Origin: Archangium violaceum | GTDB taxonomy: Bacteria; Myxococcota; Myxococcia; Myxococcales; Myxococcaceae | DNA: 64,000 bases | NCBI RefSeq assembly: GCF_016887565.1 | Contig: NZ_CP069396.1 | Span: 11,514,001 to 11,578,000 of the forward strand | Reading direction: 5' to 3' | In this document: piece after piece, positions 1 to 64,000 of the stretch | Numbering within the stretch: position 1 is the stretch's first letter | Layout: each line of letters starts with the position of its first letter | The notes under the pieces: model-generated | The model's input: the letters and a program-made list of their open reading frames with translations, nothing else | What the model was told of the DNA's origin: nothing | Databases searched by the model: none | Translations under genes and position numbers: made by a program

Positions 1-1065
1 CTCAACTTCACCTCGCTGCTGCTGTGCGGCGTGTACCTGGAGGGGCTGATCGGCCGCTGGCGCCTGCTGCTGCTGTACACGGTGACCCTCCTGGTCTCCA
101 ACACCCTGATGATGGGCTTCTACCCGCAGATGCTGTCGTTGGGCGCCTCTGGCGGCATCTGCGGCTTGTTGGGAGCGATGCTGGTGCTCTGCTACCGCCC
201 GGGCCCGTGCGCGTGGTGGTGGCCCTGGTACTACCGGCTCGCGCCCGCCGCGTGCTGTCTCGGCGTCCTGGCCTCCACCCTCTACGGCGCATACGAGTGC
301 GCACAACCGGGCACGAACTTCGCGCATCTGGCGGGAGGCACGGTGGGTGCGGTGCTCGCGCTGTCGGGCGCGTTGACGTGGGAGCTGATGCCGCCGGCCT
401 TCAAGGAGGTACGGCGCGTGCGGGAGAGCGCGCGCATCTCGTGGTGGGTGACGCTGGCCTGCCTCTTCGTTGGAACCATGGCGGGGCGCCCCTGGCAGCT
501 GCGGGAGAAGCAGCCCCTGGTGCGCGTGCAGGTGCCCGGGACACCCGTCTCCGTCGCCGTGCCCTCCGGGGCCGCGGCCCATGTCTCGACCGAGCGCTCC
601 GAGGAGGACGACTCCTGGGTGAGGCTCACGTTCGGCGAGCCGATGACGGAGCCGGTGCTGGTGGAGGTGACCGTCGAGAGGATGGACGAGACGGTGACCG
701 AGGAGGAACACGAGAAGAAGACATGGGAGCTGCAGGAGGAGCTCTACAAGGAGGTGGAGGAGTCACGGGACGAGCTCGAGAAACCGTGGTTCCGTCCCAT
801 GGTGACCAGGCTGTACACGAAGCGGGTGGTGTACTCGGCGAGCTACTGGAACGAACTGTATTGGGTGCAGCGGTGGGTGATGCTCCGGGGAGAGTGGCGC
901 ATCACCCTGCTGACGGTGAGGGCGCCCGGGATGCCCGCGAACTGGGAGGGCACGGAAGAGGACGTGTCCTCGAGCCTGGTGGTGGAGGAGCCGGGCGCGC
1001 CGCGTTGGGACACGTGCCAGGCGTGGAACACGGTCTGGGGCGGGGTGTGTCCTCGCCAGCCGTGA
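1..1065 (+). CDS. Rhomboid-family intramembrane serine protease with C-terminal extension (5' partial)
   Basis: The reading frame is open from the first base, so the N-terminus lies outside the window. The visible part matches the membrane core of a rhomboid protease: a GASGG motif with the presumed nucleophilic Ser at about nt 148-150, and a later FAHLAGG helix with the catalytic His. The first residues, ending in a GVYLEG-like stretch, fit the end of the helix that normally carries the HxxxN motif. After the last membrane segment (WWVTLACLFVG) comes a charged domain of about 190 residues, rich in Glu and Lys, that I do not recognise and that is not part of the basic rhomboid fold. Substrate unknown. 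It converges with the DUF2381 gene 10 bases downstream. Confidence 0.75.
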   Translation, partial: LNFTSLLLCGVYLEGLIGRWRLLLLYTVTLLVSNTLMMGFYPQMLSLGASGGICGLLGAMLVLCYRPGPCAWWWPWYYRLAPAACCLGVLASTLYGAYECAQPGTNFAHLAGGTVGAVLALSGALTWELMPPAFKEVRRVRESARISWWVTLACLFVGTMAGRPWQLREKQPLVRVQVPGTPVSVAVPSGAAAHVSTERSEEDDSWVRLTFGEPMTEPVLVEVTVERMDETVTEEEHEKKTWELQEELYKEVEESRDELEKPWFRPMVTRLYTKRVVYSASYWNELYWVQRWVMLRGEWRITLLTVRAPGMPANWEGTEEDVSSSLVVEEPGAPRWDTCQAWNTVWGGVCPRQP

Positions 1066-1075
1066 GAAGTCCCGC

Positions 1076-2005
1076 CTACGGGAACACCACGCCGCGCACG
1101 GTGACGGCGCGCGGCCCGTCCGCCTCCGTCAACGCGAGGAGGAAGGTTCCCCGGGACTGTGCTTGCGTGGCCTCCGCCTCCACCACGATACGGCCCAGTT
1201 TTCCCGGAGGAATGGGCTCGCGAGACCAGACCCTCAGCACGGGCAGCCGCGCACCTTCCTTGCTCACCAGCTCCGCCACCTCACCCACCGTCCAGGGCTG
1301 GGTGCCCGTGTTGTTCATCTTCAATTCCACCGCGACCCGAGCCACCGCCTCGGCGCGGTAGCTGTAGGCACTTCGTACCAGGAGGGCATCACCCGGGTGC
1401 TGGGTGATGTCCTTCTTGAGATTCCGCACCAAGAGAGTCTTGCCCTCTTTCACCAGCCCGGCGTCAAACAGGTCCGTGAGGCTCTCGTGACACCGAGGTT
1501 CCATCTGGGTGCGCGCCAGTTGGGCTTCACATCGCTCGGCTCGCTCGCGCTCCTGCCGTGCCTCCTGCTGAAAGGACCCTGCGGAACGAGGCCGACGGTC
1601 CACCCGCACCTCCTGCTCAGCCCGGGTGGGACGTGCCACCAACCGGAAGGTGACGCTCTCCGGCACCTCCCCGTCCGCGAAGCGCACCGTCAGCCACAAC
1701 GGCCTGTCCAGCTGCACATCCGAGGGCAGAAGCATGACCATGCCGCGCGCCTCGTTCACCGCCACCGCGACCAGCCGCTCGTCCTCCACCGCCACCCCAC
1801 CTCGTAAGAGCGGCGCGTTGAACACCAGGGAAGTGGAGTGGTGGGGACTGATGCCCACCTCGTACACCTGCCCGGCGTTGTCCGCCGTCAGCTCGAGGTG
1901 ACGCACGCCCTCCGTGTCCCAATCCGTCGACACGGGCTGCGCCAAGGCGGGCGCACCAGCGAGGACCGCGAGCAGCAAGGAGATGGCGGAGAGAGGAGTG
2001 GACAT
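1076..2005 (-). CDS. DUF2381 family protein (Myxococcus paralogous family)
   Basis: A 309-residue protein with an N-terminal signal peptide (hydrophobic core ending near APALAQ), so probably exported. Sequence and length match DUF2381, a family known mainly from myxobacteria and often found beside Ser/Thr kinase genes, as here. Its function is unknown. The body starts with beta-rich sequence (residues about 25-130), then a charged, probably coiled segment of Glu/Arg/Gln, then a second beta-rich C-terminal half. The start was set at the ATG at 2005 because a GGAGG box sits 11 bases upstream; an in-frame ATG 12 codons earlier lacks this. It follows the kinase gene on the same strand by about 100 bases and may be co-transcribed. 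Confidence 0.8.
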   Translation of the reverse strand: MSTPLSAISLLLAVLAGAPALAQPVSTDWDTEGVRHLELTADNAGQVYEVGISPHHSTSLVFNAPLLRGGVAVEDERLVAVAVNEARGMVMLLPSDVQLDRPLWLTVRFADGEVPESVTFRLVARPTRAEQEVRVDRRPRSAGSFQQEARQERERAERCEAQLARTQMEPRCHESLTDLFDAGLVKEGKTLLVRNLKKDITQHPGDALLVRSAYSYRAEAVARVAVELKMNNTGTQPWTVGEVAELVSKEGARLPVLRVWSREPIPPGKLGRIVVEAEATQAQSRGTFLLALTEADGPRAVTVRGVVFP

Positions 2006-2102
2006 GGGCGGGAGAACCTCCGGAGTGGTGCAGAATATCACTCACCCCTGACGTCATCTCCTGCTTCGTCTCCTGTCCACCCGTGTCCGGCCTGCTCGGG
2101 AC

Positions 2103-4220
2103 CTACTCGAAGCGCTCCACCGGAACGAGGCCCACGACCCCCCGGATACGGGCGGTATCCGCCCCACCGCCGGGCTCCCTGAACACGCCGCGCTTGTCAT
2201 CCGTCTGCACGTCATAGAACTCCAGACACACGGGCCAGGCGTGCCCATCCGGCGTATGGGCTTCCGTGAAGCGGCCGTACACGCGCGTCTCCCCGACGAA
2301 GAGCACCCCGGAGAACACCGTGCCGTCCGGCAGCTTTCCCCAGTCCTCTCCGCGCAGGTTCAACTTGGCGCCCGGACCCGAGCGCACGGTGAACACCTCG
2401 TCTGGGTTCTTGAGACCGGGGAGGTCCACATCCTGTCGGTCACCGAAGCGCAGGCCCAGTTCCTTCATGGTCTGCACGGAGTTGGCGGGGCACTCGGCTG
2501 GCGCGGGCGTGGGCCGCACCGCGGAGGAGGTGGTGGGGCCGGGACAACCCGCGGCGAGAGAGCAGAGGAGCAGGGCCGAGCCCGCCCTGGAGGCCGTGGA
2601 GCCCGAGTCCTTCGGCTGCGGTGTGTCGCTCTGGGGAGTGGGAGCCTTGCGGAGTGGAGTCTTCACGCGCCTGTCTTCCTCATGACTCGTCGCGCGGGCG
2701 ACGGGCGCGGGGGTTGGGGCCTCGGAGGGCTCCGCGCCGCCGTCACCTTCGGGTGGCTTCCACGGGGGCGCCACTTCCTGACCCAGGCGGAACCAGACCT
2801 CCGGCATGGGAAGCAGCGAGGCCACCGGGGGCGTCATCCATGACTCCTCCGCAACCGGGGCCGGATCCGGGGGTGGATGCGAGCGCCGCGTGATGATGAA
2901 GAGGGCCGACACGGCCAGCATCAGCGCGAGGGCCGCGCAAACCATCACCGCACGCCGGGGAAGGGCGCGTGCTGGCGGCGGCGTGGATGCGACGCGTGCC
3001 TCCACGCGCGGCGACTCGTGGACGGGCGGTGCCTCTTCCCCTGGCGCCTCTTCTTGTGGAGGCCGTGGCTCCGAGAGTGGCGCGGCCACGGTGGACGGCT
3101 CCCGTGGTGGGGGCGGCTCGCCGCGCCTTGGGTGGAGCCGCGCGCGCTCCTCCAGCCGCCGCGACAGTGCCTCCGCTTCTTCTTCCTCCAGTTCCACCTC
3201 CGCCACGGTGGTGGCGCTGTCCGGGCCCCACGCCTCGCACAGCGGCTCGTCCCAAGTGGCGTCCGCTCCCCCCAGCGCAGCCTCCAGCGCGGCCTCCACC
3301 GCGAGGGCGTCCGGGTAGCGCTCCTCGGGTTGCTTCTCGAGCATGCGCTGGCACACCTCGCCCAGCGCCCGGGGCACGCGCCCATTGCGTACATGAGGCG
3401 GCTCGGGCGAGTGGTGCAGGATGGCCTCGCCCAGGGCCCGCCCGTCCTCCAGCGAGTCCCCCGACTCCTCCACCTGGAAGGGGTAGGTGCCCGTCAGCAG
3501 CCAGTAGAGCAGCACGCCCAGCGCCCACGTGTCGTCCCGGGCGCTCGCCTCGTAGCGCTGGCCGGAGTGGAGCCGCTGGTGCGCGGCGGCCTCGGGACTG
3601 CGGTAGAGCGCGGTGCCCACCACCAGCGGACCCGTCACGTGGTGGGCCCCGGGGAAGGTGCCCACGCCGAAGTCCACCAGCACCGGCAGCCCGTCCTTGT
3701 CGCGCACCACCACGTTGGCGCACTTGACGTCCCGGTGCACCACCTGCGCCCGGTGCACCGCCGCCAGCTGCCGGGCCAGCGCCCGCACCACCTGCGCCAC
3801 CTGCCGCGCCGTGGGGTTGCACTGCCGGGCCCACTCGTGCAGCGCCCGTCCCCACACGTACTCCATGACGAGGTAGACGAAGCGCGGCGCCGTGTCCGGC
3901 CACTCGCCGTGCCCGCGCACCGCCACCCAGCCCAGGCGCCGCAAGCGCAGCAGCACCTCCAGCTCGCGCCACGCCCACGCCGCCGAGCGGGGCAGGTAGA
4001 TGAACTTCACCGCGTACAACCTGCCGCTCCTGCTGCGGGCGCGGAACACGGCGCCCTGGCTGCCGGTGCCCAGCCTCGCCTCCAGGAGCAGTCCGCCCAC
4101 CTCCGTGCCGGGCAGGGGCAGCTGCGGCTCCACGGGTGCGTTGGCCGCCTGGCGCCACAGCCTGTGCCGTTGCGCCCTGAGCCACCTGTCGTCGGCTCGT
4201 CCGGATTCCACCCCGTTCAT
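2103..4220 (-). CDS. Serine/threonine protein kinase with transmembrane segment and lipoprotein-like C-terminal domain
   Basis: A 705-residue Hanks-type kinase. The catalytic domain covers about residues 35-310, with the AVKF lysine, HRDVKCAN catalytic loop and DFG all present, so it should be active. A Pro/Glu-rich linker leads to one membrane helix (about 422-445). Beyond it is a second hydrophobic stretch ending in SLAAGC (Cys559) that looks exactly like a lipoprotein signal, followed by about 146 residues of beta-rich sequence. This suggests fusion with a gene that once encoded a lipoprotein. The start at 4220 has GAGG eight bases upstream and lies just after the nucleotidyltransferase stop, so the two genes probably form an operon. 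Target proteins unknown. Confidence 0.88.
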   Translation of the reverse strand: MNGVESGRADDRWLRAQRHRLWRQAANAPVEPQLPLPGTEVGGLLLEARLGTGSQGAVFRARSRSGRLYAVKFIYLPRSAAWAWRELEVLLRLRRLGWVAVRGHGEWPDTAPRFVYLVMEYVWGRALHEWARQCNPTARQVAQVVRALARQLAAVHRAQVVHRDVKCANVVVRDKDGLPVLVDFGVGTFPGAHHVTGPLVVGTALYRSPEAAAHQRLHSGQRYEASARDDTWALGVLLYWLLTGTYPFQVEESGDSLEDGRALGEAILHHSPEPPHVRNGRVPRALGEVCQRMLEKQPEERYPDALAVEAALEAALGGADATWDEPLCEAWGPDSATTVAEVELEEEEAEALSRRLEERARLHPRRGEPPPPREPSTVAAPLSEPRPPQEEAPGEEAPPVHESPRVEARVASTPPPARALPRRAVMVCAALALMLAVSALFIITRRSHPPPDPAPVAEESWMTPPVASLLPMPEVWFRLGQEVAPPWKPPEGDGGAEPSEAPTPAPVARATSHEEDRRVKTPLRKAPTPQSDTPQPKDSGSTASRAGSALLLCSLAAGCPGPTTSSAVRPTPAPAECPANSVQTMKELGLRFGDRQDVDLPGLKNPDEVFTVRSGPGAKLNLRGEDWGKLPDGTVFSGVLFVGETRVYGRFTEAHTPDGHAWPVCLEFYDVQTDDKRGVFREPGGGADTARIRGVVGLVPVERFE

Positions 4221-4230
4221 GCGCTGAACC

Positions 4231-5097
4231 TCATAGGTGAGGCAGCGTAACATGACCTGATGACACAGTCCCGCCCGGCAGCAGCCCCTCGGACACGAGC
4301 AATGCGTCCAGCCCATCGAGCAGGGCATGGAGGTTGGGCAGCAGCTCCTGTTCGGGATGACCCACCGCGCGAATCACCGCCTCCACCTGGGGCTCCAGCC
4401 CGGGTGGCCGCTTCGGGCACAACCGCCTCGCGTGCGCCAACAGCCGCTTCTCGCCCGGGTGCGGGACGCGGTTCACCGCGAACAGGATGTCGAAGTAGCT
4501 CGCCAACACCGCCGTCACCCGGTGTTGCACGCTCACCGGGTCCGCCCGGCGCAGCGCGAGCTCGATCTGCTCCAGGTACGACGACAGCTTGCTGCGCAGC
4601 ACCGGATGGTTCTTCGCCACGATGGAGCGGCGCAGGGGCTCCGGGTAGGGTCCCCGGGCCCGCTCCTGGAGCCGAGCGAGCCATCCCGTGCGATCGAAGA
4701 GGACGCGGGAGTTGCGCAGCGTGTGCCAGAAGCTGGTGGTGTAGCCGAGCGACGCCTCGAAGCGCACGAGGACGCGATCCAGCTGGTCTTCCATCCACTC
4801 CGGGCTCCACCAAGCGGCGTCCACGCCCTGGCCGCTCGTGTCGAGCCACTCGTCGCCGGTGCCGAAGAAGGTGTTGTCGATTTCGGCGCGGCGGGCGGTG
4901 GGGAGGATGAGGGCGCGCCGCGCCTCGGCGGGAGGCGGAGGGCTCGCGTAGACGATCAGGTCCAGGTCCGAGAGGGGATCGGCGGAACCCGTCACCCAGG
5001 AACCGCCGAGCGCCACCGCGCGAACCTGCTCGAAGGTGGAGAAGCGCGCCGCCCACTCACTGGCCAGCGGAGGGACATCCGAATCCGGTGCGGTCAT
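4231..5097 (-). CDS. Nucleotidyltransferase-fold protein
   Basis: 288 residues. Near the N-terminus a GGS...SDLDLIV motif (Gly31-Ser33, Asp44 and Asp46) is the metal- and nucleotide-binding signature of the DNA polymerase beta-like nucleotidyltransferase fold, also seen in aminoglycoside nucleotidyltransferases. The C-terminal half is helical and resembles the helical domains that accompany such folds (DUF4037-like). Substrate cannot be read from the sequence: a small molecule such as an antibiotic, or a protein, are both possible. Resistance is only a guess. Its stop lies 10 bases before the start of the kinase gene on the same strand. Confidence 0.72.
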   Translation of the reverse strand: MTAPDSDVPPLASEWAARFSTFEQVRAVALGGSWVTGSADPLSDLDLIVYASPPPPAEARRALILPTARRAEIDNTFFGTGDEWLDTSGQGVDAAWWSPEWMEDQLDRVLVRFEASLGYTTSFWHTLRNSRVLFDRTGWLARLQERARGPYPEPLRRSIVAKNHPVLRSKLSSYLEQIELALRRADPVSVQHRVTAVLASYFDILFAVNRVPHPGEKRLLAHARRLCPKRPPGLEPQVEAVIRAVGHPEQELLPNLHALLDGLDALLVSEGLLPGGTVSSGHVTLPHL

Positions 5098-5106
5098 GGG
5101 AGACGC

Positions 5107-5270
5107 TCAGCGCAGGGAGCGGATGACGCGGCAGGGGTTACCCGCGGCGAAGACATAAGGAGGGATGTCGCGCGGAGCCTGCGCGCGCGGGCGCGTTCGG
5201 CCATCAGCTGCGGGTCCGTGGCGAGGTACAGCTCGCCCGCGAGCATCTTCTCTTTCTCGGTCCGTGCCAT
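5107..5270 (-). pseudogene. Remnant of a maltose/galactoside O-acetyltransferase
   Basis: Two short pieces of one protein survive in different frames. From the ATG at 5270 the minus strand encodes the N-terminal Mac domain (TEKEKMLAGELY, then DPQLMAERARARRL), typical of maltose O-acetyltransferases. About 30 codons later the homology stops. In another frame, ending at 5107, is the usual extreme C-terminus (PPYVFAAGNPCRVIRSL) of the same family. The left-handed beta-helix between them, about 130 residues, is gone. The simplest explanation is an internal deletion that also broke the frame. It lies right before the duplicated toxin locus. Confidence 0.75.
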
Positions 5271-5482
5271 GCCCGGAAGGTGACACGGCCCCGCGGCACC
5301 CGACACGACGGTTTCGGGCAATCACCCACTGGCGAACGGACCCGAAGCACCGGCGGCACCCTGCCGCTGTACGGAGTGAGCAACATCCAGACGCTCAGCC
5401 CGAGCAGGCCAGGGGCCACCAACGGAGAGGCTGTCAGAGGCATCGGTAAGGTGGAGGACACGTCTCTCCTGGGAGACTCGCC
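5271..5482. other. Intergenic region ahead of the first toxin gene
   Basis: No gene is seen here. The first part is unique; from 5399 onward the sequence is the left end of the duplicated unit and recurs unchanged at 8026. It therefore probably contains the promoter and leader shared by both toxin genes, but I could not point to a convincing -35/-10 pair. Confidence 0.5.
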
Positions 5483-6639
5483 ATGCTCGTGCAGCCCCAT
5501 TGCCTCCGCGGACGCGGGTGGAGGCACCTTCCAGCTCTGCTGCCCCTGGCGGCCCTGCTGATGCTGGCCGGGTGCGCCACCGTCACGCCTCGCACTTCTC
5601 GGGGTTGGCTACTGCCCGGCCTGAGTCACCGCTCCCTGGCACCTACGCCCTTCCCCAGCACGAGCGCCCAACCCGTTGTGGCGGCCCCCCTGCCCTCCTC
5701 CACCCTCGTACAGGGCGCCACGAGCACCGCCGCCGAAGACGATGACGAGGAGGATGACGTTGAAGCGCAGGAGCGCGCGCCGGGAGACGTGACGGGCGCA
5801 CCCGAGACGTCCTCACACGCGAGGGCGGGCCACCTCGTGGCGGGTGGGGACGAGCCATTGGAGGACTGGGGCGAGGGCTGGACGGGCTGGCCCGACGGCG
5901 TGGGCGATGGGCGCCCCCACACCGTGCCCATGAGCCTGGACTACTTCCAGGGCTTCCTGGCGCACGTGGGCGTGCCCACCGACGCACTGCCCGACGACGG
6001 GCGCACCCTCTCTCCCGAGCAAGCTCTGCGGCTGCTGCCGCACCTGCTCTCCTCTCCAGTGACATTGGGCAACTTCGCCCAGCGCCGCATGGCGGCCTGG
6101 CTGCTGCTGGAGGTGGCCACGGGCGAGCGGCCCGTGTCGCGCGAGGAGTTGCACGCGCGCATGGAACGCTTCCACCGGCTGCTGGTGCTGCGGCCGGACG
6201 GCTATCTGGTGCTGGCCGTCACGGGCGAGGCCAAACAGAAGGTGGGCGAGGTGCAGGTGGCACAGGACGGCACGCTGCGTGCCGGCCGCTACGAGGTGGG
6301 CCCCTTCTACGCCCTCGAGAGCAGACGCCTGTGGCCAGTGGATGCCGCGCTGGAGGTGCCACGTGGGGCGCTACCACTGGGTGCCTACGAGCCGGATGAC
6401 GGTGTGCTGCTGCCCGCGTTGCACGGGGCGGCCCTGGCGCTGGCGGACACGGTGGAAGGGCTCTACCGAATCACCTTCCATCCCATCGAAACCGTGGAGG
6501 GACTCATCCGGTTGCCGGGCGCGGTGCGTGAGTTGGTGCGCAACGCCCCCGAGTATTGGGAGTCCTTCCGGCACAAGCCCTCCGGCGAGCAGGTGCGGGG
6601 CGTGTCGCGCGTGGCCACCGGCGTGGTGCTGATGGTGGG
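5399..6639 (+). repeat. Direct repeat, 5' block of the toxin duplication, copy 1
   Basis: This 1.24-kb block, covering the leader and roughly the first 385 codons of the toxin gene, recurs at 8026-9266 (offset 2627) with no mismatch that I could find. The first difference is at 6640; scattered substitutions follow until about 6889, where the two copies diverge fully. Confidence 0.9.
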
Positions 6640-7255
6640 TACCGCGGGGGAAGGCGCGGTGCAGGCCGCCACGTGGGGGAGTCGGATGGGACGACTCGCC
6701 GTGCCCGTCTTCTCACTCACGGGAGAAGGCGTGCTGGCGCTGCGGCTGGTGGCGGTACCCGGCCGGGTCATCGCCGTGGCGGGCCAGGCACTCAGCGCCA
6801 CGTACGTGCTGCACATGGCCAGCATGGGCGTGGCCGCGGCGGGCGGTGGCGCATGGACACCGCCCGTGGGCGGGCCGGGCCAGTGGGTGCCCAAGAACGA
6901 GAGCATGTCGGCCCGCTCACGCAAGTTCCAGAACAAGGTGACGAAGGCGCCAGCGGGCTGGGTGTACCGCGTCCTGTTCGGTGGCGAGAAGGCGGACTTC
7001 GACGGCTTCGCGGAAGGCGTCCTGCTGGAGACCAAGGGCCTGGGCTACGACAAACACTTCGACGCGAGCCTCAAGGCCAGGCGGTACTTCAAGGGTGCCA
7101 AGAGACTCGTCAGACAAGCCCAGAGACAGGAGAGGGTCGCCAATGGTGTCCCCATCCGCTGGCATGTGGCGGAACCCCGTATGGTCGCCATTCTCAGAAC
7201 GCTTTTCAAAAACGCCAACATCAAAGGAGTTGACGTGGTCTACACTCCACCGTAG
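5483..7255 (+). CDS. Polymorphic lipoprotein toxin with Tox-REase-5-like nuclease tip (copy 1; SitA-like)
   Basis: 590 residues. The N-terminus is a lipoprotein signal with lipobox LAGC (Cys31), followed by a Ser/Pro-rich linker and an acidic run near residue 85. The central region (about 140-465) is identical to the next copy apart from a few residues near its end. The last 120 residues form the toxin tip: EKADFDGF, then VLLETKGLGYDK, an Asp...Glu-x-Lys arrangement typical of restriction-endonuclease-fold toxins (Tox-REase-5), then WHVAEPRM. The likely target is nucleic acid of a neighbouring cell. A lipidated, tip-swapping toxin with its immunity gene 15 bases downstream fits the SitA proteins that myxobacteria deliver by outer-membrane exchange; delivery route inferred. 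Confidence 0.82.
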   Translation: MLVQPHCLRGRGWRHLPALLPLAALLMLAGCATVTPRTSRGWLLPGLSHRSLAPTPFPSTSAQPVVAAPLPSSTLVQGATSTAAEDDDEEDDVEAQERAPGDVTGAPETSSHARAGHLVAGGDEPLEDWGEGWTGWPDGVGDGRPHTVPMSLDYFQGFLAHVGVPTDALPDDGRTLSPEQALRLLPHLLSSPVTLGNFAQRRMAAWLLLEVATGERPVSREELHARMERFHRLLVLRPDGYLVLAVTGEAKQKVGEVQVAQDGTLRAGRYEVGPFYALESRRLWPVDAALEVPRGALPLGAYEPDDGVLLPALHGAALALADTVEGLYRITFHPIETVEGLIRLPGAVRELVRNAPEYWESFRHKPSGEQVRGVSRVATGVVLMVGTAGEGAVQAATWGSRMGRLAVPVFSLTGEGVLALRLVAVPGRVIAVAGQALSATYVLHMASMGVAAAGGGAWTPPVGGPGQWVPKNESMSARSRKFQNKVTKAPAGWVYRVLFGGEKADFDGFAEGVLLETKGLGYDKHFDASLKARRYFKGAKRLVRQAQRQERVANGVPIRWHVAEPRMVAILRTLFKNANIKGVDVVYTPP

Positions 7256-7270
7256 CCCCTCGAAACGCCC

Positions 7271-7999
7271 ATGAAGGAGACCTTCTACGCAGGTGTTTAT
7301 TGGCCGGCTCGCAAGGAGTCGGCCGAGGAGTGCGCTCGGCGCGCGGAGCTCTTCATCCACCTTCTCGCCCCATGCGATCCCATCTATGCCCGCTGGTTCG
7401 AACAGGCGAACTCCCTCAAGAAGGCGCTCCAGCTCCAGTTCGAGCCCACCTACGAAACGTTCCTGCGCTTCTTCAAAAGCAAGAAGTACAACGAGGGTTC
7501 GTTCGGGTTCAGCTTCAGTGCTTGGACGGGACACAAGGAGGATGGGCACGGTGGCGTGGTGATGCTCAGCTGTGGCTCTGCGGTCGCGCCCCCTCCGAAT
7601 TCTTGTCTTCTCGAGCTTCCCCATGCGGGGCCAGAAGAGCAGCGCGTCCTCACCGCACCAGTTCTGACTGGAGTGCTGCGCGCCCTGGTGCTGGCCTGGG
7701 AACCGGACTGGGGCGGAGTCATTTCCGAGAGATACCGGGACCTGCGCGACGAGCCCGTAGGTCCCCCCTACACGGGCTGGCTCATGTACCTCTCGCGCCG
7801 CCGGGGAGAGGTGCCTCCCCTGCCCGCGCCCGTGCGTGTCGAGCCCGTGGAGGACAAGGGCTCGCTCGTCATCCTCACTCCCGAGCGCTTCACCGTGGAC
7901 GACCCGGCTCATGTCGCCCTGGCCGATGAAGTGCGCGCATTGCTCGACCGGGCGGGCCTGCTGAAGGAGTCCAGCGCATACTCCTCCACCCCGTCGTAA
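7271..7999 (+). CDS. Imm52-like immunity protein for toxin copy 1
   Basis: 242 residues without a signal peptide, so cytoplasmic, as expected for protection against a nuclease. It resembles the Imm52 family, which is known to accompany Tox-REase-5 toxins: a YWPAR start, a central LQFEPTYETFLRFF segment and a GWLMYLSRR segment. Only residues from about 167 to the end are identical to the second immunity gene. The first two thirds differ at many positions, so specificity for the cognate toxin probably lies there. Base composition of the variable part is less GC-rich than the rest of the unit. Confidence 0.8.
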   Translation: MKETFYAGVYWPARKESAEECARRAELFIHLLAPCDPIYARWFEQANSLKKALQLQFEPTYETFLRFFKSKKYNEGSFGFSFSAWTGHKEDGHGGVVMLSCGSAVAPPPNSCLLELPHAGPEEQRVLTAPVLTGVLRALVLAWEPDWGGVISERYRDLRDEPVGPPYTGWLMYLSRRRGEVPPLPAPVRVEPVEDKGSLVILTPERFTVDDPAHVALADEVRALLDRAGLLKESSAYSSTPS

Positions 8000-8020
8000 T
8001 CCACGTTCCCGGACGGCGCG
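7771..8020 (+). repeat. Direct repeat, 3' block of the toxin duplication, copy 1
   Basis: About 250 bases covering the last 76 codons of the immunity gene and 20 bases beyond. It recurs at 10410-10659 (offset 2639) with one mismatch seen, at 8009. Only five bases separate its end from the start of the next unit at 8026, so the duplication is a clean head-to-tail tandem. Confidence 0.88.
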
Positions 8021-8025
8021 TTCCC

Positions 8026-9266
8026 CCCGAGCAGGCCAGGGGCCACCAACGGAGAGGCTGTCAGAGGCATCGGTAAGGTGGAGGACACGTCTCTCCTGGG
8101 AGACTCGCCATGCTCGTGCAGCCCCATTGCCTCCGCGGACGCGGGTGGAGGCACCTTCCAGCTCTGCTGCCCCTGGCGGCCCTGCTGATGCTGGCCGGGT
8201 GCGCCACCGTCACGCCTCGCACTTCTCGGGGTTGGCTACTGCCCGGCCTGAGTCACCGCTCCCTGGCACCTACGCCCTTCCCCAGCACGAGCGCCCAACC
8301 CGTTGTGGCGGCCCCCCTGCCCTCCTCCACCCTCGTACAGGGCGCCACGAGCACCGCCGCCGAAGACGATGACGAGGAGGATGACGTTGAAGCGCAGGAG
8401 CGCGCGCCGGGAGACGTGACGGGCGCACCCGAGACGTCCTCACACGCGAGGGCGGGCCACCTCGTGGCGGGTGGGGACGAGCCATTGGAGGACTGGGGCG
8501 AGGGCTGGACGGGCTGGCCCGACGGCGTGGGCGATGGGCGCCCCCACACCGTGCCCATGAGCCTGGACTACTTCCAGGGCTTCCTGGCGCACGTGGGCGT
8601 GCCCACCGACGCACTGCCCGACGACGGGCGCACCCTCTCTCCCGAGCAAGCTCTGCGGCTGCTGCCGCACCTGCTCTCCTCTCCAGTGACATTGGGCAAC
8701 TTCGCCCAGCGCCGCATGGCGGCCTGGCTGCTGCTGGAGGTGGCCACGGGCGAGCGGCCCGTGTCGCGCGAGGAGTTGCACGCGCGCATGGAACGCTTCC
8801 ACCGGCTGCTGGTGCTGCGGCCGGACGGCTATCTGGTGCTGGCCGTCACGGGCGAGGCCAAACAGAAGGTGGGCGAGGTGCAGGTGGCACAGGACGGCAC
8901 GCTGCGTGCCGGCCGCTACGAGGTGGGCCCCTTCTACGCCCTCGAGAGCAGACGCCTGTGGCCAGTGGATGCCGCGCTGGAGGTGCCACGTGGGGCGCTA
9001 CCACTGGGTGCCTACGAGCCGGATGACGGTGTGCTGCTGCCCGCGTTGCACGGGGCGGCCCTGGCGCTGGCGGACACGGTGGAAGGGCTCTACCGAATCA
9101 CCTTCCATCCCATCGAAACCGTGGAGGGACTCATCCGGTTGCCGGGCGCGGTGCGTGAGTTGGTGCGCAACGCCCCCGAGTATTGGGAGTCCTTCCGGCA
9201 CAAGCCCTCCGGCGAGCAGGTGCGGGGCGTGTCGCGCGTGGCCACCGGCGTGGTGCTGATGGTGGG
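8026..9266 (+). repeat. Direct repeat, 5' block of the toxin duplication, copy 2
   Basis: Second copy of the block at 5399-6639: leader plus the N-terminal and central coding part of the toxin. The lack of silent changes across 1.24 kb means either a recent duplication or continuing gene conversion. Confidence 0.9.
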
Positions 9267-9906
9267 CACCGCCGGAGAAGGCGCGGTGCAGGCCGCCACG
9301 TGGGGGAGTCGGATGGGACGACTCGCCGTGCCCGTCTTCTCGCTGACAGGCGAAGGCGTGCTGGCGCTGCGGCTGGTGGCGGTGCCCGGCCGGGCCATCG
9401 CCGTGGCGGGCCAGGCGCTCGGCGCCACGTACGTGCTGCACATGGCCAGCATGGGCGTGGCCGCGGCGGGCGGTGGCGCATGGACACCGCCCGTGGGCGG
9501 GCCGGGCCAGTGGGTACAGGTCAAAGAGTCCATGTCCGAAGCCGCGCGCAACTACCAATCCCAGGTGACGCGAGCACCACCCGGCTGGGTGTACCGCATC
9601 TTCCTCAATGGCGAGAAAGCTGACTTCGACGGGTACGACCCCCAGGCCGGTGTCCTGCTGGATGCCAAGGGCACGGGGTACGACAAATGGTTCGACAAGG
9701 ACTTCAAACACAAACCTTACTACCAGGGTGCCGATGAGCTCGTGGAGCGGGCCCGGAGACAACTCGAGTTCGCGCGGGGAGTGACAGTCCGTTGGCACGT
9801 GGCAGAACCCCGGATGGTGGGCATCATCAAGAAGCTCTTCGCGACCACGGGAATCAACGGTATTGAAGTGGTCCACACTGCGCCGTTGCCACCCCGAGGC
9901 ATGTGA
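8110..9906 (+). CDS. Polymorphic lipoprotein toxin with Tox-REase-5-like nuclease tip (copy 2; SitA-like)
   Basis: 598 residues. The lipobox (LAGC, Cys31) and the central region are identical to copy 1 up to about residue 385 and nearly so up to GPGQWV at about residue 469. The tip then differs: EKADFDGYD, VLLDAKGTGYDK and WHVAEPRM keep the same fold signature, but the active-site triplet reads Asp-x-Lys instead of Glu-x-Lys. Many surface positions change, and the C-terminus is several residues longer (ends PPRGM). The partner immunity gene starts three bases after the stop, so translation is probably coupled. As in copy 1, the role in kin discrimination is inferred from architecture. Confidence 0.82.
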   Translation: MLVQPHCLRGRGWRHLPALLPLAALLMLAGCATVTPRTSRGWLLPGLSHRSLAPTPFPSTSAQPVVAAPLPSSTLVQGATSTAAEDDDEEDDVEAQERAPGDVTGAPETSSHARAGHLVAGGDEPLEDWGEGWTGWPDGVGDGRPHTVPMSLDYFQGFLAHVGVPTDALPDDGRTLSPEQALRLLPHLLSSPVTLGNFAQRRMAAWLLLEVATGERPVSREELHARMERFHRLLVLRPDGYLVLAVTGEAKQKVGEVQVAQDGTLRAGRYEVGPFYALESRRLWPVDAALEVPRGALPLGAYEPDDGVLLPALHGAALALADTVEGLYRITFHPIETVEGLIRLPGAVRELVRNAPEYWESFRHKPSGEQVRGVSRVATGVVLMVGTAGEGAVQAATWGSRMGRLAVPVFSLTGEGVLALRLVAVPGRAIAVAGQALGATYVLHMASMGVAAAGGGAWTPPVGGPGQWVQVKESMSEAARNYQSQVTRAPPGWVYRIFLNGEKADFDGYDPQAGVLLDAKGTGYDKWFDKDFKHKPYYQGADELVERARRQLEFARGVTVRWHVAEPRMVGIIKKLFATTGINGIEVVHTAPLPPRGM

Positions 9907-9909
9907 TTC

Positions 9910-10638
9910 ATGAGGGAGACCTACGCTGCTGGAGTCTACTGGCCAGCTCGCGCGGAAACCGCCGAGCAGTGTGCCCGGCGCGCGGAGACCTTCTTCCGTC
10001 TGCTCTCGCGTTGCGACACCAGCTATACGCGCTGGTTCGAGAAGGCGCACTCGCTCGAGAAAGCGCTCCAGCTCCAATTCGAGCCCACCTACGAAACGTT
10101 CCTACGCTTCTTCGGAGAGAAGAAGTATCGCCGGGGGAAGACAGACAAGGATGGGTTCAACTTTGGAGCCTGGAATGGGGATGAGGAAGGTAGCAACATC
10201 ATGCTCACCTGCGGCACCAGCTCTCGCTACTTCCCCAACACATGCATTCTCCATCTGCCCTCGGTGGATACAGAGGCGGGGCGGATACTTTCCGCGCCCG
10301 TGATGACGGAAGTAGTACGCGCCCTGGTGCTGGCCTGGGAGCCGGAGGATGGCGGTGTCTTCTCGGACGCCTACCAGGAATCAAGAAACGAGCCCGTGGG
10401 GCCCCCGCGCACGGGCTGGCTCATGTACCTCTCGCGCCGCCGGGGAGAGGTGCCTCCCCTGCCCGCGCCCGTGCGTGTCGAGCCCGTGGAGGACAAGGGC
10501 TCGCTCGTCATCCTCACTCCCGAGCGCTTCACCGTGGACGACCCGGCTCATGTCGCCCTGGCCGATGAAGTGCGCGCATTGCTCGACCGGGCGGGCCTGC
10601 TGAAGGAGTCCAGCGCATACTCCTCCACCCCGTCGTAA
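9910..10638 (+). CDS. Imm52-like immunity protein for toxin copy 2
   Basis: 242 residues, cytoplasmic, same family as the protein at 7271-7999. It shares LQFEPTYETFLRFF and an identical C-terminal third starting at TGWLMYLSRR. Residues about 88-130 and many N-terminal positions differ, in step with the change of toxin tip just upstream. Whether it cross-protects against toxin copy 1 cannot be told from sequence; the divergence suggests it does not. Confidence 0.8.
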   Translation: MRETYAAGVYWPARAETAEQCARRAETFFRLLSRCDTSYTRWFEKAHSLEKALQLQFEPTYETFLRFFGEKKYRRGKTDKDGFNFGAWNGDEEGSNIMLTCGTSSRYFPNTCILHLPSVDTEAGRILSAPVMTEVVRALVLAWEPEDGGVFSDAYQESRNEPVGPPRTGWLMYLSRRRGEVPPLPAPVRVEPVEDKGSLVILTPERFTVDDPAHVALADEVRALLDRAGLLKESSAYSSTPS

Positions 10639-10659
10639 TCCACGTTCTCGGACGGCGCG
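10410..10659 (+). repeat. Direct repeat, 3' block of the toxin duplication, copy 2
   Basis: Second copy of 7771-8020. Beyond about 10660 the sequence is unique, so this marks the right edge of the duplicated region. Confidence 0.88.
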
Positions 10660-10731
10660 CTACGGGTCAACCCTCCGGCAGCGCGCATCCCGTGCTGGCC
10701 AGGAGGTCGCCATCGTGCCTATCTCCACCTC

Positions 10732-12696
10732 ATGGGCGCACTGGCCGACCTCCTCACCACGCGGCGGGAGGACATCCTGCAGCGGTTCGAGCGCACGGTG
10801 CGGGCCCACCTCCCGGCCGAGCAGCTGACACGCTCCGCCATCATCGACACGATTCCGGGTCTGCTCGATGAGATGCGCACGCTCCTCCGAGGCCTCGACG
10901 GGGGAGAGGCCTCGCCCACCGACAGCCTCCACGTGAGCCAGCGGGTCGAGGAGCACCGGGCCCAGCGGCAGGATCTCGGCTACAGCGTCACCCAGCTCGT
11001 CCACGAGTACGGTCTGCTGCGCGACTGCATCCTCGAGCTGATGGAGGAGACCGGCGGCGTGCTCGACATGAAGGAGCAGAGGGCCTTCCACCGCTGCCTG
11101 GACCTCGCGATGACCGATGCCGTCACCGAGTCCGGTCGCATGCGGGACGAGGAACGCCGCGCGGCGGAGGAGGAGCGGTCGGCGCTGCTGCACCGCGAGC
11201 GCGCCGCCCGGGCCGAGGCCGAGGAGCAGCGGGCCCTGCTGGAGGGCATCATCTCCCAGAGCGGTGACGGCATCCTGGTGGCGGACGCCCAGGGCGTGCT
11301 GCGCCTCTTCAACCCGGAGGCCGAGCGGCAACACGGCATGTCCCTCAGCGAGGTGCACGTCGCGCGCTGGGGGGAGCAATACGGGCTGGTCGACGAGGAG
11401 GGCCATCCCCTCCCCCTGGATCGGGTACCCCTCTATCGCGCGCTCCAGGGCGAGTACATCCGGGACGAGTCCATCTGGCTGCGCCGGCCGGATGGGACGC
11501 GGCTGCCCGTCACCATCACCGCCCGGCCCCTGCGGCGGCCCGACGGCTCCCCGGGTGGGGCGGTGGCCTCCACCCGCGACGTGGCGATGCGGCGGGCCAT
11601 GGCCCAGGAGCGGGAGGAGGCGCTGGCGCTGCTGGACATCCTGCTGGCCACCGCGCCGGTGGGCCTGTCCTTCCTGGACAGGGACCTGCGCTACGTGCGC
11701 ATCAACAACGCGCTCGCCGCCATCAACGGCGTGCCCGTGGAACAGTCACTCGGACGGACCCCGCGCGAGATCATCCCGAAGATCGCTCCCCTCAACGAGC
11801 CCCACTACCGGCGCGTTCTGGAGACTGGCGAGCCGGTGCTCAACGTGGAGATCTCCGGCTCCACGGCGGGCCGGGGGGGCCAGGTCGGCCACTACCTGGT
11901 GAGCTACTACCCGGTGAAGGACCACGAGGGCCGCGTCTCCATGGTGGGCACGGTGGTGGTGGACATCACCGACCGCAAGCGCATCGAGGAGCGATTGCGC
12001 CAGACGTCCGAGTTCCGCGAGCGCTTCCTCGGCATCGTCAGCCACGACCTGCGCAACCCCCTGGGCGTCATCACCCTGTCGGCCAACATGCTGCTGCGCC
12101 AGGAGACGCTGCCCGAGCGAGCCCTGCGACTCTCCCAGCGCATCGCCCTCAACGCGGAGCTGATGGGGCGGATGATCGGCGACCTGTTGGACCTCACGCG
12201 CGGGCGGCTGGGGGGCGGCATCCCCATCGCCCCCGCTCCGGTGGACCTGGGCTTGTTGGGCCGGCGCGTCCTGGGCGAGCTGGAGGTGACCCACCCGGCG
12301 CGCGAGCTGCGGTTGGAGGCGCGGGGCGACCTCCAGGGCGAGTGGGACCAGGACCGGCTGGCCCAGCTGCTCGGCAACCTGTTGCGCAACGCCCTGGACT
12401 ACAGCCCCGAGGACACGCCCGTCACGCTGACCCTCCAGGACGAGGGCGCGGGCATCCGCATCGAGGTGGGCAACCGGGGCGAGCCCATCCCCGCCGAGCT
12501 GCTCCCCGTCCTCTTCGAGCCCTTCCGCCGCGGGGAGCTGCGCGGCCACAGGCGCTCGTCGGGACTGGGGTTGGGGCTCTACATCGTCCAGCAGATCGCC
12601 CTGGCGCACGCGGGCACCATCGAGGCGCGCTCGACGCGCGAGGAGGGCACGGTGTTCACCGTGCGGCTGCCCCGGCTCGCGCCGCGTCAGGGGTGA
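10732..12696 (+). CDS. Hybrid-free PAS sensor histidine kinase
   Basis: 654 residues, no membrane segment, so a soluble sensor kinase. Order: an RsbRD-like helical N-terminal domain (about 1-135), a coiled linker rich in Glu/Arg, PAS domain 1 (about 167-290), PAS domain 2 (about 298-420), a HisKA domain with phospho-acceptor His438 in SHDLRNPLG, and a HATPase domain with N-box NLLRNALDYS and G-box GLGLGLYIVQQ. All catalytic motifs look intact. The signal is unknown; PAS domains bind small molecules or cofactors. The single-domain response regulator about 300 bases downstream on the same strand is a plausible partner. Confidence 0.92.
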   Translation: MGALADLLTTRREDILQRFERTVRAHLPAEQLTRSAIIDTIPGLLDEMRTLLRGLDGGEASPTDSLHVSQRVEEHRAQRQDLGYSVTQLVHEYGLLRDCILELMEETGGVLDMKEQRAFHRCLDLAMTDAVTESGRMRDEERRAAEEERSALLHRERAARAEAEEQRALLEGIISQSGDGILVADAQGVLRLFNPEAERQHGMSLSEVHVARWGEQYGLVDEEGHPLPLDRVPLYRALQGEYIRDESIWLRRPDGTRLPVTITARPLRRPDGSPGGAVASTRDVAMRRAMAQEREEALALLDILLATAPVGLSFLDRDLRYVRINNALAAINGVPVEQSLGRTPREIIPKIAPLNEPHYRRVLETGEPVLNVEISGSTAGRGGQVGHYLVSYYPVKDHEGRVSMVGTVVVDITDRKRIEERLRQTSEFRERFLGIVSHDLRNPLGVITLSANMLLRQETLPERALRLSQRIALNAELMGRMIGDLLDLTRGRLGGGIPIAPAPVDLGLLGRRVLGELEVTHPARELRLEARGDLQGEWDQDRLAQLLGNLLRNALDYSPEDTPVTLTLQDEGAGIRIEVGNRGEPIPAELLPVLFEPFRRGELRGHRRSSGLGLGLYIVQQIALAHAGTIEARSTREEGTVFTVRLPRLAPRQG

Positions 12697-12993
12697 GTCC
12701 ACTGTCGGCAACACCCCGGCGGCCGGCCTCATGGGAGCGCCTGCCCGCCCGCCCGTGTCGTCTTCCTGGATGTTGTCTTCCTGGCTTTGCGCGGCTCGCT
12801 GGACTCCTGCCCGCAGGCTCTTCCTTGCTTTGCACAGAACCCCGGGCTGTGGACGTCGGATTTGTGGCCTCCGGACACGGTTCCGGTGGGGGAGGGCCTC
12901 CCACTGTGGGGCCGAGACGGTATTCTTGGGCCCCGCAGCCATTGGCTGCCTCTGTCGAAAACCATCTCTGCCCATCCTCCAAGAGGAGCCCCC
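12697..12993. other. Intergenic region between histidine kinase and response regulator
   Basis: About 300 bases with no credible gene. A TATTCT hexamer near 12926 could be a -10 box for the response regulator, but I see no good -35 partner. No strong hairpin was noticed. Confidence 0.4.
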
Positions 12994-13401
12994 ATGTCCG
13001 AGAGCGAGAACAAGATTCGTGTCCTCGTGGTGGACGACGATGTGGATCAGCTCATGCTGTTGGAGCGGACGCTCAACGCATATGGCTTCGAGGTCCGCAC
13101 CCACCGTTCGTCGCTGGGCGTATCCAACCTGGTCCGCAACGCCCTGCCGGACCTCGTGCTGTTGGACGTGAACATCCCGGCGCTCAGCGGGGACAAGGTG
13201 CTGGCGCTGGCGCGCAACCAGGCGCCGGCCACCACGCGCTTCATCCTCTATTCGGCCTCGGACGAGTCCAAGCTGCGCGCGCTGGCGCTGGCCTCGGGGG
13301 CGGACGGCTACATCTCCAAGAGCGTCCAGGGCGAGGCGCTGGCCCGCAAGCTCATCAGCATCTACAAGAAGAGCCGGCTGCCGGCGGCGAGCGCCCGCTA
13401 A
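12994..13401 (+). CDS. Single-domain response regulator (receiver only)
   Basis: 135 residues consisting of one receiver domain. The acidic pocket is DDD at residues 14-16, the phospho-acceptor is Asp58 in VLLDVN, and the conserved Lys sits in GYISKS near residue 110. There is no output domain, so it must act by protein contact or as a phosphate relay, as CheY- and DivK-like regulators do. The start was placed at ATG 12994 because an AGAGGAG box lies a few bases upstream; longer in-frame versions would add sequence with no domain character. It converges with the ABC1 kinase gene, six bases between the stops. Confidence 0.9.
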   Translation: MSESENKIRVLVVDDDVDQLMLLERTLNAYGFEVRTHRSSLGVSNLVRNALPDLVLLDVNIPALSGDKVLALARNQAPATTRFILYSASDESKLRALALASGADGYISKSVQGEALARKLISIYKKSRLPAASAR

Positions 13402-13407
13402 CGGCGC

Positions 13408-14718
13408 TCACAGCAGGGCGGCGACCTCCTGGAAGACACTCCGGAAGTCGCCCCGCGCGCCGATGAGCCGCAGGTTCTGCGCCAGGCCTCCGGTGGAGCG
13501 GAAGAACATCACCGCCTCGGCGGGTGGGCGGATTTTGAGAAAACGAGCGGCGTTGCGCGCGAAGTGCAGCTTCATGTCGCGCGTGATGGAGCACGTGGCG
13601 TAGTCGTACGAGGTGGCGCGCATGGGCCGTCCGGCGATGTGCAGCACCTCCTGGATGAGCTCGCTGGCCTCCGCGTCCGGCAGCTCCGAGGTGAAGCCCA
13701 CCTCGCGGCTCAGGCCCATCACGTCCATGGACTCCAGCCGCACGGCGTGGAGGAACATGCGCCGGTTGGCGTCCACGAAGTGAGGGCTGAAGCGCTTGAT
13801 GGAGCCGAAGTCGAGCAGCCCCAACCGCCCGTCCTCCAGCACCATGAAGTTGCCCGGGTGCGGGTCGGCGTGCATCTCCCCGACGGTGAAGAAGGGCCCG
13901 TAGATGGCGAGGATGAGCTGGCGCGCCACGCGGAAGCGCTCCTCGGCGGAGGGCTCGGAGACGACCCAGTCCTTGAGGGTGCGGCCCTGGAGCAGCTCCA
14001 GGGTGAGCACGCGCCGGGTGGTGCGCTCGGAGATGACGGCGGGCACCTCGAGCTCCGGCAGGCGCGCCACGCCGCGGGCGAAGGCGGTGCACAACCCGGC
14101 CTCTCGCAGATAGTCCGTCTCCAGGAGCATCTCCTCGCGCAGCTCCTGGAAGTAGGCGGTGCCATCCGTGAGGCGCGAGGCCTTGGAGAGGGTGTTCACC
14201 ACCAGGCCCAGGTTGTCCATGTCCCCGCTCAGCGTCGCGGCGATGCCGGGGTACTGCACCTTCACCGCCACCGGGCGGCCGTCCTGCAGCACGGCGCGGT
14301 GTACCTGGCCCAGCGAGGCGGCGGCGAGCGGCGTCTTGTCGAACTCGCGGAAGAGGGCCTCGGGGGAATCGCCCAGCTCCTCGCGCAGCACGCGCGCCAC
14401 CACCTCGTACGGCATGGGCGGGGCCTCGTTCTGCAGGCGGGCGATGACCTGGCGCACCTCGGGGGAGAGGAACTCCGTGTCCATGGACACGACCTGGCCG
14501 AGCTTCATGGCCGCGCCCTTGAGCTCTCCCAACGTGGTGACGAGCTTCTCGGCGGCGGCCCTGCTGAGCAGCTCCGGCTCCTGGCCGACGAGCCGTTTGG
14601 CGCCACTCTTGAGGACGTCCGCGCCGAGTTGGGCGGAGAGGCCGGCGAGCTTGCGGAAGCGGGTGAAGCGCCCCTGGGTGGGGAGCTTGTCGTCGAGGTC
14701 GGAAGGGTCGGAGGGCAT
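13408..14718 (-). CDS. ABC1/UbiB-family atypical kinase
   Basis: 436 residues with the hallmarks of the ABC1/ADCK/UbiB family: the KxGQ-type motif (MKLGQVVSMD), the Ala-rich loop (AAASLGQVH) that replaces the Gly-rich loop of ordinary kinases, VAVKVQYPG with the catalytic Lys, a DPHPGNF catalytic loop and a LDFGSIKR metal-binding motif. In bacteria, family members support ubiquinone synthesis or act in lipid metabolism; no quinone genes lie nearby, so the role here is open. The kinase gene upstream (14737-16734) reads the same way with only 18 bases between, so they are probably co-transcribed. Confidence 0.88.
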   Translation of the reverse strand: MPSDPSDLDDKLPTQGRFTRFRKLAGLSAQLGADVLKSGAKRLVGQEPELLSRAAAEKLVTTLGELKGAAMKLGQVVSMDTEFLSPEVRQVIARLQNEAPPMPYEVVARVLREELGDSPEALFREFDKTPLAAASLGQVHRAVLQDGRPVAVKVQYPGIAATLSGDMDNLGLVVNTLSKASRLTDGTAYFQELREEMLLETDYLREAGLCTAFARGVARLPELEVPAVISERTTRRVLTLELLQGRTLKDWVVSEPSAEERFRVARQLILAIYGPFFTVGEMHADPHPGNFMVLEDGRLGLLDFGSIKRFSPHFVDANRRMFLHAVRLESMDVMGLSREVGFTSELPDAEASELIQEVLHIAGRPMRATSYDYATCSITRDMKLHFARNAARFLKIRPPAEAVMFFRSTGGLAQNLRLIGARGDFRSVFQEVAALL

Positions 14719-14736
14719 GCGCGCGGGCCGATACTA

Positions 14737-16734
<1,998 letters not shown>

Positions 16735-17053
16735 CCTCTCATTCCGTGGGACGATGCGGCGCCGAGGGGCTGTAAAAAGCGCCGAAGACGGGCTGAAAAT
16801 CCTACCGATTCCTGCCTCGAGGAGGGCGTGCCCGGGCCACCGTGCTCACCGGGGAAACGGGAGCGCCGACGGGAGCGGAAGAAGACGGAGGAGGCTGAAG
16901 CCAGGGTGGGTGCGGGGCATCATCGCCGAGGGAGGGTCGATGACGACGAACGGCAACCAGCGCACCGGGTGAAACAATCTCCCCTCTCCCTTCGGGAGAG
17001 GGACGGGGTGAGGGTATCGCGCGCCGTGGGTTCAACCCCACGTCGCCCCCGTC
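16735..17053. other. Intergenic region with one dispersed palindromic repeat
   Basis: 319 bases between the start of the kinase gene and the 3' end of the RelE-like gene. It holds one copy of the dispersed repeat at 16981-17016. Open frames across it give SPRPSPEGRG-type peptides that come only from translating the repeat. No RNA gene was recognised. Confidence 0.5.
16981..17016 (+). repeat. Dispersed palindromic repeat, copy 1
   Basis: Consists of CCCTCTCCC, a short loop, GGGAGAGGG, then a tail ACGGGGTGAGGGTA. It can fold into a 9-bp hairpin. Lies just beyond the 3' end of the RelE-like gene. Confidence 0.85.
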
Positions 17054-17383
17054 TCAGTGACGACCGTTGGCGGCCAGCAGCTCCGAGGCGAGCGTGGGAG
17101 CTGCGTCCTCCTCCTCGACGTCGAGGACGGAGATGGTGCGGCAGGAGGTATCGACCTCATAGAGGACGACGTACCCATCGACGACGCAGCGCAGCAGGGG
17201 CAGGTCGGTGGCGCCGAGCTTCAACCAGAGGGGGTTGAGGGGAGGAGCCATCTCCGCCAGGCGCGAGATGTCGTCGATGCGGCGGTGCAATCGTTCGACG
17301 AGCGCTGGGGGAAGTGACTTCAAAGTACTCCACAGCTCCACTGGGATATGGACGCGGTAGGCCATTGAGGGCGAGGTGGCCAT
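17054..17383 (-). CDS. RelE/ParE-like toxin-fold protein (orphan)
   Basis: 109 residues. The pattern YRVHIPVELWSTLKSLPPALVERLHRRI... followed by a LRCVVDGYVVLYEVD strand pair is that of the RelE/ParE superfamily, which cut mRNA on ribosomes or poison gyrase. Similarity is by shape rather than strong motifs, and no antitoxin gene is found on either side, so it may be a solitary or degenerate member or a plain regulator. Start at ATG 17383 is supported by AAAGGA four bases upstream; another ATG lies six codons later. Confidence 0.5.
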   Translation of the reverse strand: MATSPSMAYRVHIPVELWSTLKSLPPALVERLHRRIDDISRLAEMAPPLNPLWLKLGATDLPLLRCVVDGYVVLYEVDTSCRTISVLDVEEEDAAPTLASELLAANGRH

Positions 17384-17620
17384 TGTCCTTTGGCCCGACA
17401 AGTGGGGGGTTGCGCATTGCCGGACAGGGGGTGGCCCCCAGCGTTCAGGCGTCGACGGAAACGATGAGTCCACGAGGTTTGGAGTGTGGGCTTTCGGTCA
17501 GGGGAGAGGCGCTGGGGCCGGGAGGGGCGGAGAGGGATTTCTCGGAAGGCGGGCTGTGCCGTGTTGAGATGTGGGGGGAGCCGTACGCGTCCCTGCCCCC
17601 GCATCGGAGCCAGAAGCCAC

Positions 17621-18964
17621 GTGGAAACACTCGTTCGGATCGCGGAGGCGTTGGGTCGCTTCTCCGCGCGCTTCGTGCCCAGCTCGTTCGCCATCGCGGT
17701 GCTGCTGTCGCTGCTCACCCTGGCGCTGGCGCTGGGGTGGACGGACGCACCGGCGCCGAGGGTGCTGGACGCGTGGGGAGGAGGCTTCTGGGAGCTGCTG
17801 ACCTTCTCCATGCAGATGGCGCTGGTGATGTTCACCGGCTACCTGCTGGCGCTGACGGGCCCGGTGAAGGCGCTGCTGGAGCACCTGGCGAGGCTGGCGC
17901 GAGGCCCGCGCAGCGCGGTGGTGCTGATGGCGGCCGTGTCGATGGGGCTGGCCTACATCAACTGGGGCCTGTCGCTGGTGGCGAGCGCCATGCTGGTGCG
18001 CTTCGTGGTGAGGCGGCAACCGGACGTGGACTACCGGCTGCTGGTGGCGTGCGCCTACTTCGGACTGGGGGCCACGTGGCATGCGGGCCTGTCGGCCTCC
18101 GCGCCGCTGCTGGTGGCCACGCCGGGCCACTTCCTGGAGAAGCAGCTCGGCCTCATCCCCATCGACCGGACGCTCTTCTCGCCCTTCAACATCGGGCTCA
18201 CGGTGGGGGTGGTGGGCGTGCTGACGCTGCTGGCGTGGGCGCTGCATCCGCGGCCCGAGCGCGCGGTGCGGGTGGACCCGGCCATCCTGGAGCAGCTGAA
18301 GGACTTCGAGCCGCCCGCGCGGCCGGCGGACAAGAGCCCCGCGGCGTGGATGGACTTCTCGCCGCTGCTCAACGTCCTCTTCGGCGCGCTGGGGGTGCTG
18401 TGGTTCGGCCGGCACCTGTGGCTCAACGGAGGCTGGAAGGCCATCAACCTCAACGTGGTGAACTTCCTGTTCCTGATGCTGGCGGTGCTGCTGCATGGAA
18501 CGCCCGCGCGGCTGCTCAAGGCGAGCGAGGAGGCCGCGAGCGTGCTGCACGGCATCGTGCTGCAGTTCCCGCTGTACGCGGGCATCTACGGCATCTTCAA
18601 GGCCACGGGGCTCACCGAGCGCATCGGGCAGCTCTTCGTGTCGGTGTCCACGCCCACGACCTTCCCGGCCATCATCTACCTGTACAGCGGGGTGGTGAAC
18701 TACTTCGTGCCCTCGGGCGGCTCCAAGTGGGCCATCGAAGCGCCCTACCTGCTGGAGGCGGCGAGGACCCTGGGGGTGGAGCCGGAGAAGGTGGTGATGG
18801 CGTACGCGTGGGGGGACATGGCCACGGACCTCATCCAGCCCTTCTGGGCGCTGCCGCTGCTGGCGGTGGCGCGGTTGGACTTCAAGGACATTCTCGGGTT
18901 CCTGCTGGTGGCCTTCTTCGTGTACCTGCCGCTGGTGACACTGGCCTTCCTGCTGTGGGGGTGA
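17621..18964 (+). CDS. atoE: Short-chain fatty acid transporter, AtoE family
   Basis: 447 residues, a polytopic inner-membrane protein with about ten hydrophobic helices. Length and sequence fit the AtoE short-chain fatty acid transporter family: early ARFVPSSFAIAVLLS, then MGLAYINWGLSL, GATWHAGLSASAPLL, a YSGVVNYFVPSGGSKWAIE segment and a final WGDMATDLIQPFWALP. In Escherichia coli AtoE imports acetoacetate and butyrate. No acetoacetate-degrading genes are adjacent, so use of these acids here is inferred. The start was set at GTG 17621, where the family begins; the frame is open further upstream but shows no family similarity. Confidence 0.87.
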   Translation: METLVRIAEALGRFSARFVPSSFAIAVLLSLLTLALALGWTDAPAPRVLDAWGGGFWELLTFSMQMALVMFTGYLLALTGPVKALLEHLARLARGPRSAVVLMAAVSMGLAYINWGLSLVASAMLVRFVVRRQPDVDYRLLVACAYFGLGATWHAGLSASAPLLVATPGHFLEKQLGLIPIDRTLFSPFNIGLTVGVVGVLTLLAWALHPRPERAVRVDPAILEQLKDFEPPARPADKSPAAWMDFSPLLNVLFGALGVLWFGRHLWLNGGWKAINLNVVNFLFLMLAVLLHGTPARLLKASEEAASVLHGIVLQFPLYAGIYGIFKATGLTERIGQLFVSVSTPTTFPAIIYLYSGVVNYFVPSGGSKWAIEAPYLLEAARTLGVEPEKVVMAYAWGDMATDLIQPFWALPLLAVARLDFKDILGFLLVAFFVYLPLVTLAFLLWG

Positions 18965-19037
18965 AGGGGTGGCCCGCCCCCGGGTGCCCTGTGGTAGACA
19001 TCGGCCTGGAACAAGCCCAATCGAGGGGGATGAACTC

Positions 19038-19553
19038 ATGGCGGGAAATCTGAAGAAGCTGGCGGTGTGCGCGGTGGTGGCGTTCGGCGGCGTGGCGATG
19101 GCGCAGGATCAGGCCGCGGCCCCGGAGGCTCCGGCGCGCGAGCCGGTGAAGGTGCCGTCGGGCGACGCGGTGAAGACCACCTGGGAGTATTTCTACAAGG
19201 GCCAGGGCCAGGGTCCGGTGCTGGTGGAGGCGAAGCTGTGCACCGAGGTGGCCAAGGACGGCCCCAACAAGTTCGAGTGCATCACGGAGGTGGCGCCGGA
19301 GGGAGTGAAGGCGAACACGAGCGTGATGGTGTGGCAGTCGTACCTGGTGCCGCAGGGGGACAGCATCGAGGACCTGATGGTTCAGGTGAAGCAGGGCAAC
19401 GTGGTGCGTGAGACGAAGGACGTGAAGGTGAAGGGGGACGGCTGGCGTGCGCGGCAGTGGACGGGCGTGCGGCTGAGCAAGCCGGGCGACTGGAGCGTGG
19501 TCATCATGCGCGGCGAGCAGGTGCTCAAGACGCTCAACGTGAAGGTGCTGTAG
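19038..19553 (+). CDS. Exported protein of unknown function
   Basis: 171 residues with a clear signal peptide (AVCAVVAFGGVAMAQ, cleavage near residue 22). The mature part is mostly beta strand, starting TWEYFYKGQGQGPVLVEAKLC, with two Cys that may form a disulfide, and ends in WSVVIMRGEQVLKTLNV. It resembles conserved myxobacterial secreted proteins without known function. The start at ATG 19038 is preceded by GAGGGGG at proper distance. A repeat copy and a terminator-like hairpin follow the stop. Confidence 0.7.
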   Translation: MAGNLKKLAVCAVVAFGGVAMAQDQAAAPEAPAREPVKVPSGDAVKTTWEYFYKGQGQGPVLVEAKLCTEVAKDGPNKFECITEVAPEGVKANTSVMVWQSYLVPQGDSIEDLMVQVKQGNVVRETKDVKVKGDGWRARQWTGVRLSKPGDWSVVIMRGEQVLKTLNVKVL

Positions 19554-19560
19554 CCAAGAA

Positions 19561-19596
19561 CCCCTCTCCCTCCGGGAGAGGGACGGGGTGAGGGTA
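19561..19596 (+). repeat. Dispersed palindromic repeat, copy 2
   Basis: Same element as at 16981, eight bases after the stop of the exported-protein gene. Sequence is CCCTCTCCC-tcc-GGGAGAGGG plus the ACGGGGTGAGGGTA tail. Confidence 0.88.
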
Positions 19597-19607
19597 TCCG
19601 CCCCCGA

Positions 19608-19656
19608 CGCGCCCGCCTGGAGGCCCCCCGAGGCCCTGGACGGGCGCGCTTCTTTT
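19608..19656 (+). terminator. Rho-independent terminator candidate
   Basis: CGCGCCCG at 19608-19615 pairs with CGGGCGCG at 19641-19648, and the stem is followed by CTTCTTTT. The loop is long and GC-rich with possible inner pairing. It would end transcription of the exported-protein gene. Confidence 0.6.
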
Positions 19657-19744
19657 CCCGGGCCCCATCGAGAGGACCCATCCTTTCACGTCTCGTAAGC
19701 CAGACTTACCCGGTGGATAAGAGTCACGTGAAACGGGCCCTCAA

Positions 19745-19779
19745 TACCCTCACCCCGTCCCTCTCCCAGGGGGAGAGGG
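19745..19779 (-). repeat. Dispersed palindromic repeat, copy 3
   Basis: Reverse-oriented copy (TACCCTCACCCCGTCCCTCTCCC, then GGGAGAGGG). Confidence 0.82.
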
Positions 19780-19799
19780 CTGAACCCGGGTCCTCCCAT

Positions 19800-19836
19800 T
19801 ACCCTCACCCCGTCCCTCTCCCGGAGGGAGAGGGGT
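19800..19836 (-). repeat. Dispersed palindromic repeat, copy 4
   Basis: Second reverse-oriented copy, about 20 bases after copy 3. Copies 3 and 4 together form a direct pair. Confidence 0.85.
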
Positions 19837-20035
19837 TGTGGGCTGTCGTCAAGGGGTTGGCCTGACACTCCGTCTTCCCGGAATTCGACTTCCCTACCGG
19901 GGCCGTGGTACACGCGGGCCGCCTTCAGGCGCACTCTCTGGCCCTGAAGGGCGAGGCTGTGCTGAAGCGTCGGCGAGCGGACCCCCTCTCGCAGACGGCC
20001 AACCCCTCGACACTCTTTCTGAGGAGTTGCACTCC

Positions 20036-22546
<2,511 letters not shown>

Positions 22547-22587
22547 TCAGTTACCCGGGGGCCCTCGCGGCCCCCTCGGGACACACG

Positions 22588-22627
22588 AGCGGCGGGGAGC
22601 CTCCGGGCTTCCCGCCGCTTCGCTTTT
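22588..22627 (+). terminator. Rho-independent terminator after the pyrophosphatase gene
   Basis: AGCGGCGGGGAGCC and GGGCTTCCCGCCGCT form a strong stem with a short loop, followed by TCGCTTTT. A second GC hairpin, GGGGGCC-ctcgc-GGCCCCC, sits just before it. Confidence 0.8.
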
Positions 22628-22649
22628 GGGGAGGCCTCGGCTGGAGGCC

Positions 22650-22970
22650 TCAGCGGATGCGGAACGCGGGCGGGTCGATGCGGGTGGAGCGGCACTCGGG
22701 GCAGGAGCCGGGCCGGGTGAGGCGCTTGCGGTCGCGGAAGACGAAGCCACAGGCCAGACACTCGGCGGGGATGACCTCCAGCGCGGCGCCACCGGCGCGC
22801 AGGGACTTCTCCAGGTGCTCCAGGTGCCCGGCCACGTCCTTCTCGGAGATGCCCACCAGGGCCGAGAGCTCCTTGGCGGTGAGCCCCGTTTCCGGAGCCG
22901 AGGACAGCTCGGCCTCCAGCGCGCCGCGCACGGTGGCGCCTCGGGGTTGGGGAACGGGACTGGAACTCAT
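22650..22970 (-). CDS. HTH and zinc-ribbon regulator
   Basis: 106 residues. Residues about 15-60 form a winged-helix-like segment (LTAKELSALVGISEKDVAGHL), followed by a zinc ribbon: CLACGF, then CPEC, four Cys that can hold one zinc. This order matches a family of small predicted transcription regulators with an N-terminal HTH and C-terminal zinc ribbon. The target is unknown. Start at ATG 22970 with GGGAGG eight bases before it. Its 3' end faces the pyrophosphatase terminator. Confidence 0.72.
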   Translation of the reverse strand: MSSSPVPQPRGATVRGALEAELSSAPETGLTAKELSALVGISEKDVAGHLEHLEKSLRAGGAALEVIPAECLACGFVFRDRKRLTRPGSCPECRSTRIDPPAFRIR

Positions 22971-23114
22971 GGGCCGCTACCTCCCAGGTGGAGGGTAGTC
23001 ACGCCCACCTGCTCCGGCGTCCAGGAGCACATGCCCGCTCGGTGGGCAAGAGCCAATCCCGTGGCGGAAAGAGTCCTAGATGTCCCAACGAGGGTCCGAG
23101 TAGCCTCCCCGGCC

Positions 23115-24080
23115 ATGAGCCTCCGCTACACCGCTGATTACAGAACGCTCCTGTGGTGCGTCGCCATGCCCATCGTGGCTATGGCGCAGTACGTCAATCC
23201 CACGCTCATCCCCTATCTCAGCCCGCTCGGCTGCTACCTGGCGCTGAGCGCTGGCGTCATCGCGCACAACCACAACCACTGCCCCACCTTCAAGAACCGG
23301 CGGCTCAACTTCTTGATGAGTCTCTGGCTGGCGCACTTCTATGGCTACCCCACGTTCGCCTGGGTGCCGACGCACAACCTCAACCACCACAAGTACGTGA
23401 ACAAGGCGGGGGATGCGACCATCACCTGGCGCTACACGACGAAGCACAACTGGTGGGTGGCCTTCACGTACTTCTTCGTCTCGTCCTACTGGCAGAGCGA
23501 TCCCATCAAGCAGTACATCGGCAAGGCGCGTCAGTCGAACCCCACGCTCTTCCGGCAGATCGTCACCCAGTACATGACGTGGGCGGGCCTGCACCTGGCG
23601 CTGCTGGGGCTGGCCATCGCGTGGCACGGACCGCTGCAGGGGTTGAAGGTGTGGGGCTTCGCGTTCCTCATCCCGGCGCTCTTCGCGCTGTGGACGATCA
23701 TGTTCTTCAACTACATCCAGCACGTGCACGCGGATCCGTGGAGCGAGCACGACCACTCGCGCAACTTCGACGGGAAGCTCATCAACTTCCTGCTCTTCAA
23801 CAACGGGTTGCACGCGGCGCACCACGAGATGCCGGGCGCGCACTGGAGCATGCTGCGCGAGGCGCACGAGAAGATCGCGCCGCAGATCAACCCGCAGCTC
23901 ATCCACGGCAGCTTCTTCTGGTTCTGCTTCAGCAACTACGTGCTGGCGCCCGTCTTCCCGAAGCTCGGCACGAAGCAGGTGGGCCGCGCGCCGTACGATG
24001 TGCCCACGGGAGAGAAGCTGGAGCTGAGCTCGGCGGACGTGGACGCGCTGGAGTCGGGCATCAACGCTGCACGAACCTGA
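23115..24080 (+). CDS. Membrane fatty acid desaturase
   Basis: 321 residues, several hydrophobic helices and the three His boxes of membrane desaturases: HNHNH near residue 55, HNLNHHKY near residue 92, and [11 protein letters not shown] near residue 235, with an extra [13 protein letters not shown]. These bind the di-iron centre that places a double bond in an acyl chain, which keeps membranes fluid. Position of the bond and electron donor cannot be read. The start at ATG 23115 gives the usual short N-terminus before the first helix. A cold-shock gene follows on the same strand, which fits a role in cold adaptation, though this link is only positional. Confidence 0.85.
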
Positions 24081-24199
24081 ACACTCGGGTTGGACGCCCT
24101 CTCGACATTTTGGATGGGACGGACTACGCCTTGCCTTCCGGCTCAAGTCCGGGCCGAGAAGGCGGTAGCTGCCGCCTGGTAACGAAAGAAGAACGATTC

Positions 24200-24406
24200 A
24201 TGGCAACTGGTACTGTCAAGTGGTTCAACGACGCGAAGGGCTTCGGGTTCATCACGCAGGACGGCGGTGGTGAGGACGTGTTCTGCCACCACACGGCCAT
24301 CAACATGGATGGCTTCCGCACCCTGGCCGAGGGCCAGCGCGTGGAGTTCGAGGTCACCAAGGGCCCGAAGGGCCTGCAGGCGCAGAACGTGCGCGCCGCC
24401 GGGTAG
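24200..24406 (+). CDS. cspA: Cold-shock protein, CspA family
   Basis: 68 residues, one cold-shock domain. RNP1 is KGFGFI and RNP2 is DVFCHH, where the more usual VFVHH has Cys in place of Val. It binds single-stranded RNA and DNA and keeps mRNA unfolded. The 120 bases between the desaturase stop and this ATG hold a possible long leader, which in this family often carries cold-responsive structure. A perfect terminator follows. Confidence 0.95.
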
Positions 24407-24428
24407 TCCGTACCCCGGATGAATCCTG

Positions 24429-24467
24429 GAGCCCGACCTTCTTCGAGAAGGTCGGGCTCTTGCTTTT
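24429..24467 (+). terminator. Rho-independent terminator after the cold-shock gene
   Basis: GAGCCCGACCTTCT pairs perfectly with AGAAGGTCGGGCTC across a TCG loop, then TTGCTTTT. The strongest terminator in the window. Confidence 0.93.
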
Positions 24468-24487
24468 GGTGGTGAGGGTCTTCGTCG

Positions 24488-25054
24488 ATGCGCCTGCCGC
24501 CCCTGCCCCGAGTCATCGGCTTCGATGACGCCCCGTTCAAGAAACGCCCAGGCGCGAAGGTGCCGCTGGTGGGAGTGGTGTGCGGAGGAACTCGATTCGA
24601 GGGACTGGTCTGGGGACAGGTGCGCAAGGACGGGTGGACGGCGACGAGCGAGGTGAGCCGGCTGCTGGTGGGGGGCAAGTTCCTGCCGCAACTCCACCTG
24701 GTGCTGCTGGATGGAATCGCGTTCGGAGGCTTCAACGTGGTGGACCTGCCGCGGCTGGCGCACGAGCTGAAGAAGCCATGTGTGGCGGTCATGAGGCGAA
24801 TGCCGGACCTGGAGGCGGTGGAGCGAGCGTTGCGCCACCTGCCGCGAGCGGAGCGGAGGCTGGAGTTGCTGAGGCGAGCGGGCCCCATCCATCAACAGGG
24901 AGGCTTCACGTTCCAGGTACAGGGAGCGGAGCCGGAGTGGGTAACGGAGGCACTGAAACGCCTCACGGATCGAGGACACGTACCGGAGGCATTGCGACTG
25001 GCGCACCTGATCGGCTCAGCGGTGGTAACGGGAGAAAGCTCCAAGCGAGCCTGA
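24488..25054 (+). CDS. DUF99 (endonuclease dU-like) family protein
   Basis: 188 residues. The early VIGFDDAPF motif and LHLVLLDGIAFGGFNVVDL are signatures of DUF99, a family commonest in archaea and named endonuclease dU after activity on deoxyuridine-containing DNA reported for a member. The two Asp in GFDD and the Asp in LLDG are candidate metal ligands. The role in this bacterium, perhaps DNA repair, is inferred. The stop codon is followed directly by a dispersed repeat. Confidence 0.8.
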   Translation: MRLPPLPRVIGFDDAPFKKRPGAKVPLVGVVCGGTRFEGLVWGQVRKDGWTATSEVSRLLVGGKFLPQLHLVLLDGIAFGGFNVVDLPRLAHELKKPCVAVMRRMPDLEAVERALRHLPRAERRLELLRRAGPIHQQGGFTFQVQGAEPEWVTEALKRLTDRGHVPEALRLAHLIGSAVVTGESSKRA

Positions 25055-25090
25055 CCCCTCTCCCTCCGGGAGAGGGACGGGGTGAGGGTA
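25055..25090 (+). repeat. Dispersed palindromic repeat, copy 5
   Basis: Starts at the base after the DUF99 stop codon, between two convergent genes. Same consensus as the other copies. Confidence 0.88.
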
Positions 25091-25117
25091 CGCGAGCCCG
25101 TGCTCCCCACCGTGCCG

Positions 25118-25606
25118 CTACCTGCGAACCTCGGGGGGAACCTGTTCCAACCACCCCACCTCGAGGGCGGCCCACAACCCGAGCAACACAGCCTCGGCGG
25201 CATCATGCCGGAGCGAGGTAGGCCTGGGGGCACCGGACCACTCGATGACCCGGCGAGCGAGCCCATCGGCGGCGTCCTTGGCGAGGCCCCCGGTGCGCTG
25301 CTCGCGGGCGTACAGGAGGCGTGAGCGCCAGTCCTGGGCGGACACACGGAGCACGGGGAGCGCGCGCCGAGCGGCCTCACGTTCCCACACCTCGGCGATG
25401 GGCCCGCCGCCCTCCAGAACCAGCCACGCGAGGGGCCCGGCGGAGTGAAGCACGGAGGGCACGGCGCGCTTGAGCCGGGACTGGGAGCCGAAGTTCTGCG
25501 AGCGGTACCAGCGCAGGCGCCCGTCGGAGCCGAACAGAGCGAGCCCCGAGCGGAGGCCGAGGTCGACCGCGAGCAACCCCGGCTCCGAGGGCGAGTCCGG
25601 GCTCAC
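25118..25606 (-). CDS. RuvC-like RNase H-fold protein
   Basis: 162 residues. LLAVDLGLRSGLALFG at the N-terminus, a central LVLEGGGP strand and a final RHDAAEAVLLGLWAAL helix place Asp, Glu and Asp as in RuvC-type resolvases. It is therefore probably a nuclease or an inactive relative; the biological role is unknown. The GTG start overlaps the TolC stop by four bases (25603-25606), so translation is likely coupled to the efflux operon, an odd partner for a nuclease. Confidence 0.6.
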   Translation of the reverse strand: MSPDSPSEPGLLAVDLGLRSGLALFGSDGRLRWYRSQNFGSQSRLKRAVPSVLHSAGPLAWLVLEGGGPIAEVWEREAARRALPVLRVSAQDWRSRLLYAREQRTGGLAKDAADGLARRVIEWSGAPRPTSLRHDAAEAVLLGLWAALEVGWLEQVPPEVRR

Positions 25607-27072
25607 TGTTGCTGCTGCGACTCCGCCTGCTCGAGCGAGGAGGCGATGCGGCCGGCGGCGGCGACGAGCTCGACGCGGCGGATTTCCAGGGTGGCGCGGG
25701 ACTGGGCGGCGGCGCTGGCGGCGAGGAAGCGCCGGGTGTCGGCGTCGGACATCTCGAGGCTGGTGGCGACGCCGGCCTTGAAGGCGGCGGCCACCTGCTG
25801 CTGGACGCGGGCGGCGAGCTGCGACTGGGCCTCGGCCTGGGCGAGGGCGGCCTGGGCGGCCTCGAGGTTGGCCTTGGCGGCCACCCAGTTGGCGCGGCCC
25901 CTGGCGCGAGCCGACTCATACTGCGCCCTGGCCTGGGCCAGGCGGGCCTCGTCCTCGTGCAGGTTGGCGTAGCGCTGCCCGCGGTCGTAAAGGGGCACGG
26001 AGGCGGCGACGACGAGCTCGTAGGTGGTGTTCTTCCCGGTGAAGCCGGCGTTGGAGTTGTAGTTGCCGCGAGCGATGGCGGCGAGGCTGGGCAACCACGC
26101 GAACCGGTCGTAGGTCACCTTGCCCTCGTTGGCCTGAACGGCCTTGGAGGCCGAGCGCACCGCGAAGGTGTCCTCCCAGGGGCTCTGGTCGTCGGAGGGA
26201 ATCTGCCACTGGGGGCCGGGGGTATCCAGGGCGGCGGGCTGCACGGGCTCGCCCACGAGGGCCCCCAGCAGAGACAGCAGCTGCGCGTACTGCCCGGAGA
26301 GCTGCGCCAGCTGCACGCGGGCCTGGGCCGTCTCCGCCTGGGCGCGCAGCAGCGAGGCCTCCACGGTCATGCCCACGCCCAGCTGGGCCTTGGCATCGGC
26401 CTCGCGCTGGAGGGCCACCTGCTCCGCCTCGCGGGCCGCGTCCATCATCTGCATGATGCCCTGCAGGCCCAGGTAGGTGCGCGCCACGGCCAGCAGCACC
26501 TGCTCACGGGCCTCGAGGGCACCCAGCTCCGCGGCCTCGGCGCCGGCCTTGGCGGGGCCGATGAGGAAGACGCCGGCCGGGGTGAAGAGGGGCTGGGAGA
26601 TCTGCGCCGTGGCGTAGCGCGAGTTCTCCGCCGAGATGACGACGGGCGCGGGGATGATGCCGGGGTTGACGGGCTGGAGGGCGAACACACCGCCCACCAG
26701 CTGGACGAAGCTGCCGAGGTCCAGCTCGGCGGCGGCGCTGGAGTGGACGAACTGGCCGCTGAGCGTGAGCTCGGGCTGCCAGGCCGTCCAGGCGCGGCGG
26801 ACACCGGCGGCGACCACGGCGGACTGGGCGCGAGCGGCGGCCACGTCCGGGCCCTGCGTCGAGGCGAGGGAGAGCGCCTCCTGCAGCGACACCGTGCGGA
26901 GCGTGCCGGGCGCGGGAGTGGCGGCCGCGGAGGGCGGAGCGGCGGGAGCCGGTTGAGCGGACTGCGCGGGGGCCGAGGGCGCCTGGGCGAGCGCGCCGAG
27001 CGGCGAGAGCGCGGCGAGCAGGACGAGGGAGAGGGGACGCCGGACGGAACCAGCAGCGATTCGGATGGACAT
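25603..27072 (-). CDS. TolC-family outer-membrane efflux channel
   Basis: 489 residues. A signal peptide (LVLLAALSPLGALAQ) is followed by an Ala/Pro linker and two repeated halves rich in long amphipathic helices, e.g. EAREQVLLAVARTYLGLQ and ARANWVAAKANLEAAQAAL, as in TolC/OprM proteins that form a trimeric channel through the outer membrane. It comes last of the three transport genes, completing a tripartite pump with the RND and adaptor proteins encoded just upstream in transcription order. Confidence 0.9.
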   Translation of the reverse strand: MSIRIAAGSVRRPLSLVLLAALSPLGALAQAPSAPAQSAQPAPAAPPSAAATPAPGTLRTVSLQEALSLASTQGPDVAAARAQSAVVAAGVRRAWTAWQPELTLSGQFVHSSAAAELDLGSFVQLVGGVFALQPVNPGIIPAPVVISAENSRYATAQISQPLFTPAGVFLIGPAKAGAEAAELGALEAREQVLLAVARTYLGLQGIMQMMDAAREAEQVALQREADAKAQLGVGMTVEASLLRAQAETAQARVQLAQLSGQYAQLLSLLGALVGEPVQPAALDTPGPQWQIPSDDQSPWEDTFAVRSASKAVQANEGKVTYDRFAWLPSLAAIARGNYNSNAGFTGKNTTYELVVAASVPLYDRGQRYANLHEDEARLAQARAQYESARARGRANWVAAKANLEAAQAALAQAEAQSQLAARVQQQVAAAFKAGVATSLEMSDADTRRFLAASAAAQSRATLEIRRVELVAAAGRIASSLEQAESQQQQ

Positions 27073-27113
27073 AGGAGGAATGAACGGAGGAGGGGGGAGC
27101 CCGGGGGCCGCGC

Positions 27114-30100
27114 TCAGGCGGCGCGGCCGGGCTGCTGCTCGGAGACGGGAACGGGGGAAGCCTCGTCCTTCTTCTGGACGCGCTTGGAGAAGCCCAGGCT
27201 CTCCATGGCGGCGAAGACCACGGGCACCACCAACAGGGTGAGGAAGGTGGAGGTGATGACGCCGCCGATGACGGCGATGGCCATGGGGGCGCGGAACTCG
27301 GAGCCCACGCCCTTGCCGATGGCGGTGGGCACCATGCCGATGGCCATGGCGGCGCTCGTCATGAGGATGGGGCGCAGGCGGCGGGGGCCGGCCTTCATCA
27401 GCGCCTCGTCGACCGAGTCACCCTCGCGCAGGTACTGAAGCGCGCCGTCCACCAGGAGGATGGCGTTCTTCGTCACCAGGCCCATCAGCAGGATGATGCC
27501 GATCATCGCGCCCATGGAGACGTGGAAGCCGCCGAAGAACAGACCCAGCAGCGCGCCCACCAGGGCGAGCGGCAGGGACACCATGATGGTGAAGGGGTGC
27601 TTGAGGGACTCGAACTGGCTGGCGAGCACCATGTAGATGAAGACGAAGGCCAGCAGGAAGGCGGTGCCGAAGGCGTCGTTCTGCTCGGCCATCATCTTCA
27701 TCTGGCCGTCGTAGACGAGCGAGTAGCCCGGGGCGAGCGGCTTCTCGGCCACCTTCTCGCGCAGCTTCTTGGCCACGTCACCCAGGGGAGCGCCCTGGAG
27801 CTGGGCGTAGACGGCGAGCTGCCGCTGGCGGTTCTCGTGCTCGATGACGCTCGGGCCATCGCGCAGCTCCACCTTGGCCAGGTCCGACACCGGGACGAGC
27901 CCCTTGGGCGTGGCCAACAGAATCTGCCGCACGCGCTCTGGGGTGCCACGGTCGCGCTCGGAGAGGCGGACGCGGATGTCCGTCTCGTCGACGCCCTCGC
28001 GCAGCTTGGCGGCCACGTCACCGCCGATGGCCAGACGCATCTGCATGGCCAGGGCGGCGGCGCTCACGCCCAGGTCCTTGGCGCGGGCCCGGTCGATCTC
28101 GATGGCCAGCTCCGGCTTGGGCGGATTGAAGTCCACGCGCACGTCCGCGGTGCCGGGGATGTCGCGCAGAATCTGGGCGACGCGCTCGGACTCCTCGCGG
28201 ATCTTCTCCAGGTCCGGACCGGTGACGCGCACGATGATGGGATAGAAGTCACCACCCAGGCCGTCGATGATGGGCGGGTCCTGCATGATGACGCGGGTGG
28301 CGACCAGCGCGGGCGTGAGAATCTCGCGCGCCTGCTCCTTGATGGGATCGATGCCCCGGGTGCGCTGGTGCTTCTCCACCGTGAGCACCCGGATGCGCGC
28401 CTTGTTCACATCGCCGTTGTCGCCGACGATGGAGTAGACGTCCGTCACCTCGGGAATCTGCTTGAGGAGCCGCTCGGCCTCCGCCACGCGAGCCCCCGTC
28501 TGCTCCAGGTTGGAGGCGTCCGGCAGGATGAGCTGCACGAGGAACTGCGAGCGGTCCTCGGGGGAGAGGAACTCCACGCCCAGGCGGCTGGCGGCCCCGA
28601 AGGACAGCCCCATCACCAGCACGGTGATGCCCGCGGTCGCCCACTTGTGGTCCAGCACCCAGCGCAGGATGCGCGAGTAGAAGCGCTCGCTCTCGTCCAG
28701 GAAGCGGCGGATGGCGCTGGCCAGCGCGTTCTCCTGGTGGTGCTCGCCTGGCTTGCGCTGCTTCGCCAGACGCGCGGACAGCATGGGGTCCAGCGTGAAG
28801 GAGATGAAGAGCGAGATGAGCACCGCCACCGAGATGGTGAGGCCGAACTGCTGGAGGAACTGGCCCACCATGCCGGGCATGAAGGCCACCGGGACGAACA
28901 CCGCCACCAGGGCGAGCGTGGTGGCGAGCACCGCCAGGCCCACGTCCGACGTGCCCTTGGAGGCCGCGGACACGGGGTCCTCGCCCTGCTCCAGACGGTG
29001 GGTGATGGCCTCGCGCACCACCACCGCGTCGTCGATGAGAAGACCGATGGCCAGCGAGAGCGCCAGCAGCGTCATCTGGTTGAGCGAGTACTCCAGCAGG
29101 TACATCACGAAGAACGTACCGACGACCGAGGTGGGCAGCGCCAGCGAGGAGATGAAGGTGCCGCGCGGGTCCAACAGGAACATCAGGATGATGAGCACCG
29201 CCATCGCGCCGCCGAAGATGAGGGCGATCCACACCTCGTGGGCGTTCTCGCGGATGGGGATGGACTGGTCGATGAGCAGCGTGGTCTGGAAGTCATGCCC
29301 CAGGGAGGGCACCACGGTGTCCAGCGCCTTCTTCACCGCGTCGCTCACCGCCACGGTGTTGGAGCCGGGCTGCTTGACGATCTCGAAGATGACCGCGTCC
29401 TTGCCATTGAGGCGCGCGGTGGTGCGCCGCTCGGCCACGCCGTCGGTGATGGTGGCGATCTCCTCCAGCCGCACCTGGGCGCCCGTGCGGCTCTGGGCCA
29501 CCGGGAGCTGCCGCAGCTCGTCCACGTTGCGGAACTGTCCCAGCGAGCGCACCGTCAGCTCGTTGGGCCCCAGCTGCAGGCGGCCCGCGGGCAGGTCCAG
29601 GTTCTCCATGCCGATGCGCTGGGAGATGTCCATCGGGGACACGCCCACCGCGCGCGCCTTGTCCAGGTCGATGTCCACCTGGATCTCCCGCACGTCACCG
29701 CCGTTGATGCGCACGTCGGCCACGCCCTCGAGCTGCGCCAGGGCCGGCTTGAGCTTGTCCTCGATGAGCTTGCGCACCGTGCGCGAGTCCGCCTGCGCGC
29801 TCGCCGCGTAGGTGAGGACGGCCACCGCGGAGATGTCCACGCGGCCCACCACCGGCGTGTCCGCGTCCTGCGGCAGCCGGTTGGCCACGCCCGACACCTT
29901 GTCGCGCACCTCCTGCACCGACCGGTCCAGGTTGGCCGACAGCTTGAACTGCACGATCACCGTGCCGACGTTCTCGCGGCTGAAGGAGTGGATTTTATCC
30001 ACGCCGCTGATGCCGGCGACGGCATCCTCGATGGGCTTGATGACCTGGGTCTCGAGCTCACCCGGGCCCGCGCCCTTGTAGATGGTGTTCACCACTACCA

Positions 30101-30230
30101 CGGGGATGGACACGTCCGGGTAGAGGTCGGTACCGAGCCGGGAGTACCCCATCACCCCGAGGACGATGAGGCAGAGGGACAGCATGGCCGTGAAGACGGG
30201 CCGGCGGATGGAGACGTCGCTGAGGAGCAT
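27114..30230 (-). CDS. RND efflux pump permease (AcrB/HAE1 family)
   Basis: 1038 residues, the normal length for an AcrB-type transporter. N-terminus MLLSDVSIRRPVFTAML is typical. Twelve membrane helices in two halves enclose two large periplasmic loops. The proton-relay Asp pair is present in IGLLIDDAVVV. It exports hydrophobic compounds, such as drugs or secondary metabolites, using the proton gradient. The substrate cannot be told. It lies between the adaptor and TolC genes, 27-41 bases from each, in the TetR-headed operon. Confidence 0.95.
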   Translation of the reverse strand: MLLSDVSIRRPVFTAMLSLCLIVLGVMGYSRLGTDLYPDVSIPVVVVNTIYKGAGPGELETQVIKPIEDAVAGISGVDKIHSFSRENVGTVIVQFKLSANLDRSVQEVRDKVSGVANRLPQDADTPVVGRVDISAVAVLTYAASAQADSRTVRKLIEDKLKPALAQLEGVADVRINGGDVREIQVDIDLDKARAVGVSPMDISQRIGMENLDLPAGRLQLGPNELTVRSLGQFRNVDELRQLPVAQSRTGAQVRLEEIATITDGVAERRTTARLNGKDAVIFEIVKQPGSNTVAVSDAVKKALDTVVPSLGHDFQTTLLIDQSIPIRENAHEVWIALIFGGAMAVLIILMFLLDPRGTFISSLALPTSVVGTFFVMYLLEYSLNQMTLLALSLAIGLLIDDAVVVREAITHRLEQGEDPVSAASKGTSDVGLAVLATTLALVAVFVPVAFMPGMVGQFLQQFGLTISVAVLISLFISFTLDPMLSARLAKQRKPGEHHQENALASAIRRFLDESERFYSRILRWVLDHKWATAGITVLVMGLSFGAASRLGVEFLSPEDRSQFLVQLILPDASNLEQTGARVAEAERLLKQIPEVTDVYSIVGDNGDVNKARIRVLTVEKHQRTRGIDPIKEQAREILTPALVATRVIMQDPPIIDGLGGDFYPIIVRVTGPDLEKIREESERVAQILRDIPGTADVRVDFNPPKPELAIEIDRARAKDLGVSAAALAMQMRLAIGGDVAAKLREGVDETDIRVRLSERDRGTPERVRQILLATPKGLVPVSDLAKVELRDGPSVIEHENRQRQLAVYAQLQGAPLGDVAKKLREKVAEKPLAPGYSLVYDGQMKMMAEQNDAFGTAFLLAFVFIYMVLASQFESLKHPFTIMVSLPLALVGALLGLFFGGFHVSMGAMIGIILLMGLVTKNAILLVDGALQYLREGDSVDEALMKAGPRRLRPILMTSAAMAIGMVPTAIGKGVGSEFRAPMAIAVIGGVITSTFLTLLVVPVVFAAMESLGFSKRVQKKDEASPVPVSEQQPGRAA

Positions 30231-30257
30231 GGGAAACGCCCTGGTATCCTTCGAGGC

Positions 30258-31364
30258 CTACTTCACGGAGACGCGCGTACCCTCGGCGAGGGACGGCGTG
30301 GGGTATTCGACGACCTTGTCCAACGGGGAGGCGGCCTTCACCACCACCTCGCGCACGCGGCGCTCCAGCACCTGCACGTCCACGCGGCGCACCTCGCCGG
30401 TGGAGGCCACCACGTAGACGTGGTCCCCGCCCGAGGACGACAGCGCGGAGACGGGAATCACCTGGGCCTGCTGCGCCTCGCCCAGCGGGAGGATGACGCG
30501 CGCCAGGGTGTTGGCCACGAAGCGCCCATCCTTGTTGGGCACCACGATGTCCACCGGGATGCGGCGGGTGGCCGGGTCCGCGGAGCGGATGATGGTGCGG
30601 ATGACGGCCTCGTCCGTGGAGGCGCCACCGCCGACGACCTCGACGCGCACCTTGGTGCCCGGCTTGAGGTAGGCGCGCGTGGAGTCGGCCACCGTCGTCT
30701 TCAGCAGCAGGGAGTCCAGGTTCTCCAGTCCGAACTGGGGAGCGCCCGGGCCCACGATGGCGCCCACCTGCTCGGGCGCGTCGGTGACGGTGCCGGAGAA
30801 GGGCGCCTTCAGGTCGTGCTTGCGGCGGCCGGCCTGCGCCTGCGCGAGCTGCGCCTTCGCGGCGAGCAGCTGCGCCTGGGCCTGCCGGGCCTGGGTGGTG
30901 GAGGTGAGGTTCTGCAGGTCGCTCACGTTGCCCTGCTCCTGCAGCTTCGCGTTGCGACCGGCCACGTCGGCGGCCATGGCGGCGCTCACCTCGGCGGCGG
31001 CCACGGCGGCCTGCGCCTGCGCCAGCTGCGCGTCGGCGATCTCCACGTTGAGCTGGGCGAGCACCTGGCCCTCCTGCACCGTCTGGCCCTTCTTCACGCG
31101 CACCTTCTCCAGGCGGCCACCCACCTCGAAGCCCACCTGCAGGGCCTGGGCGGGGAAGAGCGTGCCCGTCACCTCCTCGCGCATCGCGGCCTGCTCCGAG
31201 CGGGTGGCGGCGAGCGTCACCGTGGGGAGCTGCTCGGTGGTGGCGGCCTTGGTGGCGGCGGAGGGCGGAGCGGCGTCCGCCTTGCAGCCGGAGAGGGACA
31301 ACGCGGTGGCGGCCATGCCCACGGCGGCGAGCCCGGCGACGAGAGGCGTCCTGGAGAGTTTCAC
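30258..31364 (-). CDS. RND efflux periplasmic adaptor (membrane fusion protein, lipoprotein)
   Basis: 368 residues. Lipobox SLSGC (Cys27) anchors it to a membrane. After this come a barrel-sandwich hybrid domain (VGFEVGGRLEKVRVKKGQTVQEG), a helical hairpin rich in Ala/Gln (LAQAQAAVAAAEVSAAMAAD) and beta-barrel and membrane-proximal domains near the C-terminus. Such adaptors link the RND pump to TolC. The gene starts four bases after the TetR stop, so it is co-transcribed with the regulator. Confidence 0.92.
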   Translation of the reverse strand: MKLSRTPLVAGLAAVGMAATALSLSGCKADAAPPSAATKAATTEQLPTVTLAATRSEQAAMREEVTGTLFPAQALQVGFEVGGRLEKVRVKKGQTVQEGQVLAQLNVEIADAQLAQAQAAVAAAEVSAAMAADVAGRNAKLQEQGNVSDLQNLTSTTQARQAQAQLLAAKAQLAQAQAGRRKHDLKAPFSGTVTDAPEQVGAIVGPGAPQFGLENLDSLLLKTTVADSTRAYLKPGTKVRVEVVGGGASTDEAVIRTIIRSADPATRRIPVDIVVPNKDGRFVANTLARVILPLGEAQQAQVIPVSALSSSGGDHVYVVASTGEVRRVDVQVLERRVREVVVKAASPLDKVVEYPTPSLAEGTRVSVK

Positions 31365-31368
31365 GTTC

Positions 31369-32121
31369 CTACCTCGGGGTGCTGCGGGTGCGAGAGAGCG
31401 CGCGGGCCGGAGGAGACCTGCGCGGGGAAGTCTTCGGAGTCCTCGACGAGGCGGGGCGCGGGGCGGTGACGCCCGGGGCCAGGCTGCCCTCGAGGATGAG
31501 GCGGTGCAGTGAGCTGGCCCAGGCGGCCAGGTCCGGCTTCTGCTCCATCTGGCTCATCCGCTGGGCCAGCAGCAGGTAGGTGCCCACGAGCAGCGAGCCG
31601 GTGACCTCGGGAGGCACGTCCGTGCGGAAGGCGCGGTTGCTCTGCAACCGTTGGAAGTCCTGCGCCACCCGCGCCACCTCGTGCTCCACCACCTGCCACA
31701 TCACCGTCTCGAATTCGGTGCCCTGGCAGCCGCGCGTGAGCACGTGCACCACGTCGCGGTAGGCCCACATCAGCTCCAGCGTCCGCAGGTCCGCATCGGT
31801 GCTCATGCGCACCAGGCCCTCGTAACGCTCGGAGCGCTCGGTCACGTCACCCGGTTCCAGCGGACCGTGCTCGGTGAAGAAGCGATCCGCGTCCTCCTTG
31901 CGCTGGGTGATGAGCCGGTTCATCGCCTCCGTGAACTCGCCCACCACCTCGCCGAAGAGCGCCTCCTTGGAGGAGTAGTGCAGATAGAAGGCCCCCTTGG
32001 AGAGGCCGCACGCGGCGGTGATGTCCTCGATGCGGGCGCCTCGAATGCCCTTCTTCACGAATTCGGTTCGCGCGGCGGCGATGAGCGCTGCACGGGCATG
32101 TGGGTCCGCGGGACGAGCCAT
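31369..32121 (-). CDS. TetR/AcrR-family repressor of the efflux operon
   Basis: 250 residues. The N-terminal HTH is typical: RAALIAAARTEFVKKG, then RIEDITAACGLSKGAFYLHYSSKEALF. The C-terminal helical part would hold the ligand pocket and dimer surface. As first gene of the efflux operon it most likely represses its own operon and is released by a pump substrate. A set of inverted half-sites lies 11-70 bases upstream of the start (see 32132-32191). The C-terminus carries a low-complexity Arg/Ser/Pro tail. Confidence 0.92.
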   Translation of the reverse strand: MARPADPHARAALIAAARTEFVKKGIRGARIEDITAACGLSKGAFYLHYSSKEALFGEVVGEFTEAMNRLITQRKEDADRFFTEHGPLEPGDVTERSERYEGLVRMSTDADLRTLELMWAYRDVVHVLTRGCQGTEFETVMWQVVEHEVARVAQDFQRLQSNRAFRTDVPPEVTGSLLVGTYLLLAQRMSQMEQKPDLAAWASSLHRLILEGSLAPGVTAPRPASSRTPKTSPRRSPPARALSRTRSTPR

Positions 32122-32131
32122 GACGGACGCA

Positions 32132-32191
32132 TTACTAACCCGCCGGTCAGAAACCGCCAGGGGGTTTCTGAATCACGGGTCAGTAACCGCC
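32132..32191 (-). promoter_or_regulatory. Probable TetR operator with several half-sites
   Basis: TCAGAAACC (32147-32155) and GGTTTCTGA (32163-32171) form a perfect 9-bp inverted repeat with a 7-base spacer. GGTCAGaAACCGCC (32145-32158) is repeated directly as GGTCAGtAACCGCC (32178-32191), and TTACTAACC (32132-32140) is the inverse of GGTCAGTAA with one change. Position just before tetR suits autoregulation. Confidence 0.65.
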
Positions 32192-32242
32192 CGAGTGTCA
32201 CTTATTGAATCAATCAGCAAGGCTATCCAACTGAAAGCCGGG

Positions 32243-32938
32243 CTACTGCGGTGTGGGAGCGCCGAGCCGCGCGAGGGCGGTGCACAGGGGGCACGCGGGG
32301 GGCGCGTGGGGGACGTCGCGGCGGTGCAGGTCCAACACCGCGCGAGACACCTCGGCCAGCTCGCGGCGCACCTCGCGGCGGGCGCCCTTCACCCGGGCGA
32401 TGGAGAGGTTGTCGTAGGCCGTCGTCTGGTGTCGCATCCAGGCGATGACGGCGGCCTCGGCGCGGCGCTCGATGGGGATGCGCTCGGTGCGGGCCACGGT
32501 GCCACTGCCCACGGGGGTGGCATGGGCCGACACCGCCACGGCCAGCCGCTTGGCCTGGGGGGTGAAGGTGGGCGCGAAGGCGAGGAAGCGCAGCACGGCG
32601 TTGGCGAAGTCCACCTCGTACTCGGCCTGCTCGCGCTCGCGGCGGCGGACGTCCGCCTCGCGCTTGCGGGCATAGGCGGGGGTGGCGCGCTCGGACTCCA
32701 GGGCGGCCCGGGCGGCGGTGATGTGGGCCTCGGGCGCCCATACGCCCTGCGAGAAGATCTTGCGGCCCTTCTTCTCCACCACCGTCCAGCTGGGGCCGGC
32801 GGCCTTCACCCGGCGCGTGAGGCCCGCGTCACCCGGGGGCAACAGGGCCCAGCCGGCGGGCACGGAGAGGATGGAACCATCGGCCGCGCGCACGCGGCGC
32901 GGGTCGCTCGTGGGGGACACGGTGAGGGAGTCGCTCAT
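32243..32938 (-). CDS. DUF2293 domain protein
   Basis: 231 residues. The centre is charged and probably helical (YARKREADVRRREREQAEYE). The DUF2293 signature follows: RAEAAVIAWMRHQTTAYDNL, then KGARREVRRELAEVSRAVL. The C-terminus holds a CPLC pair that could bind metal. Function unknown; the gene is cytoplasmic by sequence. It is read divergently from RNase Z with 77 bases between the two starts. Confidence 0.75.
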   Translation of the reverse strand: MSDSLTVSPTSDPRRVRAADGSILSVPAGWALLPPGDAGLTRRVKAAGPSWTVVEKKGRKIFSQGVWAPEAHITAARAALESERATPAYARKREADVRRREREQAEYEVDFANAVLRFLAFAPTFTPQAKRLAVAVSAHATPVGSGTVARTERIPIERRAEAAVIAWMRHQTTAYDNLSIARVKGARREVRRELAEVSRAVLDLHRRDVPHAPPACPLCTALARLGAPTPQ

Positions 32939-33015
32939 GACGGGGGGCCGCGCCTATATCGTGCTAAAGGGGCATGTCGCCAGCGCTGGGGCGCTGCGCG
33001 GGAGGGTCTTCAATC

Positions 33016-33954
33016 GTGGGCAGCGCCGGCATGTCCATCCTCAGGCTCACCTTCCTCGGCACCTCGGCCGCGCAGCCGACGTTGCACCGCAACCTCTCGG
33101 GGCTCGCGGTGAAGGCGGATGCGGATCTGCTCCTCTTCGACTGTGGCGAGGGCAGTCAGCGGCAGATGGTGCGCTTCGGCACCGGCTTCACCGTGGATGC
33201 CGTCTTCTTCACCCACTTCCACGCGGACCACTACCTGGGAATCATCGGGTTCCTGCGCACGCTGGGGATGATGGGGCGCGACTCGCCCGTGCAGCTCTAC
33301 GGGCCTCCCCCGGCGCGGCGGCTGCTCAACCAGGCGGTGCACCTGGGCGTGGAGTCGCTGTCCTTCCCCGTGGAGATGCACGAGCTGCGCGACGGGGACA
33401 AGGTGGAGCGGCGCGGCTACACGGTGCACGCGGTGGGGGTGGACCACCGCATCAACGCGCTGGGCTACGTGCTGCAGGAGGACGAGCGCCCGGGCAAGTT
33501 CAACCTGGAGAAGGCGAAGGCGATGGAGATTCCCTCGGGGCCCGTCTACGGCCAGCTCCAGCGCGGCGAGACGGTGACGCTGCCGGATGGCCGGACCATC
33601 GGTCCCGCCGAGGTGGTGGGGGACCCGAGGCCCGGCCGGCGGCTGGTCATCTCCGGCGACACCCGCCCCTGCCAGTCATTGGTGCGGGCGGCGAAGGACG
33701 CGGATCTGCTCATCCACGAGTCCACCTTCTCCGACGACGAGCAGGAGCGCGCGCACGAGACGCGGCACTCCACCGCGCGCGAGGCGGCGCAGGTGGCGCG
33801 CGAGGCCGGGGCCCGGCGCCTCATCCTCACGCACCTCTCCAGCCGTCACGACACGGACCCCGCGCGGCTGCTCGCCCAGGCGCGCGAGGAGTACAAGGGG
33901 CCCGTCGAGGTGGCCTACGACGGGCTCACCGTGGAGCTGCCCCTGCGCGACTGA
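33016..33954 (+). CDS. rnz: Ribonuclease Z
   Basis: 312 residues, metallo-beta-lactamase fold, the usual size of the short tRNase Z that trims the 3' end of pre-tRNA. The LTFLGTSAAQPT start, metal-binding THFHADHYLG, a VDHR His and an ISGDTRP Asp are all present, along with LILTHLSSRH near the end. Zinc ligands look complete. I chose GTG 33016 since a GGAGG box lies about ten bases upstream; the alternative ATG at 33031 is closer to the conserved start but has no clear ribosome site. Confidence 0.92.
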   Translation: MGSAGMSILRLTFLGTSAAQPTLHRNLSGLAVKADADLLLFDCGEGSQRQMVRFGTGFTVDAVFFTHFHADHYLGIIGFLRTLGMMGRDSPVQLYGPPPARRLLNQAVHLGVESLSFPVEMHELRDGDKVERRGYTVHAVGVDHRINALGYVLQEDERPGKFNLEKAKAMEIPSGPVYGQLQRGETVTLPDGRTIGPAEVVGDPRPGRRLVISGDTRPCQSLVRAAKDADLLIHESTFSDDEQERAHETRHSTAREAAQVAREAGARRLILTHLSSRHDTDPARLLAQAREEYKGPVEVAYDGLTVELPLRD

Positions 33955-33973
33955 GCGCGCGGGGCGGTGCGGG

Positions 33974-34489
33974 CTACTTGATGGACTTCTCGGCGTCCTC
34001 GCGCAGCGCCTTGGCGTCCTCGGGCGCCAGGCGCTGCATCAGCTCCCACTCCATCTCCATGTCGCGCACCAGATTGGTGGTGTCGGTGCCAATCTGCTGA
34101 CGCTCGCCCGTCTTGGGGTCCACCGGGCCCTGGCCGGCCTCGGTGCGGTTCTGCTTGAAGATCTCCACCGAGGACATGGTCGGGGTGGGCTGCTTGCCAC
34201 GCACCAGGTAGCGCACGTAGTTGGTGCCCAGCGACGAGGGCGCGCCCACCATGTGCCAGTCGGTGCTGATCTCATAGGCGCCCGGGGCCTCGCGCAGCGG
34301 CAGGTCCTTCTCCTTCAAGAAGGAGCGCACCTGCGGCCACACCTCGGCGATGGGCTGGCGGTACACGTGCTGCGTGGCCTTCTCCTGAAGGTAGGCCTCG
34401 CGGCGGGCGGCCGCGCATCCGGCGGCGAGTGAGGCGACGGCGAGCAGCAGCAGCGACAGGCTCCACGGCGAGCGCTTCGAGAGCGTCAT
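33974..34489 (-). CDS. Small lipoprotein of unknown function
   Basis: 171 residues with a lipobox (ASLAAGC). The mature part has helical segments around a beta-rich core (VYRQPIAEVWPQVRSFL, then YEISTDWHMVGA), like a lipoprotein that carries a small BamC- or steroid-binding-like fold, though I cannot assign the family. The ATG at 34489 has AGGAGA nine bases upstream; a longer version in the same frame would bring an unrelated hydrophobic N-terminus. It converges with RNase Z. Confidence 0.65.
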   Translation of the reverse strand: MTLSKRSPWSLSLLLLAVASLAAGCAAARREAYLQEKATQHVYRQPIAEVWPQVRSFLKEKDLPLREAPGAYEISTDWHMVGAPSSLGTNYVRYLVRGKQPTPTMSSVEIFKQNRTEAGQGPVDPKTGERQQIGTDTTNLVRDMEMEWELMQRLAPEDAKALREDAEKSIK

Positions 34490-34731
34490 GTGCGGGTCTC
34501 TCCTGAGAGGGAAGATGGGGCCAGGGATTTGAAGCACGGGCCTCCGCTCGCGCCAAGCCACCGCGCGGACGCACCGGGCCATGGCCGCGGCACCGGCCAC
34601 ACACGCAATGACAACGAAAACCATCAATCTGTTCGAAACAGGCGGAGACGCCGTGGACGCTCGCGGGAGCTGGTCCAGAAGCTCCGCTTGAAGGAGTGAG
34701 TCGCTCGCCGCGTGCTAGCGTCGGCGGGCGG

Positions 34732-35325
34732 ATGGCGCCTTCATCGAAGATCTGCCCTGGGTGTGAGGTGGCGATGGTGCCCTTCCTGGCGAAGGGAGTG
34801 GAGATCGACTGCTGCCCGAAGTGCGGAGGGCTGTGGTTCGACTTCGGCGAGCTCACCCGGGTGGCGGGACGCAAGGCAGAGCTGGAGCTGATGGGGGGCC
34901 ACACCTCCCGTCGTTGCGCGTTCTGCCGCATCTCGATGGAGCCGGCACTGCTGCCCGGGGCGATCCCCGTGGAGGCGTGCACGGCGTGCCGTGGCATCTA
35001 CCTCGACGAGGACGAGCTCGAGGAGTTCGCCAGGGGCCACGTCTCGATGACACCTCGGGACGGGCACCCGTGGAAGCGAGCAAGGCCCGAGCAGAGGAAG
35101 GAGACATCCACCGCGGCACAGCCCCAGGGCTTCGAGTGCGTGAGGTGTGGACTGCGCTTTCCGTATAGCGAGGGGAATGCGCTGCGCGGCGGGCTCGCCT
35201 GCCGGAGTTGCACGCCTCGGCCCCAGACGACGGAAGCCGAGAGACGCTCCGCCAACCGTGACTCCGATCTGGGTCATGCAGGCGGCCCCGACGTCGATTT
35301 CGACTTCGATTTCGGTTTCGACTGA
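34732..35325 (+). CDS. Protein with two TFIIB-type zinc fingers
   Basis: 197 residues. Two paired CxxC sites: CPGC...CPKCGGLWFDFGEL and CAFC...CTACRGIYLDEDELEEF, both the zf-TFIIB signature of small bacterial proteins, and a third CxxC...CRSC ribbon near residue 145. The end is acidic and repetitive (DFDFDFGFD). Function unknown; such proteins are thought to bind nucleic acid or serve as assembly factors. The start is uncertain: ATG 34732 has a weak ribosome site, and GTG 34696 in the same frame has GGA directly against it. Confidence 0.7.
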   Translation: MAPSSKICPGCEVAMVPFLAKGVEIDCCPKCGGLWFDFGELTRVAGRKAELELMGGHTSRRCAFCRISMEPALLPGAIPVEACTACRGIYLDEDELEEFARGHVSMTPRDGHPWKRARPEQRKETSTAAQPQGFECVRCGLRFPYSEGNALRGGLACRSCTPRPQTTEAERRSANRDSDLGHAGGPDVDFDFDFGFD

Positions 35326-35334
35326 ATGGAGTGG

Positions 35335-35814
35335 TCAGGGCCCTGGCATCCGTGGCGAAAGCTCGTCTGCGTCAAGCGATGACAGGAACGAAGCAAAGTC
35401 ACCGGCCAGGAAGTAGAGGCTCCGCTCACCTGCACGAGCATGTCCATCCCAGTAGAAGATCGCGCCCGCTCGCTCACCCACCACCGACAAACAGATCTTG
35501 TCGACGCCCTCTGTCGTTGCGATTGGAACCAACTCCGAGGGGATGCGATCCCCGAACACATCGAGGTTCCAATCCAGATTGCAGGATTCGACAGGGTCCC
35601 TCAGTCCAAAGAACACGTGGATTCGACCGAGTGAATTGCCCTCGAGACCTTTGATCGTCAGCAGATCTCGCTCAGGGCGCCCGCCATTGGTGGCCAACAA
35701 GAACTCCCTGTAGGCGGCGGGAAGAACAAGGCCATGCTTCTTCTCGAATGACCTGACGTCTTGCTCGAAGAGAGGAGGTCCTCCCTCTCGTGTCTTCAGC
35801 AAAGCAACCATCAT
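35335..35814 (-). CDS. SUKH (SMI1/KNR4) family immunity protein
   Basis: 159 residues. VRSFEKKHGLVLPAAYREFLLATNGGRP is the classic SUKH signature, and a WDGHARAGERSLYFLAGDF strand pair near the end completes the fold. SUKH proteins are among the commonest immunity proteins to nuclease toxins. The ATG overlaps the toxin stop by four bases, so the pair is translationally coupled. GC content is visibly lower than in the flanking genes, a sign of cassette acquisition. Confidence 0.85.
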   Translation of the reverse strand: MMVALLKTREGGPPLFEQDVRSFEKKHGLVLPAAYREFLLATNGGRPERDLLTIKGLEGNSLGRIHVFFGLRDPVESCNLDWNLDVFGDRIPSELVPIATTEGVDKICLSVVGERAGAIFYWDGHARAGERSLYFLAGDFASFLSSLDADELSPRMPGP

Positions 35815-37508
35815 TGACCTCCCGAGAAACCGCCGGTGTGTCCCGTCCTGGCGTGGATTCCCGTAGGGACGAGTTGCAGAGTCGTTCCGTCCTGGTGGTG
35901 ATGCCAGGTCATTCCCTTGGGCGTCTCCTTGAATCCCGCTGCCTTGTTCGCGGCAGCGAAATCCCTGACCCGAGAGCCCGTGAATGAAATCTTCACCTCG
36001 ACTTCAACGACCCCGGCGGCCCTGAAGTCGGGGTAGCCATCGGCATCGAACGGAACATGGGTAACTGGATGCTTCCTTCCCGCCAGATGAGCGTTCCGGA
36101 TGGGAGTTTCGGTTGTCGAAGTGCGGCCCGCCCGCTCGGACTTCGCTTCCGACAACCACGCCTGGGCTCTCGCCACATTGCCCCGAGCCTCGTAGAGGGC
36201 CACGGCGCCAGCCTCTCCCCCTTCGTGAACCAGCAGGGCCGCCTCCCGGCTGGCCTGGATGTGCCTGGCCAGCTGATGAATGCCGTCCCTCCCCAGCCGC
36301 ATCCACAACCGCTCCGCTACCTCCGCCAGCCCCTCGAATCCCAGTTCCGGTACCTGGAGTTGCCCCACCCGTCGCCATCCGGGCCCCTTGCCCTCGGAGA
36401 GGTAACGCGCCCCCTTACCGCCAGCGTACAAGGCCACCAGCACCGTCGCGGCCGACAGCTCGCGCGTGGCCTGCTCGTACTGGCCCTGGGACAGCGAGTA
36501 CACCCCATGACACGTGCCAGCCACCAGGTTGAAGAAGCCCACCGGTACACCGAACGTCAGCGCGTCAAGACTCCCCAGCGCCACGCTTTCCGGTGAGAAG
36601 GCTCGCTCCAACTCCGCCCGCTCCACCTCGTCGAGAGCCTGCTGGTAGAGCGGAGGCAGTTGCCCTCGCTGCGTGTCGTACTTCATGGCCAGGGCGCCCC
36701 GGCGCAGCTCGCTGGTGGACAGGGCCTCGTTGGCAGCGCTGGCCAGACCCCGGGCCACGTCACCCAGATGCTCGGGACGATCCTTGTAGTCCCCGAGGTT
36801 CAGGCCCCGCTGCCGCAGCGCCTCGCCAACAGCGCCCATCCGCCCCAGGGTTTCCGCGAGGTGTTTGTCTCGGGCGAGCAAGAGGAGCACCTGGTGCAAA
36901 TCATCGGTGAACGCCGAGTGGATGATGAAAAGAGCAAACAACTCGGCTCTGGCGGCGCCGTACTCCCGGGTGGCGGTGAAGAGGAACGCGGCGCGTTTAC
37001 GGTTGAGAGCATCTGAGCCATCGCGCAGAGGCCCCAGGGAGCCGAGCCGGACGGCGGACCAGCCATCCAGCCCCTCCACCAGCCGGGCCATATCCACCTC
37101 GCGCTGCAACGCGATGAACTCCGCTGGCGAGGCACACGCCAGAAAGGGGGCAAGCACCTCCTGGCTGGATGACATGGAAGGCCAGCCTGGGGGCCGTGCA
37201 CCCTCCTCCTGGCAACTTGCATCCCGCACGAGTTGAAGGGTTTCAGCCTTCTTCCCGGGGAAGCCGCCCGCCCCGCCCGACCCCTCCACCAGCTCGACCG
37301 GGGGAGCCGATTGCATCAGCCCGAACGAGGCAGGCCGTGAGTGCATACCAAAGCCACTCAGCTGACTCCCACGCGGATGGCCCGTTGCACACCCGGTCAG
37401 CAGAACCAGTGCAACCAGGAGCAGGAGGACAGAGCCAGACGGATGTCCGTCCCCATGCACGAAGGGCCTTCGAGAAGGTAGAAGCGGCGATCTCACGAAT
37501 GGAAGCAT
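35811..37508 (-). CDS. Polymorphic lipoprotein toxin with WHH-type HNH nuclease tip (SitA-like)
   Basis: 565 residues from the ATG at 37508. The lipobox LLTGC (Cys40) is followed by ATGHPR, close to the CATVTPR after the lipid Cys of the other two toxins. The long middle (about 70-430) is helical, with a short hydrophobic patch near FGVPVGFFNLVAGT. The tip, the last 95 residues, starts about NAHLAGRKHPVTHVPF and carries WHHHQDGTTLQLVP and HARTGHTGG, the WHH branch of HNH/endonuclease VII toxins, likely cutting DNA. It is read with the SUKH immunity gene and is the third such locus here; delivery by outer-membrane exchange is inferred. Confidence 0.83.
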   Translation of the reverse strand: MLPFVRSPLLPSRRPFVHGDGHPSGSVLLLLVALVLLTGCATGHPRGSQLSGFGMHSRPASFGLMQSAPPVELVEGSGGAGGFPGKKAETLQLVRDASCQEEGARPPGWPSMSSSQEVLAPFLACASPAEFIALQREVDMARLVEGLDGWSAVRLGSLGPLRDGSDALNRKRAAFLFTATREYGAARAELFALFIIHSAFTDDLHQVLLLLARDKHLAETLGRMGAVGEALRQRGLNLGDYKDRPEHLGDVARGLASAANEALSTSELRRGALAMKYDTQRGQLPPLYQQALDEVERAELERAFSPESVALGSLDALTFGVPVGFFNLVAGTCHGVYSLSQGQYEQATRELSAATVLVALYAGGKGARYLSEGKGPGWRRVGQLQVPELGFEGLAEVAERLWMRLGRDGIHQLARHIQASREAALLVHEGGEAGAVALYEARGNVARAQAWLSEAKSERAGRTSTTETPIRNAHLAGRKHPVTHVPFDADGYPDFRAAGVVEVEVKISFTGSRVRDFAAANKAAGFKETPKGMTWHHHQDGTTLQLVPTGIHARTGHTGGFSGGQ

Positions 37509-37599
37509 CACTGGCAGGAGGCACTCGGACCAGGCCGTGAGTCTCCATCGCGGAGTCCGCGCTCCACAAGCAAGGCCGGCGCGCTCGAGCCAGGATTCT

Positions 37600-38556
37600 T
37601 CACGCCGGAGGCGGCGGGCTCTCCTCGTACACTTCCGCCACCGAGTCCGCGGACACGCCCCAGGCCTCCTCCGGACGGCCCACGGTGAAGTGCTCGACGA
37701 GGAGCGCCGCCACCTTCTCCGGTGCCTCCAGCGGCACGAAGTGGCCCTCCTCGGGCAGGTGTTGCACCGCGGGCGGCTGCTCGAAGTACGGCTCCAGCCC
37801 CTTCGTGAACGCTTTGCGCAACGCGCTGTCCTGATCGCCCCAGATGAGCAGGAAGGGCGCGCGGATGCGCGGGTAGCTCCTCATCCGCCGCAGTCCTCGC
37901 GGGGTGAAGTTTCGGCGGAACAGCTCGCGGTAATAGGCGATGGCCGCGCGCGCCGCCCCGGTCCGCGAGAAGTTGGCCTCGTACTCCGCCAGCCGGCCCA
38001 GCGGCACGCGCGACGGGTCCACCATCGCCCTCCGGATGAGGTGCGGCACCAGGGCGCCCCCTCCCGCGGAGAGCACGCGCTCGGGCAGGTAGGGGATCAG
38101 GAAGGCGAACATGTACCAGGAGCGCACGAGCTGCGCGGGATTCAACAGCTGCCGCGCCATCTTGCTCGGATGCGGAGCGTTGATGACGGCCAGCCGGTCC
38201 ACCACCTCCGGATGCATGGCCGCCACGTGGTAGGCGATCAGCCCGCCCCAGTCGTGCCCCACCAGGTGCACGGGCCGCCCAGGCTGGAGGTGCCGTGCCA
38301 GCTGCACGACGTCGTTCGCCAACGTGTCGAGGTCGTAGCCCCCCTCGGGCCGATCCGTGCCGCCATAGCCGCGCAGGTCCGGCGCGACGGCGCGGAAGCC
38401 AGCTTCGGCCAGCCGGGGGAGCACCTCGCGCCAGCTCTCGGACAGTTCGGGAAAACCGTGGAGCAGCAGCACGAGCGGACCGTCGGCGGGACCGGCCTCC
38501 AGCGCTTGCACGCGCAGGCCGGGCAACGGGATGAGGCGGGGCATGATGGATTCCAT
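37600..38556 (-). CDS. Alpha/beta hydrolase, epoxide hydrolase-like
   Basis: About 318 residues. The oxyanion loop is LHGFPE, the nucleophile is Asp in VGHDWGG, the acid is in WGDQDSAL, and the His in EEGHFVPLEAP. An Asp nucleophile is the mark of epoxide hydrolases and haloalkane dehalogenases rather than esterases. The cap between the second half strands is helical (YRELFRRNF). The substrate is unknown. Three start codons are close (38562 TTG, 38556 ATG, 38544 ATG), none with a clear ribosome site. Confidence 0.82.
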   Translation of the reverse strand: MESIMPRLIPLPGLRVQALEAGPADGPLVLLLHGFPELSESWREVLPRLAEAGFRAVAPDLRGYGGTDRPEGGYDLDTLANDVVQLARHLQPGRPVHLVGHDWGGLIAYHVAAMHPEVVDRLAVINAPHPSKMARQLLNPAQLVRSWYMFAFLIPYLPERVLSAGGGALVPHLIRRAMVDPSRVPLGRLAEYEANFSRTGAARAAIAYYRELFRRNFTPRGLRRMRSYPRIRAPFLLIWGDQDSALRKAFTKGLEPYFEQPPAVQHLPEEGHFVPLEAPEKVAALLVEHFTVGRPEEAWGVSADSVAEVYEESPPPPA

Positions 38557-38680
38557 GCGCAACAGCTAGGTCCGCCCCTCCCCGCGAGGAAGCGGGCCCC
38601 GGGACGGGACGTCCGCCGCCATACACGCCCGCCGAAATCCGTGCCTCGCCACCCCGTCGTGGACATGATGGTGCCCCTCG

Positions 38681-39454
38681 ATGATTCCCATCAGCGACGA
38701 CAACCCCACACTCCGCGCTCCGCTAGTCACCTGGCTGCTGCTCGCCGCCATCGGCGCCACCTGGGTCTTCATCCAGGGCGCCGGGCTCAATGCCCTGGCC
38801 CTGGTCTCCAGCGTGTGCAACCTCGGGCTCGTCCCGGGTGAGCTCACCGGGCTGGCCCGGGTGGGCCTCGCCGTGCCCCTCGGAGATGGACTGGCGTGTG
38901 TCATCGACCAGGAGCCCATCAACCGCCTCACGCCCCTCACCTCCATGTTCCTCCACGGGAGCTGGGGTCACATCCTGGGCAACTGCCTCTTCTTCTGGGT
39001 GTTCGGCAACAACGTCGAGGACAGCATGGGCCGGCTGCGCTTCCTCGTCTTCTACATCGTCTGCGGCCTGGCCGCGGCCGCCGCGCAGGTGCTGGTGGAC
39101 CCCTCCTCGCCCGTCCCCATGGTGGGCGCCTCGGGCGCCATCTCCGGAATCATGGGGGCCTACCTCATCCTCTACCCGCGCGTGCGGGTGAACATGCTCT
39201 TCATCTTCATCATCATCATCCGCATCATCCCCCTGCCCGCCTGGGTGGTGCTCCTGTACTGGTTTGGCCTCCAAGTCATCACCGGCCTGCCCCAGCTCAA
39301 TCAGATCGACGCCGCGGGCGGCAGCGGAGTCGCTGTGTGGGCGCACGTGGGTGGCTTCGTCGCGGGGCTCGTGCTGGTGAAGCTCTTCGAGAACCGGGAG
39401 CTCACCTCCCGGCGCTCCGGGTGGCGGCACCGGCTGCACCCCAACCACCCCTGA
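38681..39454 (+). CDS. Rhomboid-family intramembrane serine protease
   Basis: 257 residues with six or more membrane helices. HGSWGHILGN (His92, His97, Asn101) and GASGAISG with nucleophile Ser151, and the catalytic His222 in WAHVGGF, give the full rhomboid set. It cleaves membrane-anchored proteins within the bilayer; the substrate is unknown. A long extracytoplasmic loop between helices one and two (residues about 45-85) contains Cys47 and Cys73. It is the second rhomboid in the window but has no C-terminal extension. Confidence 0.9.
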   Translation: MIPISDDNPTLRAPLVTWLLLAAIGATWVFIQGAGLNALALVSSVCNLGLVPGELTGLARVGLAVPLGDGLACVIDQEPINRLTPLTSMFLHGSWGHILGNCLFFWVFGNNVEDSMGRLRFLVFYIVCGLAAAAAQVLVDPSSPVPMVGASGAISGIMGAYLILYPRVRVNMLFIFIIIIRIIPLPAWVVLLYWFGLQVITGLPQLNQIDAAGGSGVAVWAHVGGFVAGLVLVKLFENRELTSRRSGWRHRLHPNHP

Positions 39455-39612
39455 GGATGAGGCACGGAGGGAGACGTCGGGAACAGCCGCCTCGGCCCGT
39501 CGGTTCGCGAGCGTGTCAGAGGCACGCGGTTTGCTGAAAGGCACATCAGGGCTTCGTCACGCGGCTCGGGAGACACGCTCTCCTCGGGAGCCGCCCCAGA
39601 GGGTGTTGCACG

Positions 39613-41361
39613 ATGCGTTGGGTGGGGATGGTCCGGTCTTGCAATCCGCGGCACCTGGCGATGGCGCTGGTGTTGCTCACCCTGCTGCTGGGGGGCTCGC
39701 CCCGGTCCGCCTCGGCGCAATCCGAGGTGGAACCCCTGCTGCCCACCGGCCCCAAGCCGCTCATGCTGCATGTGCCTCCCGTCCAGTCCGTGAACGAGGA
39801 GGAGGAGCTGCGTGTCACGGTGCGGGTGGAGGGTGGACAGGGGCGGACGCGCGTCTTCGTGGACGGACTGCCGCCGGGAGCGCTCTGGGACGAGCCCGCT
39901 CGCACGCTCACCTTCCGGCCCGACTTCATCCAGGGCGGCTGGCACCAGGACGTCACCTTCACCGCCACGGACGGACAGAGCACCACCCAGGCGCGGATGA
40001 CGCTCACGGTGCTCGACACCGTGCGCCCGCCCGAGCCGCGCATCCTCCACCAGGAGGAGCTGTCCGGAGTCCTGCGCCTGACGCTGGAGCAGCCCACGGA
40101 CGCGTGGCTGGACAGCCCCGGCTACGCGGGGCGCACCTTCCCGGCGGTGGTGACGGTGCCGCTCGCCTCCTCGGCCGCCTACCCCATGCCCGTGACGGTG
40201 CGCCTGCACGGCGTGGGCAACTGGCCGCCCACGCCCCAGATGTCCCCGGACCGCTTCATCATCGAGCCGAGCGACCCCGACCTCACGTACTGGTGGGGCT
40301 ACTCCGAGCGCCTGCCCCAGGGGCCGGCCCTGGAGGGCGCCGTGCCGCCGTACACCGCGCGCCGGGTGCTGGCGCTGCTGGAGTGGGTGCTGCGCCACCA
40401 TCCCGGAGCGGATGCCAGGCGCGTCTTCCTGGAGGGAGACTCCATGGGCGGCGCGGGCGCGCTGGCGCTCGGCCTGCTCAACGCGCGGCACTTCGCGGGC
40501 GTGTATGCCCGGCACGCGCAGCCGGTGGCGCGGGCGCACCGGCCCTGGCGGCTGGCGCAGCTCTCCTCCCTGTGGGGCATGCCCGAGGAGGAGGTGCCGG
40601 ACGCGGACGGCCTGGGCGTCTGGAGCCGCCTGGACCTGACGCGCGCCCTGCGCGACGAGCCCGAGGCCCGCTCGCAGTTCCTCATCCTGCAGCACGGCAA
40701 GGATGACCCCATCATCCACTTCGGCTCCGTGGTGGGGCCCAGCTCGCTCACCGGTGCCTCCTTCTACGAGACGCTGCAGACGCGGCACATCGGCCACGTC
40801 GCCGTCTGGGACGAGGGTGGGCACGTGGAGGCCGATCCGTGGCTGGGCCAGCGCTGGTGGGACCTCGGCTGGAGCCCCCTCAAGGACGCCCACACCTTCC
40901 TGCGCGGGGACCTGGCCTTCCCGGCCTTCAGTCACTCCTCCTGGGACGGCAACCCGGGCAGCGGGGGCAACGGGCGCCAGCCGTGGCGCAACGACTCCGG
41001 CTACGCGGGTGACCCGAAGGTGCCCGGGGACACGGGCTGGGATGGAGACGTGGTGGGGATGATCAACCGCTCGCTGCGCTGGGACAGCCAGCGGCTGGTG
41101 GACACGCACACGCGCTTCGAGCTGCCGCTGCGCGCGGTCATCGGCCCCGGCGTCTCCGACACGCCCGTGGTGGACGTGACGCCCCGGCGCGTGCAGCGCT
41201 TCCGGTGCCTGCCGGGCGAGCGCATCCGTTGGACCTTCGGCGGGGCCAGCGGCACCGTCACCGCGGGCTCGGATGGCAGCGTCACCGTGCCCCGCCTCCG
41301 GCTCGGCGCGAGCTGGACGCCGCTGGTGCTCGAGCGCGAGCGCGTGCCCGAGCGCAGCTGA
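39613..41361 (+). CDS. Secreted alpha/beta hydrolase with N-terminal Ig-like domain
   Basis: 582 residues with a signal peptide (ALVLLTLLLGGSPRSASAQ). Residues about 45-140 form a cadherin- or Ig-like beta domain. The catalytic domain follows (VTVRLHGVGN, then EGDSMGGAG with nucleophile Ser277, and an EGGH candidate His). The GxSxG form and secreted setting resemble PHB-depolymerase/feruloyl-esterase types; the exact ester is not clear. The ATG at 39613 has GAGGGT ten bases upstream. Confidence 0.72.
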   Translation: MRWVGMVRSCNPRHLAMALVLLTLLLGGSPRSASAQSEVEPLLPTGPKPLMLHVPPVQSVNEEEELRVTVRVEGGQGRTRVFVDGLPPGALWDEPARTLTFRPDFIQGGWHQDVTFTATDGQSTTQARMTLTVLDTVRPPEPRILHQEELSGVLRLTLEQPTDAWLDSPGYAGRTFPAVVTVPLASSAAYPMPVTVRLHGVGNWPPTPQMSPDRFIIEPSDPDLTYWWGYSERLPQGPALEGAVPPYTARRVLALLEWVLRHHPGADARRVFLEGDSMGGAGALALGLLNARHFAGVYARHAQPVARAHRPWRLAQLSSLWGMPEEEVPDADGLGVWSRLDLTRALRDEPEARSQFLILQHGKDDPIIHFGSVVGPSSLTGASFYETLQTRHIGHVAVWDEGGHVEADPWLGQRWWDLGWSPLKDAHTFLRGDLAFPAFSHSSWDGNPGSGGNGRQPWRNDSGYAGDPKVPGDTGWDGDVVGMINRSLRWDSQRLVDTHTRFELPLRAVIGPGVSDTPVVDVTPRRVQRFRCLPGERIRWTFGGASGTVTAGSDGSVTVPRLRLGASWTPLVLERERVPERS

Positions 41362-41383
41362 GGGCACCCGCGCGAGCCCCGGA

Positions 41384-42982
41384 CTACCGCGGGCGCAGCA
41401 GGATGAAGCCCTCGTCCAGGTGCTCCACCTCGCCGCGCCGCTCCGCGTCCGCCACTCTCTCCGCCAGGGCCTCGCGGGAGAACGGGAAGGTGTCCAGTTC
41501 CGGGTTGACCAGCACCACCGCGCCCGGCCGCGTGGTGCTCGCGGCATCCAGGAAGGGCAGCGGGGACAGCGCGTAGGACAGGTGCGGGAAGAGCACCGTC
41601 TGCGCGTAGAACACCGGGGGCGCCTCCGTCCGCAGATTCCCGGTCGCTCGCTCCAGCGCGTCCAGCACCCGCGTCCTCGGCGGACCGAAGCGCACGTACG
41701 CGCCTCCCCACAACGGGAAGGACAGCAGGGCCACGGCGCACAGCAGCAGCCGGCGCGGGGCCGGCAACCCCGGGCGATCCAGGTGCCGGTACGCCTCCAG
41801 CAGCCCCCAGAAGAAGAAGGGCAGGAGCGTCACCGGGTAGTACATCCGGTAGTCGTGCATCTTGGGGTACGACGCGCTGCCCAGGATGAAGAGCGTGGGC
41901 AGCATCGCCACCAGCGGCTGGCGCGAGAGCAGGGGCAGCAGCAACGCCGGAATGAACAGCTTGTACCAGCCGGAGGTGAGCACGTCGCGCAGCACCCGCC
42001 CCGGCGAGCGGAGCATGTTGAGGGCGATCTCCGGCGGTGAGCCGCCGTACTGCCCCCAGAAGCCAACGTAGGTCGGCAGCCCATGCCCCGTCTGCGCGAG
42101 CGCCCACGGCTGGACGACGCGCGTGTTGACGATGAACAGCGCCACGCTCACGGAGAGCACCGCGAGCGCCGGGCGCCACCGCTTCCGGTCGAACACCAGC
42201 GTCCCCAGCGCGAGCGCCGAGGCATGCAAGGCCGCGTCCTCCTTGATGGAGAGGAAGCCCACCAGGGCGGCAATCCACACCGCGGGCCGGCGCTCCACCC
42301 AGCCCAGCACCAGGGTGAGGCCGAACACCGGGTAGAAGACCTCGGGGCGGAAGCCGCCATCGAGCAGCGCGCCCACCCACGGGCTGGTGAGGAAGGCCAC
42401 TGCCGCGAGCAGGGCGATGGCCTCGCTGCCCACCAACCGCATCGCGAGCCGCCACAGGGGGATGAGCGAGGCCCACACCACGAGGGCGGTGGTGATGCAC
42501 AGCAGCAGCGGGCTCTCCCAGAGCCGGTGCAGCGGCACGAAGGGCAGCAGCACGTACGAGGGATGGATGCCGAAGTGATTCACGTCGTAGATGGGCGAGT
42601 ACATGAACCGCCCATGGTTCGTGCTGAAGAGCATCCAATCGAAGATGCTGAAGTCCACGCCGTTGACGGCGAACGAGCGGTACTTCCACACCTGACAGAC
42701 GAGGCACCACACCCCGGCGCAGGCGAGCGCTGCGTTGCGCCAGGCGCGCGAGAGGCGGGCCTCGGCGAGCCCATCCACGGCCCGGGAGCCGATGAGCCCC
42801 ACCAGGAAGAGCGGGTGGAGCACGTACTGCCAGGTGCGCGGAGCGCCCAGCTGGGGACTCACGGCCGACAGCGGGCCGGACGCCAGGAACATCACGCACA
42901 GCGCGGCGGCGAAGCCGGTGAGGAGCCGGCTGGCGCGAGAGGCGGCCTCGGACGAGGCGGGCACGAAGGAGGGAGTGGACAC
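41384..42982 (-). CDS. DUF2079 polytopic membrane protein
   Basis: 532 residues with roughly ten membrane helices. The DUF2079 pattern is clear: FSIFDWMLFSTNHGRFMYSPIYDVNHFGIHPSY in the first half and LSIKEDAALHASALAL in the second, where charged Asp, His and Glu sit between helices. The family resembles GT-C glycosyltransferases in layout, with a conserved Asp in an early loop, but its activity is not established. It converges with the secreted hydrolase gene. Confidence 0.82.
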   Translation of the reverse strand: MSTPSFVPASSEAASRASRLLTGFAAALCVMFLASGPLSAVSPQLGAPRTWQYVLHPLFLVGLIGSRAVDGLAEARLSRAWRNAALACAGVWCLVCQVWKYRSFAVNGVDFSIFDWMLFSTNHGRFMYSPIYDVNHFGIHPSYVLLPFVPLHRLWESPLLLCITTALVVWASLIPLWRLAMRLVGSEAIALLAAVAFLTSPWVGALLDGGFRPEVFYPVFGLTLVLGWVERRPAVWIAALVGFLSIKEDAALHASALALGTLVFDRKRWRPALAVLSVSVALFIVNTRVVQPWALAQTGHGLPTYVGFWGQYGGSPPEIALNMLRSPGRVLRDVLTSGWYKLFIPALLLPLLSRQPLVAMLPTLFILGSASYPKMHDYRMYYPVTLLPFFFWGLLEAYRHLDRPGLPAPRRLLLCAVALLSFPLWGGAYVRFGPPRTRVLDALERATGNLRTEAPPVFYAQTVLFPHLSYALSPLPFLDAASTTRPGAVVLVNPELDTFPFSREALAERVADAERRGEVEHLDEGFILLRPR

Positions 42983-43060
42983 GAAGGGGCCGGGACTCTA
43001 CCCCCGGACAGGAGTCCTGGAACTACTTTACGTCCTCGGTGCGGGAGGCGTTGCCCTCCT

Positions 43061-43187
43061 TCACGGATTCACGTCCAGGATGAGGAAGGAGTCCGACGCC
43101 TGGTCATACGCGCCCAGCGGAGAGATGTGACCGCCGCCCTTCTGTCCCCCCGCCGAGGAGCAGCAGCGTGGTGCGGAGCGTCTTCAT
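43061..43187 (-). pseudogene. Remnant of a phytochelatin synthase-like gene
   Basis: On the minus strand a frame ending at 43061 reads GGQKGGGHISPLGAYDQ, then SDSFLILDV and NP, then stop. GGHxSPxxxYD...LILDV is the conserved C-terminal catalytic half of phytochelatin synthases, and the His-to-Asp spacing of 18 residues equals that of the known catalytic pair. The only ATG (43187) opens another frame (MKTLRTTLLLLG), meeting this one at a run of Gs. The catalytic Cys half and the rest of the C-terminus are missing, so this is a short relic. Confidence 0.62.
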
Positions 43188-43225
43188 GCCCCAAGCCTGC
43201 CACAACAATCCGGGCTCCATCGACT

Positions 43226-43278
43226 TGACTACAACCGTAGTCAGGGCTTACCTTGCTCCTTGACGACACTTGTAGTCA
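43226..43278 (+). promoter_or_regulatory. Probable BlaI/MecI operator and promoter
   Basis: TGACTAC-aacc-GTAGTCA (43226-43243) is a perfect inverted repeat, and a further GTAGTCA half-site lies at 43272-43278, just before the regulator start. The repeat overlaps a TTGACT that could be the -35 box; the -10 is weak. TACA/TGTA-type dyads are the known target of BlaI-family repressors. Confidence 0.7.
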
Positions 43279-43283
43279 CGCGG

Positions 43284-43679
43284 ATGGGCCGAATGAAGAA
43301 GCCGGTGGGAGACCAGGAGTTGGTGGTGCTGCGCTGGGTGGCCGAGCACGGCCCCGTCACCGTGGGTGAGGTGGCGGAGCGGTTCGGCGAGCCACAAGGC
43401 CTGGCGCGCTCCACCATCCTCACGGTGATGGAGCGGTTGAGGAGCAAGGGGCACCTGACGCGGCGCAAGGTGGAGGGCGTCTACCAATACAGCTCCAGCG
43501 TGCCGCTGGCGGAGCTGCTGCGGGGCGTGGTGGGGGACTTCGTGAAGAAGTCGCTGGCGGGCTCGCTGTCGCCCTTCGCCACGTGGCTGTCCCAGGCCGA
43601 CGAGGTGAGTGACGACGAGCTGCGCCAGTTGGAGGAGGCCGTTGCCCGGCTCAAGTCGAAGAAGGAGGGCGAGGAATGA
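43284..43679 (+). CDS. BlaI/MecI/CopY-family transcriptional repressor
   Basis: 131 residues. Winged-helix domain: DQELVVLRWVAEHGPVTVGEVAERF, then LARSTILTVMERLRSKGHLTRRKVEGVYQYS, followed by a helical dimer segment (ELLRGVVGDFVKKSL). Family members hold down their own operon until a partner protease cleaves them. The stop overlaps the M56 gene by four bases (43676-43679), the usual repressor/sensor arrangement. Confidence 0.93.
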   Translation: MGRMKKPVGDQELVVLRWVAEHGPVTVGEVAERFGEPQGLARSTILTVMERLRSKGHLTRRKVEGVYQYSSSVPLAELLRGVVGDFVKKSLAGSLSPFATWLSQADEVSDDELRQLEEAVARLKSKKEGEE

Positions 43680-45595
43680 GCGCCATGGACATGCACGCGG
43701 TGGCGGAGCAGGGACTCGGGGTGCTGTGGCGGGTGACGTGGCAGGGGGCGCTGTGGGCGCTCGTGGTGTGGGCCCTCACGCGGGCGCTGCCGAGGCTGCC
43801 CTCGTCCGCGCGGGCCGCGATGTGGTGGCTCGTGGGGCTCAAGTGCCTGGTGAGTCTGTGCGCGCCGGGCACGGTGCGCCTGCCACTGCTGCCAGCGCCC
43901 GAAGCGCCCCAGGCCGTCGCGGTGAAGGTGGACACGGCTCCGGCCCATGCGGGCACCGCGCTCAGGGTGGAGAAGAAGCACGGTGAGGCCTCGCTCGTGG
44001 CAACCCCGCCGGAGCGCACAGGCACGTGGATGCGCCAGGCGGTGCTGGGCGTGCTGCTCGCGTGGCTCGGCGGCCTCGCCTGGCAGGGGTGGGCGCTGCT
44101 CCGGAGCCTCGCGCAGTTGCGCCGCATCCGGCGCGAGGCACGGCCGCTCGAGGACGCCACGCTCCACCAGGCCGCGGCGACGCTCGGTCGGGAGCTGGGC
44201 CTCGCGCGCATCCCCCGGTTGCGCGTCTCCGAGCACGCCCCGAGTCCCCTGGCCATCGGCCTGCTGCGCCCCGAGGTCATCCTGCCGCGCGCGGCGCTGG
44301 AGAAGCTGTCCCCGCTGGAGCAGCGCATGGCGCTGGCGCACGAGCTGGCCCACGTGCGGCGCGGGGACCTGTGGCTCGGCTGGGTGCCGGCGCTCGCTCA
44401 GGCGTTGTTCTTCTTCCACCCCCTCGTCCGCCGGGCCTGCCGCGAGTACGCGCTCGCCCGCGAGGAGGCCTGCGATGCCGCCGCGCTCCAGGCCACCGGG
44501 GCCGAGCCCCACGAGTACGGGCGGCTCCTGCTCGTCTTTGGTATCGCCCGCGCTCCGGCTGCCGCGGCGATGCCCGGTGCCTCATCACATCTCGCAGCCC
44601 TCAAACGGAGAATCGCCATGCTGGAACACGCAAGTACCGACTCGATGCGGCGCCACCACTGGATTCGCTGGGCCCTGGGCGGCCTCGCGCTGGTGGCACT
44701 CGTCCCCTTCCAGGTGGTGGCCCGCGAGCCAGCGGCCCCCACGCCCCCAGTGCCCCAGGCGCCGGCGGTGACCCCACAGCCCTCGCAGCCCCTCGTGCCC
44801 GCCGCCGTCCTGCCCCTGGTGAAGCCCCCCGCCCCCGCGCCTCGGGTCGCCGTGGCGCAGTCCGCTGCTCCCGCGAGGCCTCCCGCGCCTCCGAGTGCGC
44901 CCGCCGAGGACGATGACGGCAGGTACTCCTACGTCCTCCTGCGCTCCTCGGACAACGCGACGATGTCCGGTTCGCCGCACGACCTGAAGGTGGCTCGCAG
45001 CCTGGCGGGCGGAGGGAACCAGCCCCTGCTCTACGTGCGCCGCGATGATGGCCAGGAGTTCATCATCCGGGACGCGGCGACCCTGCGGACCTTCGAGGAC
45101 ACCTTCAAGAGCGTGAGGGAGCTCGACGAGCAGCAGAGGGCGCTGGGCGAGCAACTGAAGGCGCTGGGCGAGAAGCAGGGCGAGTTCGGCGGGAAACAGG
45201 GGGAGCTCGGCGGGAAGATGGGGGAGATTGGCGAGAAGATGGGAGTGCTGGGACGCAAGCAGGCCCGGCTCGCCCACCAGGCGGCCCTCCTGGAGATGGA
45301 CGACGGGGAGGAGACGCCGGACATCAAGCGCCAGCGGGAGCAGTTCGCGCGCGAGCAGAAGGAGCTGCAGCAGCAGATGGAGGAGCTCGAGCGGCAGATG
45401 GAGCCCCTCAACGAGCAGATGGAGGCCTTCAGCCGGGAGATGGAGAAGTACAGCGAGCCCATGGAGAAGCTCGGCGAGCAGATGGAGAAGCTCGGCGAGC
45501 AGATGGAGGCGGCGAGCCGGGAGGCCGAGAAGAAGGCCCAGGCGCTGCTGGATGACGCGGTGCGGAAGGGGCTGGCCGAACCCGTGAAGCGCTGA
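43676..45595 (+). CDS. BlaR1/MecR1-like M56 metallopeptidase with heptad-repeat tail
   Basis: 639 residues. Membrane helices near residues 15-35, 45-65 and 120-145; the zinc site HELAH (222-226) with Glu264 in EEACD; a fourth helix (WIRWALGGLALVALVPFQV) near residue 330. This half matches the BlaR1/MecR1 signalling peptidase that cleaves the BlaI-type repressor encoded just upstream. In place of a penicillin-binding sensor it has a Pro-rich linker and a C-terminal coiled coil: seven exact heptads of LGEKQG-type, then nine exact heptads of the form xLxxQME. The signal is therefore not a beta-lactam bound in the usual way. Confidence 0.88.
   Translation: MSAMDMHAVAEQGLGVLWRVTWQGALWALVVWALTRALPRLPSSARAAMWWLVGLKCLVSLCAPGTVRLPLLPAPEAPQAVAVKVDTAPAHAGTALRVEKKHGEASLVATPPERTGTWMRQAVLGVLLAWLGGLAWQGWALLRSLAQLRRIRREARPLEDATLHQAAATLGRELGLARIPRLRVSEHAPSPLAIGLLRPEVILPRAALEKLSPLEQRMALAHELAHVRRGDLWLGWVPALAQALFFFHPLVRRACREYALAREEACDAAALQATGAEPHEYGRLLLVFGIARAPAAAAMPGASSHLAALKRRIAMLEHASTDSMRRHHWIRWALGGLALVALVPFQVVAREPAAPTPPVPQAPAVTPQPSQPLVPAAVLPLVKPPAPAPRVAVAQSAAPARPPAPPSAPAEDDDGRYSYVLLRSSDNATMSGSPHDLKVARSLAGGGNQPLLYVRRDDGQEFIIRDAATLRTFEDTFKSVRELDEQQRALGEQLKALGEKQGEFGGKQGELGGKMGEIGEKMGVLGRKQARLAHQAALLEMDDGEETPDIKRQREQFAREQKELQQQMEELERQMEPLNEQMEAFSREMEKYSEPMEKLGEQMEKLGEQMEAASREAEKKAQALLDDAVRKGLAEPVKR
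45140..45529 (+). repeat. 21-bp tandem repeats coding for heptads
   Basis: Two blocks in the M56 gene, 45140-45286 (seven units) and 45341-45529 (nine units), each unit 21 bases. The second block repeats phrases such as KLGEQME. Such arrays change copy number easily. Confidence 0.8.
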
Positions 45596-45680
45596 CCCCA
45601 CGCATTCCCACTCGCGCCCGAGTGCGCCAGAGTGCAACGCCCACCGACCCCGTCACCCGGGGCTCTTCGAAGGGTGTGCG

Positions 45681-47369
45681 ATGCACGGTTTGAAGTCCCT
45701 CCTTGGCTCGATGCTCCTCCTGGTGTGCGCGGCCGGTTGTGCCCGGCGTGCTCCAGAGACACAGCAAGCCCCCTCCTCTTCCACCACCACCGTCTATGTG
45801 GCGCGGCGTGTGCGGACGCTCGATGCGGAGCGACCGATCGCCGAAGCGCTCTCCGTGCGCGCGGGGAAGGTGCTCGCGGTGGGCACGAAGGCCGAGGTGC
45901 TCGCCTCGGCGGGAGGGGACGCGCGGGTGGTGGACCTCGGGGACGCGACCGTGGTGCCCGGCCTCACCGACGCGCACGGGCACCTGTCGGGCCTCGGCCG
46001 CTCCCTGGCCGGGGTTCGGCTGGAGGGAACGACCTCGCGCGAGGAGATCCTCTCGCGCGTGGCAGCGGCGCCTACCACGGCATGGTTGGGCGACTGGCTG
46101 ATCGGCCAGGGGTGGGACCAGAACGACTGGCCGGAGAAGAGCTTCCCCGGCCGGGCCGAGCTGGACGCGAAGCTGCCGAAGACGCCCGTGGCGCTGGAGC
46201 GCATCGACGGTCACGCGCTGTGGGTGAACGGCGAGGCGCTCCGGCGGGCGAAAATCACGAAGGACACACCGGACCCGGCGGGCGGGCGCATCCTGCGGGG
46301 CCCGGACGGCGAGCCCACGGGCATCCTGGTGGACAACGCGATGGGCCTGGTGGACGCGGTGCTGCCGCCGCCCACGGATGAACAGCTGGAGGCGCAGCTG
46401 GCCGCGGCGCTCGCGCGCTGCGCCGAGGTGGGACTGACGGGGGCGCATGACGCGGGCATGGACCTGCGCACCTTCCGCCTGCTGCAGCGCTGGGACAAGG
46501 AAGGGAAGCTGCCGCTGCGCGTCTACGCGATGGCGGACGGCCAGGGGCCGAACCGCGAGACCTACCTGCGCGAGGGTCCCTTCCAGGGCCGGATGCTGAC
46601 GCTGCGGGCGGTGAAGCTGAGCCTGGACGGAGCGCTGGGGAGCCGGGGCGCGGCGTTGCACGCGCCGTACAGCGACGAGCCGAGCCACCGCGGGCTGCTG
46701 CTGCTGACGCCCGAGGAGTACGAGGCACGGGTACGGGCCTTCATGGCGCGCGGCTTCCAGGTGGCCACGCACGCGATTGGTGACCGGGCGAACACGCTGG
46801 TGCTGGACACGCTGCTGCGCTCGGCCGAGGCCACGGGGACGCTGAATGGGCGGCACCGGGTGGAGCACGCGCAGGTGCTGCGGCCGGAGGACATCTCGCG
46901 GCTGGGCCAGAGTGGCTTCATCGCGAGCATGCAGCCCACGCACGCGACGAGCGACATGCCCTGGGCGGAGACGCGCGTGGGCCCCAAGCGCATCCAGGGC
47001 GCGTACGCGTGGAGGAAGCTGAAGGAGTCGGGAGCGCCGCTGGCGTTCGGCAGTGACTTCCCGGTGGAGCGGCCGGATCCGCTGCTGGGGCTGTACGCGG
47101 CGCGCACGCGGCAGGACGCGGAGGGCCAGCCCGCGAACGGGTGGTACCCCGCGCAGCGGCTGAGCGGCGAGGAGGCGCTGGAGGGCTTCACGGTGGGCGC
47201 GGCCTACGCGGCGTTCGCCGAGAACGAGCGGGGCCGGTTGAAGCCGGGCCAGGACGCGGATTTCGTCGCGTTCTCGGTGGACCCGGTGGACGCGCCCCCG
47301 GCGGAGCTGCTGAAGGCGCAGGTGAAGCTCACGGTGGTGGCGGGCGCAGAGGTCCACAAGGCGCCGTAG
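45681..47369 (+). CDS. Lipoprotein amidohydrolase (YtcJ-like, amidohydrolase family 3)
   Basis: 562 residues with lipobox CAAGC (Cys20). A small beta domain (TVYVARRVRTLDAERP) precedes the TIM-barrel with the metal motif VVPGLTDAHGHLSG, a GRHRVEHAQVL His, HAIGDRAN, and AFGSDFPVERPDPL close to the end. This is the layout of YtcJ-like amidohydrolases, which cut C-N bonds in small molecules; substrate unknown. The lipid anchor is unusual for the family outside myxobacteria and relatives and places it in the envelope. A dispersed repeat follows. Confidence 0.86.
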   Translation: MHGLKSLLGSMLLLVCAAGCARRAPETQQAPSSSTTTVYVARRVRTLDAERPIAEALSVRAGKVLAVGTKAEVLASAGGDARVVDLGDATVVPGLTDAHGHLSGLGRSLAGVRLEGTTSREEILSRVAAAPTTAWLGDWLIGQGWDQNDWPEKSFPGRAELDAKLPKTPVALERIDGHALWVNGEALRRAKITKDTPDPAGGRILRGPDGEPTGILVDNAMGLVDAVLPPPTDEQLEAQLAAALARCAEVGLTGAHDAGMDLRTFRLLQRWDKEGKLPLRVYAMADGQGPNRETYLREGPFQGRMLTLRAVKLSLDGALGSRGAALHAPYSDEPSHRGLLLLTPEEYEARVRAFMARGFQVATHAIGDRANTLVLDTLLRSAEATGTLNGRHRVEHAQVLRPEDISRLGQSGFIASMQPTHATSDMPWAETRVGPKRIQGAYAWRKLKESGAPLAFGSDFPVERPDPLLGLYAARTRQDAEGQPANGWYPAQRLSGEEALEGFTVGAAYAAFAENERGRLKPGQDADFVAFSVDPVDAPPAELLKAQVKLTVVAGAEVHKAP

Positions 47370-47399
47370 CTCACGCGAGGGGGCCGGGGAGCGGGACGA

Positions 47400-47433
47400 C
47401 CCTCACCCTGGCCCTCTCCCAGGGGGAGAGGGG
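47400..47433 (-). repeat. Dispersed palindromic repeat, copy 6
   Basis: Variant copy (ACCCTCACCCTGGCCCTCTCCC, then GGGAGAGGG) between two convergent genes, ending two bases before the DUF4139 stop. Confidence 0.78.
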
Positions 47434-47435
47434 AT

Positions 47436-49490
47436 TCACTTGTCCTTGCCACGCCCCTTGGGCTTCTTGTCGGTGCCGGGCGTGCCCAGGTCCGCGGTGA
47501 AGGCCAGCGCCTGGATCTTCCGGTCCACCTCCTCCTGTGCCTCGCGCTTCTCGCGCTCCACGCTCTCCAGCTCGCGGGCAATGGCCTCCAGCCGGTCCTC
47601 CTGCTCGCTCAGCTTCGTCACGAAGCGCTCGGAGAGCTCCCGCTGCGAGGCCCCGCTCTTCAGCGAGTCGATGTTCGCCCGGATGCGCTCCTGGTCCTTG
47701 AAGAGCTTCGTCCGCTCGTCGTTCAGCTTCCGCTCCTGCCTGTCCAGTGCCACCATGCGGTCGCGGATGGCGACGACCTCGCGCACGCCCTGGGCCACCC
47801 GCTCGTCGATGTAGCCCGACTCGAGGAAGAAGCGCACCTCCTCCAGCCCCGTGTTCGAGAAGTACCAGGTGCGCTGTCCCGTCGTGCGCTCGGTGATGGT
47901 GAGCTCCTCGCTGGCCGAGGCCCCCAGCTCCAGCTTGAAGCGCCAGAAGTTGTCCGTCGTCTCGGCGGGCTCCGGCGAGTCCTTCAGCTCCCAGCCCGTG
48001 CGCGGGTGCTCCAGGTACAGCGTCTGCGCCCGCTTCGCCTTGTTGCGCACCGTGTAGAGCGTGCGCCGCAGGTGGTAGAACTCCACCAGCAGCACCCCGT
48101 GGCTCACCACCGCGCGGAACACCGGCCCCTCCTCCGTCCGGTCCTCCTGCGACACCACGCACCCCAGCTCCACCGCGTACGGCACGAAGCGCTTGTCGTC
48201 CGGCTTCATCGTGTCGAGCATCGCCTCGCCCACGTAGGTGTCCCCCTCCGTCACCGTCACCGGCCCGCCCTCCAGCGTCAGCCCCGTGGTGTTCTTCAGC
48301 TCGATGCACGCCATGGGGTTCTTCTCGCGCGTGGCGCGGTTGTAGAGCAGCACCCGCCTGCCCTCGAAGGGCCGGTGCAGGATGGGCACCAGCGCGCTCT
48401 GGTTGCGGTGCACCGTCACCGGATGGTCCACCCGGTACTCGAAGAGGTCCCCCACCTCCTTCGTCAGCGTCTTCACCGCCGCGCTGCGCTCCATGGCCTC
48501 GCGCCGGGCTGGCCCTCCCCGTCCTCCCACCGCCCCGAAGGTCTTCATCATGGGCGCGGCGGCCATCCCGGGCGCGGGCGCCGGGGGCATGGGCGGTTCC
48601 ATCGCCATGTCCGCCGACACCTCGGCCAACACCTCCTCCTCCATCCCCCCGTACCCCTCCTCGGGGATGACGGGCGCCGCGGCCGCCTCGGTGCGCACCT
48701 CCACCACCGGCCGCCGCATGTAGCGCGGGTTGTACAGGTCGTGCACGAAGGACACCGGCAGCCCCGCGATGAGCGCCAGGTCCACGTCCACCCAGTCCTC
48801 GTCCCCCGTGTTGTCCACCACCGCCCAGCCCTGCAGCAGCGGCGGGCGCTCGGCCTCCAGGAGGATGCGGTAGCTCGTCTTCCACACCGGCGCTTCCAGC
48901 ACGTACGAGACGAACAGCTCCCGATCCCCCTCCCCCGCGGTGAGCACCGACAGCCGCTTGGTGTCCTTCTTGTACGAGGACAGCACCGTGGCCAGGTAGA
49001 ACTCGAGGTCCTTGCGCACCGTGTCGTCCAGGAACGTCAGCTCCGCCACGTCCAGCAGGTCGAAGCTGCGCAGCGACGCGCCCACCAGCAGCGTCAGGAA
49101 GGGCCGGTGCACCGCCGCCTTGCCCTCGACCACCGGCAGGGACTCCAGCCCCACGATGACCCCCTCCACCTGCTGCTCCTTACCCACCCGCACGCGCACC
49201 CGCGCGCCCTTGATCTGCCCCAGCAGCGCGGTGAGGCTGCCCGACTCCGGTATCCGGATGGTGGCCTCCTGCAGCAGCTGCTCCAGCGGCTTGGTGGAGT
49301 CGTAGCTCACCGCCGACACCGAGCCGCCCGACAGGTCCAGCACCGTCATCGACTTCAGGACGTCGTTCATGTCCCGCGCCTTGAAGTCGAAGTGGAGCGT
49401 GTCGCTGCCGCTCACCCTCCCCCGGCGCTCGAAATAGCCGACTCCATGCTTGTAGAGGACGACGCGGCGGATGGGCAGGGAGGGAGGCAT
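47436..49490 (-). CDS. DUF4139 domain protein
   Basis: 684 residues without signal peptide. Starts with a beta strand repeat (IRRVVLYKHGVGYFERRG) common to this group, followed by the central domain with WKTSYRILL and DNTGDEDWVDVDLAL, the DUF4139 signature. Residues about 260-310 are low-complexity with many Met/Pro/Glu. The C-terminal 120 residues are a coiled coil (RKLNDERTKLFKDQERIRAN). The function is unknown; eukaryotic and bacterial relatives have been linked to mucoidy but not to any enzyme. Confidence 0.82.
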   Translation of the reverse strand: MPPSLPIRRVVLYKHGVGYFERRGRVSGSDTLHFDFKARDMNDVLKSMTVLDLSGGSVSAVSYDSTKPLEQLLQEATIRIPESGSLTALLGQIKGARVRVRVGKEQQVEGVIVGLESLPVVEGKAAVHRPFLTLLVGASLRSFDLLDVAELTFLDDTVRKDLEFYLATVLSSYKKDTKRLSVLTAGEGDRELFVSYVLEAPVWKTSYRILLEAERPPLLQGWAVVDNTGDEDWVDVDLALIAGLPVSFVHDLYNPRYMRRPVVEVRTEAAAAPVIPEEGYGGMEEEVLAEVSADMAMEPPMPPAPAPGMAAAPMMKTFGAVGGRGGPARREAMERSAAVKTLTKEVGDLFEYRVDHPVTVHRNQSALVPILHRPFEGRRVLLYNRATREKNPMACIELKNTTGLTLEGGPVTVTEGDTYVGEAMLDTMKPDDKRFVPYAVELGCVVSQEDRTEEGPVFRAVVSHGVLLVEFYHLRRTLYTVRNKAKRAQTLYLEHPRTGWELKDSPEPAETTDNFWRFKLELGASASEELTITERTTGQRTWYFSNTGLEEVRFFLESGYIDERVAQGVREVVAIRDRMVALDRQERKLNDERTKLFKDQERIRANIDSLKSGASQRELSERFVTKLSEQEDRLEAIARELESVEREKREAQEEVDRKIQALAFTADLGTPGTDKKPKGRGKDK

Positions 49491-49549
49491 GTGCGCGCGG
49501 CTCCAGCGAATGGTGGGACTGAATACACTCCCGGTGTATCAAGTCTCAC

Positions 49550-50728
49550 ATGCAAATGCGCCACTCCCCACGTCCCCTGGCCGCGCTGCTGAGCGCGGCG
49601 GCACTGTCCTTCCTCCCGGGCTGCGAGAGCACGAAGTCGAGCGGCCCTTCTCCCACCGACACCCAGCAGCCCGCCCCCATGAGCACGGACACCGCGTCCT
49701 GGCGGAACGCCCGCGTGGGCGACCGGGTCACCTACACCTTCTCCGCCAACCAGGGCGCCGGGCAACACGGAGGCGCGCGCGCCCTCTCCGGCCAGGCGAC
49801 GCTGGAGGTGGTGGCCGTGCAGCAGCCCTGGGTCTGGGTGCGCCTGGCCTTCGAGGATGCGGCGGGCAAGCCGCTGGCCCAGGCGAAGCTCGCCCAGGAG
49901 CTCATCATCCCCGTGCGCGCGGACACGACGCGCCCGCTCGACGTGCCCCACCGGGGCGAGGCCACCGCCGAGAAGCCCTCCACCGCCGGCCTGACCTGGG
50001 AGGCCGTGCGCTACGTCGAGGACTCGCGCCCCGTGGACGGTCCCCTGCAGACGCGCGTGTACGCCAACGAGCCGGGCCCGCTGTACCTCACCCATGGCCT
50101 GCTCGAGGCGAGCACCGAGCTCGCCGGCTTCCGCACCCCGGGCGGCTTCCAGCTGAAGCTGCGCGAGTTCCGTGAGGGCGAGGCCGGCGCCAAGGCCACT
50201 CCTCCCTCGCTGGAGCGGCCCCTGGGCCCCGGCGCGTACTACGACCGGCGCGTGGAGGTGGGCCCGTCGCCCAGCGTGCAGCGCGTGTGCTTCGGCGCCG
50301 AGCGCGGCTTCATCCTGCGCACCGAGGGCCCCGTCGACACCAGCACCGCGCCCTGCTCCGACTTCTCCCAGGCCGATCCGCAGCCGCTCGAGGAGGCGCT
50401 GCTGGGCCTGCCCTGGGATGCGCTGACCTCCGAGTGGCCTCCGGCGTCCGCCGCGGCCGCCGCCCCTGGGAAGTTCACCGTGGAGGGCCGTGACGTGCCC
50501 GCCCTCACCGCGCAGAACACCGAGAACGTGGAGGGTGTCCAGCGCGTCTTCTCGGAGACCTACGCGGCCGATCCCTGGGCCCCCGCGCTCGCGGGCCTGC
50601 CCCATGAGGCGCGCTTCCAGCCGCTCTCCAGCGGCACCGAGCGCGTGGCCGCCGGAGGCAAGCGCGAGCCCGAGGGCGGCACGCGGCTCGTCCGCTGGGG
50701 CACCTGGGCGGAGGGAAGCCAGAAGTAA
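49550..50728 (+). CDS. Lipoprotein of unknown function (DUF6068-like)
   Basis: 392 residues; lipobox FLPGC near residue 25, then a Ser/Pro/Thr linker. The mature protein is beta-rich (VGDRVTYTFSANQ, VWVRLAFEDAAG). A myxobacterial family label, DUF6068, seems likely but was recalled rather than searched. Two ATGs six bases apart (49550, 49556) could serve; no ribosome site is clear. Divergent from the DUF4139 gene, 59 bases between starts. Confidence 0.62.
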   Translation: MQMRHSPRPLAALLSAAALSFLPGCESTKSSGPSPTDTQQPAPMSTDTASWRNARVGDRVTYTFSANQGAGQHGGARALSGQATLEVVAVQQPWVWVRLAFEDAAGKPLAQAKLAQELIIPVRADTTRPLDVPHRGEATAEKPSTAGLTWEAVRYVEDSRPVDGPLQTRVYANEPGPLYLTHGLLEASTELAGFRTPGGFQLKLREFREGEAGAKATPPSLERPLGPGAYYDRRVEVGPSPSVQRVCFGAERGFILRTEGPVDTSTAPCSDFSQADPQPLEEALLGLPWDALTSEWPPASAAAAAPGKFTVEGRDVPALTAQNTENVEGVQRVFSETYAADPWAPALAGLPHEARFQPLSSGTERVAAGGKREPEGGTRLVRWGTWAEGSQK

Positions 50729-50789
50729 CCCTCGCACCCGGCGTGGGCGGGATGAGCCGGAGCCGGCCATCCCGCCCGCGACCTGCTGA

Positions 50790-52103
50790 CTACGTGCAGT
50801 TGGTGTTGTAGCCGGGGCCGCCGAAGAAGAAGTACCGGCCCCACCCGTTGGCGGTCGAATCCAGGAACAGGGAGATGTCGTAGCAGCCGGCCCAGTCACG
50901 CGTGCCGGTGACCGCCCCCGTCTGGTAGACGCTGTTGGTGTCGATGTACTGGATGCGCCGCTGGTAGGCCGCCTGCTGCCAGCCCGCCGAGGGGTAGGCG
51001 CCGCTGCCCATGTCCGTGGCGGTGTGGCGGCCGCCGTTGCGCTTGTCGATGATCTCCCCGCCGAAGTCCACGTTGGCGGCCGCGTCGCTGATGCCGTTGG
51101 CGTCGAAGAGCGAGCGCGGGTAGTAGCCCACCCAGGTCGTGCCCACGCGCAGCCACCAGTTCCCGGTGGGGCCGTCCTTGTACCACTCGAGCTTCTGCTC
51201 GTACTGGGTGCCGCCCGTGGTGCTGTACGAGCCGAACTTGCCGCCGATGACGACGGAGGTGTCGGTCTGCACGAAGGCCGAGCAGCTCAGGTTGTAGCAG
51301 CCCGTCGTGTAGCCATCCGGCGTGTAGTAGATGAACAGGCGGGAGTTGTTGTCACCGTAGAGCTGGTTGTAGAGCTGGATTCCCGTCTCCACCGTCTCCA
51401 GGTTGGTGCCCGAGCCGCGCGTCACCCAGATCTGCGACAGGCTGAACTCGCTGGTCAGCTCGACGTAGGGGTTCCACAGGTTGAGGGTGCTCGTGGCGCC
51501 GCGGTTGGCCACGATCTGGTAGGCGTGCGCGTACTGGTGCAGGGCGGTGGGACCCGCGGCGGGCGGCTCGATGGCCGAGGGAGGCCGGGGATCGGCGCCA
51601 CCGGGAACCTTGCGGAAGACGTCCTCCAGGCGCTCGAACCGCTTCATGTCATCCAGGGTGAAGCGCAGCACGGGGATGGAGCCCTCGGGGCAGTGCTGCA
51701 CCGCGCCGAACGCGTCGACGCCGTCCGTGAGACCCTGGTGGGGATTGAGACCCCGGGCACCGAAGGTGTCCACGGGCTCCCCCACGGGAGCGGTGCGAGG
51801 CGCCTTCTCGATGGCCTGCTTCTCCATCCCCTGGCGGCGCAGGCCCGGCTGGGCCTCCAGGCGCACGCAATCGATGTCATCTCCCACCGCGCTGCGGAAG
51901 CGGTGCACCACGTCCTGGGGCGAGTAACGCCCATCGAGGTAGCGCTGCATCCGCCCCAGCTCCGCGGCGTCCGGACCCTTGCGAGCCAGCGCTCCCTCCT
52001 GGGTGCGCGTCTGCTCGGCCGGAGCCTCCCCCGCCGTGTCGGGCATACCGCACCCGGCCAGGGCCATCAGGGACAACACACCCATTCCAAACTTTCCAGT
52101 CAT
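50790..52103 (-). CDS. Neprosin-family (glutamic) endopeptidase lipoprotein
   Basis: 437 residues, lipobox LMALAGC (Cys18). The C-terminal half is a neprosin domain, known best from the prolyl endopeptidase of pitcher-plant fluid: FSLSQIWV, VETGIQLY (Glu239), RLFIYYTPDGYTTGCYN, NWWL, VGYYPRSLF, FGGE (Glu350) and MGSGAYPSAGW. The two Glu correspond to the catalytic pair of this glutamic peptidase family. The N-terminal half likely includes an inhibitory propeptide. Start at ATG 52103 is backed by AGGAGG six bases upstream. It is read with the Cys-rich lipoprotein gene 26 bases ahead. Confidence 0.85.
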   Translation of the reverse strand: MTGKFGMGVLSLMALAGCGMPDTAGEAPAEQTRTQEGALARKGPDAAELGRMQRYLDGRYSPQDVVHRFRSAVGDDIDCVRLEAQPGLRRQGMEKQAIEKAPRTAPVGEPVDTFGARGLNPHQGLTDGVDAFGAVQHCPEGSIPVLRFTLDDMKRFERLEDVFRKVPGGADPRPPSAIEPPAAGPTALHQYAHAYQIVANRGATSTLNLWNPYVELTSEFSLSQIWVTRGSGTNLETVETGIQLYNQLYGDNNSRLFIYYTPDGYTTGCYNLSCSAFVQTDTSVVIGGKFGSYSTTGGTQYEQKLEWYKDGPTGNWWLRVGTTWVGYYPRSLFDANGISDAAANVDFGGEIIDKRNGGRHTATDMGSGAYPSAGWQQAAYQRRIQYIDTNSVYQTGAVTGTRDWAGCYDISLFLDSTANGWGRYFFFGGPGYNTNCT

Positions 52104-52129
52104 TGTCTTCCTCCTGTTTCCCAAAAAGC

Positions 52130-52507
52130 TCACTTGCAATCGGTAGGGCAGTTGCAAGGGTTTTCACCCTCGCGGCACTCGCCGTCGCCACATCGCGCGC
52201 AGACGAAACGCCCGCCCTTCGAGACGAGACACTGGCCCGGCCGCGCGGCGGATTCATAGGCATCCAACCGCGTCAGTCCGGAGCAGCATGACGGCGAGGA
52301 CTCGCCGCGCCCGGTGGCCCGCTGTTCCTCATAGGCAGAGGAGCCCTGCCCTTCTCCCAGGCAGCTCCCCGTCTGGGCTCCGGAGTCGGTTCGCACGGCC
52401 TGCTCGGCGGCGCGCTCCTCGTCCCGAATCACCCCGGCCGAGCCCGCCGATGGCTGGCAACCCGCCAGCAACATGACAATGAGCCCGATACCGCACCATG
52501 CCTTCAT
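52130..52507 (-). CDS. Small Cys-rich lipoprotein
   Basis: 125 residues, lipobox MLLAGC (Cys17). The C-terminal 30 residues hold the motif CGDGECREGENPCNCPTDC, a knot-like, probably calcium-binding or disulfide-rich element known from secreted proteins of delta-proteobacteria. Function unknown. It precedes the neprosin gene in the same transcription unit, so the two could work together outside the cell. Confidence 0.72.
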   Translation of the reverse strand: MKAWCGIGLIVMLLAGCQPSAGSAGVIRDEERAAEQAVRTDSGAQTGSCLGEGQGSSAYEEQRATGRGESSPSCCSGLTRLDAYESAARPGQCLVSKGGRFVCARCGDGECREGENPCNCPTDCK

Positions 52508-52715
52508 CTGATCTCCCCCCTCTGGCCGTCCACACCGGCCTCCGCTGATTTCCCTCTCATACCACAGTTCATCCAGAATTGAAGTAGGAATCCGAAAATC
52601 CTGAATTCCCTACGCGGCACGTGGGTGAGGCCCGTGAAAACAACCAGGAGAGTCATTGACGTACAGTGTTGAGAGCATCACACTGCCCGAGTAGCCAGAC
52701 ACTCAGGGGGGACGT
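52508..52715. other. Divergent intergenic region before the unusual gene cluster
   Basis: 208 bases, more AT-rich around 52550-52620 than anything nearby. It must hold promoters for both the lipoprotein operon and the cluster. TTGACG at 52656 may be a -35 box; no good -10 was seen. Confidence 0.45.
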
Positions 52716-53885
52716 TTGGATTTCGCCGCGCAACAGGCATTGATGGAGCCACTGGGCAAACCGCCGCCCTTCTCGAGGAACGAAGGGGAGGCACGGCTGG
52801 TGGTGCGCTCCATCGGCACCGCGGGAGCCGGGATGGTGCGGACGCTGAAGCACATCCTGCCCTACCCGGAGTCACAGGTCGCGGCCCTCCTCTACCAGGC
52901 GCCCTCGGAGCTCGTCGTGGGCCTGCCGCGCCCGGTGGCGGAAGCCATGAGCCGGATGCTGCGCGACACCGGTCTGGAATCCGACGTCCTCGACGCCCGC
53001 GAGTCCTTCGACCCGGGCCTGGGCGACCACGAGGTGGCGCTCGTCGTCCACCAGGTCGAGCACATGGGCTCCATCATCCAGGAGCTCGTCTCCGTGCTCG
53101 GGCTGGACGTGACCACGGCCCGGAAGATGGCGTGTGCCTCGCCCGCCATCCTGCTCGGGCGCATCTCGTCCGCCACGGTCGAGGCCCTGCGCAAGCGCTT
53201 CGCGCCGTGGGGCGCCGAGCTGGACGCCTCGAAGCCGCGCGAGGCGCTGTTCGATCTGTTCATCGTCGAGGGCGCGGCGGCCACCCGGGCGGCGGTGCAG
53301 CGCGCCCTGCGGGACGCGGGCGTGCCGCTGACCGAGGACAAGGAGCACTCCAGCAAGGCCCTGGTCGCGATGGGGTTGGATGCGCCCAGGGCTCACGCCA
53401 TCTGGGAGCGGCTGCAGCGGACCGGCACCTCGCTGCGGTTGATCAACCGTGACTTCCAGCGCTTCGAGGTGGTGCTCGAGCAGGCACGGCCCTCCTCGGC
53501 CCTGACCGACTTCCTCCACCGCGGCGCGGGCATTCCACCGGCGGTCGTGCCGAAGCTGCTCGAGCGGCGGCCCATCGTCACCCACCACAACATTCCCCAC
53601 GCGGCGCTCGGGCCCTGCCTGGAGGAGTTCGCCCGGCTCGACTGCCAGGTGACGGCGCGGCTGTTGAGCTTCCAGACCTTCTCCCTCGAGCTCACCGAGG
53701 TCCGCGACATGGCGGCCACCCTGCTCACGCTGCGCGTGGTGGCGGACCTGGATGATGCACGGGCCCGGTCGTTGCTACAGGCCCTGCCGGCCCGGATCGA
53801 GGGCCCCTTCACACCCCTGCACGCGCGCTGGTTGCAGTACGAGCTGAAGAGGATTGGGACCACCGCCCGGCTGGTGCTGCGATGA
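52716..53885 (+). CDS. Protein of five tandem L7/L12-C-terminal-like modules
   Basis: 389 residues. After about 25 residues the chain divides into five units of about 70 residues with the beta-alpha-alpha-beta-alpha-beta rhythm of the ribosomal L7/L12 C-terminal domain. Unit one (LVVRSIGTAGAGMVRTLKHIL, then APSELVVGLPRPVAEAM, then DTGLESDVL) is clearest. Units two (LGLDVTTARKMACASPAIL), three, four and five are more diverged; all end in a Gly or Cys followed by a strand. L7/L12 domains recruit GTPases and other partners, so this may be a multivalent scaffold; that is inferred. TTG start with AGGGGG ahead. Its stop overlaps the TPR gene by four bases. Confidence 0.68.
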   Translation: MDFAAQQALMEPLGKPPPFSRNEGEARLVVRSIGTAGAGMVRTLKHILPYPESQVAALLYQAPSELVVGLPRPVAEAMSRMLRDTGLESDVLDARESFDPGLGDHEVALVVHQVEHMGSIIQELVSVLGLDVTTARKMACASPAILLGRISSATVEALRKRFAPWGAELDASKPREALFDLFIVEGAAATRAAVQRALRDAGVPLTEDKEHSSKALVAMGLDAPRAHAIWERLQRTGTSLRLINRDFQRFEVVLEQARPSSALTDFLHRGAGIPPAVVPKLLERRPIVTHHNIPHAALGPCLEEFARLDCQVTARLLSFQTFSLELTEVRDMAATLLTLRVVADLDDARARSLLQALPARIEGPFTPLHARWLQYELKRIGTTARLVLR

Positions 53886-54454
53886 ACGCCCCGCGCCCCA
53901 CGCCTCCGGCCCACCTCGGCATCGCCGAGCAGGGAAAGCTCCATGCGCTGCGTGGGGAGTACGAGGTGGCGCTGCTGCACTACCGCGAGGCCATGCGCCA
54001 GGCCGTGCGGCGGAACGACCCGGAGGTCTTCTTCCGGCACTACCTGGAGTGCGCCATCGAGGCGTTGGAGCAGAGCGGCTCCTGGCCCGAGGTCCTCGAC
54101 TACTGCGACCGGGCCCTGGCCCATTACCGCGACCATCCTCCGCCCGACGACATGGCGCGAAGGGACCTGGCGAGCATCCACCAGCGACGCGGCGTGGTCC
54201 TGCTCAAGTCCGGGAAGCGTGACGCCGCCCGGGAAGCCCTGCGTGCCGCCCTGGCGGCCCTGCCCACGGGCCAGACGCTTCCGCTGACCAGTCAGCTCCT
54301 CCGCTGGCTGGACAGCGGTTACCACCTCGACCCCGACCGCATCACCGCCGAGCAGAGGCGTTGGAGCTACTTCTCGGTGCGGACCGGCCAGGTCGATGCC
54401 CGCATCGCCACGCCACTGCCACCGGGACATCCCGGTCTCTCCCCTCGCACCTGA
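53882..54454 (+). CDS. TPR protein of the unusual cluster
   Basis: 190 residues, with three to four tetratricopeptide-like helix pairs: GKLHALRGEYEVALLHYREAM, then FRHYLECAIEALEQSG, then HQRRGVVLLKSGKRDAAREAL. TPRs bind partner proteins. The C-terminal 50 residues are not repeats (WSYFSVRTGQVDARIA). No signal peptide. The overlap with the module protein upstream suggests equal, coupled synthesis. Confidence 0.78.
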   Translation: MNAPRPTPPAHLGIAEQGKLHALRGEYEVALLHYREAMRQAVRRNDPEVFFRHYLECAIEALEQSGSWPEVLDYCDRALAHYRDHPPPDDMARRDLASIHQRRGVVLLKSGKRDAAREALRAALAALPTGQTLPLTSQLLRWLDSGYHLDPDRITAEQRRWSYFSVRTGQVDARIATPLPPGHPGLSPRT

Positions 54455-54478
54455 CGAAGTCCAGGAAAGGACTCCCAC

Positions 54479-55399
54479 ATGTTGGAAGACAGGCTCCAGA
54501 ACATGTCCCCGGGCGAGGTGCTGCAAGACGCCCCCATCAGCCAGCTCATCGAGAAGCTCAGCCTCGCCATCGCGGACGCGCAGCTGCGGCTCGACAGCAA
54601 CAGCATCAGCATCACGTGGATGCTCGGGAACACGACGGTCGACATCCGGGATGCCAGCGGCAAGGCCCAGAGCCGGAGTCTGCTCGAGCTGGGCTTCACC
54701 CCGTCCTTCTATCACTTCGAGCGAGTGGTCCTCGAAGTGAAGATGCAGATCGCCATGAAGGTGGAGGAGAGCACCGGGGCGCGTCTGGACTTCAATCTGG
54801 GCACGAACACCGCCAGGAATCAGGGCGGCACGGGTAACACCGGTGGCACGGCGCCTGGCGGCAATCAGGCCTCTCAGCCTGGAGGCAATCAAGCTCCTCC
54901 ATCCGGAGGTAATCAGACCTCCACTCCTGGCGGCGGGCAGGCCTCCCCTCCTGGCGGTGCTCCAGGCTCTCAGCCCGCTGGCAAGCCCACGGCTCCGACC
55001 GCACCCGGAACACCAGCCTCGTCAACGACTGGTGGCTCTGGTGCTCCCGCCTCCGGTGCCCCTGCTTCTGGCGCTCCTGCCTCCGGTGCTCCTGCCTCCG
55101 GTAACCCGCAGCCCTCCAGCAGTTCCCCCGCCCCGAACACGAGCCAGGGCCAGCCGCAGAGGGAAGCCGTTCCGTTCGGCATCTCCGTCAGCCTCGAATA
55201 CAGCCGCAAGTACAACTACGACGTGAGCGGCTCCTCCTCGGTCACGGCGACCCTGGTATCGGTGCCCGCGCCGACGGCCTTCCTCGAGGCCGTCAAGATC
55301 GCCACGGGCACGGGCGGCTCGTCCGGCGCTCCCCCGCCCCCGGGTGGAGGTACCCCCAACGACCCGTCCGGCCCCTCCGGCGGCCCTTCCGGTCCCTGA
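54479..55399 (+). CDS. LELGFTP-family paralog 1 with low-complexity insert
   Basis: 306 residues. The family core is split: the N-terminal half has ISQLIEKLSLAIADAQLRLD and LLELGFTPSFYHFERVVLEVKM; the C-terminal strand is YSRKYNYDVSGSSSVTATLVSVPAP. Between them lie about 110 residues of Gly/Pro/Ser/Ala repeats (PGGNQAS units and SGAPA units). The extreme end is again Gly/Pro-rich. No signal peptide or membrane helix. I do not recognise the family; six members of varying similarity occur in this cluster. A ribosome site (AGGA) precedes the ATG. Confidence 0.72.
   Translation: MLEDRLQNMSPGEVLQDAPISQLIEKLSLAIADAQLRLDSNSISITWMLGNTTVDIRDASGKAQSRSLLELGFTPSFYHFERVVLEVKMQIAMKVEESTGARLDFNLGTNTARNQGGTGNTGGTAPGGNQASQPGGNQAPPSGGNQTSTPGGGQASPPGGAPGSQPAGKPTAPTAPGTPASSTTGGSGAPASGAPASGAPASGAPASGNPQPSSSSPAPNTSQGQPQREAVPFGISVSLEYSRKYNYDVSGSSSVTATLVSVPAPTAFLEAVKIATGTGGSSGAPPPPGGGTPNDPSGPSGGPSGP
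55037..55096 (+). repeat. 15-bp tandem repeat (SGAPA units)
   Basis: Four units of 15 bases (e.g. TCCGGTGCTCCTGCC) inside paralog 1, following looser 24-base PGGNQ repeats at about 54853-54960. Probably prone to slippage. Confidence 0.8.
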
Positions 55400-55426
55400 A
55401 ACCGCCAGCCCTGACCGGAGCTCCCA

Positions 55427-55888
55427 ATGGCCGACATCAACACCCTCATGCAGCAATCACCGCTGCCCGAGATGCTCGAGCGGCTGGGCGTGGCCATCGC
55501 CAATGCCCAGTACGCCATCGACAAGAAGTCCCTCCAGATCGCCCAGCTCATGGCGGACACCGAGAACGGTCTCCAGCTCGGCCCGGACGGAGAGAAGCGG
55601 AGCCTGCTCGAGCTCGGCTTCACCCCGACCTTCTATCACCTCTCCGAGGCCACCATCGATGCCCGGGTCGCCTTCAGCATCGGCCAGTCCTCGGAGTTCT
55701 CCGTGGGCGCCAGCGTGGGCGTGAACATCTACTTCTTCGCCGCCTCGGTGAACGCCAGCTACACGGCGAAGTACTCCTTCGACGCCAGCGCCTCGAGCGC
55801 CATCCGGGCCCGCTTCGTCTCCGTCCCACCGCCCACGGTGCTGGCCGATCTCCTGCGCTCCACGTTCACCCGAAAGACGGGCGGATAG
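55427..55888 (+). CDS. LELGFTP-family paralog 2
   Basis: 153 residues, the shortest paralog and almost only core: LPEMLERLGVAIANAQYAIDKKSL, LLELGFTPTFYHLSEATID, then a hydrophobic beta stretch (GVNIYFFAASVNASY), and YTAKYSFDASASSAIRARFVSVPPPTVL. It probably defines the minimal fold: a long helix, two or three strands and a C-terminal strand with the Pro run. No known function. Confidence 0.74.
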   Translation: MADINTLMQQSPLPEMLERLGVAIANAQYAIDKKSLQIAQLMADTENGLQLGPDGEKRSLLELGFTPTFYHLSEATIDARVAFSIGQSSEFSVGASVGVNIYFFAASVNASYTAKYSFDASASSAIRARFVSVPPPTVLADLLRSTFTRKTGG

Positions 55889-55939
55889 CCCCCATCCCCG
55901 CAGTCCCTCTCAACGCAGCATCCCAAGGAGGATTCCGAC

Positions 55940-56518
55940 ATGGCCATTGGCCACGAACTGCTCAACGTGCCCATGGGCGACATGATTCGCCAGATGGCTT
56001 TCGCGATCGCGGATGCTCAGCTGGATCTGGATGAGTCCAGCGCCCGCGTCGCCGAGATGATGAGTGGCTACCGCGTCCTGCGAGACGCGGATGGCAACCT
56101 GGTGGACGCCACCGGCAAGGCCAGCGCCACGCCCGTGTACGTCGACACCCGCGTCACCTTCGGCCGCGATGCCGCCAACAAGCCCGAGAAGCTCAGCATG
56201 ATGGAGCTGGGCTTCACCCCGACCTTCTATCAGTTCATCGAGACGGTCATCGAGGTGAAGATCGCCATCCGCGTCACCCGCGAGCGGGCCTACGACACGA
56301 AGGAGCAGACCAAGAGCAACCAGTACCGGCTGCGCAGCTCCAACGGTCTGAAGGTCACCACCACCACCGTCGACGCCTCCTACTCGTCCAAGTACGGCTA
56401 CAGCGCCGAGGGCTCCAGCCTGCTGCGCACCAAGCTGGTCCCCGTGCCGCCTCCTCCCGTCCTGGAGGAGCGCATCCGGCGCATGTTCGAGCAGAACGAC
56501 AAGCCCCCCACCCCGTAG
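55940..56518 (+). CDS. LELGFTP-family paralog 3
   Basis: 192 residues. N-terminal helix MGDMIRQMAFAIADAQLDLDE, then an inserted hairpin, MELGFTPTFYQFIETVIEVKIAIRV, and KYGYSAEGSSLLRTKLVPVPPPPVLEERIRRMF. The last part is nearly identical, also in DNA, to paralog 4. GGAGG lies 11 bases before the ATG. Alternation of Val/Ile with charged residues in the IEVKIAIRV strand suggests an edge strand able to pair with a neighbour subunit; this is inference. Confidence 0.75.
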   Translation: MAIGHELLNVPMGDMIRQMAFAIADAQLDLDESSARVAEMMSGYRVLRDADGNLVDATGKASATPVYVDTRVTFGRDAANKPEKLSMMELGFTPTFYQFIETVIEVKIAIRVTRERAYDTKEQTKSNQYRLRSSNGLKVTTTTVDASYSSKYGYSAEGSSLLRTKLVPVPPPPVLEERIRRMFEQNDKPPTP

Positions 56519-56538
56519 GCGTCCACTAGGAGCCCTTC

Positions 56539-57144
56539 ATGCCCTTCCCAAGCAACGCCAGCATCGGCCAGCAACTCCTGGATGTGCCCTTCCCGGACAT
56601 GATCAAGAGCATGGGTCTGGCCATCGCCCAGGCCCAGTTCGAGCTGGATCAGGTCGGTCTGCGCCTGGCCCAGATGATGTCCGGTCAGTACGAGATCGAG
56701 GAGCCGGATCCCCTCGACCCCGAGAAGACCAAGACCGTCCAGAAGGAGGCCTACATCACCTTCGACGGCAAGAAGCTCTCCATGCTCGAGCTGGGCTTCA
56801 CCCCCACCTTCTACCAGTTCGTCGACACCATCATCGAGGTGAAGATCTCGATGAGCATGAGCTACGACCGCTCGTACAAGCGGTCGACGTCGAACACCAG
56901 GCTCAATGCCTCGACCAGCTTCTTCATCTTCGGTGGAGGCCTCAGCGCCAGCGTCTCCTCGGTGAGCGCCAGCTACGCCTCGCGCTACCAGTACAGCGCC
57001 GAGGGCTCCAGTCTGCTGCGCACCAAGCTGGTCCCCGTGCCGCCTCCGGCCGTGTTGGAGGAGCGCATCCGCCGCATCCTCGACCGGCAGAACAGCACCG
57101 AGGGCGGTGGTGGCGGCGGACCCTCGTCTCCTCCCGGGGGGTGA
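56539..57144 (+). CDS. LELGFTP-family paralog 4
   Basis: 201 residues. FPDMIKSMGLAIAQAQFELD, MLELGFTPTFYQFVDTIIEVKISMSM, a Gly/Ser-rich hydrophobic stretch (FFIFGGGLSASVSSVSAS) like that of paralog 2, and YQYSAEGSSLLRTKLVPVPPPAVLEERIRRIL. Ends with a Gly-rich tail. Starts 20 bases after paralog 3 and ends three bases before the coiled-coil gene. Confidence 0.75.
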   Translation: MPFPSNASIGQQLLDVPFPDMIKSMGLAIAQAQFELDQVGLRLAQMMSGQYEIEEPDPLDPEKTKTVQKEAYITFDGKKLSMLELGFTPTFYQFVDTIIEVKISMSMSYDRSYKRSTSNTRLNASTSFFIFGGGLSASVSSVSASYASRYQYSAEGSSLLRTKLVPVPPPAVLEERIRRILDRQNSTEGGGGGGPSSPPGG

Positions 57145-57147
57145 GCC

Positions 57148-57915
57148 ATGACGTCCTACCTGAGCTGGCAGGATCTGCTGGACGACGAGCCGGCCGCGCC
57201 GCCGGCTCCAGCCGCTCCCGCTCCGGACACCGCGGCGGGCCAGGGGAACATCGCGTCTCCTCCGCCCCCGGTGCCCGAGGCACTGTCGCGGCTGCTCTCC
57301 GAGCGCGAGCAGCTCGAACGTCGTCTCAAGGGGCTCACCGGCCAGGGCGAGGCGGACCCGGAGGAGGAGCGCCGCCAGCGCTGCTTCCCGGTGCGCGCCC
57401 ATACCAAGGAGAGCCGCATCGAGGAGCGGCAGTTCCAGCGGCGCGACGAGCACACGCGGATACTGGCCCGTCAGGCCCAGGAGCGCCATGTCATCGAGCG
57501 GCGTCAGGAGGCCGCGCGCCAGGAGGCGCGGGAGCAGGCCGTGGAGGAGCACCGGCAGCAACAGCGGTTGGAGTCGCTGTACGAGGCCTGGCGGCAGGAG
57601 CAGCAGGAGGAGGCGAAGCGCCTCGCCGAGGAGCGGGCCCGGCTCCAGGAGCGTTGGCAGGGAACGCGCCAACAGGCACTGCGGAACGCGGCCCTGGAGA
57701 AGCAGCGCCTCCAGAGCTGGCACGACGAGCGCAACGCTTCACTCGCCGCCAACCGCCTCCAGCGCGGCATCGAGCAGCGCCAGCAGCGTCAGGACGAGGA
57801 ACGAGCCCTCGAGGAAGCCCGGGAGCGCCGGGCCCAGGCTCAACGAGAGCATCAGCAGGAGCTCCGCCGGGAGGAGCGCGCCCGGGAGCGGCAACAACAC
57901 CGGGATACACGCTGA
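57148..57915 (+). CDS. Charged coiled-coil protein of the cluster
   Basis: 255 residues. After an Ala/Pro-rich start (WQDLLDDEPAAPPAP) the chain is almost pure Glu/Arg/Gln with regular Leu, e.g. EREQLERRLKGL and EEHRQQQRLESLYEAW, i.e. a long single or coiled helix of about 180 residues. No Cys, no membrane segment. Most likely a rod or linker protein for the assembly formed by its neighbours; similarity-based naming is impossible in such composition. Confidence 0.68.
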   Translation: MTSYLSWQDLLDDEPAAPPAPAAPAPDTAAGQGNIASPPPPVPEALSRLLSEREQLERRLKGLTGQGEADPEEERRQRCFPVRAHTKESRIEERQFQRRDEHTRILARQAQERHVIERRQEAARQEAREQAVEEHRQQQRLESLYEAWRQEQQEEAKRLAEERARLQERWQGTRQQALRNAALEKQRLQSWHDERNASLAANRLQRGIEQRQQRQDEERALEEARERRAQAQREHQQELRREERARERQQHRDTR

Positions 57916-57963
57916 GCAGGCCATCATGATGGCCGCGAGACATTCATAGGGGACGCCATCCGC

Positions 57964-58677
57964 ATGACGACCACCACCGCCCAGGACTTCATCGAGAATA
58001 CGCTGGATGACTACCTCGTCAGCCTGGCCGAGGGCATCCAGGAAGCACAGCTCCAGCTCAATCGCATCCAGATCGCCGGGCCGGGGGGCCAGTCCCCCAT
58101 CACCTACCATCTGCCGCGAGTCGACTTCGAGCTGAAGCTGACCTTCGAGATGACACAGGGCTCGCAGACGTCATCGACGGGCACGACGAAGATCGGCACC
58201 AGTTCCTCGAAGGGACCGGTGCTCGTCTTCAAGCCCGCGATTGCCCAACAGTCTGGCGGCCAGCAGGTGCAGGCCGAGGCCTTGAGCATCATCAAGGGCA
58301 GCTTCGTGGCCGTCCCCGCCAACGGTGGGCAGCCGCCGCCCGTGCTCCGGTGCTCGCTGGCCCGTGGCGCCGCTCCCGGCGAGACGCTCGTCACCGTCAC
58401 GCTCCTCAATGCGATCGGCGAGCCCCAGTCCGGTGTCGAGGTGCAATTCAATATCGACCCGGAGCGCAGCGCGGCCCTGAGCGCGCCGGACGTGCCCCAG
58501 CTCAAGCTCCAGGCCGACACCCGGGTCCTCTACGGCGTGCGCGTCACCGACAGCAATGGACAGGCCCAGAACACGCTCCGGGTCAGCCCCAACGAGCCGG
58601 CCAAGGCCATCGTGGCCCTGGTCATCGACGCGATGGGACAGACCGAGACCGTCATCGCCCAGGGGGGAACGAAATGA
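57964..58677 (+). CDS. Divergent LELGFTP-family paralog fused to an Ig-like domain
   Basis: 237 residues. Residues 1-125 follow the family layout loosely: LDDYLVSLAEGIQEAQLQLNR, YHLPRVDFELKLTFEM, then IIKGSFVAVPANGGQPP in place of VPVPPP. Residues about 130-235 form an invasin/Big-type Ig-like domain (VTVTLLNAIGEPQSGVEVQFNI, then YGVRVTDSNGQAQNTLRVS). No signal peptide. The stop overlaps the next ATG by four bases. Confidence 0.66.
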   Translation: MTTTTAQDFIENTLDDYLVSLAEGIQEAQLQLNRIQIAGPGGQSPITYHLPRVDFELKLTFEMTQGSQTSSTGTTKIGTSSSKGPVLVFKPAIAQQSGGQQVQAEALSIIKGSFVAVPANGGQPPPVLRCSLARGAAPGETLVTVTLLNAIGEPQSGVEVQFNIDPERSAALSAPDVPQLKLQADTRVLYGVRVTDSNGQAQNTLRVSPNEPAKAIVALVIDAMGQTETVIAQGGTK

Positions 58678-59627
58678 GCCTCACCGTGAAGGCCGTGCTG
58701 TTCAGCCCGACGGGTGAGTCCGTGGTGGGCATCGAGGCGCAGGTCTGCATCTTCATGCTCAACGGCTCGGCCCAGGTCATCGGCACCGGAAAGACGGACG
58801 CCAAGGGCGCGTTGCTCATCACCACCAACTGGCAGGCCCCCAGCACCTACCAGCCCCGGCTGCAGCTCCTCGTCCGCCGCGGCACCGCCTTCGTCGAGCT
58901 CGCGGAGAACCTCCAGAGCTTCGCCAACGAGGCCGCCGACTTCGGCTCCCTGGCACTGCCCGCGCTCGTGGCGGGAGTCGTGCAGCCCATGGTGACCATC
59001 CCCCAGGGCGCCATTCCCGTGGTCAAGCCCACCCTCGGCACCGCCATCCCCACCGCCGCCACGATTCCCGTCACCTCGATTCCCGTCACCTCGATTCCCG
59101 TCACTTCGATTCCCGTCACTTCGATTCCCACCACCTCGACACCGCCGATACCGGCGCCCACCACCGAGACGTCACTGCAACAGGTGTTCGAGGGCACCGG
59201 GACCCAGGTCCAGCGAGCGCAGGATGCGCTGCGCACCAGCAACAGCAACTTCCGCCTGGGGAAGGTCTCCCTGCAACTCAAGGTGTTGCCGGGCACCACC
59301 GCGGGGAGCGTGGTGCTGCCAAAGCCAGACGACATCACCAAGGTCGGCAACCAGGGGCTGAGCCAGATCAACTTCGACCTCGAGAGCGTCGACAAGCCAC
59401 AGCTCCCCATCCCGACGGCCACCGCCCAGCCCCTGCCGCTGCTCACCGGCTACACCGAGGTGCACGCGCGCAGGCTGCTCGCCGGGAACCAGTTGCAGCT
59501 CGAGGTGCTCCAGCAACTGGTGGATCGCGAAGAGGATGTCGGCCGCGTCATGTTGCAGAGACCCCCGGCGGGCACCCCCATGAAGCCCCGAACTCTCGTC
59601 ACCATCGCCGTCGGAAGGAAGGGATAG
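58674..59627 (+). CDS. PASTA-domain protein with IPVTS repeats
   Basis: 317 residues. N-terminal beta domain (LTVKAVLFSPTGESVVGIEAQV, a transthyretin- or Ig-like sandwich), a linker with five repeats of IPVTS/IPTTS, a middle part (NFRLGKVSLQLKVLPG) that recalls trypsin-co-occurring-type domains, and a C-terminal PASTA-like domain (LPLLTGYTEVHARRLLAGNQL, then PPAGTPMKPRTLVTIAV). PASTA domains normally sit outside the cell on kinases or penicillin-binding proteins; here no export signal is visible. Confidence 0.66.
   Translation: MSLTVKAVLFSPTGESVVGIEAQVCIFMLNGSAQVIGTGKTDAKGALLITTNWQAPSTYQPRLQLLVRRGTAFVELAENLQSFANEAADFGSLALPALVAGVVQPMVTIPQGAIPVVKPTLGTAIPTAATIPVTSIPVTSIPVTSIPVTSIPTTSTPPIPAPTTETSLQQVFEGTGTQVQRAQDALRTSNSNFRLGKVSLQLKVLPGTTAGSVVLPKPDDITKVGNQGLSQINFDLESVDKPQLPIPTATAQPLPLLTGYTEVHARRLLAGNQLQLEVLQQLVDREEDVGRVMLQRPPAGTPMKPRTLVTIAVGRKG
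59064..59138 (+). repeat. 15-bp tandem repeat (IPVTS units)
   Basis: Five units of 15 bases (ATTCCCGTCACCTCG and variants) in the linker of the PASTA protein gene. Confidence 0.85.
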
Positions 59628-59633
59628 CCCACC

Positions 59634-60272
59634 ATGGCCACCCAGGACCCCAAGGATCTGCTCGATGCGCTGTCCGCCCCCGTGGGGGAGCTCATCGCCT
59701 CCGTCGGGCGCGGTGTCGCCGAGGCCCAACAGGAGATGGATGCGCAGACGCTCGCCACCATCCGCAGCATCTACGGCGAGTCGGGCAATACCGAGCTGCT
59801 CTCCACCCTGCGGCAGATTGGCTACCAGCCGACCTGGTACCACATCCCCGAGGTCACCGCGGAGATCAACGTGGCGATCTCCATCGTCGGTCAGGCCACC
59901 CAGCAGGCCCAGACCACCGGAGCCACCACCTCCACCGCCGGGAAACAGAAGCTCGCCGCGCGCCCACGTCTCTACGCGGCCCCCGTCGACGCCGGCTACA
60001 GCAACCGTTACGGCTATGACGTCAAGGCCGCCAGCGTGGTGAAGTTCCGCATCGTGCCGGTACCGCCCTCGGCCAACACGGAGAACCTCCGGGTGGTGCC
60101 CAACCTGCTCGGAAAGACCTTCGCCCAGGCCCGCACCGCCCTGGACACGCTGGGCATCACCTACCGCGTGGGTGGAGACACCGCTCCGGCCGACACGGCT
60201 TCGGTGAAGGCCCAGACACCGGCCGCCGGCGAGCTCATCCCGGGCTCCCGGGACCTCGAGCTCTCCTTCTGA
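59634..60272 (+). CDS. LELGFTP-family paralog fused to a PASTA domain
   Basis: 212 residues. Residues 1-145 carry the family core in diverged form: VGELIASVGRGVAEAQQEMD, LRQIGYQPTWYHIPEVTAEINV, and SNRYGYDVKAASVVKFRIVPVPPS. Residues about 148-212 are one PASTA domain (VVPNLLGKTFAQARTALDTLGI, then TPAAGELIPGSRDLELSF). Last gene of the cluster, seven bases after the previous stop. No signal peptide. Confidence 0.74.
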   Translation: MATQDPKDLLDALSAPVGELIASVGRGVAEAQQEMDAQTLATIRSIYGESGNTELLSTLRQIGYQPTWYHIPEVTAEINVAISIVGQATQQAQTTGATTSTAGKQKLAARPRLYAAPVDAGYSNRYGYDVKAASVVKFRIVPVPPSANTENLRVVPNLLGKTFAQARTALDTLGITYRVGGDTAPADTASVKAQTPAAGELIPGSRDLELSF

Positions 60273-60278
60273 AACACC

Positions 60279-60302
60279 GCGGCCCCGTCGGAGCGGGGCC
60301 GC
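60279..60302. terminator. GC-rich hairpin closing the cluster
   Basis: GCGGCCCCG and CGGGGCCGC form a perfect 9-bp stem with a six-base loop between two convergent genes. No T-run, so terminator function is only likely. Confidence 0.6.
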
Positions 60303-60316
60303 GCCCCGGCCCGCGC

Positions 60317-60757
60317 TCAGGCCACTTCGGACGAGAGCTTCACCTCGATGTTGCCCTGGGTGGCCAGCGAGTACGGGCACACCTTGTGCGCCGCGTGCAT
60401 CAGCTCGTCCGCCTCGGCCTGGGACACGCCCTCGATCTTGCCGTGGAGAGCCACCGCCAGACCGAAGCCGCCCGTCGGGGTCTTCCCGATGGTCGCCTTG
60501 GCCGTGATGTGGGCATCCTTGATCTGCTTCTTCATCTGCCCGGCCACCAGGCGCAGCGCTCCCTCGAAACACGCCGAATAGCCCGCCGCGAAGAGCTGCT
60601 CGGGATTGGTGGAGCCAGGAGCCTCGGGACCGCCCAGGGCCTTCGGCATGGTCAGCGCCATGTCGATCGTCCCATTGTCCGAGCGGACACGACCGTTGCG
60701 ACCTCCGTGAGAGGTGGCGGTGGCGGTGTAGAGCGGCTGGATGGCGATGGGGGGCAT
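60317..60757 (-). CDS. ohr: Organic hydroperoxide resistance protein (Ohr/OsmC family)
   Basis: 146 residues. Both peroxidatic Cys motifs are present: YSACFEGAL and HKVCPYSLAT, with TNPEQLFAAGY before the first, as in Ohr. Ohr reduces organic peroxides using lipoyl thiols. The ATG at 60757 follows GAGGAG at nine bases; longer frames add unrelated sequence. No OhrR regulator is next to it. Confidence 0.92.
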   Translation of the reverse strand: MPPIAIQPLYTATATSHGGRNGRVRSDNGTIDMALTMPKALGGPEAPGSTNPEQLFAAGYSACFEGALRLVAGQMKKQIKDAHITAKATIGKTPTGGFGLAVALHGKIEGVSQAEADELMHAAHKVCPYSLATQGNIEVKLSSEVA

Positions 60758-60868
60758 GTCGAGGACTCCTCGGGACTGCGAGTGGAGCGCCCCTTCTAGC
60801 CCCCTCGCCCCCCGAACGCATGGCAATCCAGAGGCGCCCCGCTCCTCGATTGCCCAGGACACATCACT

Positions 60869-62077
60869 TCACCGGCGCCCGCGCACCATGCGCCCCTTCG
60901 TCAGGTGCGCCACCGCCTCGCCCAGTCCCTCCAGCGTCAGCGGGAACATGTCGAAGACGTTGTGCACCGCCTGGATGGTGTTGCCCCGCCACGTCTGCGG
61001 AGGCTCCGGGTTGAGCCAGGCGCTGCGCTCGAAGTGCCGGGCCAGCTCCATCAGCCACACCAGGCCCTCCTTGCCGTTCACCGTGTCGTAGCGGCCCTCC
61101 GAGTTCGTCCGCATCGCCAGCTCGTACGGCGCCATCAACGCGTCACCCACCACCACCAGCTTGAAGTGGCGCCCCACCTGCCCCAGCAGATCCGGCACGC
61201 TGAGGCCTCCCACCAGGTACGGCGAGTCGAACACGCGCCCGTACACGCAGTTGTGGAAGTAGTACGTGCGCAGCTCCTTGAAGTGCGTGGCCTGCTTCGC
61301 CACCGAGAACAGCCGGCTCACCAGGTGCGCGTACGGGTCCATGGAGCCACCCACGTCCATCAGCAGCACCACGCGCGTGTTCGGCCGGCGCGGCGGGCGC
61401 GTCACCACCTCCAGCTCGCCCGCGTTCTTCGCCGTGGAGGCGATGGTGCCCTCCACGTCCAGCTCGTCCGGTGCGCCCTCGCGCGCGAAGGCCCGCAGCT
61501 TGCGCAGCGCCACCGCCATCTGCCGCGTGTCCAGCACCACGTCGCCCCGGTACCCCTGGTACCTGCGCGCCCCGGCCATCTTCATCGCCATGCGGCCACC
61601 GCCGCCCTCGGCCCCCTCACCCCCCACCCGGAAGCCCTCGCGTGGCTCCCCCGAGTGCCCGAAGGGTGACGCGCCTCCCGTGCCAATCCACCGCGTGCCG
61701 CCGTCGTGCCGCTCGCGCTGATCCTCCAACCGCTCCTGGAAGAGCCGCTCCAGCTCCTCCACGTCGAAGTGCTCCAGCAGCGCCCGCTCCTCGGGGGTGA
61801 GCTCGCGCCGCTCGCGCGCCTCCTTCAGCCAATCGAGCAGCTCGTCCTTGAGCTTCTGCCCCGCGCCCTCCATGCCCTTGAAGTGAGCCAGGAAGGCCTG
61901 GTCGAACGCATCCAGGTGCGTCTCCGCGTGCACCAGCAGCGCACGCGCCACGTGGTAGAAGCCATCCAGCGAGCTGTCGTGCAGCCCCGCCTTCAGTGCC
62001 CCCGCCAGCGCGAGCGCCTCCTGCGCGCCCACCGGTACCCCACGCCGCCGCAACTCGAAGAGGAAGGGCAGGAACAT
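60869..62077 (-). CDS. VWA-domain protein partnered with MoxR
   Basis: 402 residues. The C-terminal half is a von Willebrand A domain with the metal site VLLMDVGGSMD, where the usual DxSxS reads DxGxS, common in CoxE-like members. The N-terminal half is helical and acidic, with a Gly-rich linker near residue 150. Such proteins pair with MoxR ATPases to insert cofactors or fold target proteins. The MoxR gene ends 13 bases upstream. Confidence 0.86.
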   Translation of the reverse strand: MFLPFLFELRRRGVPVGAQEALALAGALKAGLHDSSLDGFYHVARALLVHAETHLDAFDQAFLAHFKGMEGAGQKLKDELLDWLKEARERRELTPEERALLEHFDVEELERLFQERLEDQRERHDGGTRWIGTGGASPFGHSGEPREGFRVGGEGAEGGGGRMAMKMAGARRYQGYRGDVVLDTRQMAVALRKLRAFAREGAPDELDVEGTIASTAKNAGELEVVTRPPRRPNTRVVLLMDVGGSMDPYAHLVSRLFSVAKQATHFKELRTYYFHNCVYGRVFDSPYLVGGLSVPDLLGQVGRHFKLVVVGDALMAPYELAMRTNSEGRYDTVNGKEGLVWLMELARHFERSAWLNPEPPQTWRGNTIQAVHNVFDMFPLTLEGLGEAVAHLTKGRMVRGRR

Positions 62078-62090
62078 GGCTCGCTCCCCG

Positions 62091-62933
62091 TCAGGCCTTC
62101 GTCCGGCGGCCCCGCCCGAAGGCCTCCGCCACCGCCAGCAGGTCCTGCTCACGCTTCAGCAGCGCTCCCAGGAAGGGCAGGTTGTCCTCCAGCTTCACGT
62201 CCGTCACGCCGTTGGCCTTGAGCACGGCGATCCAATCCACCAGCTCGCTCGTGCTCGGACGCTTGCGCAGCCGTGAGAAGCCGCGCAGCTCGTAGAAGAT
62301 CTTCAGCGCCTGCTCCGTCAGCGACACGTCCAGCCCCGGGTGGTGCACCGCCACGATGCGGCGCATCAGCTCCTGGTCCGGGAAGTCGATGAAGTGGAAG
62401 ACGCACCGGCGCAGGAAGGCGTCCGGCAGCTCCTTCTCGTTGTTGCTGGTGATGATGACCACCGGGCGCTGCGTGGCCACCACCTCCTCGTTCGTCTCCG
62501 TGATGCGGAAGCGCATCCGGTCCAGCTCGTGGAGCAGGTCGTTGGGGAACTCCAGGTCCGCCTTGTCCACCTCGTCGATGAGCAGCACCACGCGCTCACG
62601 GGAGGCGAAGGCCTCGCCCAGCGGGCCCATGCGGATGTAGCGGCGGATGTCGCGCACGTCCCCGTCGTTGAAGCGCGAGTCGTACAGGCGCTGCACGGTG
62701 TCGTAGACGTACAGGCCGTCCTGGGCGCGCGTGGTGCTCTTCACATGCCAGGTGAGCAGGCGCAGGCCCAGGCTCTCGGCGACGGCCTCGGCCAGCAGCG
62801 TCTTGCCGGTGCCGGGCTCGCCGCGCACCAGCAGCGGACGCTGGAGCGTCAGCGCGCAGTTGACGGCGGCCTGGAGGCCCTCGCTGGAGAGGTAGGTATC
62901 GGTTCCACGGAAACGGGAAGGAGAGGACGTCAT
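62091..62933 (-). CDS. MoxR-family AAA+ ATPase
   Basis: 280 residues. Walker A GEPGTGKT, Walker B VVLLIDEVDKAD, sensor 1 VIITSNNEKEL and a C-terminal lid helix with LRGFSRLRKRPSTSELVDW. MoxR ATPases act as chaperones for protein complexes with VWA partners, as encoded next door. The ATG at 62933 has AAGGAGAG ahead. Confidence 0.92.
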   Translation of the reverse strand: MTSSPSRFRGTDTYLSSEGLQAAVNCALTLQRPLLVRGEPGTGKTLLAEAVAESLGLRLLTWHVKSTTRAQDGLYVYDTVQRLYDSRFNDGDVRDIRRYIRMGPLGEAFASRERVVLLIDEVDKADLEFPNDLLHELDRMRFRITETNEEVVATQRPVVIITSNNEKELPDAFLRRCVFHFIDFPDQELMRRIVAVHHPGLDVSLTEQALKIFYELRGFSRLRKRPSTSELVDWIAVLKANGVTDVKLEDNLPFLGALLKREQDLLAVAEAFGRGRRTKA

Positions 62934-62979
62934 GCCCTCTCCTTTTAACACCGACCCGCCCCCGCTGCCTGCCCGTCCG

Positions 62980-63516
62980 CTAGTTGTTGGCGGAGTTATT
63001 CACCAGCACCGACGAGTCCACGTCGAGGCGGCGCCCGGAGAAGCTCAGCGTGGCATCACAACCCGGGGTGCAGCCGGTGCCGTTGCAGGAGAAGCTCAGC
63101 GCGAGCGTGCCCTCCACGGTGTCGCCCAGCTCCTCGAAGGTGTAGGTGGCCCGCGAGGTCCGGTTGGGGTTGTTCTGCGTCCGCTCGACGGTGAAGGTCG
63201 GCTTCTTGTCGTCACCGGTGCTCACGATGGCGTCGCCCTGGATGAGCACCTGGGAGCTGCCGAGCTGGTAGTTGATGTTACCCACCTGCAGGTACTTCCG
63301 GTCCTCCACCCCGTCCCAGATGATCCACTGGCCGACATCGACCACGTTGGTCGTCCTGTCCGAGGGCGCCGCGCCCGAGGTGTAGCAGGCGTCGGGGACG
63401 ATATCCAACGGCGACCGGTCGATGGCCACGCGGTAGTACTTCGGCTGCTCACCACAGCCCAGCAGACCTCCCGCCACCACGGCCGTCACCACATACAGCG
63501 TCGAACGCAGGTTCAT
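62980..63516 (-). CDS. Lipoprotein of unknown function
   Basis: 178 residues, lipobox GGLLGC (Cys21). Mature part beta-rich, with four Cys (DACYTSG and SCNGTGCTPGC) that may form disulfides, and an end GRRLDVDSSVLV. No family recognised. Start at ATG 63516, AGAGGA six bases upstream. It shares direction with the MoxR pair but is 46 bases before it and may be separately expressed. Confidence 0.65.
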   Translation of the reverse strand: MNLRSTLYVVTAVVAGGLLGCGEQPKYYRVAIDRSPLDIVPDACYTSGAAPSDRTTNVVDVGQWIIWDGVEDRKYLQVGNINYQLGSSQVLIQGDAIVSTGDDKKPTFTVERTQNNPNRTSRATYTFEELGDTVEGTLALSFSCNGTGCTPGCDATLSFSGRRLDVDSSVLVNNSANN

Positions 63517-63737
63517 GCTCTTCCTCTTGGGATGGGGCGGGGAGGACCCCGCGCCGGATTCAAGGCCCGCCGCCAGGCAGGGGGCGGTCCGCACGTCTCC
63601 GGGGGGAGCGAGCAACCCCGGAGGCGGCGCCATACCCCCGCCCCGGGGCCGCGCGCAAGGTCGGGGGTGCTCCCACTGGGAGATGGGAGGCAATAGTTTC
63701 CCCGTACTTCCCGCTTCCGCACGGCAAACGAGCGAGC

Positions 63738-64000
63738 ATGGCCGACACGCCTCTACGCATCGTCAGCTACAACGTCCGCTACTTCGGACATGCCCTGCGC
63801 GGGCTCGCCAGCACGCTGGGGCCCAAGCGCCGGGTCGCCGCGGCATTCGCCGCGCTCGACCCCCTGCCGGACATCATCTGCCTGCAGGAGGTGGAGACGC
63901 AGTCGTTCCGCAGCAGCGTCGCCCACCGGCGCGCCCGCCCCGACGAGACGCAGCTCGAGGCCTTCATGGGGCGCATGGAGGAGACGTTCGCCAACCTGCG
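63738..64000 (+). CDS. Endonuclease/exonuclease/phosphatase family protein (3' partial)
   Basis: The first 87 codons are visible; the gene runs off the window. MADTPLRIVSYNVRYFG carries the conserved Asn, and LPDIICLQEVET the metal-binding Glu of the EEP fold, shared by DNase I-like nucleases and phospholipid phosphatases. No signal peptide. Substrate cannot be told from this part. Confidence 0.82.
   Translation, partial: MADTPLRIVSYNVRYFGHALRGLASTLGPKRRVAAAFAALDPLPDIICLQEVETQSFRSSVAHRRARPDETQLEAFMGRMEETFANL

Follow-up and report, generated by a model that had tools for sequence, protein, structure and literature searches.

A BlaI-type repressor and M56 protease gene pair of Archangium violaceum with an apparently undescribed module at the beta-lactam sensor position

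A repressor gene of the BlaI type and a membrane protease gene of the M56 (BlaR1) type were analyzed within a 64-kb stretch of the Archangium violaceum genome, referred to throughout as the window. These two genes probably form an autoregulated pair in which the protease carries a non-beta-lactam periplasmic module and is driven by a signal from the envelope. The module is conserved and apparently undescribed, and a literature search on BlaR1/BlaI in Myxococcus or myxobacteria, or on coiled-coil M56 proteins, returned nothing on it. Coordinates of all features are provided in Table 1.

Table 1. Features of the gene pair, its upstream region and the C-terminal module (window coordinates; aa, residues of the protease)
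Feature	Position	Strand	Basis
Promoter-like pair TTGACT (43225-43230), 18-bp spacer, TACCTT (43249-43254)	43225..43254	+	
Predicted operator O1, TGACTACAACCGTAGTCA, overlapping the -35	43226..43243	.	Fits CopY/BlaI-type consensus RNYKACANNYGTMRNY
Predicted operator O2, TGACGACACTTGTAGTCA, just 3' of the -10	43261..43278	.	Fits consensus RNYKACANNYGTMRNY
BlaI/Penicillinase_R-type repressor	43293..43679	+	Start MKKPVG chosen by conservation of the N-terminus in relatives
M56 BlaR1-type membrane protease with C-terminal hairpin module (predicted)	43676..45595	+	639-aa ORF
M56 protease domain, aa 17-316	43724..44623	+	PF05569, E 3e-43
HELAH zinc motif, aa 222-226	44339..44353	+	Sequence
EEACD (ExxxD), aa 263-267	44462..44476	+	Sequence
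Last transmembrane helix, aa 330-348	44663..44719	+	Hydropathy
Pro/Ala-rich linker, aa 350-411, leading into the C-terminal part	44723..44908	+	Sequence
Small alpha/beta domain, aa 418-476	44927..45103	+	AlphaFold2 and conservation; no Pfam/NCBIfam family
Arm 1 helix, aa 478-541, holding array 1	45107..45298	+	AlphaFold2
Hairpin turn, aa 542-547	45299..45316	+	AlphaFold2
Arm 2 helix, aa 548-630, holding array 2	45317..45565	+	AlphaFold2
Conserved tail KKAQALLDDAVRKGLAEPVKR, aa 619-639; predicted short strand, aa 634-636	45530..45592	+	Alignment and AlphaFold2

The protease passed the curated threshold of Peptidase_M56 (PF05569; 148.5 bits, cut-off 31), and the repressor passed that of Penicillinase_R (PF03965; E 4.8e-24, 85.4 bits, cut-off 22.6). 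With the HELAH and EEACD motifs, these matches bear out the view of an earlier note on this DNA that an M56 zinc site and a BlaI-type partner gene are present. EEACD corresponds to E242xxxD246 of BlaR1 (PMC9834060, available text), and the arginine pair that follows the zinc site is R311-R312. The HExxH...ExxxD signature and the following arginine pair were found in 48/48 distinct M56-fused module sequences. The repressor gene comes first and overlaps the protease gene by 4 bp; an alternative upstream TTG start at 43260, beside or within O2, gives a longer ORF of 139 aa (43260-43679). A motif search found a BlaI-type gene at 29 of 32 scanned loci, where one locus (L034) is a duplicate of another (L007) and the three negative loci (L066, L087, L088) have little upstream DNA. 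Both genes were syntenic in all 15 regions examined, and the genes flanking them in the window were common only to three same-genus regions among those 15.

The earlier note had also proposed that a beta-lactam sensor is missing, and this was upheld by Pfam, in which neither the whole protease nor the module alone matched the class-D-beta-lactamase-like penicillin-binding domain. The module likewise had no sequence match in the PDB to the penicillin-binding fold, and the NCBIfam model blaR1_generic matched the protease part only (85.9 bits, cut-off 400). None of the seven scanned neighboring genes encoded a beta-lactamase or a penicillin-binding protein. The same note had considered that the repeats might be unique to this strain or that relatives might have a classical sensor in this position. 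Neither was found: repeats occur in relatives, and a transpeptidase domain was present in none of the nine M56 proteins scanned with Pfam. The own genome has eight PF00905 matches and, among the matches listed (3 of 8), none lies at an M56 gene.

Other repeats were seen at the sensor position of myxobacterial M56 proteins, namely HEAT-like repeats in L020, L021 and L033 (backed by Pfam for L020, by eye for the rest) and TPR-like repeats in L022 and L032 (backed by Pfam for L022, by eye for the other). Because other relatives have HEAT or TPR repeats there, the tail of M56 proteins can be regarded as a position that accommodates various modules. In the own genome, the second M56 protein (L002 832-3195; G000:C1, about 12.67 Mb) has a different repeat tail, with units of ~26 residues (ALGVxxxYvxeLrxxGydkLpvddLvqlr). 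Elsewhere in the window, a 684-aa protein (47436-49490) gave only a sub-threshold match to DUF4139 and, toward its C-terminal end, weak matches of the coiled-coil type.

The C-terminus of the protease was originally described as seven plus nine exact, uninterrupted heptads coded by 21-base repeats. The count and the coding were reproduced: array 1 comprises seven heptads (aa 483-531, LGxxQxx), array 2 comprises nine (aa 553-615, QMExLGE), and Tandem Repeats Finder reported 21-base arrays at 45115-45237 (5.9 copies, 75% matches) and 45360-45509 (7.1 copies, 76% matches). Residue identity at a lag of seven across aa 483-622 was 54/133, whereas 20,000 shuffles averaged 13.6 and never exceeded 29. 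The heptads are exact in spacing but not in sequence, since the copies differ (neighboring copies agree at 55-84% of bases, by array and codon position). They are uninterrupted within each array, but a turn lies between the arrays, and the description had left out both the alpha/beta domain before them and the conserved tail after them.

Anchor-to-anchor length in the window clade (own genus and g11; nine sequences) was 148, 155, 162 or 176, and all nine lengths equal 1 modulo 7; outside that clade, the heptad register is looser. Repeat copy number varies between congeners and arm length varies inside one genus. Covariation of arm lengths, examined as a check of the predicted hairpin, was weak evidence for it: over 59 related sequences (4 skipped) the Spearman coefficient was 0.49, with crude arm borders. 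The kept register at changing length fits arms that act as a stalk under selection for register but not for exact length, and length variation at a kept register mildly disfavors a strict ruler. Metal sensing by the methionine heptads of array 2 was ruled out, as relatives (e.g., L011, L013, L015) have glutamine there.

AlphaFold2 modeled the module as strand-strand-helix-strand-strand-helix, a 64-residue helix, a six-residue turn, an 83-residue helix and a short strand, and so agreed with the earlier expectation that the heptads are helical. Mean pLDDT was 86.5 and pTM only 0.57, with a shallow alignment of three sequences (the window, L034 and L035), two of them close, as input; coiled coils are easily over-predicted. 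When modeled alone, the alpha/beta domain took the same fold (mean pLDDT 80.8). The two arrays are thus predicted to be the arms of one antiparallel hairpin, and the predicted module consists of the alpha/beta domain, arm 1, the turn, the antiparallel arm 2 and the conserved tail, with the chain ending beside its start.

The alpha/beta domain and a tail ending GLAEPVKR are retained in each of the 14 myxobacterial modules aligned. Invariant or near-invariant residues of the domain in these 14 modules are the G of MSGS, D, A, R, IRD and T, and its residues are better conserved than those of the arms. The earlier proposal that heptads alone take the place of the sensor was therefore not retained: the best conserved part is the alpha/beta domain, and the heptads are better read as its stalk.

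No Pfam or NCBIfam family matched the alpha/beta domain above cut-off (TIM21 was sub-threshold at 16.2 bits, cut-off 24.1), and the Pfam and NCBIfam matches listed for module members were mostly to helical and coiled-coil families. There was also no clear PDB match to this domain by sequence or by fold, the best Foldseek E value being 0.67 and the best VIA matches being ATP-grasp proteins (Z 5.6, rmsd 3.7, 72 aligned). Fold matches of the whole module were generic coiled coils. The arms resemble the antiparallel hairpins of the LSD1 tower and PI3K p85 iSH2 in shape only (VIA Z 11.1, rmsd 4.7, 123 aligned), a common arrangement that does not imply homology. A role as a defense system was rejected, as PADLOC matches were weak and those of the M56 protein sit in its helical part.

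A profile of the alpha/beta domain gave hits in 64 of 195 Myxococcota genomes and in 9 of 396 from the phylum of a Terriglobia genome (G195), which we take to be Acidobacteriota. Two queries against 72,556 plasmid records gave no module match; among viral contigs, ten stretches fit a pattern and none encoded a relative. The 63 distinct module sequences collected comprised 48 fused to M56, 9 stand-alone and 6 short, the short ones being due to a contig edge or a frame break (L008/L042). In this last copy (G002), the module is out of frame with the protease, owing either to a frame break or to misassembly.

A hydrophobic stretch precedes the domain in 9/9 stand-alone proteins (one of which, L069, lost its 3' end to a contig edge). 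Since the stand-alone versions all have a hydrophobic leader, in agreement with the location of the BlaR1 sensor, the sequences argue for a periplasmic module. Stand-alone proteins such as L096 and L093 keep the alpha/beta domain with ordinary, non-LGxxQ helices, so the module can exist without exact heptads. Several stand-alone module genes occur in tandem pairs (L067, L068, L091). By eye and from translation, tandem stand-alone secreted copies at L067 3336-4828 and L068 85-1288 adjoin a gene for a sensor-kinase/response-regulator fusion.

Upstream of the repressor gene, both predicted operators fit RNYKACANNYGTMRNY, the published consensus of CopY-type repressors; the BlaI/MecI operator has the same TACA/TGTA core (PMC7253601, available text). 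O1 and O2 are the only matches to this palindromic pattern in the window (read on the + strand). Across 29 upstream regions (leaving out L034, the duplicate of L007), paired dyads 33-35 bp apart flank the promoter in 28, the exception being the Acidobacteriota relative L035, and TTGAC and TACCTT-like elements 17-18 bp apart were found in 26. Two full consensus matches were present in 10 of these regions, one in 18 and none in 1. From this conservation, we infer that the dyads at the own promoter are BlaI-type operators bound by the repressor.

When whole genomes were searched with at most one mismatch, 16 of 20 had operator sites solely at the own promoter, and the reversed control pattern gave 2 sites across all 20. 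One of the remaining genomes (G125) has one extra single site elsewhere, and three of one genus (G110, G114 and G119) have an extra operator pair before a short ORF for a predicted membrane protein. These extra pairs (L137 4811-4860, L138 4931-4981, L139 5187-5236) occur in 3/3 searched genomes of that genus, and the short ORF, predicted to encode a single-pass membrane protein, is a candidate second target of the repressor. A wider regulon in the own genome was rejected: with at most two mismatches, the six sites found were no more than the control gave (nine), which leaves O1 and O2 as the only credible sites there.

In Staphylococcus, a related switch induces resistance to penicillin. The pair shares with BlaR1/MecR1 and BlaI/MecI of Staphylococcus aureus and Bacillus licheniformis an M56 gluzincin with HExxH...ExxxD and an arginine pair, a C-terminal domain placed outside the cytoplasm after the last transmembrane helix, and an adjacent BlaI-type repressor, with two predicted operators of the TACA/TGTA type. 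It differs in that an alpha/beta domain and a predicted helical hairpin replace the class-D-beta-lactamase-like sensor, in that no beta-lactamase or penicillin-binding protein target gene is adjacent, and in that strong operators were found almost only at the own promoter. CopY/TcrY belong to the same repressor superfamily (NCBIfam TIGR02698, E 1.7e-7, far below cut-off), and the predicted operators in the window match the consensus of the CopY family. A C-terminal Cys-X-Cys metal site is present in CopY (PMC7253601, available text), whereas the translation of 43260-43679 contains no cysteine and so lacks this motif; the 139-aa repressor also differs in having a protease partner.

In BlaR1, a signal from outside the cytoplasm leads the zinc site to cleave BlaI (available texts of PMC9834060 and PMC7593790). 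Because this chassis retains the residues required, cleavage of the repressor in response to a signal is, by analogy, the most likely mode of action, and the signal must act on a module other than a penicillin-binding domain. Under this scheme, a dimer of the BlaI-type protein would bind the two operators flanking the -10 of its own promoter and repress the operon, as operator conservation suggests. An envelope signal would alter the state of the periplasmic module, and the change would be relayed by the proline-rich linker and the last transmembrane helix to the M56 zinc site in the cytoplasm. The site would then cleave the repressor, as in BlaR1, and the derepressed operon would yield more protease. 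The heptad arms probably serve as a stalk that maintains the shape of the module and its spacing, and they may also take part in dimerization.

Since the operator is nearly absent from other promoters, such a switch leaves control beyond its own operon without explanation. A closed loop is an alternative that we regard as rather doubtful: the repressor would have essentially one target, its own operon, and the M56 protease would itself be the output, cutting further cytoplasmic substrates and not serving as a resistance switch, with the sensor module also spread as free secreted proteins. The earlier note suggested sensing by coiled-coil pairing or extension. Under this idea the heptad arms themselves would be the detector, pairing with a partner helix or extending as a ruler from the inner membrane to the cell wall or outer membrane. 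Two long modeled helices (64 and 83 residues) do follow the proline-rich linker, and window-clade lengths keep their register while length changes, so that coiled-coil extension is a possible signal. The arms are nevertheless an unlikely detector, given that alpha/beta residues are conserved better, that the arms of some stand-alone proteins are short and lack LGxxQ heptads and that a fixed-distance ruler would not freely allow length variation inside a genus.

Direct detection of beta-lactams or cell-wall fragments through a new fold, in the manner of BlaR1, would suit the shared M56/BlaI chassis and the placement of the module after the last transmembrane helix; with no sequence match to the penicillin-binding fold in Pfam or the PDB, and with neither a beta-lactamase nor a penicillin-binding protein encoded by the seven scanned neighbors, we consider it quite improbable. 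The 21-base repeats, with a copy number that varies between congeners, could also be read as neutral tandem-repeat expansion in a free, functionless C-terminus. This reading has very little to recommend it against arrays that have a conserved domain on one side and a conserved tail on the other, an architecture that is the same across genera and in another phylum, and window-clade length changes that preserve the heptad register. The autoregulated BlaI/M56 pair with a periplasmic module driven by an envelope signal is thus the reading that we prefer.

Strong operators lie almost only at the own promoter, and one reporter therefore suffices to test the pair. The module is an uncharted sensor candidate common to at least two phyla. 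The known role of BlaR1 is that of a beta-lactam receptor, and an unrelated module on the same chassis would make this chassis a general switch from outside to inside the cell.

What the first reader, a model, noticed from the sequence alone, without database searches (positions are those of the whole stretch)
52716..53885. Five tandem modules that look like the ribosomal L7/L12 C-terminal domain
L7/L12 has one such domain per chain and works as a multimer that recruits translation GTPases. Here about five are joined in one chain. The first unit keeps the APxxLVVGL...AExMxxxLxxTG pattern; later units keep spacing and the hydrophobic frame. A single-chain multivalent recruiter outside the ribosome would be new.
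Basis: inference. Interest (0 to 1): 0.75.

Follow-up and report, generated by a model that had tools for sequence, protein, structure and literature searches.

The report
Five-module L12-fold scaffold protein
A soil myxobacterium carries a patchily distributed block of genes whose first member strings together five copies of a fold otherwise known from the ribosome's stalk, but with the ribosomal binding surface lost, so it is probably a scaffold for the proteins encoded beside it rather than a helper of protein synthesis.

Summary
ORF 52716-53885 (+, 389 aa) encodes five consecutive units with the fold of the ribosomal L7/L12 C-terminal domain (CTD): four complete, and one (unit 3) lacking a helix. 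An AlphaFold2 model built without any L7/L12 sequence has pLDDT 87.8 and shows the expected strand and helix order; unit 5 matches solved L7/L12 CTDs at Z 11.5. All units beat shuffled and unrelated controls in profile comparison.

The lysines that L7/L12 uses to bind translation GTPases are not kept as a set in any unit, and no translation-GTPase family was detected among the neighbours. Tandem extra-ribosomal L12-CTD proteins, much closer to L7/L12, also occur in other myxobacteria.

The gene opens a conserved operon of about 10 genes (TPR partner, paralogous 'LGFTPTFY' proteins, coiled coil, Ig-like and PASTA proteins) found in 9 of about 190 Myxococcota genomes. Its first gene was also found in 3 of 395 Gemmatimonadota genomes. 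It lies in a 9.6-kb block missing from two sister genomes. I read the protein as a cytosolic multivalent scaffold for the operon's paralogous proteins; this function is inferred, not shown.

The parts
52716..53885 (+). Five-module L7/L12-CTD-like protein, 389 aa (TTG start after a GGGGGG ribosome-binding-like stretch; residues 1-20 disordered)
52788..52994 (+). Unit 1 (residues 25-93), complete L12-CTD topology
   Evidence: hhalign 27.5; Z 10.0
53028..53231 (+). Unit 2 (residues 105-172), complete topology; the Pfam PF00542 match lies here
   Evidence: hhalign 25.1
53247..53447 (+). Unit 3 (residues 178-244), degenerate: second helix missing
   Evidence: hhalign 14.7
53460..53663 (+). Unit 4 (residues 249-316), complete; best profile match to L7/L12
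   Evidence: hhalign 32.6; Z 9.7
53679..53879 (+). Unit 5 (residues 322-388), complete; best structural match to L7/L12
   Evidence: hhalign 15.4; Z 11.5
53882..54454 (+). TPR protein, start codon overlaps the stop of the five-module gene; adjacent in every locus whose downstream side is on the contig
54479..55399 (+). Paralogous 'LGFTPTFY' protein A1 with a low-complexity insert (ortholog position carries an OmpA domain in Corallococcus)
55427..55888 (+). Paralogous 'LGFTPTFY' protein A2
55940..56518 (+). Paralogous 'LGFTPTFY' protein A3
56539..57144 (+). Paralogous 'LGFTPTFY' protein A4
57148..57915 (+). Charged coiled-coil-like protein with conserved N-terminal 'SWxDLL' motif
57964..58677 (+). 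Protein with weak Big_1 Ig-like match
58674..59627 (+). Protein whose ortholog position carries Ig-like and PASTA domains
59634..60272 (+). Family-A paralog whose ortholog carries a C-terminal PASTA domain
50728..60316 (.). Block present here and missing from sister genomes G005 (58 bp between the flanks) and G003 (98 bp)

Best explanation
The protein is an extra-ribosomal, single-chain array of five L7/L12-CTD-fold modules, encoded first in a patchily distributed accessory operon. SHOWN: five modules; conserved order and co-inheritance with the operon; loss of the bL12 GTPase-binding residues; no signal peptide-like or membrane-like stretch by hydropathy. INFERRED: in the cytosol it works, with its translationally coupled TPR partner, as a rigid or semi-rigid multivalent scaffold (assembly platform or chaperone) that holds the paralogous 'LGFTPTFY' proteins made from the same operon. 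Some of these carry OmpA, PASTA or Ig-like domains of kinds that bind peptidoglycan or extracellular partners. The rough match between five modules and five to six family-A paralogs suggests one module per paralog; this is a guess.
For: Five units in a confident model and L7/L12 fold matches; profile tests with controls. Same gene order in window, Archangium violaceum, Corallococcus, Myxococcus sp. and a Gemmatimonadota MAG. Family A occurs in exactly the same nine Myxococcota genomes as the five-module gene, so the two are needed together or transferred together. Start/stop overlap with the TPR gene in window, L018, L020 and L030. Purifying selection, dN/dS 0.2-0.5. Highest per-element conservation lies in different elements than in bL12: bL12 peaks in helices 1-2 (0.86, 0.92), here helices 1-2 reach only 0.55-0.72.
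Against: No binding partner was tested, and co-occurrence in one operon may reflect joint transfer only. The OmpA and PASTA domains would normally act outside the cytoplasm, yet no export signal was seen, so where the assembly acts is unclear. The function of family A is unknown (no Pfam, NCBIfam, PHROGs or PDB match).
Confidence: 0.45

Rival explanations
1. A single-chain recruiter of translation GTPases, acting like a soluble ribosomal stalk.
For: Same fold as the bL12 CTD; multivalency resembles the several bL12 copies on the ribosome; unit 1 keeps R at the K70 position in 9 of 12 orthologs and unit 5 keeps R at the K84 position in 9.
Against: K65, K70, K81, K84 and R73 are never kept together in one unit; 'VIKxVR' and 'GLGLKxAK' absent; helices 1-2 are not the conserved face; no translation-related family detected among the neighbours; absent from most relatives.
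Confidence: 0.07
2. An array of ClpS-like adaptor modules that feed substrates to an AAA+ protease.
For: ClpS shares the fold; Z 9.5 to ClpS chains, close to the L7/L12 values.
Against: No Pfam ClpS match at E up to 10; an ND[DE]xT-type degron-pocket motif is absent in all 12 orthologs; no Clp protease gene among the neighbours scanned; L7/L12 chains score higher than ClpS.
Confidence: 0.08
3. The multimerising part of a conflict or defence system, comparable to the L12/ClpS insertions reported in vWA-MoxR systems.
For: L12/ClpS domains are reported there (PMC7159879); patchy distribution and clean presence/absence at a site; weak Trypco2 match in the last operon gene of Corallococcus.
Against: No meaningful PADLOC hit; no vWA, MoxR, protease or nuclease family seen in the operon proteins scanned; no phage or plasmid copies found.
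Confidence: 0.17
4. A structural part of a particle or envelope-linked assembly built from the family-A proteins, rather than an assembly helper.
For: Many paralogs per operon, with OmpA, PASTA and Ig-like domains on some.
Against: No phage-tail, contractile-injection or gas-vesicle family matches.
Confidence: 0.2

Closest known systems
Ribosomal protein bL12 (L7/L12), C-terminal domain, PF00542
   Same: Fold and strand/helix order; the Pro before strand 2 in units 1, 2, 4 and 5 and the Gly before strand 3; PF00542 is the only family matched by the whole ortholog set.
   Different: Five modules in one chain, one degenerate; no N-terminal dimerisation domain was recognised by Pfam; factor-binding lysines not kept; not in a ribosomal operon.
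Tandem extra-ribosomal L12-CTD proteins of other myxobacteria (L098-L102, found here)
   Same: Two or three L12 CTDs in one chain, outside the ribosome.
   Different: They keep bL12-like motifs and pass the Pfam cut-off clearly; several have signal-peptide-like N-termini or a cysteine-rich N-terminus; none has five modules; not compared for the family-A operon.
ClpS adaptor (PF02617)
   Same: Same overall fold, Z about 9.5.
   Different: No sequence match and no degron-pocket motif.
L12/ClpS insertions in vWA proteins of Bacteroidetes conflict systems (PMC7159879)
   Same: L12-type domain used outside the ribosome.
   Different: There inserted into vWA proteins; here a stand-alone array without vWA or MoxR neighbours.

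Membership tests
L7/L12 CTD domain family (PF00542) | CTD fold (strand-helix-helix-strand-helix-strand) | tested here: met
   topology; Z 9.7-11.5 for units 1, 4 and 5. Unit 2 by topology and Pfam only; unit 3 lacks helix 2.
L7/L12 CTD domain family (PF00542) | Pfam gathering cut-off (25.9 bits, whole protein) | tested here: inconclusive
   Window protein 15.0 bits, below; ortholog L016 26.5 bits, above.
Ribosomal protein bL12 | Conserved factor-binding lysines (K65, K70, K81, K84) | tested here: not met
   residues named in PMC9239087 and PMC10602876.
Ribosomal protein bL12 | Being the genome's ribosomal copy, with one CTD per chain | tested here: not met
   Separate ordinary bL12 at G000:C1:8053687-8053887, E 1.1e-29; five modules here.
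Ribosomal protein bL12 | Binding to translation GTPases | not testable with these tools
   Needs a binding assay.
ClpS | ClpS profile match | tested here: not met
   No PF02617 at E up to 10.
ClpS | Degron-pocket motif after strand 1 | tested here: not met
   Motif scan on 12 orthologs empty.
vWA-MoxR conflict system with L12/ClpS domain | vWA and MoxR genes in the operon | tested here: not met
   Pfam scans of operon proteins show none.

The most novel reading that the evidence does not exclude
The operon encodes an undescribed cellular assembly, made of paralogous family-A subunits with cell-wall-type domains, whose order or stoichiometry is set by a five-site L12-fold scaffold: a ribosomal-stalk domain turned into a ruler or assembly platform.
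Probability: 0.25. Interest if true: 0.75.

Novelty: new variant of a known kind. Interest (0 to 1): 0.5.

Why it matters
It shows the L7/L12 CTD fold used as a repeated module away from translation, in an operon that appears to be exchanged or lost as a unit across two phyla. If the scaffold idea is right, it gives a small genetic system (one scaffold, one TPR partner, several paralogous clients) for asking how a multivalent array sorts related subunits. It also warns that 'ribosomal L7/L12' annotations in myxobacteria include proteins with no ribosomal role.

Tried and rejected
A single-sequence AF2 model was useless (pLDDT 42.7) and was not interpreted. A first genome-contig scan with the single protein found nothing; an alignment query did. 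Phage, plasmid and viral collections gave no relatives of the five-module protein or of family A. A Foldseek viral hit to a crAss-like phage protein looked tandem but carries one L12 CTD only. The idea that family A belongs to DUF2589 was not supported: the DUF2589 model finds nothing in this genome, though that search had no positive control. Family A had no informative PDB, PADLOC or PHROGs match. Weak hits L010-L015 were not followed. Foldseek hits to EF-G and spliceosomal chains have TM-scores of 0.08-0.18 and rmsd near 20, and were ignored. No solved structure with a tandem array was listed; this does not exclude one.

Full report
WHAT IS THERE. The window lies in a 13.2-Mb myxobacterial genome of the same held genus as G004, whose locus is Archangium violaceum Cb vi76. 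ORF 52716-53885 (+) encodes 389 aa. Its only Pfam match is the L7/L12 CTD, weak in this protein (E 0.033) but shared by all nine Myxococcota orthologs (best E 1.6e-7). A profile of the nine sequences picks L7/L12 chains first in the PDB (E 0.005).

FIVE UNITS. An AF2 model on 12 orthologs, with no ribosomal sequence in the alignment, is confident (pLDDT 87.8, pTM 0.82) and shows five successive units. Units 1, 2, 4 and 5 have the full L7/L12 CTD order of elements; unit 3 lacks helix 2. VIA-align puts L7/L12 chains at the top (unit 5 Z 11.5, unit 1 Z 10.0, unit 4 Z 9.7), with ClpS next at about 9.5. Profile comparison of each unit with 18 L7/L12 CTDs gives scores of 14.7-32.6, above every shuffled control (maximum 11.4), every window of unrelated neighbouring families (maximum 7.5) and the reversed profile (maximum 4.4). 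hhalign probabilities are modest (2-73%), as expected for distant, shallow profiles, so units 3 and 5 rest mainly on structure and on position in the array. The units also resemble each other, units 4 and 5 most.

NOT A GTPASE RECRUITER AS FAR AS SEQUENCE TELLS. K81 and K84 of bL12 lie on a helix that binds IF2, EF-Tu, EF-G and RF3 (PMC9239087), and changes at K65 and K70 weaken EF-Tu binding (PMC10602876). No unit keeps the set: position 65 is S/D/G/T in unit 1, F/M/I/V/T in unit 2 and a gap in unit 4; position 70 is R in unit 1 only; position 84 is A, A and P in units 1, 2 and 4, and R in unit 5. Unit 3 was left out of that count because its helix 2 is missing. In bL12, helices 1-2 are the most conserved elements (0.86 and 0.92); here they are not (0.55-0.72), and helix 3 stands out in units 2 and 5. 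The two conservation sets differ in depth and breadth, so this is supporting evidence only. The genome has its own ordinary bL12.

THE OPERON. Downstream and on the same strand come a TPR gene with an overlapping start, four 'LGFTPTFY' paralogs (family A), a coiled-coil-like protein, two proteins with Ig-like or PASTA features and a fifth family-A protein with a PASTA-like end. The order recurs in Archangium violaceum, Corallococcus, a Myxococcus sp. and a Gemmatimonadota MAG, and a more distant Gemmatimonadota genome keeps the TPR and family-A genes. A third Gemmatimonadota hit (G387) has its gene at a contig end, so its downstream genes could not be checked. Several Corallococcus contigs also end inside the operon. 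The proteins show no signal-peptide-like or membrane-like stretch by a simple hydropathy scan; no dedicated predictor was available.

DISTRIBUTION AND MOBILITY. Nine of 195 Myxococcota genomes carry the five-module gene strongly, and the same nine of 189 carry family A. Three of 395 Gemmatimonadota genomes carry the five-module gene. In sister genome G005 the sequences flanking window 50728 and 60316 lie 58 bp apart, and in G003 98 bp apart, so a 9.6-kb block is present here and absent there; in G004 the operon sits on a different contig from these flanks. This shows presence/absence at the site. Whether it was gained here or lost there was not tested, and no integrase or phage link was found. 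The block also holds two genes upstream of the operon (50790-52157 and 52130-52507, both -).

WIDER SETTING. A PF00542 scan of 12 myxobacterial genomes found other extra-ribosomal tandem CTD proteins: three CTDs in G162, two in G030, G104 and G105, all with signal-peptide-like starts, and two in G001 behind a cysteine-rich stretch. These keep bL12-like motifs. They mean that a tandem L12-CTD chain is not unique to this protein. I found no paper on them in the library searched, which holds open-licence papers only. L12/ClpS domains outside the ribosome are reported in conflict systems (PMC7159879).

FUNCTION. The best reading is a cytosolic multivalent scaffold for the operon's paralogous proteins (confidence 0.45). 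It rests on anatomy, fixed gene order and perfect co-occurrence, not on any binding data. The count of five modules against five to six family-A proteins is suggestive only.

Noticed in passing
L099:1018-1782 (-), L098:1231-1812 (-), L100:1378-1962 (+), L101:1417-1959 (+): Myxobacterial proteins with three (L099) or two tandem L7/L12 CTDs that keep bL12-like motifs but begin with signal-peptide-like stretches, so possibly exported.
   Followed up: partly
L102:1252-2397 (+): In a same-genus genome (G001), a 382-aa frame with a cysteine-rich, zinc-ribbon-like N-terminal region followed by two L12-CTD-like units.
   Followed up: no
L104, L105, L106, L107, L108, L109: Proteins with a membrane-anchor-like stretch and two to three short 'AIKLYRExxGVGLKEAKDAVEA' repeats that match only part of the L12 CTD profile.
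   Followed up: no
L086:1030-1956 (+): crAss-like phage cr126_1 encodes a 308-aa protein with a single L12 CTD (E 5e-12) beside the DNA primase gene.
   Followed up: partly
window 50790-52507 (-): Two genes inside the block missing from sister genomes but outside the conserved operon; N-termini look lipoprotein-like.
   Followed up: no
window 49550-50728 (+): DUF6068 gene at the left edge of the block; similar copies (80-85% identity) lie elsewhere in this and sister genomes.
   Followed up: no
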